Assembly (NCBI GenBank): GCA_018222865.1
Contig: JAAEZM010000017.1
Span: forward strand, 1-44,749
Direction: 5' to 3'
DNA from: Alphaproteobacteria bacterium
GTDB taxonomy: Bacteria; Pseudomonadota; Alphaproteobacteria; Caulobacterales; Maricaulaceae
DNA length: 44,749 nucleotides
In this document: one piece after another, positions 1 to 44,749 of the stretch
Layout: the number at the start of each line of letters is the position of its first letter
Position numbering within the stretch: position 1 is the first letter of the stretch
Position numbers and translations under genes: made by a program
The notes under the pieces: generated by a model
What the model saw: the letters and a program-made list of their open reading frames with translations, nothing else
Database searches by the model: none
What the model was told of the DNA's origin: nothing

Positions 1-80
1 ACGGTAAACCCGCCAATCGCCAGACCGAGAACCAGAAGAGATACACCGCCGAGGCGACCAAAACGCTTGACTGAAGTCAT
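1..80 (-). CDS. 5' end of an exported protein (runs off left edge)
   Basis: Reading leftward from an ATG at 80, an open frame continues to the window edge. Its 26 visible residues begin MTSVKRFGRLGG and continue with a leucine/glycine-rich hydrophobic stretch, which is the form of a signal peptide or first membrane helix. A purine-rich AGGAAAGG lies about 11 bases upstream. No family can be named from so little sequence. The call rests on start, ribosome site and hydrophobic N-terminus only. Confidence 0.45.
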   Translation of the reverse strand, partial: MTSVKRFGRLGGVSLLVLGLAIGGFT

Positions 81-123
81 GATCAATAACGACCTTTCCT
101 ATAGGAGCTGGCATCAGTGATGA

Positions 124-147
124 CAGGCCACACTTAAACGTGGCCTG
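124..147. repeat. 8-bp perfect inverted repeat in the gap before the left-edge gene
   Basis: CAGGCCAC and GTGGCCTG face each other across an 8-base loop; allowing one mismatch the arms extend to 11. It lies in the 127-base gap (81-207) between the left-edge gene and the hydrolase-OsmC gene. It could end the leftward transcript of the hydrolase gene or act as an operator for the left-edge gene. No T-run follows it in either direction, so a standard intrinsic terminator is not supported. AT-rich ACATTACA copies lie beside it. Confidence 0.5.
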
Positions 148-207
148 ACACTTACATTACAATAACATTACAAACGGTAATTCGCCGGAAATGTACGGAA
201 CACGGTC

Positions 208-1428
208 TCAGCCCTGATGCGTACGGATCACGACCGGGCTGTTGAGAGTGCGGTGGACCGGGCATTTATCGGCGATTTCCAGCAGTTTAGCACGCTGTTC
301 AGCATCCAGATCCCCTTCGAACTTCATCGTGCGCTCAATGATGTCGACATTGGTTTCCTGCCCCTCAAGGCAAGCCTCACAATCCTCGGCATGGCCTTTA
401 TTGTGATTAAGGCTGGCGGTAATGCGCGTCACCGGCCACCCCTTGCGTTCGGCATACATCCGCACCGTCATCACACTACACGCCCCCAAAGCCGCATTGA
501 GATAGTGATAGGGTGTTGGACCATTATTCGTGCCTCCGACGGACAATGGTTCGTCCGCCATGGAGACATGCCCATCGGCAACGACGAAATTCTCGAACTT
601 GCCGCGACCGGTTTCTTGAACCACGACTTCGAAGTTCTTTGAGGCGGGAGGCTCGCCGAGCATCTCCTCCTCGACATAGCGCGAAGCCCAGGCGGCAATG
701 ATATCAGCAGCGTGCCAGGCATCCTCCTGACGGGTGAGCAAGTGGTCTGCTCCGTCAAGGCTGACAAAACTCTTAGGGTGTTTGGCCGCTATGAAGAGCT
801 TGGACGCATTGTCGATCGACACCGTCGCATCGACCGGTGAATGCGCGACGAGAAGCGGGCGCTTGAGTGTGGAGATCGCCTCTTCCAGTGTCCGCCCGCG
901 GATATCATCGAGGAATTGCTTCTTGATGGTGAAGGGACGTCCGGCCAGATGGACTTTCGCCAGCCCCTTTTTTTCGATCTCGTCCAGACTGGCTTCAAAC
1001 TGGTGCTTCACATGCTCCGCATCAGAGGGCGCACCCAGGGTCGCAACAGCTTTGACGCTTGGCAGGTCATGGGCTGCAACAATGACCGCTGCACCGCCCA
1101 GACTATGACCAATCAGCAGCGCTGGTGCTTGATGCTCTGCCTCGAGATAGCGGGCGGCGGCGACGAGATCCTCGACATTGGAGGAGAAATTCGTATTGGC
1201 GAAATCGCCCTCGGAATGTCCAAGTCCCGTGAAATCAAACCGAAGAACGGCAATACCGGTCTGGGCCAAGCGCCGCGAGATGCGGTTCGCGGCGAAAATA
1301 TCTTTCGAGCAGGAAAAGCAGTGTGCGAAAACGGCGAAGGCGCGTGGTGTTCCAGCTGGCCATTCCAGCTTCGCGGCCAGCTTGTCGCCCTGTGATCCTG
1401 TAAACTCAACGCGTTCTGAACGAGCCAT
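208..1428 (-). CDS. bifunctional alpha/beta hydrolase - OsmC family fusion protein
   Basis: A 406-residue soluble protein with two domains. Residues about 1-255 are an alpha/beta hydrolase: nucleophile elbow GHSLGG with Ser109, a likely acid at Asp200 (HSPVDATVS) and His229 (DGADHLLT). Residues about 265-406 are an OsmC/Ohr-like domain with the two redox cysteines expected of the family, Cys317 (LGACSVMT) and Cys389 (CPVHRTL). OsmC domains reduce organic hydroperoxides; the hydrolase partner may release or process an esterified substrate, which is inference. This fusion architecture is known in proteobacteria and the length is normal for it. It stands alone, 95 bases downstream of ccmE on the same strand. 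Confidence 0.9.
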   Translation of the reverse strand: MARSERVEFTGSQGDKLAAKLEWPAGTPRAFAVFAHCFSCSKDIFAANRISRRLAQTGIAVLRFDFTGLGHSEGDFANTNFSSNVEDLVAAARYLEAEHQAPALLIGHSLGGAAVIVAAHDLPSVKAVATLGAPSDAEHVKHQFEASLDEIEKKGLAKVHLAGRPFTIKKQFLDDIRGRTLEEAISTLKRPLLVAHSPVDATVSIDNASKLFIAAKHPKSFVSLDGADHLLTRQEDAWHAADIIAAWASRYVEEEMLGEPPASKNFEVVVQETGRGKFENFVVADGHVSMADEPLSVGGTNNGPTPYHYLNAALGACSVMTVRMYAERKGWPVTRITASLNHNKGHAEDCEACLEGQETNVDIIERTMKFEGDLDAEQRAKLLEIADKCPVHRTLNSPVVIRTHQG

Positions 1429-1523
1429 AGCGACCGTCTCCCTAGTCTATCGTCTTTCAAGAGCTAGTGACGCGGCGAGAAAACGCAATTCAATGTGTGA
1501 TGACGATCACGTTAGGTCTTGCG

Positions 1524-1979
1524 CTAGCGCGACTCCGGCTCCGGCTCATCGCCTTCCCAGACACCGGCTTCTCGAAGCGCCTCAGCAACTTCCGGCGGCA
1601 TATAGGTCTCGTCATGCTTTGCCAGAACCGTTTCGGCCGCAAAGACGCCAAGCGTGTCAAAACGCCCTTCAGCGACCACGCCCTGCCCCTCACGAAACAA
1701 GTCCGGCAAAATGCCCGTATAGGTCACACGAACATCCTCGGCGAGATCGGTAATCACGAAGGCATAGCCGGCCTCAGATACTTCCTCGACGGTCCCCTCC
1801 TTGACCAGACCACCGACACGCACTCGCTCGCCCGCCACGGGCGGCTCCCGCATCACATCGCTCGGGCTGTAGAAGAAGACCACAGCATCTTGCAGGGCAA
1901 AAAGGCCCAGAGCGACAGCTGCGACCAGAACAGATCCGGCAGCCGCGATCGTGGCAAGACGGCGATTACGATGACGCAT
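1524..1979 (-). CDS. ccmE: cytochrome c maturation protein CcmE (periplasmic haem chaperone)
   Basis: A 151-residue protein with a short basic N-terminus, one membrane helix at about residues 9-30, and an OB-fold periplasmic domain. CcmE binds haem covalently through a histidine and hands it to the CcmF/H lyase for apocytochrome c. The signature LAKHDETYMPPE is present, with haem-binding His122 and the Tyr126 ligand. Its start overlaps the end of the DUF938 gene by 14 bases, so the two are probably co-transcribed. The usual downstream partners ccmF and ccmH are not here, so this ccmE is separated from the rest of its system. The C-terminus is acidic (EGDEPEPES). Confidence 0.95.
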   Translation of the reverse strand: MRHRNRRLATIAAAGSVLVAAVALGLFALQDAVVFFYSPSDVMREPPVAGERVRVGGLVKEGTVEEVSEAGYAFVITDLAEDVRVTYTGILPDLFREGQGVVAEGRFDTLGVFAAETVLAKHDETYMPPEVAEALREAGVWEGDEPEPESR

Positions 1980-2625
1980 TCGAGGGGACTCCCGGCTGGA
2001 AAATCAATGAGAGGTTATTAGCGGGCATATCCGTACGCGTCAGCGCGGCAAAACCGCCCTCACCCAGCGTGCGGATGACCAGGTCGAGATCGCGGACACC
2101 CCATTGCGGATTTCGGGATTTAAGCGAGCGATCGAAATCGAGATTAGACGGGGCGGTCTTCTCGCCCTCCTTGTAGGGGCCGTAAAGGAAAACCAGCCCG
2201 TCCGGCTTGACTATGGAGGCGGCGCGAGCGGCGAGCGCATTGAGCACGGTGATCGGTGAGATATGGATGACATTAATGCAGACCAGTGCATCAAACCCTT
2301 CAAGGTCATTATCCCAGCCCGGATCGCACAGATCGAGTTCAAGCGGCTGGGCCATCCGACCGTTGAAGTCTTGCGCCCAGGCCGTCTGCGAGGAACGGTA
2401 TTCCGGGTCCGGGTCCGTGGGCTGCCAGAAAATATCCGGGCGGGCCTCAAGAAGCGTTGCCGCATGTTCACCTGTGCCTGATCCGATCTCAAGAACACGG
2501 GCGTCCTGCGGCAGGCGCGGTTCCAGCACGTCGCAAATAGCCTGACGGTTGCGTGCGGCACTTGGCGAATACAGTTTCAAAGCCTGCATCCTCTTGGAGA
2601 CCGGGGCGGTCGGATGATCACTCAT
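1966..2625 (-). CDS. DUF938 family SAM-dependent methyltransferase-like protein
   Basis: A 219-residue cytosolic protein of the DUF938 family. It has a Rossmann-type methyltransferase core: motif I is VLEIGSGTGEHA near residue 45, followed by an acidic loop and the conserved DALVCINVIHISP segment, and then FLYGPYKEGE, which is typical of DUF938. The substrate of this family is not known to me. The gene overlaps ccmE by 14 bases. I chose the ATG at 2625, which gives a short disordered leader before the conserved core (KLYSPSAARN). Confidence 0.88.
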   Translation of the reverse strand: MSDHPTAPVSKRMQALKLYSPSAARNRQAICDVLEPRLPQDARVLEIGSGTGEHAATLLEARPDIFWQPTDPDPEYRSSQTAWAQDFNGRMAQPLELDLCDPGWDNDLEGFDALVCINVIHISPITVLNALAARAASIVKPDGLVFLYGPYKEGEKTAPSNLDFDRSLKSRNPQWGVRDLDLVIRTLGEGGFAALTRTDMPANNLSLIFQPGVPSNASS

Positions 2626-2679
2626 ATCGGCTCAATTAGGGGAGTTGGCAGGTCGCTTCAAGCAAAAGCCTGCAAGGGA

Positions 2680-4053
2680 TTAAGCCGCGGCAGCACTCCC
2701 GCGGCGGCGTAAGGTCGCTGCGATCTCGCCGGCATCTGCGGCTTCAAGGAGACGCGCGGTGATATTGAGGCCTTCCTGCGCCGTTGTCCGGTTCTGCCCT
2801 TCGCTCTTGGCGACCAGATCAACGAGAAGCTCGCCTGCATCCTGCAAGCGTTTAACAGCGGCATCAGCGATACGTTTTTGTGTACTCGCCACCGCAGCGG
2901 CATTGGCGATTTCGCGCGTTTGAGCGGTGAAATAAAGCAGACCCTCGGCGCGGTCCACGGCACTATCAGGCGGTAATTGCGCAGGGATGATCCGACCACT
3001 TTTGCCCCGCCGCGGCTCCGGCAGGCCGGAATCAAGCGCGAGCGGTACTTTCTCGATTATCTTTTCCGCGTTTGTTGAAGCCTCCGCCCGCAAGGAGAAA
3101 AGGGATTGCCCCCAGCGCCCCGCCTTGCGAATACCGAATTCCTTCGTCATGCCGGTCGAATAGGCCACGAAGCGATCGAACAGAGCGAAAGTCGCCTTTG
3201 CTTCCTCAAGCGTCGCCGGAGGATTGCGCAGCCGCGATGCAAAATATCCCGTATCCGCAAGAACAGCATCGCCGACAGCTGCGAGTTCTGTCTTGGACAC
3301 AACGAGATCATCTGAGCGTTTACCGATGCGTTCAACAACACGGAAAATTTCCCACGGGCTCTCCAATCGTCCCATCGCGATGAGCAGGAACCAGACGGCG
3401 GAATCTGGCGCGCTCTCCATTAGCTCCTCATGAACTTCCTTGAGCCGGACGCACAGGTCCTCATCAAGATCAAAGATCTTGGCCGGCAGCCGGTCCAGCG
3501 CTTTGTCGAGTGCTTCGCTATTGGCCCAGAGCGTCACAGCATCGCGCAGCATGTCGCCGCTATCGGCGCCGAAACGTTTCGCAAGCGCGGTCATGTCTTT
3601 GGGCACGCGCTCGGCTTTCTTCACCGCCTCATCCAGAGCCTCGGAAAGCTGTCGGCGGAACTCATACCAAATGGGTTCGCTCGGCGGCTGCTTGCATTTG
3701 CGCGCTGTTTCAATGGTCTGTTTCGCCAATTGACGTCCGAGCCAGCCCCAGATCTTGGAGACCTGATCCGGGCTGAAGCGGGCTCGCGAGGGCGGCACGG
3801 TTTCCGGGTCACCGACAAGCGGCTTCAATGGCGCGAGGAGATAGGCCTTGGCATTGTCACCGGCAGGTTCACGGACGCTTTGTTCGAGCTCGCGGAAAAC
3901 CTCAAGCAAAGCAGCATCGCCATCATTACCCGCCTGCCCCGACTCGGCAGCAGCCACCATAGCTTTGCGTGCATTCACCGGCAGTGAGCGCCACAAGGCT
4001 TCAAGTTTGGCTTTTTGGCTTGGTGACAACTTGCCCATTTCGAGGTCACACAT
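2680..4053 (-). CDS. unrecognised 457-residue protein
   Basis: I do not recognise this protein. It is hydrophilic, rich in Ala, Glu, Lys and Arg, and looks mostly alpha-helical; no signal peptide or membrane helix is visible. The N-terminus (KLSPSQKAKLEALWRSLP) and a C-terminal helical bundle with many Ala/Glu/Arg repeats suggest a scaffold or regulatory protein rather than an enzyme. Codon use matches its neighbours. Two starts are possible: ATG 4053, with GGGAG directly against it, and ATG 4038, with a distant GGAG. It sits alone behind the two-component operon, and its short promoter holds a CtrA-box-like motif (4087-4102) and one GANTC (4076-4080). Confidence 0.75.
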   Translation of the reverse strand: MCDLEMGKLSPSQKAKLEALWRSLPVNARKAMVAAAESGQAGNDGDAALLEVFRELEQSVREPAGDNAKAYLLAPLKPLVGDPETVPPSRARFSPDQVSKIWGWLGRQLAKQTIETARKCKQPPSEPIWYEFRRQLSEALDEAVKKAERVPKDMTALAKRFGADSGDMLRDAVTLWANSEALDKALDRLPAKIFDLDEDLCVRLKEVHEELMESAPDSAVWFLLIAMGRLESPWEIFRVVERIGKRSDDLVVSKTELAAVGDAVLADTGYFASRLRNPPATLEEAKATFALFDRFVAYSTGMTKEFGIRKAGRWGQSLFSLRAEASTNAEKIIEKVPLALDSGLPEPRRGKSGRIIPAQLPPDSAVDRAEGLLYFTAQTREIANAAAVASTQKRIADAAVKRLQDAGELLVDLVAKSEGQNRTTAQEGLNITARLLEAADAGEIAATLRRRGSAAAA

Positions 4054-4086
4054 CTCCCTAGATAAAGGAAGTGTGGACTCATTACG

Positions 4087-4102
4087 GTTAATGACCCTTT
4101 AG
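4087..4102 (-). promoter_or_regulatory. CtrA-box-like motif upstream of the 457-residue unknown gene
   Basis: On the minus strand the bases read CTAA-AGGGTCA-TTAAC, which matches the CtrA consensus TTAA-N7-TTAAC at 8 of 9 fixed positions. It lies 33 bases upstream of the ATG at 4053 and overlaps the stop codon of the histidine kinase gene. A GACTC (GANTC, CcrM methylation motif) sits between it and the start codon. This is a motif match only; chance matches are possible. Confidence 0.35.
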
Positions 4103-5484
4103 CGGGGAGTCGTGGGCAGGCTTACAACCGCAAGCAGGCCGCCCAGTTCAGACCGACCGAGCTCGATTTCGCCGTCATAGGCCTTGGCCAGATCGGCAAC
4201 GATAGACAGCCCCAATCCGGTGCCTGGCGCCTGCTCATCGAGCCGAACGCCTCTTTGTAGTGCGGACTTTTGCTGTTCTTCACTGAGCCCGGGGCCATCA
4301 TCCTCGATACAGATGTTGAGCATGCGATCACCGGAGCGCCGCGCACTCACCCGCACACGGGCCGTCGCCCATTTGCAGGCATTGTCCATGAGATTGCCGA
4401 TCATCTCTTCAAGGTCCTGGCGCTCACCGCGGAAGATCAGTCCCGGCTCAAGCTCAGCGGTAATCTCGACACCCCGGCGCTGATAGATTTTCTGAAGCGT
4501 ACGGGTGAGATCGCTGACCACCATGGCCGCCTCGGTGCGCGCGCCGATCGCTTTCGCGTGAGCGGCGGCGCGGGCTCGGCGCAAGTGATGGTCCACTTGC
4601 GACGCCATGATGCCTGTCTGCTTTTCCACCAGACGCGCCATATCACCCTGAGCAGTTCGGGCTTCATTGGTCAGGACAGCGAGCGGCGTTTTTAGCGCGT
4701 GGGCCAGATTTCCGACGTGGGTCCGTGATCGCTCCACCAGCTCGCGCGAATGATCAAGTGTCGCATTAAGCTCTTCAGCGAGAGGCCCGAGTTCCTCCGG
4801 AAACTCACCCTCCACGCGCTCGGCATTGCCCTCGCGCACATCCGCCACAGACGCTCGCATCCGCAGGACCGGTTCCAGACCAATACGAACCTGAACGAAC
4901 ACGCCTGCTGCGATGAGCGCGGCAAAGAGCAGGAACATCAAACCTGATGTGATGCCAAAGTTACGGACTTCCCGATCCGCCGGCGCGCGGTCTTCTGCCG
5001 CCATGGCGAGTATCAGCCCGGTCTGACTTGGCAATTGCACCGCCTGTCCCACCACACGAAGAGGCGCGCCTTCTGGGCCTTTGACATCAACAGACAGGAT
5101 CTGGCCGGGCGCGGCGCGAGCGTCTTCAAGAAGCTGCGCTGGCAAAGCCAATTGCTCATCCCATAGCGAGCGAGAGATCAACAGGACTTCCGGCTCCTGC
5201 TCAGCCAGGTCGGGCAAGCGCACCAGCTCCCAGTACCGACCGGAGAAGACGCGGCTATAGTCCGGGTCAGAGGGACGCCTGGCCAGAACCAAATCCCCCT
5301 CAGGGCCGGTTTCTGCGGCGGCAACGAGCGCACCGACAACACTGGTTAGACGACTATCGACGCTTTGCAGGATGGAGCGTTGGTAAAGTGCGGTCAGCGC
5401 GACCGCACCTGCCAATAGAAGCACAAGGGCCCAGGCCGCAGCACCCGCAAACAGACGAAAAGCGAGTGAGCGGCGTAAAATCAC
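4099..5484 (-). CDS. PhoQ-like transmembrane sensor histidine kinase
   Basis: A 461-residue sensor kinase. TM1 spans about residues 10-34, a periplasmic sensor region runs to about 174, TM2 spans about 178-200, and a HAMP-like linker follows. The dimerisation box is NLAHALKTPLAVL with phospho-acceptor His262. The ATPase domain has an N box (NLMDNACKWA), G1 (DDGPGL) and G2 (GTGLGL). The HALKTP form of the H box is typical of PhoQ-like kinases. It starts with GTG overlapping the response regulator stop by four bases (GTGA), so the pair is translationally coupled. The signal is unknown; the PhoQ comparison suggests cations or envelope stress, which is inference. Confidence 0.9.
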   Translation of the reverse strand: MILRRSLAFRLFAGAAAWALVLLLAGAVALTALYQRSILQSVDSRLTSVVGALVAAAETGPEGDLVLARRPSDPDYSRVFSGRYWELVRLPDLAEQEPEVLLISRSLWDEQLALPAQLLEDARAAPGQILSVDVKGPEGAPLRVVGQAVQLPSQTGLILAMAAEDRAPADREVRNFGITSGLMFLLFAALIAAGVFVQVRIGLEPVLRMRASVADVREGNAERVEGEFPEELGPLAEELNATLDHSRELVERSRTHVGNLAHALKTPLAVLTNEARTAQGDMARLVEKQTGIMASQVDHHLRRARAAAHAKAIGARTEAAMVVSDLTRTLQKIYQRRGVEITAELEPGLIFRGERQDLEEMIGNLMDNACKWATARVRVSARRSGDRMLNICIEDDGPGLSEEQQKSALQRGVRLDEQAPGTGLGLSIVADLAKAYDGEIELGRSELGGLLAVVSLPTTPR

Positions 5485-6158
5485 GAGACAGGTCGTACCG
5501 CCGGATCGACGAGGCGATAACCCAGACCGCGCACGGTCTCGATACGGTCCGAGCCAATCTTCTTGCGCAGACGGCCGACAAAGACCTCAATCGTATTGCT
5601 GTCGCGATCAAAGTCCTGATCATAGATGTGCTCGACCAGTTCCGTTCGAGAGATCACTCGATCCTGATGATGCGCGAGATAGCTGAGCATGCGGAACTCA
5701 TGCGACGTCACTTTGACCGGTGCACCATCGATGAAGACGCGCGCGCCCTTTGTGTCGATGCTGAGGGTTCCGCAATCAATCGTCGAGGAGGCATGACCGG
5801 CCGCACGGCGGGTCAGCGCGCGCAAACGCGCCAGCAATTCTTCCGTGTGGAAAGGCTTGGTAAGATAGTCATCAGCACCCGCGTCGAAACCGGCGACTTT
5901 TTCACTCCAGCGATCCCGCGCTGTGAGGATCAGAACCGGGAAATCCCGACCATCTGAACGCCAGCGCTCGAGAACGCTGACACCATCCAACTTGGGCAGA
6001 CCAAGATCGAGCACGACCACATCATAGGGCTCGGTATCGCCAAGAAAATGACCATCTTCGCCGTCCAGCGCACTGTCCACGGCATAACCGGTATCCTCCA
6101 GCGCGCGGCCGAGCTGGCGGTTCAGATCCGGATCATCTTCAACGATCAATACGCGCAT
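5481..6158 (-). CDS. OmpR/PhoP-family response regulator
   Basis: A 225-residue DNA-binding response regulator. The receiver domain (about 1-115) has the acidic pocket VEDDPDL, phospho-acceptor Asp51 (VVLDLGLPKLDG) and the conserved Lys in YLTKPFHTEE. The C-terminal winged helix (about 125-220) shows the OmpR pattern LTSHEFRML-like (KVTSHEFRML) and NTIEVFVGRLRKKIG. It is the cognate regulator of the kinase that follows with a 4-base overlap. A PepSY gene lies 8 bases upstream and is probably first in the operon. Confidence 0.94.
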   Translation of the reverse strand: MRVLIVEDDPDLNRQLGRALEDTGYAVDSALDGEDGHFLGDTEPYDVVVLDLGLPKLDGVSVLERWRSDGRDFPVLILTARDRWSEKVAGFDAGADDYLTKPFHTEELLARLRALTRRAAGHASSTIDCGTLSIDTKGARVFIDGAPVKVTSHEFRMLSYLAHHQDRVISRTELVEHIYDQDFDRDSNTIEVFVGRLRKKIGSDRIETVRGLGYRLVDPAVRPVS

Positions 6159-6166
6159 GGGAGCTC

Positions 6167-6508
6167 CTACCTTTCGTACAGTATACGGCCGGTGCGCGCA
6201 TCCGCCACAACATCTACGCGACGACCGTCAGCAGTGAGGATCTTCACCACGTAACGCGGGTCACTCCCACCCTCCAGCTCAGCATCGAGAACCTGGGCGT
6301 TGGGATAGCGCTGGCGCACCTGACTGATCACTCGGATTGCCGGCACGACATCACCGCTATTCCGGCTGTCGCGTGCCTGGCCCGCCGTGTAGCGGTCGCG
6401 CATGTCACTATTCTGCAATTCGGCGAAAACCGTCGCTGGGTCCGCAGCGAATGCCGGAGTACAGGTGAGTGACAGAAGGCTTGTCAGAATGATCAGCTTT
6501 TTCAACAT
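6167..6508 (-). CDS. exported PepSY-domain protein
   Basis: A 113-residue periplasmic protein from the ATG at 6508, chosen because it puts a clean signal peptide at the N-terminus (MLKKLIILTSLLSLTCTPAFA, cleaved after AFA). The mature part is a PepSY-type domain that ends in YVVKILTADGRRVDVVADARTGRILYER in two blocks, matching the family's DGR-x-V-x-VDA-x-TG pattern. It lies 8 bases ahead of the response regulator. PepSY genes often sit with PhoPQ-like systems and may modulate the sensor or a periplasmic protease; the role here is inference. A CtrA-like motif of lower quality (TGAA-N7-TTAAC, 6544-6559) lies 35 bases upstream. Confidence 0.85.
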   Translation of the reverse strand: MLKKLIILTSLLSLTCTPAFAADPATVFAELQNSDMRDRYTAGQARDSRNSGDVVPAIRVISQVRQRYPNAQVLDAELEGGSDPRYVVKILTADGRRVDVVADARTGRILYER

Positions 6509-6597
6509 GCCACCAAACTCCCACAGCACCTCTGAACCGTGGCTGAACAAGGCTTTAACAATTCCCAAACCTTGCAAACCACCAGGGCTAAACCTTT

Positions 6598-7506
6598 CTA
6601 GCGCAACCCTTTTCGCGGGTCATAACCACGCGGTGGGGTCCAGGTTTCCAGGAAAGCGCGCAAAGCGTCGTCCCGGTCCGGCACAGCAACCATCAGCCGA
6701 ATGATCTGATCACCGCGCCCGCCCTTCTGTCCAGCAAACCCTTTGCCACGCAGGCGGAGCAATGTGCCACTGCTTGACCCTTCGGGGACGCGGACATCTA
6801 CATCGCCATCAATTGTCGGCACGCGGATCTTGGCGCCGAGGGCAGCTTCGCGAAGTGAAATCGGCAGGTCGAGGCGGACATTCTGGCCATCGCGGGAGAA
6901 ATAACGATGTTCGGCGATCCGCAGCTCGACCAAGGCATCCCCCGGATTACCGCCATTTGGCGAGGCCTGTCCTTGACCACGCAATCGCAGGACCTGGCCG
7001 TCATCAGCGCCCGCTGGCACCGCGACATCCACTGAACGCCCGCCCGGCAGGACGACGCGATGCTTGCCACCTTTGGCCGCCTGCATGAAATCTAGGGTCA
7101 GGGTCTGACGGACATCCCCGCCCTTGCGGCGCGGTGGCGGCGGGCCACCACGGCCGTCATTTGCCGTACCGAAATCGGTAAACAGATCCGAGAAGATATC
7201 GCCCAGATCATCAAAACCGCGCCCGCGACCCTGACGAAAATTGAACGGCCCGCGTTGGCCTGCCGCTCCGCCCTGGCGAAACTGCGGCCCAAAACCCGCC
7301 CGCGCAGCAGCATCATACTCTGCACGCTTCTCAGCATCCGAGAGAATCGCAAAGGCCGCGGAAACAGCCTTGAAGCGCTCTTCCGCCTTGGCATCACCCG
7401 GATTGGCATCGGGATGCAATTCCTTGGCGAGCTTGCGATACGCACTGCGGATCTCATCCTGGCTCGCGGTCTTGGCAACACCTAATGTCTTGTACGGATC
7501 GTCCAT
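6598..7506 (-). CDS. DnaJ-class co-chaperone (CbpA-like, no zinc finger)
   Basis: A 302-residue type II J protein that stimulates the ATPase of DnaK. The J domain (about 3-68) contains the essential His-Pro-Asp at residues 31-33 (KELHPDANPG). A glycine/phenylalanine-rich linker with RGRGFDDLGDIFSDLF follows. The two C-terminal beta domains (about 125-290) have the conserved G-x-GFAGQKGGRGD form, and there is no CxxCxGxG zinc finger. The family is usually about 300 residues, so it is full length. It lies immediately downstream of the GTA cluster on the same strand, but a 72-base gap separates them and co-transcription is not shown. Confidence 0.93.
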   Translation of the reverse strand: MDDPYKTLGVAKTASQDEIRSAYRKLAKELHPDANPGDAKAEERFKAVSAAFAILSDAEKRAEYDAAARAGFGPQFRQGGAAGQRGPFNFRQGRGRGFDDLGDIFSDLFTDFGTANDGRGGPPPPRRKGGDVRQTLTLDFMQAAKGGKHRVVLPGGRSVDVAVPAGADDGQVLRLRGQGQASPNGGNPGDALVELRIAEHRYFSRDGQNVRLDLPISLREAALGAKIRVPTIDGDVDVRVPEGSSSGTLLRLRGKGFAGQKGGRGDQIIRLMVAVPDRDDALRAFLETWTPPRGYDPRKGLR

Positions 7507-7578
7507 ACAATTGGGCCCTCAAGCTGAACTACTAGCCTTGCATGTAAGAGGCTTCGGCTTCATTCGCAAAGCATGGCT

Positions 7579-10500
7579 TCACACGCAGGCCTCCAGCTGC
7601 GCCCACACACCGGCACCAAAACGCTCAGACAGCTGGCACACACGCAGTCTTACACGCCCCCCCGGCCGGACAGTGACACCTGTCATTATCGCAGCGGGCT
7701 GGTCGACCTGCCCGGCCCAGATCCGTTCTGCATCAAGATAAAGCTCAACCCGGTAGCGTTCGCTCGCCTCCGCCATCGGCACATCCTCGCCCCACCAGCC
7801 ATCACCACTCACGCGCGTCCGGCGGATCCAGCTGGCCTCAAGGCCGTGCGCCAAACGATGCAGGCGAAGGTGGACGGGCGCGTAGGGGCGCAAGGCGCGT
7901 TGTCGTGGCGTAAACTGGCGATAGGCCCGACGTTCACGTCCAGCCTCTATGTTCAATGGCTGTCCGATCACATCATCATTCAGCGGCAGATCGACCAGAG
8001 ATGCATCGATCAATACCGCTTGTGTCCCCGCGGGAAGATCCAGCCCTTCTGGTGAACCTTTCAACCCGATCAATAGGCGTGAGAGGCGGTAGCGGCGCTC
8101 GCCAACAAGCTCGGCCTCGGCAAACTGGATGACCGCCCACTCCCCTCCGCCCAGATCCAATGCCAGTCGGTTCGCGCCTGCGAAAATCTCCAGGTCTTCG
8201 TGGCTTTGAAGATGCCCGCTTACCAGTTCGATCTCGAAAGCAGCGTCCAGCCACCGTCCCGCACCCGCCGCCCGCAAGGGTGAGGACAGATAGCCAAGCG
8301 TTGCGGGACGAACCGCCTGGCTGGCGACCGCAAAACCGCCCGTGGCGTTCTTGGCCAGAACCGGCATGGCGCCGATCCAGGGCACCGCGCTGACCGCCAG
8401 GCACAGCGCACCTTCCTGCAATTCAAGAAGAGCAAGTTCCGGCCGCGGCGCCGTCGGCTGCGCCCGCCCGGGCTCGGGCTCTCCGCCCGAGCGCAGTCTT
8501 TCTCCCGGCAAGGGCCGCACCAGATCGATGCGGCGCAGATCAATCCCATCGCTGGTGCGGATCAGATAGTTTTCATTGCCGTAACGGACCTGATCTCCGG
8601 CCTCCAGGGCAAGCTCGGAGGGCGGAAGGTTGAGGCTGAGGGAATACCCGTCACGCAAAAGGCGCGCACCAAACTGCTCGGCAGAACGCTCCGCACGCAC
8701 AGGGTCACTGACCAGGGCAAGGCCGAAGGTGCGCATGCCTGCCCCTGTGGCGGAGCTTTGAGCCAGCCCAGGGGCATAATCAGCCGTCTCATCTATGTAA
8801 TTCAAACGGATTTGCGCCTGCTCCAGGACCGGGTCGGAAAACTCCTTGACCTGAGCGGCGCCGCCTTCGGGTTGGACAGGATTGTCGAGCGTGCGCGATG
8901 GCCCAGGACTATCGGCTGAGAAGAAGCGCAGGCCGGTAACGGTTTCAGTCGCCTCAACGCCGAATAACCGCAATAACGGCCCCAACACATCACGTCCGCG
9001 CTGCGGACCGGTCTGCACATAGCCAGTGATGACCTCGTGCACTTTGGACGCTTCGATATCGTCATTGCCGCAATCTGCACTGACCGCCTCAATCAAGCTC
9101 CGCAAGGGAAATTGCCCGGCCCGGCCATTGAGCCAATGCCCATAGGTCCAGTTAAGTCCATCAGCCCAGATATCGGAAAGGGCTGGAAAGTCCGGCCAGG
9201 GGCGGCCATCCCAGCACCAGACATGAATCCAATCCGGCTCGACCATCGGCCCGCCATAAGTCGCGGAAACAGGATTATTTGGACCGGCCGGCTCGAAATG
9301 GCCCAGCAAGGCCTCAAGCATTCGCCGCTGGATCATGTCATCGCGCTGGCCATCTGACGCAAAGGGACGAGCGCTTTCCGCGCTTTTGGGGTCGAAGAAA
9401 AGATTGGGCTGGTTAGATCCTTTATCGATTGCGGGGCAGCCAATCTCTGTCAGCCAGATCGGTTTCATGCCCGGCTGCCAGCCCGTCGACACAGTCGCCC
9501 TCACCCCATCAGGCCGATCGAAATGCGGTTTTGACCACCAGTTGACGAGATCTTTCCGGCGCCAGATCCACGGCTCTCCATGGGCGTTATCCTGGATCGG
9601 TGTGCGGGTCTGCGACGCCCGATCCTCCTCGCTGGCATAATACCAGTCATAGTCCTCTGCCCCGAGAATATTGGCCGCGAGATAGTCCGGATCGTCGATA
9701 TGATCGAACGCGGCGCGATCAAGATGCGCCTCCCCATCGCGCCAATCACTCATCGGCGGATACCAGTCGATTGCCACAGCATCGATATCGGGATGTGACC
9801 AGAGCGGGTCGAGGTGAAAACACTTGCCGCCACGACCGTCCTGATACCCCGAATACTCCGTCCAGTCCGCGGCATAGGATATCCGGCACTCAGGCCCCAA
9901 AAGAGCACGCGCGTCCTCGGCCAGGCTTATCAACGCGTCGACGGCTGGATGGCCGCCGGTCCCTGCAAGCGGTGTCAGCGCGGCGAGCTCTGTACCTATG
10001 AGAAACCCATCTACACCGCCCGCCTCCTGCGCCAGGGCCGCATAGTGCAGGATGTGACGCCTGAGACCCCAGCTATCCGGACCACCGAAAAAGCGTGCAA
10101 CGGCGCTATCGATCGCCGCCGCATCCTCCCCCTCACCGACCGCAATCCGGCCGCGCCAGGGGAAGGCGGGCTGCGCACCGGGACCGGACAGGGCCGGCAG
10201 GTCATTATCCGGCGGAATATCCATCAGAATGAACGGATAGAGGATGACGCGAAACCCGCGGGCCTTGAGATAGCGGATCGCCGCGATCACGCTGTTATCG
10301 CTGGGTGTTCCCCCATATGCCGGACGCCCGTCGATTTGCGAGACGAGATAGGCGTTTTCGCGGGTTTGCCCGGCAACAGACCAGCTGACGGGATCGGTCT
10401 GCTTGTCCCGGCTTTCCACGCCCGGCCGAATACGGCACTCGCCACAGCGCAGATCATCCCCGAACCAGCTGACCACGAGCTGGATGGAACGGCAGGATGG

Positions 10501-11247
10501 CAAATCGCGTTCAAGATCCTCAATTGACGCCGCCAGATCGCTCATTGCACGTCCGGCATGCCGGTTTTCCGAGCGTTCACGGCCAGGCCCCAGCGTCTGC
10601 ATGACCAGGTCCGGGTGCAAGGTGAACTCGCCAGAACCGGGAATGAGATTTACGCCGCGAACCGCTCGCTCGAGCGCACCGGGGTGATCAGGACCTCGAA
10701 AGACTTCAAAGGCCAGATTGGGAATCCGCCCGCCGAACTCATCCAGTGGCATATCCTCGAAAACCACATAGGCCGTGCCTCGAAAAGCCGGCGCGTCATC
10801 ACCCTCAATGACAGCGATCAACGGGTCGGGCATCTGCGCCTCTCCGCCTTTGTAGAGGCGGTAATCATAGGCCTCCAAAGATAGCTGGGCCCCATTGGCC
10901 CAGATCCGTCCAATCCCGTCGATTTCGCCCTCGCACAAACCGACAGCGAAGCTCACACTGTATCGGTAATCCGTCTGGCGCGGCGCGCCTCCCTTCCCGC
11001 CGCTCGTCTCGGCATGCTCGCGAAATCGCGCAGTCCAGATGACTTGTCCGGCAATCCGCGCGCGCCCCCATAAGCGGACCATAGGCGCACCATCGCTGGA
11101 GGTTTGCAGCATCAGCTCACCGTGCCTGGGCCCCTCCATATCGGCCGTCATGAGGCTTTGATACGCCCATTGTCCTGCTGCGCTCGCCGCCAGGCGAGGC
11201 AGTGTTGAAGCCAGAGCGCGCGCGCCGGAAATCACCAGCTCACCCAT
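7579..11247 (-). CDS. GTA gp15: tail-tip / host-specificity megatron-like protein
   Basis: A 1222-residue protein, the largest of the cluster. The GTA TIM-barrel-like domain is recognisable at roughly residues 440-740 (FHLDPLWSHPDIDAVAIDWYPP in two blocks; WLTEIGCPAIDKGSNQPN), followed by a phage tail_3-type beta-rich region and a C-terminal part with fibronectin-like turns. In the R. capsulatus particle the homologue forms the tail tip that contacts and penetrates the recipient cell. It is the last gene of the cluster. The start at ATG 11247 has a good AGGAGT 8 bases upstream, five bases after gp14. Length is close to the family norm, and I see no frameshift. Confidence 0.93.
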   Translation of the reverse strand: MGELVISGARALASTLPRLAASAAGQWAYQSLMTADMEGPRHGELMLQTSSDGAPMVRLWGRARIAGQVIWTARFREHAETSGGKGGAPRQTDYRYSVSFAVGLCEGEIDGIGRIWANGAQLSLEAYDYRLYKGGEAQMPDPLIAVIEGDDAPAFRGTAYVVFEDMPLDEFGGRIPNLAFEVFRGPDHPGALERAVRGVNLIPGSGEFTLHPDLVMQTLGPGRERSENRHAGRAMSDLAASIEDLERDLPSCRSIQLVVSWFGDDLRCGECRIRPGVESRDKQTDPVSWSVAGQTRENAYLVSQIDGRPAYGGTPSDNSVIAAIRYLKARGFRVILYPFILMDIPPDNDLPALSGPGAQPAFPWRGRIAVGEGEDAAAIDSAVARFFGGPDSWGLRRHILHYAALAQEAGGVDGFLIGTELAALTPLAGTGGHPAVDALISLAEDARALLGPECRISYAADWTEYSGYQDGRGGKCFHLDPLWSHPDIDAVAIDWYPPMSDWRDGEAHLDRAAFDHIDDPDYLAANILGAEDYDWYYASEEDRASQTRTPIQDNAHGEPWIWRRKDLVNWWSKPHFDRPDGVRATVSTGWQPGMKPIWLTEIGCPAIDKGSNQPNLFFDPKSAESARPFASDGQRDDMIQRRMLEALLGHFEPAGPNNPVSATYGGPMVEPDWIHVWCWDGRPWPDFPALSDIWADGLNWTYGHWLNGRAGQFPLRSLIEAVSADCGNDDIEASKVHEVITGYVQTGPQRGRDVLGPLLRLFGVEATETVTGLRFFSADSPGPSRTLDNPVQPEGGAAQVKEFSDPVLEQAQIRLNYIDETADYAPGLAQSSATGAGMRTFGLALVSDPVRAERSAEQFGARLLRDGYSLSLNLPPSELALEAGDQVRYGNENYLIRTSDGIDLRRIDLVRPLPGERLRSGGEPEPGRAQPTAPRPELALLELQEGALCLAVSAVPWIGAMPVLAKNATGGFAVASQAVRPATLGYLSSPLRAAGAGRWLDAAFEIELVSGHLQSHEDLEIFAGANRLALDLGGGEWAVIQFAEAELVGERRYRLSRLLIGLKGSPEGLDLPAGTQAVLIDASLVDLPLNDDVIGQPLNIEAGRERRAYRQFTPRQRALRPYAPVHLRLHRLAHGLEASWIRRTRVSGDGWWGEDVPMAEASERYRVELYLDAERIWAGQVDQPAAIMTGVTVRPGGRVRLRVCQLSERFGAGVWAQLEACV

Positions 11248-11252
11248 AAGCT

Positions 11253-11684
11253 TTACTCCTTGTCGGGAAAACGGAATTCAGCCACCAGGCGGCGGCGCCA
11301 CCAAGGCGTGAGCGCGGTCTCACACACATGGCGCCCCCAATAGGCGTGGAGGATATGGCGTTCACCACTGCGAATTGCGCAATGTCGCGCCGGTCCATCC
11401 AGATAAGGCCGGAAAAGCAGGACATCGCCGGGCTGTGATGTGTTCGGCGCAAGGGTAATCAGATGACGCTGCGCCGCTTCCAGCAGGGTTTCGCGACCCC
11501 AGCGCTCGGCCCAGTCTGGCGTATAGGCCGGCAAGGCTTCCGGTTCCGCCCCGTAAAGGGCGCGCCAGACGCCACGGACCAAACCGAGACAGTCACATCC
11601 TGCCCCCAGACACGAGGCTTGATGGCGGTAGGGCGTCCCCAGCCATTGCCGCGCCTCCGCCAGCGCAGCTGTGCGAAGGCTCAT
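11253..11684 (-). CDS. GTA gp14: NlpC/P60-family cell-wall peptidase
   Basis: A 143-residue papain-like endopeptidase thought to cut peptidoglycan as the GTA tail crosses the recipient wall. The catalytic cysteine is Cys32 in AGCDCLGLVRGVWR, and the later block RHCAIRSGERHILHAYW supplies His101 and His113 as candidate base and third residue. The family length is about 140-150, so it is intact. Its ATG overlaps the stop of gp13 by four bases. Confidence 0.92.
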   Translation of the reverse strand: MSLRTAALAEARQWLGTPYRHQASCLGAGCDCLGLVRGVWRALYGAEPEALPAYTPDWAERWGRETLLEAAQRHLITLAPNTSQPGDVLLFRPYLDGPARHCAIRSGERHILHAYWGRHVCETALTPWWRRRLVAEFRFPDKE

Positions 11685-12343
11685 GACCGGCCTCGGCTGG
11701 CCCCATCGCGGATCTGATCGCCACTGGCGCCAGCGATCAGCACATCATTGCCCGGCAGATAGGGGAAACCGCGAAAATTGACCGTATTACCGAAACGGTG
11801 CTGGCAGATGTGAAAACTTTGATCACAGCCGCGCTCATAGTCTGGATGATCAGACGCAACCTGGCAGCGCGCATCCCCGAGCCGGGCATCACAGCGCCGG
11901 GTAAACTGACGCCCAATGACCGTGTCCAATCGAGCGGCGGGCCCGAGCCATTGCGCCTGGAACCGACCGTCCTGAAGCGTCACCTCCCCCAATCGTCCGC
12001 TTGCCAGATGCACCCGGCGCTCCGGGTCTCGCCAGTCAACGCGCCAGAGCTCGACCTTGGCCGCATCCCAGAGCCCGGCCAGCAACTGGGCTTCTGACAG
12101 GTGATCAGAGCGCATCGCCCCCACCAACTCCCCCTGCCCGGCCTGAAGGCCCGTCGCCTGTTCCAGCTCGCTCAAGCCAAAACCACTGGCGCCGCTATAA
12201 GTCAGGCCCTCAAAGGAGAGATCGCGATCATGGTCCGTAAACCCATGAACCTCGCCGTCCGCGCGCGTCACACGCCAGCAACGACAATGCGTGGTGACAC
12301 CGCTGTCGAGATCGGCCTGCATCATTTCACAAAGCGTGCGCAT
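11681..12343 (-). CDS. GTA gp13: DUF2163/BR0599 tail hub protein, internally shortened
   Basis: A 220-residue member of the DUF2163/phage BR0599 family, a baseplate hub component in R. capsulatus GTA. The N-terminal part (CRCWRVTRADGEVHGFTDHD) and the C-terminal signature (CDQSFHICQHRFGNTVNFRG, LPGNDVL) are both clear. The block that joins them is unusually short: CDARLGDARCQVASDHPDY runs straight into ERGCDQSF. From memory, homologues carry about 70 further residues here and total about 280-300. The junction is in frame with no spare sequence, so this is a clean internal deletion or a divergent subfamily. It overlaps gp14 by four bases. Confidence 0.88.
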   Translation of the reverse strand: MRTLCEMMQADLDSGVTTHCRCWRVTRADGEVHGFTDHDRDLSFEGLTYSGASGFGLSELEQATGLQAGQGELVGAMRSDHLSEAQLLAGLWDAAKVELWRVDWRDPERRVHLASGRLGEVTLQDGRFQAQWLGPAARLDTVIGRQFTRRCDARLGDARCQVASDHPDYERGCDQSFHICQHRFGNTVNFRGFPYLPGNDVLIAGASGDQIRDGASRGRS

Positions 12344-12345
12344 GG

Positions 12346-12966
12346 CTAGATCCGGATCTCGATCAGAGGAATGACAAGACTGCCCGCGCCCACATGATCC
12401 AGCCCGATATCCAGCCGGTCCGTCTCAAAGCGTACGGGACAATCGAAGAGATATCCGGCCGTGACGAGACTGCCTGCAGGCGCGGGCACTTCCAGCACGA
12501 CCTCTCCCTCTACCGGGTCGAAATCTGCTGTGACCTCGCTCCCATCCACCGCAACACGCAGGCTCTCCAAGACGGGCTTGAGGATAGGGCGTGACCAGTG
12601 AGACGGGCCACTGACATAGGCTTTGGTGAGCGCAAACCGGCGCTGGTTGCCCGTTCCGAGTCCGAGGCGCTGATCGTCCATCTGCGGAGACTGCCCCGCC
12701 GAGGCCGAGCTGTGATCAAGCGGATCGCGAAAGCGAAAGCCGTGAAGGCGCGCCTTGCGCGCTTCGAAAAACGCGATCAGCTGTTCAAGATCCGCACGGC
12801 TCTTCATAGCGGGGCCCACATCCCAGCGTCGCCGGCTGTCGGCCCAGGGCGTATTGCGTTCCTCATGTCCTGACATTCGCGTCACGATCTCTGTGCGGCG
12901 CTCCGGACCCCCGACCGAGCCCAAGGACAGGCTGAGCGGAAAGAGAACATCGTGAAACGCGCTCAC
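12346..12966 (-). CDS. GTA gp12: DUF2460 distal tail protein
   Basis: A 206-residue DUF2460 protein, the distal-tail component of GTA particles. The N-terminus FHDVLFPLSLSLGSVGGPE followed by RRTEIV is diagnostic, and later KSRADLEQLIAFFEARK and GFRFRDPLDHSS match the family. It starts with GTG at 12966, overlapping the gp11 stop in a GTGA, which agrees with the family's usual start. Two bases separate it from gp13. Length is normal at about 205-210. Confidence 0.92.
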   Translation of the reverse strand: MSAFHDVLFPLSLSLGSVGGPERRTEIVTRMSGHEERNTPWADSRRRWDVGPAMKSRADLEQLIAFFEARKARLHGFRFRDPLDHSSASAGQSPQMDDQRLGLGTGNQRRFALTKAYVSGPSHWSRPILKPVLESLRVAVDGSEVTADFDPVEGEVVLEVPAPAGSLVTAGYLFDCPVRFETDRLDIGLDHVGAGSLVIPLIEIRI

Positions 12967-13424
12967 AGCCCCGCCCTCCCGCGCGCCACCATGCGGGCCA
13001 GCTGACGAGCAAGGCGTCGCTCCGACAGCCGGTCGGTCGTCTGCCCTGGCAAATTCAACGTGACATTCATGGGCGGGGCGAGCGGGGTGATCTCTCCTGC
13101 GCGGTCGGGCTGAAAGAGTTCAGGGCCCCGTTCGCCAACCAGATAAGCACCACCGCCTGCGACCGGTCCGCCCTCAGCCCGCGCGCCGAGGAAAGGCAGG
13201 CTGGACAAGGCAGAGTGCGCCGCCCGTTCCACAGGGCGCATGATCGCCTGTTCAATGGCCAGTCGCGCCAGGTCCTGCACGATGTGATCGGTCATTCGCG
13301 AGAAGCTGTCTTCACCCGCAGTGGCGGCGCGGGCCATGGCGGCCTCTATGCGCTCACTCGCCTCTTCAAAGGCCTGGGCCATGTTTTCGCCGATGTCGTC
13401 GGCGCGTTGTTCAGCGTCACTCAT
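12963..13424 (-). CDS. GTA gp11: short tail tape-measure protein
   Basis: A 153-residue protein. The N-terminal half is an Ala/Glu-rich helix; the C-terminal half has the tape-measure tail motif GGPVAGGGAYLVGERGPELF, followed by a Pro-rich segment and a basic Arg/Leu-rich end. Tape measures set tail length and are expelled before DNA. The R. capsulatus homologue is, from memory, about 220 residues, so this one would predict a shorter tail tube. It starts 8 bases inside the end of gp10.1 and overlaps gp12 by four. Confidence 0.85.
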   Translation of the reverse strand: MSDAEQRADDIGENMAQAFEEASERIEAAMARAATAGEDSFSRMTDHIVQDLARLAIEQAIMRPVERAAHSALSSLPFLGARAEGGPVAGGGAYLVGERGPELFQPDRAGEITPLAPPMNVTLNLPGQTTDRLSERRLARQLARMVARGRAGL

Positions 13425-13608
13425 TGATCATATCCGGATAAGTGTTTGTGAGTTCAGTGAGAGCCTGACGCTCCAGCGGGGTATGAGCGTTTTCGAGCTC
13501 GCTCAGAGCGCGCCACTCAATTAGGCTCAATCGCCAGAAGTCGGCCGGCGAAAGGCCCAGCCGAGCAGCCAGGCGCAGGGCTGCGGCCCAATGGTGCGAT
13601 CTCATCAA
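13417..13608 (-). CDS. GTA gp10.1: small phage tail-assembly chaperone-like protein
   Basis: A 63-residue protein that matches the short GTA gene between gp10 and gp11 (rcc01693 type). The typical pattern is present: WAAALRLAARLGLSPADFWR followed by LSLIEWRAL. In phages this position encodes tail chaperones that guide tape-measure folding; here that role is inferred from position and family. It overlaps gp10 by four bases and gp11 by eight, so translation of the three is coupled. Confidence 0.85.
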   Translation of the reverse strand: MMRSHHWAAALRLAARLGLSPADFWRLSLIEWRALSELENAHTPLERQALTELTNTYPDMINE

Positions 13609-13859
13609 TCGAGCTCGAAACAGGTGATGATCGCGTCCACAGCGGCCTCGGGATCAAAGCTGGCAGACTGAAGCGCGTCGCGGGTCATGCCGTCATTGCC
13701 ACCGCGCAATAACGCGACAAGTACGTCGAGCACCCGCTCGCTGGATTTGAGCCCTTGAGGAAGGGCTTCGATTTCTGCCAAGGCCCCCAGCGTCAGGCAG
13801 AGCCGGCGGCGCTCGCCATTGATCACAAGCCCGACTTCGCCGCGTGCCGTATTGATCAT
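13605..13859 (-). CDS. GTA gp10 family protein
   Basis: An 84-residue member of the GTA gp10 family (tail tube-associated/chaperone type). It begins MINTARGEVGLVINGERRRL, and the next segment (CLTLGALAEIEA) matches the family's TLGALAELE block. An Asp/Ala-rich helical end follows. It lies directly after gp9 with no gap and overlaps gp10.1 by four bases. The exact role in particle assembly is not settled. Confidence 0.85.
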   Translation of the reverse strand: MINTARGEVGLVINGERRRLCLTLGALAEIEALPQGLKSSERVLDVLVALLRGGNDGMTRDALQSASFDPEAAVDAIITCFELD

Positions 13860-14276
13860 TTAAAGCGCCGCGAAAGTGAGCGCCCCAGCCGAAGCGAGGC
13901 TCATCGACCAGCTGGCTTCGCCATCGTGACGCCCGGAATAATCCAGCGCCGCCAACACGAAAGGCCCCTCCAGACACCCAAACCCAGGAAGAATGACCTG
14001 CCAGGGCGCGATCGTCTGATTGAAAAAGATCTCGCGCACTTTCCGGTCCGCATCGCGGTTTGCGAACAGACCAGCCCCCGTGAGGCTGCAGGATTTGAGG
14101 CCCGCGCCCCCCAGCAATTCCCGCCAACCATCCGGGCTGTCCGCGTGGGTGACATCAATCGTGCGGGCATTGAGCGCAATTGATTTCATGCGCAAGCCGG
14201 CCATGCTGGTGAAGACCGGTGGCGACGCCGCATCGCCGAGTTTGAGCAGAATATCGCGTCCAGCCATCACGCTCAT
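13860..14276 (-). CDS. GTA gp9: major tail (tube) protein, TP901-1 type
   Basis: A 138-residue major tail protein of the TP901-1 family, which polymerises into the tail tube. Supporting motifs are GRDILLKLGD near the N-terminus, NARTIDVTHADSPDGWRELL, and the C-terminal SLASAGALTFAAL. Its length matches the family. The start overlaps the stop of gp8 by four bases. Confidence 0.92.
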   Translation of the reverse strand: MSVMAGRDILLKLGDAASPPVFTSMAGLRMKSIALNARTIDVTHADSPDGWRELLGGAGLKSCSLTGAGLFANRDADRKVREIFFNQTIAPWQVILPGFGCLEGPFVLAALDYSGRHDGEASWSMSLASAGALTFAAL

Positions 14277-14701
14277 GAGAAGCTCTCCATTGTCTTGATT
14301 TCAACAAGCGCCCGTACGCGCACCACGCCGCGGCGCGCATTAAATCCGCGCGTGCGCAGGACATCGCTATAAGGCACATCCCAGGTAATCAGCCGTCCGC
14401 GCGCCGGGTCCGGAAGCTCGGGCTCCAAGTCTTGCACCCAGGCCCGCAACAGGCCGGTCAGAGCGACAACATCCTCTTCGCCGGCCCAGACATGAAGGCT
14501 GGCGCGGAGCTCGACGAGTTCGACCGCATCGCCATCGCGAGGCCGAACATCCCAGCGCCCCCAGCTGAGATAGGGAAACACCGCCCGCTTACGCTGTTGC
14601 TCATAAAGGCGTGGCGGGCTTCCAAAACAGCCGGAAAGCACCGCATCTTCCGCCAGCGCACGGGTCACCACGGCGCGCAGCTCCGTTTCGATCACGCTCA
14701 T
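14273..14701 (-). CDS. GTA gp8: DUF3168 tail terminator protein
   Basis: A 142-residue DUF3168 protein, the tail terminator that caps the tail tube at the neck. Family features are the N-terminal helix ending in VLSGCFGSPPRLYEQQ, PYLSWGRWDVRP, and the central LRASLHVWAGEEDVVALTG. It overlaps the adaptor gene gp6 by four bases. In the reference order gp7 (stopper) lies between gp6 and gp8; here there is no room for it. Confidence 0.9.
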   Translation of the reverse strand: MSVIETELRAVVTRALAEDAVLSGCFGSPPRLYEQQRKRAVFPYLSWGRWDVRPRDGDAVELVELRASLHVWAGEEDVVALTGLLRAWVQDLEPELPDPARGRLITWDVPYSDVLRTRGFNARRGVVRVRALVEIKTMESFS

Positions 14702-15276
14702 AACGACAATCTCCGCCAGGGGGCGAGCAGGCTGGTCACGCGCAGCGGCAGCTCCTGCTGACCACCGTTTTCAAACAGCGATGCCGCGAGGAGTTCGATA
14801 GCGATTGCGATCGGCGCCGGGACGTCTTCGGCCGAAGGCCCATAACCAGCCCGGTAGCGGATCTCGATACCTCCGCTGGATCGACCCGGTTCGGGGAAAT
14901 GACTGCCGGCCCGCAGGATAATCCGGCCAGTCTCGCCGGCGGTATCAATGCGATAGAGCGCCGGATCCCAGATCTGCGCCTGATCATTTTCGTCCAGGAG
15001 CGTTATGCGCTCCACTGCCAGCAAGGGCGGTTTGAGCAGGCGGAACCGCGAGGCAAAGGCTGTTAGACGGCCATCCCCTGCCCAACGGTCCCGGCGCTCC
15101 AGCCAGGTCTGTTCGATCAGGGCCAACCCGGTTTCCTGCTCGACGCGCATGCGCGCCGCCGTTATGAGATGGGAGAGGCGCTGGTCGAAATCGCCATTGC
15201 TGAGACGCAGGCGTGATTTCAACGCCGCAAGCGCCACCGGCTCAACCGGCGACGGTACAAGAAGTTCAAGGGACAT
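14698..15276 (-). CDS. GTA gp6: head-tail connector (adaptor)
   Basis: A 192-residue head-tail connector of the phage gp6-like family that binds the portal and starts the neck. The start is taken at ATG 15276, which has AGAGG 6 bases upstream and gives the usual N-terminus SLELLVPSPVEPVALAALKS. Later blocks are EQTGLALIEQTWLERRD-like (VEQETGLALIEQTWLE) and ASLFENGGQQELPLRV. It follows an opposite-strand gene rather than directly following the capsid gene. Confidence 0.92.
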   Translation of the reverse strand: MSLELLVPSPVEPVALAALKSRLRLSNGDFDQRLSHLITAARMRVEQETGLALIEQTWLERRDRWAGDGRLTAFASRFRLLKPPLLAVERITLLDENDQAQIWDPALYRIDTAGETGRIILRAGSHFPEPGRSSGGIEIRYRAGYGPSAEDVPAPIAIAIELLAASLFENGGQQELPLRVTSLLAPWRRLSL

Positions 15277-15300
15277 GGAAACCTCTGGAGAAGGGCGCCG

Positions 15301-15633
15301 ATGACGCACCACAGGATCAATGCTCTGATGGCCTGGTTCCTGGCTTTCACCATCAATCTGGCCGGGATTTATGCGCTGATTTATGCTGCGCTCAGCCTGA
15401 TCGGCATGACCAGCTCACCTGCTGCGCTATTGGGACTGGCCATTCTGGCGACACTCACATTGAGCGGTATGGGCTGGTCGGTCCTGCGCCGTCTGGAAAA
15501 CCTGATCCGCAAACGCGCTTTCGATCTGCCAAGCGTTGAACAGAGCAATCGACTGCAGGATGGGGATGCGCTCAGCGAGGAGGCCGAAACCGCCCTCACC
15601 GAGCGCCTCAGGGAAGAGCTCAAAAAGCGCTAG
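15301..15633 (+). CDS. small two-helix membrane protein on the opposite strand inside the GTA cluster
   Basis: A 110-residue protein I do not recognise. Two hydrophobic segments (about residues 8-35 and 38-62) are followed by a basic stretch (RRLENLIRKR) and a charged helical tail ending REELKKR. The ATG at 15301 has GGAGAAGG 6-8 bases upstream. Its TAG stop overlaps the capsid gene's TAG on the other strand in one CTAG (15630-15633), and it begins 24 bases from the start of gp6. It is therefore the only plus-strand gene in the cluster, and its promoter must lie in or antisense to gp6. The topology resembles small holins or membrane anchors, but no motif supports a specific function. Confidence 0.7.
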   Translation: MTHHRINALMAWFLAFTINLAGIYALIYAALSLIGMTSSPAALLGLAILATLTLSGMGWSVLRRLENLIRKRAFDLPSVEQSNRLQDGDALSEEAETALTERLREELKKR

Positions 15634-16838
15634 CTGGCGCCGAATTTCAAAAGCTTGATCGCATCGAAATCCTGGACGCCACCACCCACGCGCTTGGTCG
15701 TGTAGAAAAGCACATAGGGTTTGGCGCTATAGGGATCACGAAGCACTTCCACACCCTGTCGGTCAATGATCAGATAGCCGCGCGAAAAATCGCCGAATGC
15801 GATGGAAAAACTATTCGTACCGATATCCGGCATGTCCTCGGCTTCACGCACCCGATAGCCCAGTAGGCTGGACGCTCCGGCCTCACTCAAAGAGGGCTGC
15901 CAGAGATAGTTTCCGTCGGCATCTTTAAAGCGCCGCACCGCGGAGACGGTGCGCCTATTCATCAAGAAGGCTCCCCGGGTGCGATAAGCATTTTTCGGGG
16001 CATAGATGAGATCGATCAGCGCATCGGCAGGGTCAGAGGCTGGGAAGTCACCTTCAACACCGGTGGCGATATAGCCAAGCTGCCCCCAGGCCTGAAGGCC
16101 TTCAGCGGCGACATCATAGTCCAGCAGGCCGCGCGGCTTGCCATTCCCGTCACCGGCGATAAAGGCGGCGCTTTCCTGCGTGGCGAACACATCGCGCACC
16201 TCGTCAGCGAGCCACTGGTCGACATCCACCATCGCATCATCCAGCAATTGCTGCGTGGCTGCGGGCATGGCGTAGAGTTCGGCGACCGGGAATTCGAGGA
16301 GGTCGAGCTCGGCGGTATCGGTCTGCGGACGCGGATCGGTTTCCGCCACCCATCCCGCTGTCGCCCCGCCTCGCGAGACGGGTTTTCGGTAGAGCCCCGA
16401 CGCCACTTGCCGCACACTGGCGAGCGCACGCATGGGCGAGACCTCCGCCATCTGCCGATCGATCAGGGCTTCGGTCGTGTCTGGCACCACATATCCGCCC
16501 TCGCTCAAAGCGCCAGCGCTGGCCGATTTCGCTTCTGAAAGCGCGGCGATATCGCCGGTGCGCATATAGCGGGAGAAGGCGGTCTTCGCCGGAGCCTCTG
16601 CTGCCAGTGCGGCCGGTCTCAGAGCGTCCAGGCGCATGCGATCAATCGCCATTTTTTGCTGGTTGAGCGCATCATCAATCCGCCCCACCTTTTCCTCCAG
16701 CAATATATCCGCGCTGGTTTTCGCTTCGATCTCGGCGAGGCGTTGATCATTGGCCTCCTTGAACGCCTCGAAGGCGCTGAGCACTTCGCCCAGAGCCTGG
16801 CGGGTTTCTACCGAAGCCGGTGTCATCTTGGTTTCCAT
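15630..16838 (-). CDS. GTA gp5: HK97-fold major capsid protein
   Basis: A 402-residue HK97-family major capsid protein. Residues about 1-110 are the helical scaffold-like region removed by the protease (FEAFKEANDQRLAEIEAK). The mature capsid domain carries SEGGYVVPDTTEALIDRQM, GWVAETDPRPQT, NGKPRGLL and DFSRGYLIIDRQGVEVLRD. It would build the small GTA head. An AGGAG stands 7 bases before the ATG, stronger than elsewhere in the cluster, which suits a highly made protein. Fifteen bases separate it from gp4. Confidence 0.95.
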   Translation of the reverse strand: METKMTPASVETRQALGEVLSAFEAFKEANDQRLAEIEAKTSADILLEEKVGRIDDALNQQKMAIDRMRLDALRPAALAAEAPAKTAFSRYMRTGDIAALSEAKSASAGALSEGGYVVPDTTEALIDRQMAEVSPMRALASVRQVASGLYRKPVSRGGATAGWVAETDPRPQTDTAELDLLEFPVAELYAMPAATQQLLDDAMVDVDQWLADEVRDVFATQESAAFIAGDGNGKPRGLLDYDVAAEGLQAWGQLGYIATGVEGDFPASDPADALIDLIYAPKNAYRTRGAFLMNRRTVSAVRRFKDADGNYLWQPSLSEAGASSLLGYRVREAEDMPDIGTNSFSIAFGDFSRGYLIIDRQGVEVLRDPYSAKPYVLFYTTKRVGGGVQDFDAIKLLKFGAS

Positions 16839-16853
16839 ATGTATCTCCTGAAC

Positions 16854-17279
16854 TTAAGCGGCGTACTGAGCCATGGATGTGATCTGCAACCGCGCCTGCG
16901 GCAGCATCGGAAAAGTGACGACCGAGACTTCCCAGAGGTCGATCTTGGTCAAAACGCGCCCCCTCGGGTGACGCGGGGCGAAACTGCGTGTCCGAAAGCC
17001 GATAGACAGGCCGTCAATGACGCCCCGTTCGACCCATTGGCGGGTCTGGCAAGTGCGGGGGCTGACCCCGATCACCTCCCCTTCGACCCAGAGGCCTTTT
17101 GCGTCCTCGACAAGACGCGTCCAGCGACCGATCGGTTCGGTCGCCTCATGCTGATAAAGCATTGGGATGGTTCGGCTTTGCCTCAGGCACTCCGTGAACG
17201 CCCCGCGCGCCACAACATCGCCAGACAGATCCGCGAGATCGAAAAGACTGGCATAACCGGCGATCTTCAGAGCGCTCAT
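16854..17279 (-). CDS. GTA gp4: HK97-type prohead protease
   Basis: A 141-residue serine protease of the U35 prohead family that trims the capsid protein during head maturation. The catalytic pair is visible: His44 in LYQHEATEPIG and Ser92 in GVIDGLSIGFRT. The start overlaps the portal stop by four bases, so there is no gp3.5 between them as found in R. capsulatus. The length is normal for GTA gp4, slightly short for phage relatives. Confidence 0.93.
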   Translation of the reverse strand: MSALKIAGYASLFDLADLSGDVVARGAFTECLRQSRTIPMLYQHEATEPIGRWTRLVEDAKGLWVEGEVIGVSPRTCQTRQWVERGVIDGLSIGFRTRSFAPRHPRGRVLTKIDLWEVSVVTFPMLPQARLQITSMAQYAA

Positions 17280-18313
17280 ACCGCCCCCTCCCGGTCCACG
17301 GGGCGGGGCTCGACATCAATGCTCAGCGCCTCACCAAACCAGGGCCTCAGCCAAACCTGGAGTGCCGCAGCGGTTTTCCGGACCAGTGGCTCAACCGTTT
17401 GCACCTCGAAAGCGCGGTTGGCCTCTTTGTAATTGGCATAGGTATTATCGCCTGGCAGCCCGAGGATGAGCGGCGGGACGCCCAGAGCCAGAGCAATCTC
17501 CCGAGCCGCCTCACGTCGTGCGGTGGTAAAATCCATCTCGGCCGGTGAGAGCGCCATCGGCTTCCATTCCAGCCCGCCCTCAAGCAATAGCGGCCGGCCG
17601 GCATTGCCCGGACCGGCGTGCAGATCTGTCATCTGACGGCGCAGACGTTCGAACTGCTCCTCGCTCAGCCGACCATCTTCACCAGACACAATAAGGGCGC
17701 CCGAGGGCCGGGCCGCATTAGCCAGCAGCGATCGCGCCCAATCCGCACCCGCACCATGAAGGTCCAGCGCCGCAGCCGCTGCGCCCAGCGGAGAGAAGCC
17801 GTAGACATCATCACCGGGATGAAACAGCCTCATATGAAAGACACGGCAGCGCCCGGACACCGGATCGCGCGACACCAGCCGCCGCCCCCCGGAAGTGGCG
17901 AATTCATATTGTGCTGAACGCCCCTTTATCGGCGGCCGGATCCGCATTCGATCCGGTCTTAAAAGGAGGATCTCGCGCGGCGCCTCATCCAGAACCTGCA
18001 GCTCGGCATAGGCATTGCCTGCCAGAAGCAGATAGCCGTAGAACGCCTCCCACAACTCCACCCCGGACCGATCCGCCCCGGGGGCGTCGATCAGCGCCTG
18101 CAGGACCGGATCACTGGCGATGAAGCGGCGGCTGGCCGCGCTTTCCGCAATCAGCCGGACACAGCGATGGGCAATGGCATTTTGCTCATACCCCGCCCGC
18201 ATCAGGCTGGGCATGTCTCGTGTCAACGCGGAACTGGAGTGTGCCGTCAAAACAGCGAGTGCTGTCGACGTCTTCATCTCCCGGCCGATCAGCCGGTCGA
18301 TCCATCGGGGCAT
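17276..18313 (-). CDS. GTA gp3: portal protein
   Basis: A 345-residue HK97-type portal, the dodecameric ring through which DNA enters. The ATG at 18313 is preferred because GGGAGG lies 5 bases upstream; a TTG at 18331 would add six residues. Family blocks include NAIAHRCVRLIAESAAS, LLAGNAYAELQ, LRPDRMRIRP, VFHMRLFHPGDDVYGFSPL and the late LILGLPGDNTYANYKEANRA. It follows the terminase by 29 bases. Confidence 0.95.
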   Translation of the reverse strand: MPRWIDRLIGREMKTSTALAVLTAHSSSALTRDMPSLMRAGYEQNAIAHRCVRLIAESAASRRFIASDPVLQALIDAPGADRSGVELWEAFYGYLLLAGNAYAELQVLDEAPREILLLRPDRMRIRPPIKGRSAQYEFATSGGRRLVSRDPVSGRCRVFHMRLFHPGDDVYGFSPLGAAAAALDLHGAGADWARSLLANAARPSGALIVSGEDGRLSEEQFERLRRQMTDLHAGPGNAGRPLLLEGGLEWKPMALSPAEMDFTTARREAAREIALALGVPPLILGLPGDNTYANYKEANRAFEVQTVEPLVRKTAAALQVWLRPWFGEALSIDVEPRPVDREGAV

Positions 18314-18342
18314 GAGCGCCTCCCTTTGCAAAATTGTGTTGA

Positions 18343-19695
18343 TCAGACCGGCCGCACTCGCGGCATTCCGCGAGGCCGTATCAGCAGTTCGAAGATTGCC
18401 CAGACCAGCGCATCAACCCGGTCCGGACTGCCGCCTCCGGCCTCAGCCGAGCCGAATGCGCACATCTGGTCGACCAAGGCGGGAAAGTGTCCGGCATGCT
18501 CGACCCGCCCGGCCTCATAGAGCGCCGCGACCGGTTCCGCCCGGGCCTGTTTGCCTCGGCTTGCATGCACCAGACGCACCGGCAGGCCCGGCGCCTGGGT
18601 GTGCAGGACGCTGGCCACCATCTCGCCGCCCTGATTGGACTCCGCGATAACGCAATCGGCCTCATAGCCTTCAAATGCCGAAATCGCCGTGCGCGCCCAA
18701 TCTGCCGGTCTGGCTGGTCCGAAGGACAAGTCTGCGAGCACCACGGCACGCGCCCCGGCGCCGTCACCGATGCGCCCAGCAACAATAATTCCGCACTCAT
18801 CCGAGCGTGGGCCCGAGCTTGCGGGCGGATCGATCGCCACCACGAGACGGTCCAGCGTCGGCGGTACATCCATGCGCGTTTGCGCCTCAATGCGGTCCCG
18901 GGCGAAAAGCGCTCCCGGCGGATCGGCGATCAGCTCGCCTTGCAATTCCTGGCGTCCCAGGCGCGAAGCGCCATAGGCGTCATGCATGGCCTCAACGAAA
19001 CCTTCGCCCAGATTTGCGATGTTTTGCGCTGTCGTTCGGCGCGTGACCACCAGCCCCCTGGCTGTGAGCAACCGTTTGAGCGCCGGGATCGGCCTCGGTG
19101 TGGTCGAGACCATGAGGCGCGGCGCCGCTCCGAGACGAAGCCCCATGCGCAAAATATCCAACGTCTCCTGAGGCTTCGCCCAGGCGGCCATTTCGTCGCC
19201 CCAGCAGGCAGCGTATTGCGGCCCCCTAAGACCATCCGGGTCTTCCGCCGAGAAGGCATATCCCACCGCGCCGTTTGGCCAGACCAGTCGTTTGCGGCTG
19301 GCTTCATAGCGCGGGCGCTCTTCATCGGGGCCAAGCGCGCGCAGGCCTGAGGGTCCTTCAATCATCACCTCACGCACATCCGAAAAGGTCGGCCCAACCA
19401 GAGCAACACGCTCATCGCCAGCCGCAATACGCGCGCGGATCCACTCCGCCCCCGCCCGGGTTTTGCCGGCGCCGCGACCGCCCATGAAGAGCCAGATCAG
19501 CCAGTCGCCCAGCGGCGGCAGTTGCGCGGGGTCTGCCCAGTAGGGGAAATCATGGAGCAGGCGCCTTGCCTGATCGTCGCTGAGAGCCTTCAGCCAGGCC
19601 TTTACAACTTCGCGCGGCAGCGAGGCGATCAAATCGCGCGAGGAGTTCAATGCGGGGATCGGGCAGGTCTGCCAAATCTCGCTGATCGCCTTCAT
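18343..19695 (-). CDS. GTA gp2: terminase large subunit / DNA packaging ATPase
   Basis: A 450-residue terminase that drives headful packaging of host DNA. The ATPase has Walker A GGRGAGKT at residues 72-79 and a later acidic CWGDEMAAW block that fits Walker B/Glu. The C-terminal nuclease shows the RNase H-like acidic set VVAIDPPAS, CVIAESNQGG and RVDALVWA. The first 146 bases of this frame lie inside the end of gp1 in another frame. The region from residue about 19 onward is homologous to other GTA terminases, so most of the overlap is real. No good ribosome site precedes the ATG at 19695. Confidence 0.95.
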   Translation of the reverse strand: MKAISEIWQTCPIPALNSSRDLIASLPREVVKAWLKALSDDQARRLLHDFPYWADPAQLPPLGDWLIWLFMGGRGAGKTRAGAEWIRARIAAGDERVALVGPTFSDVREVMIEGPSGLRALGPDEERPRYEASRKRLVWPNGAVGYAFSAEDPDGLRGPQYAACWGDEMAAWAKPQETLDILRMGLRLGAAPRLMVSTTPRPIPALKRLLTARGLVVTRRTTAQNIANLGEGFVEAMHDAYGASRLGRQELQGELIADPPGALFARDRIEAQTRMDVPPTLDRLVVAIDPPASSGPRSDECGIIVAGRIGDGAGARAVVLADLSFGPARPADWARTAISAFEGYEADCVIAESNQGGEMVASVLHTQAPGLPVRLVHASRGKQARAEPVAALYEAGRVEHAGHFPALVDQMCAFGSAEAGGGSPDRVDALVWAIFELLIRPRGMPRVRPV

Positions 19696-20029
19696 GCTGT
19701 GTGTCTTTCTCTTTCATGTTCAATCCCAACGCCTTGGCCGTACGCAAAATATGCTGGGTGAGGGCCTGCAGGCGCCTGGCCTGCTCGTCATCGCCGATTG
19801 CCAGCGCGGCAGCCGTCAACAAGCAGGCCTGCAAAACCGCCTGTCGCAATCGCTCGGCAACCGTGTGATCGGGCGCGCGTTTCCAAGCCCGCAACGTGTC
19901 GGCGACATGGCCGGGTGAGAGCCTTTGTTCCTGGGCAATTTCGGTCACTGACTTGCCAGCCATATGATCGATGAAGAGCCGCGCCCAGTCGTTTTGATCG
20001 AGCGGTCTTTGTCCTGGTTTTCCGGTCAT
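19550..20029 (-). CDS. GTA gp1: small-terminase-like helix-turn-helix protein
   Basis: A 159-residue protein from ATG 20029 (a TTG two codons earlier is less likely). The N-terminus holds a helix-turn-helix (SVTEIAQEQRLSPGHVADTL), followed by an Ala/Arg-rich helical stretch. This is the form of GTA gp1, regarded as the small terminase. The C-terminal 48 residues are encoded within the start of the terminase gene and are rich in Arg and Ala, so the tail may be less conserved. It is the first gene of the cluster, so the GTA promoter should lie in 20030-20333. Confidence 0.8.
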   Translation of the reverse strand: MTGKPGQRPLDQNDWARLFIDHMAGKSVTEIAQEQRLSPGHVADTLRAWKRAPDHTVAERLRQAVLQACLLTAAALAIGDDEQARRLQALTQHILRTAKALGLNMKEKDTQHEGDQRDLADLPDPRIELLARFDRLAAARSCKGLAEGSQRRSGKAPAP

Positions 20030-20122
20030 ACCCAAATCTAACCCGTCACTGTCCGCTCCGGATTATTCGGGACGGAAATCATCGAGAGGGTTGAAGCCAG
20101 ATGGTTTTTTGCCGTGCACATC

Positions 20123-20144
20123 GGGATAGCTTTGCGCCTATCCC
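20123..20144. promoter_or_regulatory. 7-bp perfect inverted repeat in the GTA / chemoreceptor divergent promoter region
   Basis: GGGATAG and CTATCCC are separated by eight bases (20130-20137). The element lies in the 304-base gap between the start of the GTA cluster (20029, leftward) and the chemoreceptor (20334, rightward), 94 bases upstream of gp1. The spacing is about one and a half helical turns, as for a dimeric regulator operator; a hairpin is the alternative. No T-run suggests a terminator on either side. Apart from this and the CtrA-like motif I see no gene in the gap. Confidence 0.4.
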
Positions 20145-20262
20145 CACAAGCAGGTCATGGAGCCCGAGCTGTAGGGCCAGCAGGGCACAAAAATCAGCGA
20201 AAACAGCCAGCATTCACTCACGTCAAAGCGAATGATTTAGAACCCCTACCGGCAGTGCGGGC

Positions 20263-20278
20263 TTACCGCTTCGTTAAC
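20263..20278 (+). promoter_or_regulatory. CtrA-box-like motif upstream of the globin chemoreceptor
   Basis: TTAC-CGCTTCG-TTAAC matches the CtrA consensus TTAA-N7-TTAAC at 8 of 9 fixed positions, in the forward direction and 55 bases before the chemoreceptor ATG. CtrA activates motility and chemotaxis genes, and GTA expression, in several Alphaproteobacteria, so the location between a chemoreceptor and a GTA cluster is suggestive. It is a motif match only. Confidence 0.4.
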
Positions 20279-20333
20279 CCTGCCCTTCTTACGCTGCAGC
20301 GGACAGAGCAGCATACCAGACTAGGGACTATTC

Positions 20334-22079
20334 ATGTTCGACTTTGAATCGGGAATCGACGCGCCAAGTCGTCAGGACACCGCACGCGCCTTGCATCGCT
20401 ATCTCTCAAAAGGGGTTGATCAGGATGATACGCACCTCGCCTGGAAAGCCATCGAGCCGCGCCTTACCGATGTGCTGGATGATTTCTATGACGGGGTCAC
20501 CAGCGTCTCCGCTCTGAACTATGTGATCGGCCGCAATGAAGCGTCTGTCGATGGCCTTAAATCCGTTCAGGACAAGCATTTGCGCACGGTCTTTGCCGGC
20601 AAATTCGGCGAGGACCAGATCGCAGCCTGTGAACGCATTGGTGCTGCCCATGTGAAGGCTGGGCTCGACTCCAGCTGGTTCCTGGCGGGCTATGCACACG
20701 TTCTCAGCGCCATGATCCCCCACATTGTTAAAGCCTATCGGCATGCCCCGGGCAAGCAGACCCGCGCCTTGCAGGCCATGGTCCAGACTGTCTTCCTCGA
20801 CATGGTTCTGGCCAATCGCGCTTATGAGGACGGCATGCAGGATGCGCTGGTGCAGAAAAAGCAGCAGGAAGCCGATCTTGCCAGCCTGACCGAGGTGGCC
20901 AATACGGTCGTGGGCCTTAACAAGGTGATGCTCAATCTCGCCTCCTTGAATGAGACGACCGACAACACCGCCAGTGCCAGCCAGTCCATCTCCGCCGCCA
21001 CGGAACAGATGATCGCTTCAACCGATGAGATCGCTGCGAATAGTGAAAGCGCCGCGGAGGAAGCCAGCAAATCCAACGCTATTGTTGGCAATTGCACGGA
21101 CAGTCTGGTCAATGCAGCCGACGCCATGGCCAATATCGCCGAAAGCTCGCGGGTCTCCGCCACCCGGTTGGATGAACTCACCCAGGCGGCTGGCCAGATC
21201 TCGGACTTCCTCTGCGTTATTCAAAGCATAGCTGACCAAACCAATCTGCTGGCCCTTAATGCCACAATCGAAGCCGCCCGCGCCGGTGAAGCCGGTAAGG
21301 GGTTCGCCGTCGTGGCGTCGGAAGTGAAATCCCTGGCAACCCAGGCCGCTTCAGCGACAGAGGACATCTCGACCAAGATCTCCGCTTTGCAGGGCGGTAT
21401 CGACGCCATCCAGTCGACCTTCTCGTCTTCCGCTGACGCGATCGAACATGGCCAGGGCCTCTTGCAGACCTCGACCCAGGGCATGGCCGAGGCGCAAGCA
21501 CAGGTCAACGCCGTCTCCGCGCGGATGACCGAGATCGCCAGCATTCTTCAGCAACAAAAGAGTGCGAGTGACGAGATCGGTCGCCGTGTCACCGATGTGT
21601 CCGGCATGTCGATGAAAAACCGTGATCGCCTCAACGAAATCACCCTGACTTTCAATGAGAGCAATACCCGCTTCTCTGACAGTGCCAAATCCTGGTTCCG
21701 AGAGGATTCTGACCGCTCCTTGTGCCAGATGGCCAAGATCGACCATGTCATGTTTAAAAAGCGCGTGGTCGATACCATTCTTGGCGATGGCCAATGGGAC
21801 TCAAAGGAAGTGCCGGATCATCATGGCTGCCGTTTAGGCAAATGGTTTGACGGCATGGCCGACCGGCTCGGTGACCTCCCGGCCTATCGGGCCCTGAGCG
21901 AACCTCATAGCCGGGTCCACACTGCAGCGCGTCAGGCGCTGGAGGCTCATGAATCCGGCGACAGCGCGCGCGCAACGCGTGAACTTGATGAGCTGGAAAC
22001 CGCCAGTGGCGAAGTCATCGTCCTGCTTGATCAACTCATGGACGCGCTGGACAAGATGGCGAAAGAGAACGCGGCCTAG
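20334..22079 (+). CDS. soluble globin-coupled chemoreceptor with C-terminal CZB zinc domain
   Basis: A 581-residue cytoplasmic methyl-accepting chemotaxis protein with no membrane segment. Residues about 10-165 are a globin-coupled sensor (protoglobin-like) domain; the proximal haem ligand is probably His106 ([12 protein letters not shown]). Residues about 190-450 are the signalling helices, with the hairpin tip [20 protein letters not shown] at about 300-320 that contacts CheA/CheW. Residues about 465-575 are a chemoreceptor zinc-binding (CZB) domain with the full ligand set His471, Cys499 (GCRLGKWF), His525 and His529. The protein should sense a haem ligand such as oxygen and, separately, zinc or hypochlorous acid. 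It stands alone; no che genes are nearby. Confidence 0.92.
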
Positions 22080-22100
22080 ACGGGCAGAGGGGGCGAAACC

Positions 22101-22550
22101 CTACTCGCCCTCGCCTGGCCATTCCACGATATGGCCTTCCCAGCTCTCACCATCATGCTCGGTTTCATTGAGCACCTCGTCCTTTACTGACATACCGGCC
22201 TTGTGAACGCTCATCGGATCGCCGGAGACAAGCGGGTGCCAGTCATACAACTCGCGACCCTCGGCAATCAGCCGGTAAGCGCAAGTCTGCGGGATCCACG
22301 GGATTTGTGTGATATTGTCTGGTGTTAGAACCACGCAATCGGGCACGCTCGCATGGCGGTTTGAATAGTCCTTGCAGCGACAGGTCGAGCCATCGAGCAA
22401 TTTGCAGCTGATATCGGTATCCAGCAGAATGCCGGTATCCTCGTCTTCCAGCTTGACGATGCAGCATTTTCCGCAGCCATCGCAGAGACTTTCCCATTCA
22501 TCCCGGGTCATCTCTGCTAGAGATTTCATCTTCCAGAAAGGCTGAGACAT
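22101..22550 (-). CDS. YcgN/UPF0260 cysteine-cluster protein
   Basis: A 149-residue cytosolic protein of the UPF0260 (YcgN) family. The N-terminal [12 protein letters not shown] gives Cys23, 26, 29 and 30; further cysteines are at 49, 57, 59 and 72 ([22 protein letters not shown]). The spacing fits metal or Fe-S binding, and the biochemical role is not established. The start with [11 protein letters not shown] agrees with family members. It is convergent with the chemoreceptor and divergent from the penicillin-binding protein gene. Confidence 0.92.
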
Positions 22551-22638
22551 AACACTTCGCCCGATTTTGGCCGCTTTCTAAGGGCCTTACACGCTTAGAC
22601 CGGACAACTGTCCGGGTGATGAGACGGGGATCTATAGC

Positions 22639-24615
22639 ATGATCATGGAGCCGTATCGCGCGGATCACATGATGGATAAGCAGCGGCGTGTACGCCGCAA
22701 CCGCCTCATTGTCGGCGGGCTGGCCCTGTTTGTTCTCATCACCACGCTGATCAGCGCGTTCAGCATCTGGAACTGGGCTTATCATGATCTGCCCGAGGCG
22801 CCCGATAATGCTGCCGTTTTGTGGTCGGCGCGGCGGGAACCCTCTGTCACCCTGCTGGACCGGGATGGCGAGGTTCTGGCTGTCCGCGGACCGCTCTATG
22901 CGCGCGCGGTCGGCCTCAATGAACTTCCCGACCATGTCCCCCAGGCCTTCCTGGCCATCGAGGACCGGCGCTTTTACGAGCATGATGGCGTGGATCTGCG
23001 CGGCGTCTTGCGGGCGCTCTGGGTCAATCTTCGGGCCGGGCGGTCGGTCCAGGGCGGCTCGACCATCACCATGCAATTGGTGAAAAACCTGATCCTGTCT
23101 CCCGACCGGCTCTTGCGCCGCAAGCTGCAGGAAATGCGACTGGCCCGTCAGCTCGAAGAGCATTTGACCAAGACGGAGATCCTCGAGCTCTATCTCAACC
23201 GGGTCTATCTGGGCGCAAGGGCGTTCGGCGTAGAAGCGGCCGCTCAGCGCTATTTCAACAAATCGGCAACCGACCTCACCCTCGCGGAAGCCGCACTCCT
23301 GGCTGCGCTGCCCAAAGCGCCCAGCCGGCTGGATCCGACCGTCAATCTGGATGCCGCCCAGGCCCGCGCCGCCATGGTGCTGGACGCCATGCTCGATGCG
23401 GAGTTCATCGACCAGGCCGCCTATGATGCGGCGATCGCCAATCCCGCCGTCCCAACACCGCCGGAACTGGATCCCCAGGCAGGGGTCACCTGGGGCTATG
23501 TATTTGATCACGCCGTCTCACAAGCGCAGAACCTGCTCGTCGGCGAAGACATCCCTGATCTGGTCATTCAAACGACCATTGACCCGGAACTGACCGAGCT
23601 CGCGCGTGAAACCGCACTCGCCGCACTGGATGAACGTGGCGAGGAGCAAGGCGCCAGCGAGGCGGCTATCGTGCTTCTGGCGCCTGATGGGGCGATCCGC
23701 GCCTATCACGGCGGACGCGATTATCTCGACACCCAGTTCAACCGCGCACTTCAGGCCCAACGCCAGCCCGGCTCGGCCTTCAAACCCATTGTGTTCACCG
23801 CTGCACTGGAGGCTGGTTATGACCCCTCCTCCGCCGTCTGGGATGAGCCTGTGGACCTGGAAGGCTGGACGCCGGAGAACTTCTCCGGGAATTATCGCGG
23901 CCTGGTGACCCTGCAAGAAGCGCTGAAGCGCTCGATCAACACAGTGGCCGCGCAGATCGGTGATCAGATAGGCGTTGAGCGGATTGTGGAAATGGGCCAG
24001 CGCCTGGGAATACAATCGCCTCTGCCCGCCCTGCCGTCTATCGCTCTGGGGGCGGCGGAGACCAATCTGCTGGAACTGACCTCGGCCTATTCTGTCTTCC
24101 CGCGCGATGGCGCGCGGGCAGACCCGTATCTGGTAACCCGGCTGACCAATTCACGCGGCGATGTGCTGTTCGAGCATACAGCGGACACCCTGCCGCGGGC
24201 GATCTCGACCGAGCATGCCCAGGCCATGTCGACCATGTTGCAGGATGTGGTGCTGACCGGAACAGGCCGCCGCGCCTCCCTGCCTGACGGCCGTGCTGTG
24301 GGCGGAAAGACAGGCACCAGCCAGTCCTTCCGGGACGCCTGGTTCATCGGCTTTACCGCTGATTATACAGCGGGCGTCTGGGTGGGGAATGATGATGACA
24401 GCCCGATGGAAAATGTCACAGGGGGTGGTCTGCCGGCTGAGATCTGGCGCGATTATATGAGCCAGGTCCACGCGGACCTGCCGGCTCGCGCCCTCTCCGC
24501 TCCGGCACCGCGTACCCGCTCGGAACGCGAGGAAAGGCTCGCGGCCTATTATTCGGAACTGTCGGCGGCTTTCGACGCCATATTGTCCGACGAAGACCCG
24601 GATGATGAGCGTTGA
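22639..24615 (+). CDS. class A penicillin-binding protein (bifunctional, PBP1 type)
   Basis: A 658-residue inner-membrane enzyme that polymerises and cross-links peptidoglycan. One membrane helix lies at about residues 23-45. The glycosyltransferase 51 domain has EDRRFYEHDG with catalytic Glu108, GGSTITMQLVKN, RRKLQEMRLARQLE and ILELYLNRVYLG. The transpeptidase has the three active-site boxes SAFK (Ser379), SIN (Ser432) and KTGT (Lys557). It is shorter than E. coli PBP1a or 1b and lacks obvious accessory domains. Starts at 22639, 22645 or 22669 are all possible; the first is given. Its last 67 bases overlap the channel gene on the other strand. Confidence 0.93.
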   Translation: MIMEPYRADHMMDKQRRVRRNRLIVGGLALFVLITTLISAFSIWNWAYHDLPEAPDNAAVLWSARREPSVTLLDRDGEVLAVRGPLYARAVGLNELPDHVPQAFLAIEDRRFYEHDGVDLRGVLRALWVNLRAGRSVQGGSTITMQLVKNLILSPDRLLRRKLQEMRLARQLEEHLTKTEILELYLNRVYLGARAFGVEAAAQRYFNKSATDLTLAEAALLAALPKAPSRLDPTVNLDAAQARAAMVLDAMLDAEFIDQAAYDAAIANPAVPTPPELDPQAGVTWGYVFDHAVSQAQNLLVGEDIPDLVIQTTIDPELTELARETALAALDERGEEQGASEAAIVLLAPDGAIRAYHGGRDYLDTQFNRALQAQRQPGSAFKPIVFTAALEAGYDPSSAVWDEPVDLEGWTPENFSGNYRGLVTLQEALKRSINTVAAQIGDQIGVERIVEMGQRLGIQSPLPALPSIALGAAETNLLELTSAYSVFPRDGARADPYLVTRLTNSRGDVLFEHTADTLPRAISTEHAQAMSTMLQDVVLTGTGRRASLPDGRAVGGKTGTSQSFRDAWFIGFTADYTAGVWVGNDDDSPMENVTGGGLPAEIWRDYMSQVHADLPARALSAPAPRTRSEREERLAAYYSELSAAFDAILSDEDPDDER

Positions 24616-25418
24616 AGTTCGGAATGCAGCGCTGAGACTTCAGCGCGCAAGGCCCGGATCTCATGCATCAGCTCCGCCCTTTCCTCCTGCGCTTCTTCAT
24701 CACGCGCATCTTCATCATCAAAATGCTTGGCCTGAAGGCTGTCGACAATGATGGCGATGAAGAGATTGAGCACGGCGAAACTGGTCAGAACGATAAAGAC
24801 CAGGAAAAAGATCCAGGCCCAGCCATGATTCTCGCGAACCGGGTTTTGAACCTCGGTCGCCCAGCCCTCCAGCGTCATCACCTGAAAGAGCGAGAGCGCG
24901 CTCTCACCCAGATTGCCGAACAGCTCCGGGTTGGTGCCGCCGAACAGTTTCACCGCCATGACGGAGGAGACGTAGAACATCAAGGCCAGCACCGCGATGA
25001 TCGCCCCCATGCCGGGGATGGCGCGCAGCAGGGCTTCGATCACTTTGCGCATTTCCGGCATGACCGAGAACAGCCGGAAGACACGCAGAATCCGCAGCGA
25101 GCGCAGGACCGCGAACCCGCCGGCATCGGGCATAATCGAAACACCGACCACGATGAGGTCAAACCAGTTCCAGCCGCTTTTGAAAAACCGCATCCGGTAC
25201 GCGATGAATTTGAGAATAAGCTCGAAGACGAAGACCGATACGACCACGCGGTCAACAATAGGCAGGATCGACAAGAACCATGCCTGGCGAACCGGGAAGG
25301 TCTCCAGCCCCAGCGTGATCGCATTGATAACGATCAGTCCCAGGATGAAATTCCTGAACAGCGCGCTTTCCACGAAAGCGATCAAGCGGTCAGTGGCGGT
25401 CATGGTGGCAGTACTCAT
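24549..25418 (-). CDS. NaChBac-type voltage-gated cation channel with TLEGW filter
   Basis: A 289-residue single-repeat, six-helix channel that should act as a tetramer. S1 is about 24-43, S2 57-74, S3 84-98; S4 carries Arg106, 109, 112 and 115 at every third position (LRSLRILRVFRLF); S5 is about 136-158 and S6 201-227. The pore loop reads QVMTLEGWATEV, with filter T182-L-E-G-W186. Sodium-selective relatives usually have TLESW; Gly at the fourth position recalls the native calcium channel CavMr and eukaryotic Cav repeats I and III. The C-terminus has the usual acidic neck (DDEDARDEEAQEE) and a heptad coiled coil (L250, I254, L257, V261, L264, L268). Na versus Ca selectivity is open. Confidence 0.92.
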   Translation of the reverse strand: MSTATMTATDRLIAFVESALFRNFILGLIVINAITLGLETFPVRQAWFLSILPIVDRVVVSVFVFELILKFIAYRMRFFKSGWNWFDLIVVGVSIMPDAGGFAVLRSLRILRVFRLFSVMPEMRKVIEALLRAIPGMGAIIAVLALMFYVSSVMAVKLFGGTNPELFGNLGESALSLFQVMTLEGWATEVQNPVRENHGWAWIFFLVFIVLTSFAVLNLFIAIIVDSLQAKHFDDEDARDEEAQEERAELMHEIRALRAEVSALHSELQRSSSGSSSDNMASKAADSSE

Positions 25419-25553
25419 GAGATTCCCCGGTGCGAGATCTTCTCAACTATCGCCGCTCCTTTCCAAGTTCAACAGTCCACACGGATGAAAAGGTTCAATT
25501 TCTCAGATCCCGCGCAAGGAAGTCTTAGGGCGTTGACGTCAAGCTTCGCCTCC

Positions 25554-25952
25554 ATGAAGGCCGCATCGATCCATGTCCTCCTGCTCAGCGCTCTTGGCGC
25601 CCTGGCCCTGACTTCGCCCGCCATGGCCCAGGATGATGATTTGGAAGGCTTTGTCCGCACGGGCTCTATCTATCATCGTCTGGATATGTCCCAGGGCACG
25701 CCCGCGATTTGCGAAGCGGTCTGTGCCCGCGATCAGCAATGCCAGTCCTGGAGCTGGGCGCAGGCCGGCCTGATGGGACCGGATGCGCAGTGCCAGCTCC
25801 TCTCCAGCGCCCCGACCCCGCAAAGACGCCCCGGTCATGTCACCGGTCTCGCACCACAATTGCGCGAACGGATCGATCAGGCGTCCGAGCGAGCATTAAG
25901 TGCGCGCGAACAAGCCGCGCTCGCGGCGACGGAACACCGCCCCTACCCCTGA
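25554..25952 (+). CDS. exported PAN-like small protein
   Basis: A 132-residue protein from ATG 25554, chosen because it gives a standard signal peptide (SALGALALTSPAMA, cleaved before QDDD). An upstream in-frame ATG at 25483 would put 24 residues before it. The mature part holds a PAN/Apple-like module: ICEAVCARDQQCQSWSWAQ and a later QCQLL give a four-cysteine pattern, with the aromatic SWSW typical of PAN_4. The C-terminal third is an Ala/Arg/Glu-rich helix. PAN modules bind proteins or carbohydrates; the partner here is unknown. Longer upstream reading is only the antisense of the channel gene. Confidence 0.75.
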   Translation: MKAASIHVLLLSALGALALTSPAMAQDDDLEGFVRTGSIYHRLDMSQGTPAICEAVCARDQQCQSWSWAQAGLMGPDAQCQLLSSAPTPQRRPGHVTGLAPQLRERIDQASERALSAREQAALAATEHRPYP

Positions 25953-26061
25953 TTTAGAGCGCTTTTTCATCCGCAATTTGGCAAGGCATTAACCCTCTCG
26001 GCCCACGCTTTCTTTACCCGCATGTGCGAGCTTTAGGACCAACACCAATAAGAGGGTCGCC

Positions 26062-27144
26062 ATGCCGGTCGTCAGCAAGCTGAACAATCTGGTCGAGCTC
26101 GCCAAGGAGAAGTCCTCGGATCGCCGACGAGCCTTGCTGCGAGAGGTGACCGATCTTTTCTTTGACGAAACGCCGGAAAGCGGCGGCGACGTCTCCAACA
26201 AGTTCGAGGAAGTTCTCACCGCCCTGGCCGAGCAAACCGCCCAGGAAGCGCGCGAGGAACTCTCCGAGCGTTTCGCCGAGGCCGATAATGCGCCGCGGGG
26301 ACTGATCCGACGCCTCGCCCATGATGCGATTGAGGTGGCCGCGCCGATCCTGGCCAAATCGAACGTCCTGGACGAGAGCGAATTGCTCTCCATCGCCGAG
26401 ACCGGCCAGCAACCGCATCTGCAAGCCATCTCGAAGCGTGAACAGGTTTCAGAACGCCTGTCCGATACAATTGTCCGGCGCGGTGATGACAATACCGTCG
26501 CCACGCTGATCCAGAATGAAGGCGCCCAGCTCTCGCGTCAGACTTTCGAGACCGTGACCGAGCGCGCTGAAACCTCCAAAACCCTTCAAGGCCCGCTGGT
26601 TGAGCGCACCGACACGCCCAATGACCTTCTCGCCGATCTCATGCTGACCGTGGAAAATCGCTTGCGTGATCGTATCGTCGAGCGCTTCAACCATGTCGAT
26701 CCGGATGTGATCCAGCATGCGATGAATGCTTCACGCGAACGTCTGGCCAAGCGTCTGGAAGACGACAAGGAATTGGCGGAAGCGCGTAAATTCATCCAGT
26801 CCAAGCAAGTTCGTAAACAGCTCGATGGCGCCCTGCTCGCGCGCCTCTTGCGCGAACGCCAAAACACGAGACTCTATGTCGGTTTTGCTGAAATGACCGG
26901 TGTCGACCTGGTCGCCGCTCGCCGCGCCATCGAACAGGAATGCGTCGATCCGCTGGCCCTGATTTGCAAGGCGGCCGGTCTCGACAAGGCGCTCTTTGTC
27001 ACCCTGGCCGTCCTGCGCAAATCCGCGAATGCAGAAGCGCTTGCCGACGCCAAGGAACTGGGCCTGCTATATGACAGGATCAGCCTGGAAGACGCCGAAC
27101 GCGCCATGCGCTTCTGGCGCCTGCGCAGAGATGTAGCGGCTTAG
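26062..27144 (+). CDS. DUF2336 domain protein
   Basis: A 360-residue soluble, helical-repeat-like protein of the DUF2336 family, found mainly in Alphaproteobacteria. Recognisable parts are KLNNLVELAKEKSSDRRRAL at the start and VVRRGDDNTV-like (DTIVRRGDDNTVATLI) in the middle; the late LARLLRERQNTRLYVGFAE and CKAAGLDKALFVTLAVLR are also typical. The function is not established; its repeat form suggests a protein-interaction or regulatory role. A strong AGAGGG stands 5 bases before the ATG. It is convergent with the MscS gene, with a 7-base gap. Confidence 0.88.
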   Translation: MPVVSKLNNLVELAKEKSSDRRRALLREVTDLFFDETPESGGDVSNKFEEVLTALAEQTAQEAREELSERFAEADNAPRGLIRRLAHDAIEVAAPILAKSNVLDESELLSIAETGQQPHLQAISKREQVSERLSDTIVRRGDDNTVATLIQNEGAQLSRQTFETVTERAETSKTLQGPLVERTDTPNDLLADLMLTVENRLRDRIVERFNHVDPDVIQHAMNASRERLAKRLEDDKELAEARKFIQSKQVRKQLDGALLARLLRERQNTRLYVGFAEMTGVDLVAARRAIEQECVDPLALICKAAGLDKALFVTLAVLRKSANAEALADAKELGLLYDRISLEDAERAMRFWRLRRDVAA

Positions 27145-27151
27145 CGTTGCC

Positions 27152-28336
27152 TTAATCAGCGGTTTTGGAGGTCGCGCCGGTCCTTGCGGCGGGCGGGGTG
27201 AAGTATTCCGCGCCCTGTTCCAGATAGATGCTGGTCGATGGGAAGGCGAAATCCGTGCCGGCCGCTTCCACGATCGTCTTGATCTCGAAAGCCAGCTCTT
27301 CTTTCAAGCGCAACCACTCCCCCCAATTCGTTGTCTTGGTGAAGCAATAGAGCATGAAGTCGATGGAGGACGGGCCGAACTTGTCGACGCGCATGAAGGT
27401 CGAGACTTCCGGCGGATGGGCATACTCAGGATGGTTGAGCACATAGCTGAGCACTTTATCGCGGATCTCTTCAAGCTGGGCGACGCTGGTGTCATAGCGC
27501 ACACCGATGATCCAGTAGGTTCGGCGATGCGTCATCCGCGAAAAATTGGTGACGGCATTATCGGCCAGCTTGGAATTGGGCACATAGACCGGCCCTTTGT
27601 CGAAACGGCGGACCAGGGTGGAACGGAAATTCACCTCCTCCACCGTGCCCTCAACCACGCCATCCACCTTGATCCAGTCGCCTGGCAGGAAGCGCTTTTC
27701 TGTCAGGATCAAAAAACCGGCAATGAGGTTTTTGAACAAGTCCTGGGCGCCCAGGCCCACTGCAACCCCGAATAGACCCAGACCCGCGACGATCGGGCCG
27801 ACAGAAATGCCCCAGAGCTCGAGAATGGCGGCGGCACCGACAATGATGAATACGACTTTCAGCGCCTTGGTGAGCCAGTCCAGCATCAGCGGCGTCAGCG
27901 CTTTTTGCAGACCTCGAAGCAAGGCCATGACAGGTTCGACCGAATTGTGCAGCGCCCAGAAGATCACAATGGTGATCAGGGTTCGAATGAGATTATCGCC
28001 ATCCCCGAGGAAGAAACTGCCCTCGCTGGCGCCGCTGCGAAGCACTTCCATGGCAAAGAAGAGCGCGATGATCACCGGGACAAGTTTGACCGGCCCGGCG
28101 AGCGCATCGACGATGGCATCATCGATCTCGGTCTCACTCTTCTTCGCCAGGCGGCGCAGGGAGGCGACAATCCAGGCGGCGATCGCAGAGCGCAAGGTCA
28201 GGCCAAGCAGCACGATCAGTATGGCAGAAACGCCCTGACCGATACTCACTCCGAGAAAGGACGTGTTCCAGACCTCGGTTGTGATAGTCCAGAGCTGCTC
28301 GAAATCACCCATCAAGCCATTATTGCCAGCACTCAT
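27152..28336 (-). CDS. MscS-family mechanosensitive ion channel
   Basis: A 394-residue small-conductance mechanosensitive channel. It has an N-terminal helix pair, a middle hydrophobic block, and the pore helix/beta-domain region: GLFGVAVGLGAQDLFKNLIA, followed by GFLILTEKRFLPGDWIKVDG, VEGTVEEVNFRSTLVRRFD and VPNSKLADNAVTNFSRM. The C-terminal domain ends in DFAFPSTSIYLEQG. It releases solutes on hypo-osmotic shock. The longer N-terminus gives more membrane helices than E. coli MscS. Its ATG overlaps the prfC stop by four bases, so the two are coupled. Confidence 0.93.
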   Translation of the reverse strand: MSAGNNGLMGDFEQLWTITTEVWNTSFLGVSIGQGVSAILIVLLGLTLRSAIAAWIVASLRRLAKKSETEIDDAIVDALAGPVKLVPVIIALFFAMEVLRSGASEGSFFLGDGDNLIRTLITIVIFWALHNSVEPVMALLRGLQKALTPLMLDWLTKALKVVFIIVGAAAILELWGISVGPIVAGLGLFGVAVGLGAQDLFKNLIAGFLILTEKRFLPGDWIKVDGVVEGTVEEVNFRSTLVRRFDKGPVYVPNSKLADNAVTNFSRMTHRRTYWIIGVRYDTSVAQLEEIRDKVLSYVLNHPEYAHPPEVSTFMRVDKFGPSSIDFMLYCFTKTTNWGEWLRLKEELAFEIKTIVEAAGTDFAFPSTSIYLEQGAEYFTPPAARTGATSKTAD

Positions 28337-29937
28337 GCCGCGCGCTCCTTGGCTCTGTGGAAAGTCAGATCGGGAAACTTCTCTTCCGAATAGGAGACTT
28401 CCCAGGCGCTCTTGGCGAGGAAAACCGGGTCGCCATTAATGTCTTCGGCCATCGCGGTTTTATGACGATCCGCAAAAGCTTCGATCTTGGCGTCCTCACC
28501 TGTGAGCCAGCGCGCCGTCTCGTAGGGCGCCGCTTCAAAGGTGACATCAAGACCATATTCCGCGGCGACACGTTCCCGCATCACATCGATCTGCAGCGCA
28601 CCCACCGCGCCGACCACGAAATCACCGCCTAGGGTCGGGCGGAAGAGCTGGGTTACGCCCTCCTCCGCCAGGCTCTCAAGCGCCTTTTTGAGATGCTTCG
28701 CCTTGAGCGGATCGGCCAGGCGCGCGCGGCGCAGGATTTCCGGAGCGAAATTCGGGATGCCGGAAAAGCGGATCTTGCCGCTTTCGGACAGGCTATCGCC
28801 CACCCGTAGCGTCCCGTGATTGGGCACGCCCATCACATCGCCGGCAAACGCCTCATCCGCGATCTCACGATCCTGGGCAAAGAACAGGGTCGGCGAAGAG
28901 ACCGTGAGCTGTTTTCCCGCCTCCGTCTTGAGTTTCATGCCGCGTTTGAACTTGCCCGAACACAGGCGAACAAAGGCCACCCGGTCGCGGTGATTGGGAT
29001 CCATATTGGCCTGGACCTTGAAGACGAAGCCCGCGACTTCCTTGCCGCTCGGTTCCACCTGTGAGGGCTTGCCGGAGATATCCGCCGCCACCGGTGCCGG
29101 TCCCGGGATATTATCTGCCAGGCCATCCAGCAGCTCGTGCACGCCGAAACCACGCAGGGCCGAGCCGAAGAAAACCGGAGTGAGATGGCCTTCAAGAAAG
29201 CTCTGCATTTTGAAGGGCGGACATAATTCCTTGGCCACTTCAGCGCCTTCACGCACCTCATCCATCTCCTCCTCGGAGAGGATTTCCGAGATCATATTGG
29301 AATTGAGGTCGACGACTTCGCTGGGCTGTCCGGCCTCGCGCTCCTCGCCCGGGCGCTGATAGACGTGAAATCCCTCGCTGGCGAGATCAAGCACGCCCTT
29401 GAAGCGGTTACCCGACCCGACCGGCCATTGCATCGGCGCGGTGTCCAGGGCGAGCTTTTCCTGGATATCCTCGAGAAGATCGACCGGGTCGAGCGCTTCG
29501 CGGTCCATCTTGTTGATGAAGGTGACGATCGGGATGTCTCGCAGGCGGCACACCTCAACCAGTTTCAGGGTCCGTGGCTCCACACCCTTGGCCGCATCGA
29601 GCACCATGATGGCGCTGTCGGCCGCGGTGAGCGTGCGATAGGTATCCTCGGAGAAGTCTTCGTGGCCCGGCGTGTCGAGCAGGTTGAACAACAACCCTTT
29701 ATGCTCATAGGTCATGACGGAGGCAGAGACGGAAATTCCGCGTTCCTGCTCAATCTTCATCCAGTCGGACTGGGTACGCCGGTTTTCCCCGCGCGCTCGA
29801 ACTTGCCCGGCCAAGCGGATCGCGCCTGCGGACAGGAGCAAGGTCTCGGTCAGTGTCGTTTTACCGGCATCGGGGTGGGAGATAATGGCGAAGCTACGGC
29901 GGCGCGCCCATTCCGGGCCGTTAGGGGCAGTGGTCAT
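28333..29937 (-). CDS. prfC: peptide chain release factor 3 (RF3)
   Basis: A 534-residue translational GTPase that recycles RF1/RF2 from the ribosome. G1 is SHPDAGKTTLTE, the switch region carries QERGISVSAS, G3 is DTPGHEDFSEDTYR and G4 is NKMDRE. Domain II and the RF3-specific C-terminal domain are complete (MDPNHRDRVAFVRLCSGKF, GVLQ/GALQIDVMRERVAAEY). Length matches the family (about 530). It overlaps the MscS gene by four bases, an operon with no obvious functional logic. Confidence 0.96.
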   Translation of the reverse strand: MTTAPNGPEWARRRSFAIISHPDAGKTTLTETLLLSAGAIRLAGQVRARGENRRTQSDWMKIEQERGISVSASVMTYEHKGLLFNLLDTPGHEDFSEDTYRTLTAADSAIMVLDAAKGVEPRTLKLVEVCRLRDIPIVTFINKMDREALDPVDLLEDIQEKLALDTAPMQWPVGSGNRFKGVLDLASEGFHVYQRPGEEREAGQPSEVVDLNSNMISEILSEEEMDEVREGAEVAKELCPPFKMQSFLEGHLTPVFFGSALRGFGVHELLDGLADNIPGPAPVAADISGKPSQVEPSGKEVAGFVFKVQANMDPNHRDRVAFVRLCSGKFKRGMKLKTEAGKQLTVSSPTLFFAQDREIADEAFAGDVMGVPNHGTLRVGDSLSESGKIRFSGIPNFAPEILRRARLADPLKAKHLKKALESLAEEGVTQLFRPTLGGDFVVGAVGALQIDVMRERVAAEYGLDVTFEAAPYETARWLTGEDAKIEAFADRHKTAMAEDINGDPVFLAKSAWEVSYSEEKFPDLTFHRAKERAA

Positions 29938-29979
29938 TGATCGGCTCTTATACGTATTCGAGCCGCGGGGGTAGCCTGA

Positions 29980-30393
29980 TCAATGGGCGCTATGCAAGGT
30001 GTCAGTGACGCGCGTCCAGACTTCGCCGTTGATTTCATGGGCCGTCAGCGCGTTTTCATTCTGACGTTTCCACAAATAGGCCAGTGTGGTGATGGGCACA
30101 TTGGCAAAGCGCAGGCCGACATCCTCAGGTCCGGTTGCCTGCTCATAGCGTACCGCCAAGAGCGCATTGGCGCCGGGCGCCCGATAGGCAATCAGAGCGC
30201 ATAAATGCTGGCATTGTTCGAACTTATTGCGGGCGATATTGGGATCCACAAACACCGCCTCGCGGACCAGCGCCGTCAGATGCGCCGGATGCAGGGTTTC
30301 AAACTGAGCCGGAGGCAAAGGGAGTGTGCCATCGCGCAATAGCGTTGTCAGATCTCCCAAGTCAAAGACGACATCATTAAAGAGGAAGAGCAT
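29980..30393 (-). CDS. conserved-looking 137-residue protein of unknown function
   Basis: I do not recognise this protein. It is soluble and compact, starting MLFLFNDVVFDLGD and containing FDLGDLTTLLRDG, a HPAHLTALVREAVF helix and a C-terminal GEVWTRVTDTLHSAH. No membrane segment, signal peptide or metal motif is visible. It stands between prfC and the DUF1491 gene on the same strand, 42 bases from prfC. AAGG stands about 10 bases before the ATG. Codon use is like its neighbours, so it is probably a real gene. Confidence 0.75.
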   Translation of the reverse strand: MLFLFNDVVFDLGDLTTLLRDGTLPLPPAQFETLHPAHLTALVREAVFVDPNIARNKFEQCQHLCALIAYRAPGANALLAVRYEQATGPEDVGLRFANVPITTLAYLWKRQNENALTAHEINGEVWTRVTDTLHSAH

Positions 30394-30446
30394 TCCTGCG
30401 TACCTTGCTGAACCAGTTCTACCAGGCTCAGTGTCACACGGATTCG

Positions 30447-30779
30447 TTAAACTTCCTCAACCGGCTCTTCTAAAAAATGACGACCTTCACGGTCCTCAAT
30501 GGCAATGATCCAAAGGTCCGGATCATCCTCCGCCCGGCGTTCACAGTAAGCATCGATTTCTGCTTCATCTGCGGCAGTTTTCCACACCACCCAGAGACGC
30601 TCGCCGGTCTCGTCCCGTTGCGGAACATAAAGCACACACTCTCCAGAGGGCTTTACGACCTTTACGAGCACTGCACCCGCAGTCTCGTCTCCCCGGCGAA
30701 TCACATAAAGCGCCGCGAAAGCCGATTCAGCCCGCCATTTCAGGGCATCGAGCCAAAAACTGGTCGTCAACCCAATCAT
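30447..30779 (-). CDS. DUF1491 family protein
   Basis: A 110-residue protein of the alphaproteobacterial DUF1491 family. The start is set at ATG 30779, before the family block LTTSFWLDALKWRAES; a TTG at 30794 is less likely. Further matches are FAALYVIRRGDETAGAVLVK and the Trp-rich ERLWVVWKT, then DPDLWIIAIEDREGRHFLEE. The function is not known. Fifty-three bases separate it from the downstream 137-residue gene, with one GATTC in the gap. Confidence 0.9.
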   Translation of the reverse strand: MIGLTTSFWLDALKWRAESAFAALYVIRRGDETAGAVLVKVVKPSGECVLYVPQRDETGERLWVVWKTAADEAEIDAYCERRAEDDPDLWIIAIEDREGRHFLEEPVEEV

Positions 30780-30836
30780 TTTCGTTGCTGGCAAGCCGAT
30801 TGCTTAATAATCTGTAAATGGGTGAGGGAGCGTTTC

Positions 30837-32546
30837 ATGTCGGTACGTCTAGTTTGCGGTATGCTTGCGGCTGCAAGTGTAATGGCTGGTGGGGTTATGA
30901 CTGGGGGAAGCTGGGCTGTCGAGGCCAGCGCCAACTCCGAACTGTCATCACAACAATCTACCGCAATGGCCAGTCCGGCTGAAGCCGAAACGAATATCCA
31001 CACCGAAGAGCGTACGCTGGCCGATCTTGAAGCCGGTATGGACGCTTTTGTACTCTCGCCATCGCAGCGCAATCAGAGCATCAGCTTCACTCTGCCGCCA
31101 AATGCAGACACGACGGAAGCCTGGCTCCGCCTCGCTGCGCGCCCGGCAAGTGAAACCACAAATGGCCGCATCCTTGTGTCAGTGAATGGTGGCGAAGCCA
31201 TCGTCCTGCGCCCGCGCCCGCAACCGATGGAAGCCCGCTTCTCCCTGTACTCCGCAGACTTCCGTCCGGGTGAGAACACGCTATCGATCGAATTCACCTC
31301 TGAAGGGGCGACGGCAGGCTGGATCGTGGACGCGCGCCGCTCGCAGCTGCGCCTCTCCTTGACCGAAGCCACACAGCTCGGCTCGCTGGGTGATCTGGAA
31401 AACACTCTGGGTGCCGATTTCGCGGCGCCGCGCCGTATCGCATTGATCAGCGAAGCCAATCGGCAGCGCGCAACGGTTGAAAGCCTGACGGCCCAGGGTC
31501 TGGCGCTGCGGGCTGGAACGGTTCCGCTTTTCACCGGGGATATGGCCGATGCGGATCTGATCGTCCGTATTGCTGAAGCCGAAGCGCTCAATGATGAGCA
31601 GCGCAGCGCCCTGCGCAATGGCCGCGAGCCCTCCGGTCCGGAGATCGCCTTCGTCGCGGGTGAGACGCCAACCCTGATTGTCACCGGACGCAATATCGAT
31701 GAAGCCACCGCCGCAGCCCGCCTGCTCGCGGCGCGCTCCTTCGCAAGCTATGAGACGTCTTTCATTGCCGCCGATGCGATCTCCGCCGAGCGCCTTGGCA
31801 CCCGCCAGGCCCGCGATGCGCAGCGCCATGCCTATAATGCGGATCTGCGGACGTTTGCGACCTCCGGCCTGCCCTTCAGCGCCGACCAGGGCTCGCGCAC
31901 CGCTGTCCAGCTGCTCAGCGTCAATGAATATGATCGCTTCGGCGCCCTGTCCCTGCTCGCCCGCTCTGCCATTGTTGGCGGTGAAGCCTGGCTTTATGCC
32001 TGGTATGGCGATGCCAGCGACACGGTTCCGGCGGATCATAATCTTCTGGTCATTGGTCCCAACGCGACCACAAATGACATGATTGATCGCCATGCACCGG
32101 CTGAATTGCGCGCGGCTTTCCGCGCCGCTGAACGCAGCCAGGGCCAGCGTGGCCTGATGCGTCTGGCCGCCGCGGCCTATGCCGCACCGGGCGAGAGCAA
32201 TGAAGCCGCTCAAGCCTCTATTGGCGTCGCCTCGATCTTTGAAGATGGCCAGACTGACGGACGCTGGATCGGCACGTTCTCGGCACCGGAGATGTCAGCC
32301 TTTGACGCGGCCGGCGCTTCCCTGGCGCGCTCGGATCTGTGGACGGCCCTGGAAGGCCGGGCCGTTGTCTGGAGCCCGCGCGGTGTCACGCCGATCGATT
32401 TCCGCGAACAGGCGCCCACTTTGACGGAGCGCGTGCAGGAATTCGCAGTCGACCATACGCGCGATGCAGCCCTGCTATTGTTTGGCCTCGCCTTCTTGAT
32501 GCTGGTCCGCGGTCTTTGGCATCGCCGCCGCGTTCAAGCTTCGTAA
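30837..32546 (+). CDS. BcsB-like exported, membrane-anchored protein
   Basis: A 569-residue protein from ATG 30837, with GGTGAGGGAG 7 bases upstream; the longer open frame to its left is antisense of DUF1491. An N-terminal signal peptide, a beta-rich carbohydrate-binding-like domain (ISFTLPPNADTTEAWLRLAA, LVSVNGGEAIVLRP), two flavodoxin-like blocks (PTLIVTGRNIDEATAAARLL; HNLLVIGPNATTNDM) and one C-terminal membrane helix (DAALLLFGLAFLMLVRGLW) give the layout of the cellulose synthase subunit BcsB, though shorter than the usual 700-plus residues. No bcsA or PilZ protein is nearby. It may serve a different exopolysaccharide system; that is inference. Confidence 0.7.
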   Translation: MSVRLVCGMLAAASVMAGGVMTGGSWAVEASANSELSSQQSTAMASPAEAETNIHTEERTLADLEAGMDAFVLSPSQRNQSISFTLPPNADTTEAWLRLAARPASETTNGRILVSVNGGEAIVLRPRPQPMEARFSLYSADFRPGENTLSIEFTSEGATAGWIVDARRSQLRLSLTEATQLGSLGDLENTLGADFAAPRRIALISEANRQRATVESLTAQGLALRAGTVPLFTGDMADADLIVRIAEAEALNDEQRSALRNGREPSGPEIAFVAGETPTLIVTGRNIDEATAAARLLAARSFASYETSFIAADAISAERLGTRQARDAQRHAYNADLRTFATSGLPFSADQGSRTAVQLLSVNEYDRFGALSLLARSAIVGGEAWLYAWYGDASDTVPADHNLLVIGPNATTNDMIDRHAPAELRAAFRAAERSQGQRGLMRLAAAAYAAPGESNEAAQASIGVASIFEDGQTDGRWIGTFSAPEMSAFDAAGASLARSDLWTALEGRAVVWSPRGVTPIDFREQAPTLTERVQEFAVDHTRDAALLLFGLAFLMLVRGLWHRRRVQAS

Positions 32547-32590
32547 AACCTCCTCTGCTAGGACTCTTTCCCGTGGATGCGGGGAAGAGA

Positions 32591-33529
32591 ATGAACAAGC
32601 GGACCAAAACCGCCCTTTCCGCCGTGTGTGTCAGCGCCCTTCTTGCGGCGAATGCACCGGCCTTGGCACAAGAAAATGTTGCCGCTGAAGATGTCTTCGG
32701 CGATCGCGGGTATGCGCTGGCGATTGATGATCGCTGCAACCTGTTCACCGATGCAGAGCGCGCGGCACTGGAAGCCTCCTATCTGCAGGCGCGCGGCGCA
32801 TTATTGCGCGGTCACTACGCGCCGGCCGATCTCGATGCTTATCGTGAAAACCTGGATCGTCAGGCCGATAATGAAGCGTGTGACGGCAGCCAGGCCAATG
32901 CCGTCCAGCTTCGCGTCAATCTGGCCTTTGAGGGCTATCAGCGACTGACGGATCTCAACTTCCCCGGCACGCATTTCTCCTGGGCTGCCCGTCGCCCGGA
33001 CCCGATGCAGACAACAGAGTGGCTGATTGAGCAGGAGACGGACCTCCTGCGGGCCGGCCTTGTTCGCTATGATGATCAGCAGAGTTTCACCATCGCCCTG
33101 CCGAACGAAACCCTGCCGGCGGAGCGCCAGTTCAGCCAGGTCATCCTCGTCCTGCGTGACACAACGCGCGAGCCCGAGCTGTACGACCCGACCGTTGGCG
33201 GTCTCTTTCCGGGACCGGAGACGGCCCCCTGGGCCAGTTGGACGCCGCCGGACTATGCCCGCCGGTTTGTCTGGGCTGCCGGTCGTTTAAACGCCGAGGA
33301 CCTTTACACCCTCACAGGCCAGTCTGACGGGATCGGCTATCGGTTCGGCGATAATGCGGCCCGCGAGATCGCCCGTCGCGATCCGCGCGAGACCGCTCGC
33401 ATCGATTTTCTCGACCGGCGCGGTCAGCCTGTCATGTCACGCTATTTCGAGATCGGGGATTTCGGCGCCGCCCTCGCCTTTCTGCGCGCCGCGCCGGAGC
33501 CGGTTTCAGCTGAAGAGACAGGCGGATAG
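32591..33529 (+). CDS. unrecognised exported 312-residue protein
   Basis: I do not recognise this protein. From ATG 32591 it has a good signal peptide (TALSAVCVSALLAANAPALA, cleaved before QEN). The mature part begins with a cysteine-containing CNLFTDAERAALEASYLQAR helix, followed by a beta-rich section (FSWAARRPDPMQTTEWLIEQ; SFTIALPNETLPAERQFSQ) and ends with YFEIGDFGAALAFLR. Cys50 and Cys98 may pair in the periplasm. A GGGGAAGAGA sits just before the start. It lies 44 bases after the BcsB-like gene on the same strand, so the two may be co-transcribed and act together. Confidence 0.8.
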   Translation: MNKRTKTALSAVCVSALLAANAPALAQENVAAEDVFGDRGYALAIDDRCNLFTDAERAALEASYLQARGALLRGHYAPADLDAYRENLDRQADNEACDGSQANAVQLRVNLAFEGYQRLTDLNFPGTHFSWAARRPDPMQTTEWLIEQETDLLRAGLVRYDDQQSFTIALPNETLPAERQFSQVILVLRDTTREPELYDPTVGGLFPGPETAPWASWTPPDYARRFVWAAGRLNAEDLYTLTGQSDGIGYRFGDNAAREIARRDPRETARIDFLDRRGQPVMSRYFEIGDFGAALAFLRAAPEPVSAEETGG

Positions 33530-33532
33530 GAT

Positions 33533-35260
33533 CTAGGCGGAGGCAAGCGTCTTGGATGCAGACTGAGCGCGCTCGATCTGCTGGCGTACATCCAGAGCAT
33601 CTTCTGCTTCAACGACTGCACCGCGCTGCTGAACTAGAATCGGCAGATTCACCGTGACCGTCGTGCCAACGCCCTTGCGCGAGGCGATACTCATGGTTCC
33701 GCCGTGCAATTCCGCCAGCGCCCGCACCAGCGACAGTCCAAGACCGGTACCGCGCTTGTCGATATCGCGGGCATTGCCCGCCTGCTGATACGGCTTGCCC
33801 AGCGTCTCGGCTTCCTCCGGCTCAAGGCCGACACCACTATCGCCGACGGCCAGGACCAGGTTGGAACCAAGCGCCCGCGCCATGACAACAACCGCGCCAC
33901 CAGACGGGGTGAATTTCACGGCGTTGGACAGAAGGTTCAGCAGGATTTGGCGCAAGGCCTTGCGATCGGCATCCACCAGGATCGGTTCATCAATCGGATC
34001 GATTGAGAGGGTCAGCCCGGCTTCTTCCGCCTGCAGACGCATCATCTTGGCGGTGACACCAACCACTTCGCCGACATCGAATTGCTCTTTCACCAGCTCA
34101 TAGCGATCCGCTTCGATCTTCGACATGTCGAGCACATCACCGATCAGCTCCATCAGATGACCACCGCTTTCATGGATCAGATCGGCATATTCCGCATACC
34201 GTGCCGGCAGGGGGCCGAAGAGCCGCGTCTTCATCACATCGGAGAAGCCGATAATGGCATTCAGCGGTGTGCGCAGCTCATGACTGACCGAGGCGAGGAA
34301 TTGCGATTTGGCCCGCGCATCCTCGATCGCGTCCCGCCGCGCTTCTTCCGCTTCGCGCAGCATATTCTCAACAACGACGCTATCATCCGAGGCGAAGCCC
34401 ACAACAGAGCCGCCCGGGATAGGTTGCGCATCTACTCGTACGGTTTCCGAGCGACCGCGTTCTCCGCGCAGGCTCAGCAGGTTTGTGGATTTGGACGCCG
34501 CACCGCGACGCACTGTGGCAGACAGATGAACCCTGTCTTCCTCGTCAAAGCCGAGATCAGAGACCGGCAGGTCTGCCATCGAGCGCGGCAGTCCCGGCGA
34601 CAAGTCACGCAGCCCCTGTGAGGTCGCGAGGACATTGCCATCCTGATCACACGCCGCCAAAGCTGCAGGCGCCGCATCAAAGGCGAGTGACCGGGCACGG
34701 CCCCGTTCAGCTTCGGCGCGGACCAGGTCCGCAGCTTTCACCGCACGCGTTGCCGCACAGCCAAAACCCCATGCGAGAATAAAGACGACGCCGGGGATAA
34801 AGGGCAGATGATAGGCTACTGCTTGTGGAGCCGCTGCAATAAAGCCAAGGCCTTGCAGGACACCGGTGACCAGTGCTGCGGCAAAGGCGACAGCGGCGGC
34901 CTTGATGATGGCTTCGCGATCCCCACTTGCCGCCGCGATTGCAGCGGGGAGAAGGAAGGCCGCCAGTCCAAGGCCCAACATGCCACCGCCGGTCGCCGTC
35001 ACGGCAACCGCCATGGCGGTCCAGAGCATGGAAATAACGAAGCGTTCGAAATCGCGATCCAGGCGGGAATGCAGGACCAGACCGACGAGCGCCGGCATCA
35101 TGATGGCAATCATGCCACCAATCAGCGCCCAGAGCGGAAGCTCCAGGACCGGATAAAGACTGAAAGCCGCCCAGCCGCATACCGCCAACCAGACAAGGTT
35201 GACGACGGGCCCGCCACGTTCAGCAATCCAGAGCGTTATATCGCGTCGTTTCTGCGTCAT
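33533..35260 (-). CDS. multi-pass PleC/DivJ-like sensor histidine kinase
   Basis: A 575-residue kinase from ATG 35260; a TTG at 35320 would add 20 residues. Five or six membrane helices fill residues about 20-175, followed by a PAS-like region (AAPAALAACDQDGNVLATSQ). The dimerisation box is SVSHELRTPLNAIIGFSDVM with His327 and is followed by IHESGGHLMELIGDVLDMSK, the PleC/DivJ/CckA subgroup signature. The ATPase domain has LLSNAVKFTP, GDSGVGL and RGTGLGLSLV. The multi-helix N-terminus, length and H-box neighbourhood resemble DivJ, which controls the DivK-CtrA pathway; I am not sure enough to name it. Its promoter holds GANTC sites and a CtrA-like box. Confidence 0.88.
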   Translation of the reverse strand: MTQKRRDITLWIAERGGPVVNLVWLAVCGWAAFSLYPVLELPLWALIGGMIAIMMPALVGLVLHSRLDRDFERFVISMLWTAMAVAVTATGGGMLGLGLAAFLLPAAIAAASGDREAIIKAAAVAFAAALVTGVLQGLGFIAAAPQAVAYHLPFIPGVVFILAWGFGCAATRAVKAADLVRAEAERGRARSLAFDAAPAALAACDQDGNVLATSQGLRDLSPGLPRSMADLPVSDLGFDEEDRVHLSATVRRGAASKSTNLLSLRGERGRSETVRVDAQPIPGGSVVGFASDDSVVVENMLREAEEARRDAIEDARAKSQFLASVSHELRTPLNAIIGFSDVMKTRLFGPLPARYAEYADLIHESGGHLMELIGDVLDMSKIEADRYELVKEQFDVGEVVGVTAKMMRLQAEEAGLTLSIDPIDEPILVDADRKALRQILLNLLSNAVKFTPSGGAVVVMARALGSNLVLAVGDSGVGLEPEEAETLGKPYQQAGNARDIDKRGTGLGLSLVRALAELHGGTMSIASRKGVGTTVTVNLPILVQQRGAVVEAEDALDVRQQIERAQSASKTLASA

Positions 35261-35268
35261 ATCCCTAA

Positions 35269-35390
35269 GAATCGACTCGGTTTTCGAGCTAACTGGAGTC
35301 TTTGCCCAGAACGTTAACAAAGCCTAAATCTTAAACTTTGCCCGTTTACAGTTCTGAATAAGAAATCCTGCCGCGAACTATTCATGATTC
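35269..35390. promoter_or_regulatory. four GANTC (CcrM) sites in the kinase promoter region
   Basis: GAATC (35269-35273) and GACTC (35274-35278) abut each other 9 bases upstream of the kinase ATG; GAGTC follows at 35296-35300 and GATTC at 35386-35390. A palindromic GANTC is expected about once per 256 bases, so four in 122 bases is a cluster. In Caulobacter-type bacteria CcrM methylates GANTC and GcrA reads that state at cell-cycle promoters. The gap runs from 35261 to 35453 between divergent genes and holds no gene that I can see. Confidence 0.5.
35313..35328 (-). promoter_or_regulatory. CtrA-box-like motif facing the PleC/DivJ-like kinase gene
   Basis: The minus strand reads TTTA-GGCTTTG-TTAAC, matching TTAA-N7-TTAAC at 8 of 9 fixed positions. 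It is oriented toward the kinase gene, 52 bases upstream of its ATG, and lies among the four GANTC sites. Taken together with the kinase subgroup, this supports cell-cycle control, but it is a motif match only. Confidence 0.4.
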
Positions 35391-35453
35391 GCCTCTTTCG
35401 AGGATGCCTCTGCCCGGGGTATGAATAGATCAAACGGGTCACGGAGTTCCATC

Positions 35454-36455
35454 ATGCTCACCACTCTCATCGCTTCCCTAGCCCTGGCGGGCGCTGCTCA
35501 AGACGCTGAGACGCCAGAGGCCGGCGCCGCTGGCGAGCCGACTTTGCAATTGCAGAGCGCGGCACCTCAAAACGACAATGTCCTGCTCGAGACCGCCTCG
35601 GACTATGCCGCCTATCATGGCGTTGTCGCGGATCTGCGGGATGCGCCGATCGGCTCGGCAGAAGACCTTGATAATGCGATGGACAGCCTGACCGCCTTCT
35701 ACAGCGAAGACCGTCTGGTGCGCGCCTGGATCGCCTACACAGCCATGATTGCAGCACAACATCCCGAATATCTCGATGATGTGCGCGAGCTGGCCGACTA
35801 TTACGGACCGGAAGCGGCCATGTCGGGCCTCATGTATGATCCCGCCTATGCGACCAGTTTCGAAAACTCCGCCGATGCCCAGGACAGCGTGGTTCAGGCT
35901 ATCGAGACGGATACAGCGAATTTGCGTGAGGTCTCGGAACGCTATCGCGCTGCGGCCTATGACCTCCAGGATGCGCGCTGGGCCAATCGCCGGGCCCGCG
36001 ACCGTGATGCGCGGCTGGATGCGATCCAGAACGCGGCGGAGCGCCATACCGCGATGGATCAGGCGCGACTGGCAGAGGTGACCGCGCGGATTGATGCCGG
36101 CCTGCCCGCCTCCGCCCTCTTCACGCCGGGCGCACCGGCCCAGACCCCGGTCGCCCAGCCGCAATTGTCCTTGACGGTTGGCCAGGCCCAGATCAGCCCT
36201 GACCGCGCCCGCATCGGCCGCATTCTCTCCGTCGCGGCGCTGGAAGATCTCTCTGCCAATCCGGCGCGCTCGCGCGAGGTGATTGATGCCCTGCTCTCCG
36301 ACCCGGTTGTCGAGCGTTGCCTCGCCTGGGTCCGTCTCGACCTGCAGCAATGCGTCGCCGCCGGTCACTTCAAGTATGAAGACAGTTTCTGCATCGCCGA
36401 ACACGCCCTGCTTGATGTCAGCCGCTGTATTGGGGCGTCCGCAGCCACCAATTAA
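35454..36455 (+). CDS. unrecognised exported 333-residue protein
   Basis: I do not recognise this protein. The ATG at 35454 is preferred because CGGAG lies 7 bases upstream and the N-terminus then is a short signal peptide (MLTTLIASLALAGA, cut near AQDAE); an ATG at 35421 would add 11 residues. The mature protein is largely helical, rich in Ala, Asp and Arg. The C-terminal 60 residues have four cysteines (VERCLAWVRLDLQQCVAAGH, DSFCIAEHALLDVSRC) that could form two disulphides. It is divergent from the PleC/DivJ-like kinase and followed by a strong terminator. A periplasmic partner of the kinase is possible but unsupported. Confidence 0.8.
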   Translation: MLTTLIASLALAGAAQDAETPEAGAAGEPTLQLQSAAPQNDNVLLETASDYAAYHGVVADLRDAPIGSAEDLDNAMDSLTAFYSEDRLVRAWIAYTAMIAAQHPEYLDDVRELADYYGPEAAMSGLMYDPAYATSFENSADAQDSVVQAIETDTANLREVSERYRAAAYDLQDARWANRRARDRDARLDAIQNAAERHTAMDQARLAEVTARIDAGLPASALFTPGAPAQTPVAQPQLSLTVGQAQISPDRARIGRILSVAALEDLSANPARSREVIDALLSDPVVERCLAWVRLDLQQCVAAGHFKYEDSFCIAEHALLDVSRCIGASAATN

Positions 36456-36482
36456 ATCTTGCCTCACAGACGTCCCGACCAG

Positions 36483-36516
36483 CCCTGCCTGTCCAATGAC
36501 AGGCAGGGTTAAATTT
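36483..36516 (+). terminator. intrinsic terminator after the 333-residue exported protein gene
   Basis: A perfect 11-bp stem, CCCTGCCTGTC with GACAGGCAGGG, closes on a four-base CAAT loop and is followed by TTAAATTT. It begins 27 bases after the stop codon at 36455. The long GC-rich stem and T-rich tail fit a rho-independent terminator. Confidence 0.85.
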
Positions 36517-36549
36517 GCCCGCTGCCTTTCGCGCAAAGATTAACGAAAG

Positions 36550-36570
36550 CTTGTCCCGCATCGGGACAAG
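36550..36570. terminator. second 9-bp hairpin in the same intergenic gap
   Basis: CTTGTCCCG pairs perfectly with CGGGACAAG across a three-base loop and is followed by ATAAAATT. It lies 42 bases beyond the first terminator in the 274-base gap 36456-36729. It could be a back-up terminator, the terminator of a small transcript that starts between the two hairpins, or an operator for the DUF5330 gene. I see no gene in the remainder of the gap. Confidence 0.5.
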
Positions 36571-36729
36571 ATAAAATTGCGTATAAATTTTAGACAAAAG
36601 CTCTGGCTCAGTTTCGTACGATATTTCCGCTAAGCCCTGGTTTCACTCGCAATTTCCCAATCTTTCTCCTAGCCTCGATCCTGCAAAGAAAAGAGTGGTC
36701 GCTAAAAGACCGCCGACGAGGTTTGACAC

Positions 36730-37005
36730 ATGATGTTCCTTATTCGCGCTTGTTTCTGGCTTGCTGTTGTCAGCGTTTTCGTCCCGAAGGACTTCGCTGG
36801 CGCCGATATCGCACTCCCTGAGATGACGGTCGCAGAAAACGCGATCGACGCTAGCGGAGCTGTCAGCGACTGGTGTGAGAATAATTCCGAGCTCTGCCGA
36901 GCCGGTGAAGAAGCAGCCCGCCTCGGCGGCTTCCTCGCTGAGATGGCAGTCGACCGGATTGAAACCGCGATAGAAGAACGCGAAACAGCGGCCTCGACCC
37001 GCTAG
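36730..37005 (+). CDS. DUF5330 family small exported/membrane protein
   Basis: A 91-residue protein of the alphaproteobacterial DUF5330 type. The N-terminus MFLIRACFWLAVVSVFVPKD is the family's membrane helix or uncleaved signal. The short remainder has SDWCENNSELCRAGEEAARL, with two cysteines nine to ten residues apart as in relatives, and an acidic helical tail. The function is unknown. ACGAGG stands 9 bases before the ATG. It lies upstream of sufE on the same strand, a neighbourhood common in this group. Confidence 0.85.
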   Translation: MMFLIRACFWLAVVSVFVPKDFAGADIALPEMTVAENAIDASGAVSDWCENNSELCRAGEEAARLGGFLAEMAVDRIETAIEERETAASTR

Positions 37006-37069
37006 TTTCCGCGCCATAGAACGCACACCCCGGCTTGCGCTTTCACCCAGAGCGCACTAGGTCCGGGCC

Positions 37070-37483
37070 ATGAGTGATACCAGCATCCAGACCGAGATCG
37101 ACGAACTCGTCGAGGAATTCGATTTCCTCGGCGATTGGGAAGAACGCTACAAATATCTCATCGATATGGGCAAGGCTCTTCCAGGCCTTGAGGACGCCGA
37201 GCGCACCGACCTCACGCGCGTGAAGGGCTGCGTCAGCCAGGTCTGGCTGGTGCATGAGAATGACGGCGCCAAACACATCTTCCGGGCCGATAGCGACGCT
37301 CATATCGTTCGCGGCCTCGCCGCCCTGCTGCTGCGGATCTATTCCGGCCGCACGAGCGAGGAAATCCGCTCGGTCGATGCCCGCGAAGTCCTGCTGAAAA
37401 TCGGCCTGGCTGAGCACCTCTCCCCGCAACGTTCGAACGGGCTGGCCTCCATGATTGGACGGATCCAGGCGGCCGCGGCCTAA
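37070..37483 (+). CDS. sufE: SufE-family sulphur acceptor
   Basis: A 137-residue cytosolic protein that takes persulphide sulphur from the cysteine desulphurase SufS for Fe-S cluster assembly. The catalytic Cys54 lies in the family signature VKGCVSQVWL, and the N-terminus (EFDFLGDWEERYKYLIDMGK) is typical. The fold's C-terminal LSPQRSNGLASMIGRI is complete. It is not next to the suf operon. Its stop shares a four-base overlap with the DUF6456 gene on the other strand. Confidence 0.95.
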   Translation: MSDTSIQTEIDELVEEFDFLGDWEERYKYLIDMGKALPGLEDAERTDLTRVKGCVSQVWLVHENDGAKHIFRADSDAHIVRGLAALLLRIYSGRTSEEIRSVDAREVLLKIGLAEHLSPQRSNGLASMIGRIQAAAA

Positions 37484-38238
37484 ACGCTCAGTCGATAGTG
37501 CCGGGCCAGTGCATCCAGCGCCAAGCCCAGGACCACACGGCCGGACCTTGCCCCCCAGCCAAAGCGTCGCTCCAGGGCCGCAAGGCTTTCCTCGCGCACC
37601 AGAACGGCCATCAGGACCGGTTCCAAGCTTGTCCCAACGGCCGCTAACGCGTCGAGCACCCGGTCTTTCGCCGCCAGGCGGGACAGGGAGGCGTCCTCCG
37701 GCCCGCAAGGCGCACCGCCCTGCCCGCGCACCGGCGCATCAATGGCCCAATTGCGCGTGACGCTGGCCATGAGACTGGAGCGGACATAATCACGATGGAA
37801 GGTCTCACCCGCCTGAAGCTGGGACGCGGTCAAAGACGCGCGATATCGCGCCAGAGGGGTCTCCAGCGCATTCGCTTCGACCTCATGGACCTTGCCGTCC
37901 GCTCCGGTGACGGGACGAGCAACCCGCTGACGATGCTGGGCCTGAAACCCTGCCACACCGCTTCCATCACGGTGCAAGGCCGATACGCCCTCGCGCGACA
38001 ATCTATAGCCACCATCTACCACCTAGATCCGCCCGGCCCGCAGCGCAATATCCAGAGCGTCCTGGTCGAGCTTGGCGAGCGGCCTGCGGCGCTTATCAGC
38101 TCCAGGAAACACGCCATAGCGGCCCGTTTCACCGGGCAGAGCGCACAACCCGGCCCCGGGTCTGGCCAGACATCGCTCCCAGCGGGCGGGCCTGTCTAGC
38201 GCATCCATGTCCGAGGCTCCGGAGCCAGGCGCAGGCAT
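37480..38238 (-). pseudogene. DUF6456 regulator interrupted by an in-frame TAG
   Basis: Two open segments in one frame are separated only by a TAG at 38023-38025. The upstream part (ATG 38238 or 38208) ends KRRRPLAKLDQDALDIALRA-GRI; the downstream part starts VVDGGYRLSREG and holds the full DUF6456 core (PLARYRASLTASQLQAGETF, ALERRFGWGARSGRVVLGLA). Family members run through this point without a break, inside a winged-helix domain. A GAG-to-TAG change (Glu in GRIEVVDGG) would explain it. A GTG at 38022 could still start a 180-residue product without the N-terminal helix-turn-helix part. A sequencing error or readthrough is also possible. Confidence 0.75.
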
Positions 38239-38555
38239 TCTTCCAAAGCATCCAGGCGCGCATCGAAATCCTGATCATCGCGCTCATCTTCCACCTTGTG
38301 GCAGGCATAGGCCGCGGTGGAGCGGTCGCGACCGAAAGCCTGGGCGACCCGGGAGAGCGGTAGTTCAAACGTGATATGTGCCAGATACATGGCAACCTGA
38401 CGCGCAAAAGCGGCCTGGGGCGAGCGCCGCGTCGGCGCATTCAGCTCCTGCGGCGAGACGTCAAAGGCAAAGGCCACGGCGCTTTGCGCCAAATGCGCGC
38501 GCGCCCTGTCCTGCAAGAGCTGGCCGGACAGAGGATCCGGCGTCAAATCCATCAT
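38196..38555 (-). CDS. short DnaA domain IV-like helix-turn-helix protein
   Basis: A 119-residue protein from ATG 38555, with AGGAG 7 bases upstream; an in-frame start further left (38657) is less likely. Residues about 35-95 resemble DnaA domain IV: APTRRSPQAAFARQVAMYLA, then the turn RVAQAFGRDRSTAAYACHKV, which parallels the DnaA box-binding GRDHTTV region. It lacks the AAA+ ATPase and would bind DNA without acting as an initiator. It overlaps the start of the DUF6456 gene, a pairing common in Alphaproteobacteria. Confidence 0.85.
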   Translation of the reverse strand: MMDLTPDPLSGQLLQDRARAHLAQSAVAFAFDVSPQELNAPTRRSPQAAFARQVAMYLAHITFELPLSRVAQAFGRDRSTAAYACHKVEDERDDQDFDARLDALEECLRLAPEPRTWMR

Positions 38556-38708
38556 CGTGCACTCCTGGTCCTGTCTGAGCCGGCGCGCCAATCGCGCCCG
38601 GCCTGTCCATGCTAGGAGGCTACGCCCGGGTAGGGATAATATTCCTATTTCCCGCATAAAGCGAGCCCGTACACGCTATACGCGCATACGGACTCTTACA
38701 TCTCAACA

Positions 38709-38726
38709 GCGCTGAATTATCAGCGC
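38709..38726. repeat. 7-bp inverted repeat at the 3' end of the Mrp operon
   Basis: GCGCTGA and TCAGCGC are separated by four bases and include the stop codon of the last antiporter gene. Reading leftward, no T-run follows, so it is at best a weak or factor-assisted terminator for the operon. Confidence 0.35.
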
Positions 38727-40516
38727 GCTATGTAGGAAATCAGCAGAACAATCGCGAGCAAGGCGCTGGTCCAGATCGCAAGAAGTCCAGAGGGGATATC
38801 TCGGCTGAGAGCGCCCATAGGACTAAATGCCTCGAACATCCGGCTGCCGAATTTGGCACGTGCAGCGGCAATAAGATTGCCCAACGCCGCCATCAGACGG
38901 TCAACCATCGCCCAGGCCCAACGGACCATCCCATCGCCAAATCGACGATAGATCCAGTCGAAGTCCAGATTGATCGAACGCTTCTCATCAGGATACCAGC
39001 CCATGCGAACCAGGAAGGTGAAGGCGAACATGGCCGCGATCAGCAATTGCATCTGCCCAACGATATGGTCGAACGTGTAGGGCTCATACTGGGCCGCGAC
39101 TTCCGGGAAGGGTACGAGGGTGTAGAGCACACCGTAATTCACGCCCAGGAAGACACAGAGCAAAGCTGCCAGCCCCATCGCAATCAACATATTCGCGGGT
39201 GCTTCGCGCACGCGCAGCCCGCGATCATGCGCGAAGAATGCGAAGTACGGGATCTTGATCCCGGAGTGCTCAAGCACACCGGCAGAGGCAAAGACCAGAA
39301 CCAGCCAGATCGCGATCAGTTCGGGATGACCATGACTGGCCTCATAGGCGACAGCCGAAAGGGTCAGCGCCTTGGCGACAAAACCGGAGAATAGCGGGAA
39401 AGCCGAGATCGACGCCGCCCCGATCAGACAGAAGAAGGAGGTCGCCGGCATGGATTTGAAAAGCCCGCCGAGCTCGGACGCCTTCACCGTACCCGCGCGC
39501 AGGAGGACCGCCCCCATACTCATAAACAACAGCGCCTTATAGATGATATGCACGAAGGCGTGGGCGGCAGCGCCATTGAGCGCCAATTCAGTGCCAACAC
39601 CAATGCCCACCACCATGAAGCCCAGCTGGTTATTGAGGGAATAGGCGAGAACCTTGCGCAGATCGTTTTCGACCACGGCGAAAAAGACCGGAAAGGCCGT
39701 CATCACGGCGCCGATATAGATCAGAATATCCGTGCCTGCGTAACCGCGTGCCAGCGCGTAAACCGCCAGCTTGGTGGTAAAGGCCGACAGGACCACAGCG
39801 CCGGTAATGGTCGCTTTGGGATAGGCATCCTGCAGCCAGTTATGCATGAAGGGGAAGGCGCACTTAATGCCGAAGGCCAGGAAGATCAGCCAGCCTCCAA
39901 GGCTATCAAGACCAATGCCGGCCGCCACTGCGCCGCCTTCCATCCCCTCGCCCCAGAACTCACCGAAGGCCCAGCTGCCCGTTTCACTCGCGCGGATAAC
40001 CGCACCTGCCAAGAGCAGGACGCCGGAGAGAATATGGATGCCGAGATAGCGAAGACCGGCCTTGTAGGCCGCATTATTGCGCGCGCCCCAGATCAGGAAT
40101 ACCGAGGAAATCGCGGTCAGCTCCCAGAAGAAGAAGAGCGTCAGAAGATCGCCCGCAAACACCGCGCCAAGGCCTGCACCTGAATAGATCAGACCAGATG
40201 CGTCGGCGAGACGGTCGCGTTCATGCAGCCCGTACAGCCCGTTAATGAAGGCCGCCAGAATGAAGACGAAGGACCAGATCCGCGAAAGATTGTCATAGCG
40301 GAAGGTCTCCAGCGTGAAGCCGCCGAATTCGATAATGCCGTAAGTGCCGATCGTCTCCGGATTGAACCAGAGGACCAGCGCCAGGATCGGTGCGAGAAGC
40401 GCGAGAACCTTGCGCAGAAGATGGTTCGGCACAGCGGCGGCAATCAGGCCGCCAATGATGACAGGCCAGGCCGGAGAAACATCCGCCAGGGCTTCAATAT
40501 GCGGGAAATCAATCAT
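38720..40516 (-). CDS. large Mrp antiporter-like subunit (NuoL/MrpA-D type)
   Basis: A 598-residue multi-pass membrane protein of the proton-conducting antiporter family, from ATG 40516, which overlaps the stop of the small upstream gene by eight bases. The key charged residues of the proton path are present: Glu132 (FFFWELTAISS), Lys218 (FGIKCAFPFMHNWLQDAYP) and Lys249 (SAFTTKLAVYAL). It has a long C-terminal part after the core with an extra amphipathic helix and a last membrane helix (LLAIWTSALLAIVLLISYIA). It is the last gene of the operon and resembles the NuoL-like subunits of Mrp complexes. Confidence 0.9.
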   Translation of the reverse strand: MIDFPHIEALADVSPAWPVIIGGLIAAAVPNHLLRKVLALLAPILALVLWFNPETIGTYGIIEFGGFTLETFRYDNLSRIWSFVFILAAFINGLYGLHERDRLADASGLIYSGAGLGAVFAGDLLTLFFFWELTAISSVFLIWGARNNAAYKAGLRYLGIHILSGVLLLAGAVIRASETGSWAFGEFWGEGMEGGAVAAGIGLDSLGGWLIFLAFGIKCAFPFMHNWLQDAYPKATITGAVVLSAFTTKLAVYALARGYAGTDILIYIGAVMTAFPVFFAVVENDLRKVLAYSLNNQLGFMVVGIGVGTELALNGAAAHAFVHIIYKALLFMSMGAVLLRAGTVKASELGGLFKSMPATSFFCLIGAASISAFPLFSGFVAKALTLSAVAYEASHGHPELIAIWLVLVFASAGVLEHSGIKIPYFAFFAHDRGLRVREAPANMLIAMGLAALLCVFLGVNYGVLYTLVPFPEVAAQYEPYTFDHIVGQMQLLIAAMFAFTFLVRMGWYPDEKRSINLDFDWIYRRFGDGMVRWAWAMVDRLMAALGNLIAAARAKFGSRMFEAFSPMGALSRDIPSGLLAIWTSALLAIVLLISYIAR

Positions 40517-40814
40517 GATCGCCCCCCTCATCCCAGTAATCTTCATCGCGCTCGAGCAGGCCGCGCACCACGAACCAGCCGATCATCACGGCCAGAACGA
40601 AGGCACCGAAGCCCCAATAGGCGTAGAAGCCCGGGATTTCCGCGATCGGAATGTAATCATGACGGTGATGGACGAAATCCGCGCCGATAAAGACCAGGGT
40701 CAACACCCCGAAAATCCAGATCATTGAGGTTTTCAGCCATTTGGCATCAAGCCATAAAAACGGCTTGGCGAGCGGATGAACCAGCTCGTCTTTCTTGTTT
40801 GCCGGATCGCTCAT
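40509..40814 (-). CDS. small two-helix membrane subunit of the Mrp operon
   Basis: A 101-residue protein with two membrane helices (about 29-48 and 62-84), a Lys/Trp-containing N-terminal segment (LVHPLAKPFLWLDAKWLKTS) and a strongly acidic end (LERDEDYWDEGGDHD). HHRHD lies between the helices. It does not match MrpE, F or G. Its position between two large subunits, with overlaps of one and eight bases, suggests a structural role in the complex. Comparable small genes accompany this kind of operon in marine Alphaproteobacteria, from memory. Confidence 0.82.
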   Translation of the reverse strand: MSDPANKKDELVHPLAKPFLWLDAKWLKTSMIWIFGVLTLVFIGADFVHHRHDYIPIAEIPGFYAYWGFGAFVLAVMIGWFVVRGLLERDEDYWDEGGDHD

Positions 40815-42289
40815 CAGGAGCCCCCCGTATTTGCAGTCGTCATGAAGACCGGTTCGAGATAGTCGCGCATCGGTCCAATCAGGAAGAAGAGGACGATTAC
40901 ACCCGCAGCCGTGATCACCGGCGGGATGATGACCAGGGCCGGTGGCTGTTTCTTCAGCCCCGCCTCATCGGCCGGCGAGAAGAAGGCCCGGGCGGAAAGC
41001 GGTAGAAGATAGGCCACATTGAGAATGGAAGAGGCCACCAGAGCGACGATCATGATCGCATGTCCGGCCTCAAACGCCCCCTGCATCAAGAAGAGTTTCG
41101 GCCAGGACCCTCCCATGGGCGGCAGGCCGATAATGGACAGAGCTCCGACGGTGTAAGCGATGAAAAGCCAGGGCATGTATTTACCCAGACCACGCATTTG
41201 CGAGATCTCGGTCTTCTTGGTTGCGGTATAGATCGCACCAGCGCTCATGAAGAGGGTGATCTTGCCCCAGGCGTGCATGATGATTTGCAGCGCACCGCCC
41301 AACATGGCCAGAGGCGATGCGAGCATGACACCCAGCGTCACATAGGAAAGCTGCGACACGGTTGAGAAAGCCAGCCGGGCCTTGAGATTATCCTTGGTGA
41401 TGGCCACCACAGATGCCAGCACGATGGAGATCGCAGCAATCCAGGCCAATGCATCGGAGGTTGGCGTGGCGGCGATCAGCTCCGGTCCGAAAATATAGGT
41501 GCCGATCTTGAGGATGGAGAAAACGCCTGCCTTCACCACCGCCACGGCGTGCAAGAGCGCCGAAACCGGCGTTGGCGCGACCATGGCATTTGGCAGCCAG
41601 GGGTGAACCGGCATCAGGGCCGCTTTACCAATGCCGAAGGTAAACATCACAAGCAGAATACCTGCCAGCATGGGCTGGACATCATTGAGCGCGAGCAGAC
41701 CACCCGCGACAAAATCCGTCCCTCCAGCCAGGAAGTGGGTGATGATCACAGCTGGCAGCAGGAGACCAATCGAAGTGCCCATCAGGATGGACAGGTAGAT
41801 CATGCCACCACGCTTGGCCTTCTCATCACCCTTATGCGTGACCAACGGATAGGTCGACAGGGTGAGGATCTCATAGAAGACGAACATGGTCAGGAGGTTG
41901 CCTGACAGGGCGACCCCCATGGCCGAGGCAATCGCGATACAGAAACAGACATAAAAACGCGTCTGCTTGATCTCTTTATTGCCGCGCATATAGCCGATCG
42001 AATAGAGCGAATTGACGATCCACAAACCCGATGCCACCGCCGCAAACACCGCGCCTAGCGGTTCAAGCGTGAAGGCCAGTTCCAGCCCCGGGGCCACATT
42101 CGCCAAAACCAGGGTCGGCGTGCTCGGAGCAATCTCGATCAGATGCGCCACATTGAGCGCCAGCAAAACCGCCGAGACCAGAGTCGCGGCTTCGCGCAGA
42201 TTCGGCTTATTGCCCAGCAGGGCAACAAACACACCGCCCAGACCTGGAATGACCAGGGTCAGGGCCAGAGAGACTTCAGGCGACCACAT
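40814..42289 (-). CDS. large Mrp antiporter-like subunit D family (second copy)
   Basis: A 491-residue, about 14-helix protein of the NuoM/N-like antiporter family. Proton-path residues are Glu140 (MFVFYEILTLSTYP), Lys222 (GIGKAALMPVHPWLPNAMVA) and Lys253 (AVVKAGVFSILK). It follows the first MrpD gene with a 3-base gap and overlaps the next gene by one base. It lacks the extra C-terminal domains of MrpA, so it is a stand-alone antiporter module. Confidence 0.92.
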   Translation of the reverse strand: MWSPEVSLALTLVIPGLGGVFVALLGNKPNLREAATLVSAVLLALNVAHLIEIAPSTPTLVLANVAPGLELAFTLEPLGAVFAAVASGLWIVNSLYSIGYMRGNKEIKQTRFYVCFCIAIASAMGVALSGNLLTMFVFYEILTLSTYPLVTHKGDEKAKRGGMIYLSILMGTSIGLLLPAVIITHFLAGGTDFVAGGLLALNDVQPMLAGILLVMFTFGIGKAALMPVHPWLPNAMVAPTPVSALLHAVAVVKAGVFSILKIGTYIFGPELIAATPTSDALAWIAAISIVLASVVAITKDNLKARLAFSTVSQLSYVTLGVMLASPLAMLGGALQIIMHAWGKITLFMSAGAIYTATKKTEISQMRGLGKYMPWLFIAYTVGALSIIGLPPMGGSWPKLFLMQGAFEAGHAIMIVALVASSILNVAYLLPLSARAFFSPADEAGLKKQPPALVIIPPVITAAGVIVLFFLIGPMRDYLEPVFMTTANTGGS

Positions 42290-42292
42290 TGT

Positions 42293-43813
42293 CTAGCCTC
42301 CCATCACAGCTTGCGCTGCGGCCCCGGACAGGGAAACCAGCAAGGACGCATCAAAGAAGAAGTAGATATTGGCGAAAGCGATAATGCCCGTCGGGATGAG
42401 CATCATGTAAGGCGCGTGTCGGGGCTTCACCTCGGCACCCGGATGGGCCGGTACCGGTTCCATCCACACCACCATGATCATCCGGCCGATATAGATCAGC
42501 GCCATGAGCGAAGACAGGATCAGCGCGGCCACAGCCCACCACCAGTCGCGTTCCAGCGCTGCCAGGATGAGATACCACTTACTGTCGAAGCCTACCGTCA
42601 ACGGCACGCCCACCAGCGACAGGCCTGCAATGGTGAAGGCCATGGCGGAGGCCGGCATGGTGCGTCCCAGCCCGGCAAGATCCGCGACCTGGCGAACGCC
42701 GAAATTCAGGGCGAAAGCCCCCAGCGCCATGAAGAGCGCACCCTTCATCAAGGCGTGGTTGATCAGGTGGAGAATACCCGCCTGAAGACCCAGCACCGTT
42801 CCCATGCCCAGGCCGAGCATCATATAGCCAACCTGCGCGACGGAAGAATAGGCCAACAGCCTGCGGGCATCCGTCTGGAAGATCGCCTGGGCCGAGGCCA
42901 CAAACATCGCGATCACACCGACAACCGCGAACACCCAGGTAAAGGACATCTGCACGAAGGCGGTATCTGGATGATAGACCGAGAAGAGGAAACGGATCAG
43001 CGCATAAAACGCAACCTTGGTCGCGGTCGAGGCGAGGAAAGCCGTGACAAAATTCGGCGCAAACGCATAGGCATTGGGCAGCCAGACATGCAGCGGGAAC
43101 ATCGCCGCTTTCAGTCCCAGTCCCACAACGATAAAGGCGAAGGCCGCTTCAGTCACACGGTCATGACCGTTTTCCTGAAGGATGCGGGCCATATCCGCCA
43201 TGTTCAGCGTGCCGGTTGCCGCATACAGAAAGCCGACACCGATCACAAAGAAGGTCGCGCCGATCGTTCCCAGGATGAGATAATTATAGGCGGCAGTCAG
43301 GGCCCGGCGATCCTTGGAGGCGCCCATGGCGATGATTGTGTAGGTGGAGATGGAAGAGATCTCCAGGAAGACGAAGACGTTGAACGCATCGCCGGTGATC
43401 GTCACCCCCAGAAGACCGGCAAAACAAACCAGGAAAGCGGAATAAAAGAGCGCCTGTTTGCCCTCTTCAATCTCGTCCGCCACGCTTGGCAGGGAGTAGA
43501 TCACACACAGCAGGCCCACCAGGCCAACAAGCGCCAGCACCACAGCATTGAGCGCGTCTACCCGGTATTCAATCCCGATCGGCGGCGCCCAGCCGCCAAG
43601 CGCATAGGAAATCACTCCGAGATCAAGCGCTTGCGCCAGCAGGACCAGTGAAAACAGCGCCACGATGGAGGCGGTGATAATGGCCACCGTCCAGCCTGCG
43701 CGCCCGTTCGGCATAATCGCCGCCAGCGCCGCGGCGATGAGCGGAATCACAACGACCAGAACCGGCACATGATGGGCCAGCTCAGCCGGAAGAAGATTGG
43801 CGAAGATATCCAT
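42293..43813 (-). CDS. mrpD: Na+/H+ antiporter subunit D (MrpD)
   Basis: A 506-residue membrane protein of the MrpD/NuoN-like family. Proton-path residues are Glu151 (FVFLEISSISTYT), Lys235 (GLGLKAAMFPLHVWLPNAYA) and Lys266 (STATKVAFYALIRF). It follows mrpC directly (TAATG overlap of one base), the order expected for mrpB-C-D. MrpD is essential for Na+/H+ exchange in Mrp complexes. Length is normal at about 500. Confidence 0.92.
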   Translation of the reverse strand: MDIFANLLPAELAHHVPVLVVVIPLIAAALAAIMPNGRAGWTVAIITASIVALFSLVLLAQALDLGVISYALGGWAPPIGIEYRVDALNAVVLALVGLVGLLCVIYSLPSVADEIEEGKQALFYSAFLVCFAGLLGVTITGDAFNVFVFLEISSISTYTIIAMGASKDRRALTAAYNYLILGTIGATFFVIGVGFLYAATGTLNMADMARILQENGHDRVTEAAFAFIVVGLGLKAAMFPLHVWLPNAYAFAPNFVTAFLASTATKVAFYALIRFLFSVYHPDTAFVQMSFTWVFAVVGVIAMFVASAQAIFQTDARRLLAYSSVAQVGYMMLGLGMGTVLGLQAGILHLINHALMKGALFMALGAFALNFGVRQVADLAGLGRTMPASAMAFTIAGLSLVGVPLTVGFDSKWYLILAALERDWWWAVAALILSSLMALIYIGRMIMVVWMEPVPAHPGAEVKPRHAPYMMLIPTGIIAFANIYFFFDASLLVSLSGAAAQAVMGG

Positions 43814-44400
43814 TACTCGCTACTCCCCGTCTCGCGGGAATAGTCCGCAGCATTGATGGCATCATCCTCAATCGTCCCATAGGCTTCGCGGATACGCACG
43901 ACAAGCGCCAGGCCTACGGCCAGGGTCGCCACGCCCACCACAATCGCCGTCAGGATCAGGACGTGCGGCAACGGGTTGGAATATAAAACTGTTTCGGCGG
44001 CATGATGCGCGCCGTCATAAGCGCCATGCCCCGCATCGGCGTGAGAGGCATCTGCATGAGACGCCTCGGCATGGCCGGTCTCGGCGTGACCTGTGTCGGC
44101 ATGATCCGTGTCGGCATGATCATCACCATGATCATCGCCATAGCCGGTGGCGCCATATCCAGCCGAGGCGCCATAATCGCCGCCATGGTCATCCCCATGA
44201 TGGCTGCTCTCCAGGATGGGCGGCTGACCACCGAAGACCTTGCCAATCGTGATGTAGAGCAGGAAGACCGAGGTCTGGAACAAGGACAGGCCAACCAGGC
44301 GTTTCACCAGATTGCCCGTCGCAAAGATCACATAGAGCCCCGTCATCATCAAAATGACGATCGGGATATAGTTGAACCGTTCGAGGATCGCTTCGAGCAT
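43813..44400 (-). CDS. mrpC: Na+/H+ antiporter subunit C (MrpC) with His/Asp-rich insertion
   Basis: A 195-residue protein from ATG 44400. MrpC is normally about 110-120 residues with three helices (NuoK-like). TM1 (YIPIVILMMTGLYVIFA), TM2 (LVGLSLFQTSVFLLYITIGK) and TM3 (LPHVLILTAIVVGVATLAV) are all recognisable, as is the family junction GGQPPIL...YSNPLPHVLILT. Between TM2 and TM3 about 73 extra residues (64-136) carry 13 His and 17 Asp/Glu. Within them seven His recur every five residues (95 to 125) in H-A-D/E-T/A-D/G/S. By the positive-inside rule (KRLVG after TM1) the insertion faces the periplasm. Metal binding is inference. Confidence 0.93.
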   Translation of the reverse strand: MLEAILERFNYIPIVILMMTGLYVIFATGNLVKRLVGLSLFQTSVFLLYITIGKVFGGQPPILESSHHGDDHGGDYGASAGYGATGYGDDHGDDHADTDHADTGHAETGHAEASHADASHADAGHGAYDGAHHAAETVLYSNPLPHVLILTAIVVGVATLAVGLALVVRIREAYGTIEDDAINAADYSRETGSSE

Positions 44401-44402
44401 GA

Positions 44403-44749
44403 CTACCACTCCCCGTCCGGAATATCGGGAACACGACCAGCGAATGCGTAGAAAATCGCCAGCATGACTGAGGCTACGGTGATCAAAACACCCAGCTCAA
44501 TCAGCAGGATACCGTAGTGCTGACCGGTGTGGTGGCCTTGATCGGGATGCAGGGCGTCATAATCCAGGAAGTTCACCGCCTCACCCGCAAACGGCATAAC
44601 CAGAGTGGCCAGACCGACAGCCGCGTAAAGCAGGACCCCCGCAGCCGCCCCATAACGGGCTACGGCCGGCGGAACGGCGCGCTGGGCTTCATCAATGCCG
44701 AAGATCAAAGCGTAGAGGATAACCGCCACAGCCACGATAACGCCGGCCT
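44403..44749 (-). CDS. mrpB: Na+/H+ antiporter subunit B (MrpB), 5' end beyond window
   Basis: A partial MrpB (MnhB family) of at least 114 residues; the frame is open to the right edge and the visible start AGVIVAVAVILYALIFG is the family's second helix, so the true start lies outside. The family block HHTGQHYGILLIELGVLITV is clear, and the last helix (ASVMLAIFYAFAGR) is complete. The stop is two bases before the mrpC ATG. It shows that the operon extends further right, where the other Mrp subunits are expected. Confidence 0.92.
   Translation of the reverse strand, partial: AGVIVAVAVILYALIFGIDEAQRAVPPAVARYGAAAGVLLYAAVGLATLVMPFAGEAVNFLDYDALHPDQGHHTGQHYGILLIELGVLITVASVMLAIFYAFAGRVPDIPDGEW

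Follow-up and report, generated by a model that had tools for sequence, protein, structure and literature searches.

A conserved NavAb/NavMs-type voltage-gated channel of Maricaulis with a natural TLEGW filter and plausible calcium permeability

Introduction

Does a glycine in the selectivity filter turn a bacterial voltage-gated channel toward calcium? The question is raised by a channel gene in the 44,749-nucleotide stretch of alphaproteobacterial DNA analysed here (the window), whose filter carries a glycine where sodium channels of this kind carry a serine. The conserved sodium filter of bacterial voltage-gated channels (BacNavs) has been described as TLESWxxG (PMC4225499; published values here and below are those given in the accessible portions of the sources). 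CavMr of Meiothermus ruber, a native Ca2+ channel with the filter TLEGWVD, has a PCa/PNa of 218, which is 11.9 in the G4S mutant, 40 in V6T and 144 in D7M; conversely, D4G raises the PCa/PNa of NavPp from 0.31 to 41 (PMC7041947). Canonical BacNavs are said there to be without Gly4 in combination with a polar or acidic position 7. A "beacon" scheme likewise takes Gly at HFS+1 as calcium-selective in one-domain channels (PMC10120453).

In the NavAb backbone, by contrast, the same exchange has little such effect. NavAb S178G (TLEGWSM, "LivAb") has a PCa/PNa below 0.05 and a PLi/PNa of 2.18, M181A a PCa/PNa of 0.36 and the double mutant S178G-M181A one of 0.47; according to this 2026 paper, no prokaryotic Cav other than CavMr has been identified (PMC12919392). 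When whole filters were exchanged between CavMr and NavAb, no current was seen (PMC7041947).

Results

The channel ORF (Table 1) is intact on the minus strand; plus-strand translation of the same bases gives stops. The protein matches Pfam Ion_trans at 162.3 bits (cut-off 25) and is the sole Ion_trans match at E <= 0.001 in the window's genome. An NCBIfam search with the protein returned no family, and Rfam and tRNA scans of the window gave no match at the thresholds used. An AlphaFold2 model, for which the window protein and 47 locus proteins were the input, has a mean pLDDT of 89.8; its helices are consistent with S1-S6, and it also shows a pore loop and an extended C-terminal helix (residues 201-286). 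When this model was submitted to Foldseek, the best 50 of 652 rows were all NavAb, CavAb (an engineered NavAb) or NavMs entries or their mutants. NavMs (Magnetococcus) and NavAb (Arcobacter butzleri) were also the first bacterial chains among the best 60 of 162 matches in a PDB sequence search, with identities of 45% over 230 aligned residues (NavMs) and 42% over 251 (NavAb). T-type Cav chains topped that list because the scores of their several domains are summed: their best single domain reached 78-88 bits (three alignments) versus 222 for NavMs.

Table 1. Features of the channel locus, in window coordinates
Feature	Position	Strand	Basis or remark
Voltage-gated cation channel gene, 289 aa, NavAb/NavMs-type BacNav	24549..25418	(-)	ORF, Pfam, fold, identity, tree
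S4 voltage-sensor helix, residues 103-119, with Arg106, 109, 112 and 115	25062..25112	(-)	sequence and model
Selectivity filter T182-L-E-G-W-A-T-E189, positions 1-8	24852..24875	(-)	translation
Gly185 codon, position 4, aligned with NavAb Ser178	24864..24866	(-)	alignment
Thr188 codon, position 7, aligned with NavAb Met181	24855..24857	(-)	alignment
Glu189 codon, position 8, where TLESWxxG channels have Gly; in one alignment column with the acidic residue of short-loop filters	24852..24854	(-)	MAFFT
Acidic neck and C-terminal helix, residues 229-286	24561..24734	(-)	sequence and model
Convergent penicillin-binding protein gene (Transgly and Transpeptidase); conserved neighbour	22639..24615	(+)	overlaps the channel gene end by 67 bases
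DUF2336 gene, on the opposite side of the channel	26062..27144	(+)	near the channel in many relatives examined
MscS-type mechanosensitive channel gene	27152..28336	(-)	start overlaps the RF3 gene end by 4 bases
Methyl-accepting chemotaxis protein gene	20334..22079	(+)	protoglobin sensor and CZB zinc-binding domain

The protein has the six-helix, single-domain Ion_trans architecture of NavAb-like BacNavs, and it shares with NavMs and NavAb the fold, the S4 arginines, the pore helix, S6 and the C-terminal helix. Fold, sequence identity and tree all mark it as a NavAb/NavMs-type BacNav. The original prediction of a channel with four S4 arginines and an acidic neck is upheld by the intact ORF, the Ion_trans match, the model and the arginines at 106, 109, 112 and 115; the coiled coil that it also named would lie within residues 229-286, by analogy with solved BacNavs.

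What sets the channel apart from NavMs and NavAb is its filter, TLEGWATE as against TLESWSMG in both. Minus-strand translation confirms this predicted reading, including the extra acidic Glu189. Relative to TLESWxxG, the filter differs at positions 4 and 8, which bars the label of a TLESW-type sodium channel and leaves NavAb-like membership by descent unaffected. Its Gly4 and Thr7 agree with the Gly4 and polar or acidic position 7 of AnclNav/CavMr filters, and its own acid stands at position 8. MAFFT put Glu189 in one column with the acidic residue that short-loop filters such as TLEGWPDI carry, with the placement of the loop gap being uncertain. The EGW glycine is, as had been pointed out, common to CavMr and to repeats I and III of Cav channels, in agreement with PMC7041947. 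One difference had been missed: Thr188 stands in place of a Met of the NavAb M181 type.

Is the glycine peculiar to this genome? The channel proteins of eight Maricaulis records are identical to, contained in or contain those of eight genomes of the window's genus, g1 (ten named records matched); g1 is therefore Maricaulis, an alphaproteobacterial genus with a marine name, as suits the marine alphaproteobacterium first proposed as host. The remaining two of these records, a Hyphobacterium one and another that bears the label Maricaulis sp. IN14, correspond by channel protein to genomes of the sister genus g8. A literature search found no paper with both Maricaulis and voltage-gated. All 19 Maricaulis genomes carry the channel, every one with the filter TLEGWA[T/S][D/E], as do six of the eight g8 genomes, all six with TLEGWAM[D/E]. 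Family-wide, 58 of 137 genomes have a channel match at E <= 0.001, a number that includes weak or partial ones. We read 57 family loci, 54 of them by filter motif: 24 were TLESW, from genera g6, g13, g14, g15 and g19, and 30 were TLEGW, comprising the 25 of Maricaulis and g8 and five more distant channels, four of which have the short-loop filter TLEGWPD. The three loci outside the motif, inspected afterwards, read PESW (g15) and FDGW (g10, g11), so that the long-loop channels of other family genera (n = 27) are 24 TLESW, 1 PESW and 2 FDGW. We conclude that the glycine is no oddity of the window's genome: it is kept across Maricaulis and its sister genus. Filter codons at the 19 Maricaulis loci vary synonymously while the residues hold, and the Met7 site is Thr or Ser in all. 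The median pN/pS over 171 Maricaulis pairs is 0.35, a rough value only, since synonymous sites approach saturation (pS of 0.52-0.67 in the pairs that include the window channel).

The gene neighbourhood is conserved as well. The penicillin-binding protein gene lies downstream of the channel at 19/19 Maricaulis and 6/6 g8 loci, at a distance of about 1.4 kb in the Maricaulis locus L004 and its named copy L055. It is also present at four of the five Ser4 loci with about 1.5 kb of flank (L032-L035) and was not seen in L031; the remaining family Ser4 loci have flanks too short for comparing neighbours. DUF2336 lies on the other flank of the channel at many loci, including the Ser4 loci L031, L032, L033 and L035. 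Since the penicillin-binding protein gene accompanies Gly and Ser channels alike, the filter differs at one orthologous locus, and the window channel is best read as an orthologue with a different filter, not an imported gene. Horizontal replacement of the channel is unlikely, given that one or both of these neighbours lie close to it in Gly4 genera as well as in Ser4 genera.

Other genes in the surroundings also caught our attention. An MscS-type gene like that of the window also accompanies the voltage-gated channel at L064, L119 and L145 and, in g8, at loci L025-L030. The chemotaxis protein is presumably HemAT-like. Calcium exporters were considered as physiological support and set aside: PF01699 sodium/calcium exchangers are present in 129 of the 137 family genomes irrespective of filter type, and hence lend the calcium reading no support.

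How common is Gly4 elsewhere? Scanning a public genome collection with the codon pattern F-Q-[hydrophobic]-[IM]-T-[LF]-E-G-W gave at least 114 TLEGW loci, 113 with a channel match; the 113 listed are from Alphaproteobacteria (67), Betaproteobacteria (17), Gammaproteobacteria (14) and other phyla (15, three archaeal). Among 337 genomes of the window's class, 55 showed the Ser pattern and 10, with that of the window among them, the Gly pattern. When position 4 was left open, 43 of 398 genomes of the phylum gave 44 matches, 42 TLESWSMG and 2 TLEGW, in a draw whose pattern also demanded T as the second base of codon 9 and which had some genomes in common with earlier draws. The two TLEGW filters continue ATE (the window channel) and ADG. 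Hence, TLEGW filters are in the minority without being rare.

We then asked which residues accompany the glycine. From 251 proteins, 238 usable ones (NavMs and NavAb included) were clustered into 148 representatives: 112 long-loop, meaning no gap within filter positions 1-8, and 36 short-loop. Position 4 was fixed in the Gly and Ser pattern scans; positions 7 and 8 were free in sequence selection. L021-L024 and L102 (no match) were left out before counting, as were 13 of the 251 proteins that were shorter than 215 aa or without the motif. Of the long-loop representatives, 53/54 with Gly4 carry an acidic residue at position 7 or 8, compared with 0/58 with Ser4, the Ser4 sample being from the window's class and phylum and containing no Bacillus channels (TLESWASG, PMC4225499). 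The Ser4 rows are near-invariant (Ser6 in 58, Met7 in 57, Gly8 in 55), and Met7 is retained in 57/58 of them versus 6/54 Gly4 rows. Short-loop filters behave alike: 34 of 35 Gly4 rows have the acid, and the single Ser4 row has none. The exceptions among all 148, Gly4 filters free of acid, are L047 (TLEGWSMG) and L076 (TLEGWVN). Left-out rows viewed later (L202, PESWSMG; L205 and L206, FDGWAGE; L223, GDGWSE) fit the rule and are uncounted.

Shared descent could inflate such counts, and the association was therefore read on the tree. The best tree requires at least 18 changes for Gly4 and 18 for the acid, counts that hold for that tree because most inner branches are weak (36/145 starred); starred branches alone force at least six changes of the long-loop Gly4 label. 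In independent contrasts over starred branches (200 pairings), Gly4 and acid agreed in 6.9 of 7 on average and were never opposite, some pairings including one contrast without an acid difference (sign test, all loops: median p 0.016, range 0.016-0.031). Long-loop contrasts alone agreed in 6/6 (median p 0.031, range 0.031-0.0625). Within the Gly4 long-loop rows, the acid occupies both positions in 8, only position 7 in 14, only position 8 in 31 and neither in 1 (Fisher p 1.2e-6); corrected for the tree, this tendency of one acid to replace the other does not reach significance (0 pairs in the same direction, 3.2 in opposite directions, 2.7 without a difference; median p 0.25). What seems to be new is that Gly4 and a neighbouring acid are paired across several independent switches within the NavAb-type group. 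Glu189 is thus the extra acid originally noticed, though not an isolated one: it is half of a recurrent pair.

A careful tree of 58 rows, with the filter columns removed, placed the channel more closely. The 16 Gly4 rows of Maricaulis and g8 form one clade (99/93, starred), the 14 family Ser4 rows another (99/96, starred), and the two are sisters at 94/93, just below the star. The window channel is interleaved with TLESWSMG channels, next to the family Ser4 clade, as NavAb-like channels branch. The large tree has a weakly supported backbone, and NavAb itself has no firm position in it. Short-loop rows, a poor stand-in for AnclNav, are not one clade (7 label changes), and 3 of the 36 (L207-L209, window's family) fall in a 28-row starred set with the window channel. 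Rows with DGW filters lie near the Gly4 and Ser4 clades and make a Gly4 ancestor possible by parsimony; we therefore claim no Ser-to-Gly direction. Reversion from such an ancestor to TLESWSMG could have occurred and would need Ser4, Ser6, Met7 and Gly8 to be restored together.

Discussion

The channel encoded in the window is real and conserved; it belongs to a known family and carries a filter variant that is natural and common. What would such a filter pass? We infer the tetramer, its gating, the side-chain positions and every permeability discussed here. Our tentative choice, to which we give almost an even chance on sequence grounds, is a homotetrameric, depolarisation-activated, mixed Na+/Ca2+-permeable cation channel of the NavAb/NavMs group. 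At the sites of Ser4-Ser6-Met7-Gly8 in its sister channels, it has Gly4-Ala6-Thr7-Glu8. Glu184 would still make the high-field-strength ring; Gly185, which lacks the hydroxyl of Ser, may make the mouth wider; Thr188 would sit where a Met would otherwise help to exclude divalent ions; and Glu189 would add a second acidic ring near the mouth, so that each tetramer would carry -8 from the two glutamates, a charge equal to the one reported for CavMr. Both Na+ and Ca2+ should then permeate, at a guessed PCa/PNa of 0.3 to 30, less Ca2+-selective than CavMr. Two points weigh against this choice. The acid is not essential in CavMr, given the 144 of D7M versus 218; and with filter swaps that pass no current and an S178G that stays Na+-selective, results from one backbone may not transfer to another.

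The nearest measured stand-in is NavAb S178G-M181A, which has Gly4 without Met7 and differs in its Ala7 and in having no added acid (PMC12919392). From its values, together with the Gly4, the missing Met7 and the added Glu8, we infer an appreciable, not high, Ca2+ permeability; by the same analogy, Glu8 should push further toward Ca2+, and calcium permeability of the window channel is plausible. The Met7-retaining g8 channels are predicted to be more Na+/Li+-like. NsvBa of an alkaliphilic Bacillus (TLDSWGSG, non-selective) is another natural BacNav in which an altered filter goes with broader permeability, though its Asp3 and Ser4 are unlike the window's (PMC4225499).

Perhaps the channel is instead still a Na+-selective BacNav, in which glycine and acid alter Li+ preference, divalent block or gating and leave the Na+/Ca2+ choice alone. 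We hold this to be somewhat unlikely, yet a serious competitor. NavAb S178G, from the channel group to which the window protein belongs, has Gly for Ser at the equivalent site and is Na+/Li+-selective, though it retains Met7 and Gly8 (PMC12919392). The glycine, first proposed as a determinant of calcium selectivity, fits that role in the drop of CavMr G4S; for the NavAb backbone the claim is too strong (PMC7041947, PMC12919392). A Gly-bearing Na+-selective channel, named at the outset as a refutation, nearly exists in S178G, which is a mutant and not a native channel (PMC12919392). By this analogy, Gly4 by itself is no predictor of calcium permeability. Filter charge alone is not decisive either: NavPp (TLEDWTD, three acids) is reported as Na+-permeable with Ca2+ block, and NavRh (TLSSWET-) of a marine alphaproteobacterium was Na+-selective once grafted into NaChBac (PMC4225499). 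Against Na+ selectivity, the Ca2+-excluding Met7 of NavAb is Thr or Ser at 19/19 Maricaulis loci, and the recurrent pairing of an added acid with Gly4 suggests a role in permeation.

Could the channel be highly Ca2+-selective like CavMr, with Glu189 acting as Asp7? This seems improbable to us. CavMr, which we compared by its published description only, has the same TLEGW core, an acid soon after the Trp (one residue earlier than the window's) and -8 of filter charge per tetramer (the window's count includes Glu189); MAFFT sets Glu189 in the acid column of short-loop TLEGW filters, and the beacon scheme would call Gly at HFS+1 calcium-selective (PMC10120453). CavMr belongs, however, to the AnclNav group (PMC7041947) and has an L6 disulfide extension (PMC10120453), whereas the window protein has a NavAb-type backbone and no cysteine in 289 aa, and therefore no CavMr-type L6 disulfide. 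Its position 6 is Ala, not the Val whose change to Thr lowers CavMr to 40 (PMC7041947), and NavAb S178G-M181A reached only 0.47 (PMC12919392).

Drift in a weakly used channel, of no consequence for selectivity, would agree with a channel match in only 58/137 family genomes but is hardly credible for a channel kept in 19/19 genomes of its genus, with synonymous-biased change and a Gly-acid pair that recurs on the tree.

Filters with Gly4 and a polar or acidic position 7, which the accessible text of PMC7041947 reports as absent from canonical BacNavs, occur here inside the NavAb-type group, gained or lost several times beside orthologues with the classic sodium filter. The accessible parts of PMC7041947, PMC8002053 and PMC12919392 contain no description of a natural NavAb-type Gly4 channel, and literature searches, with most subscription papers beyond their coverage, found no electrophysiology of one. 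One orthologous channel varies at positions 4, 6, 7 and 8, from TLEGWA[TS][DE] in Maricaulis through TLEGWAM[DE] in the sister genus to TLESWSMG in the family, and the sodium-to-calcium filter question is therefore testable with natural channels besides designed mutants. A broader idea, which we would sooner doubt than adopt, is that NavAb-type channels toggle repeatedly between two distinct filter modules, Ser4-Ser6-Met7-Gly8 and Gly4 joined by an acidic residue at 7 or 8, the latter being a widespread, many-times-evolved class of native calcium-permeable proteobacterial channels that includes Maricaulis. If so, glycine and acid would together form a natural code at two sites for letting calcium through, one that closely resembles the code of Cav repeats I and III and that arose separately from CavMr's.

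Several filters met along the way deserve mention. L047 (Thioalkalivibrio sp. HK1, 6749-7603, minus strand) has a natural TLEGWSMG, whose TLEGWSM is identical to the engineered, Li+-preferring NavAb S178G; it is the only filter free of acid at 7 and 8 among the 54 long-loop Gly4 representatives. L076, L096 and L101, on Nitrososphaerales archaeal contigs, are channel relatives with TLEGWVN or TLEGWIN and no acid. DGW with Glu8, and so Asp at the high-field site, is found in L217, L218 and L220 (family f4) and in L205 and L206 (family f1), as TLDGWSGE, TLDGWSSE and LFDGWAGE. L213-L216 (family f2, same order) read TMDGWRFE or TMDGWRME, with Asp at the high-field site, Gly4, Arg after the Trp and Glu8; an arginine inside a BacNav filter looks odd.
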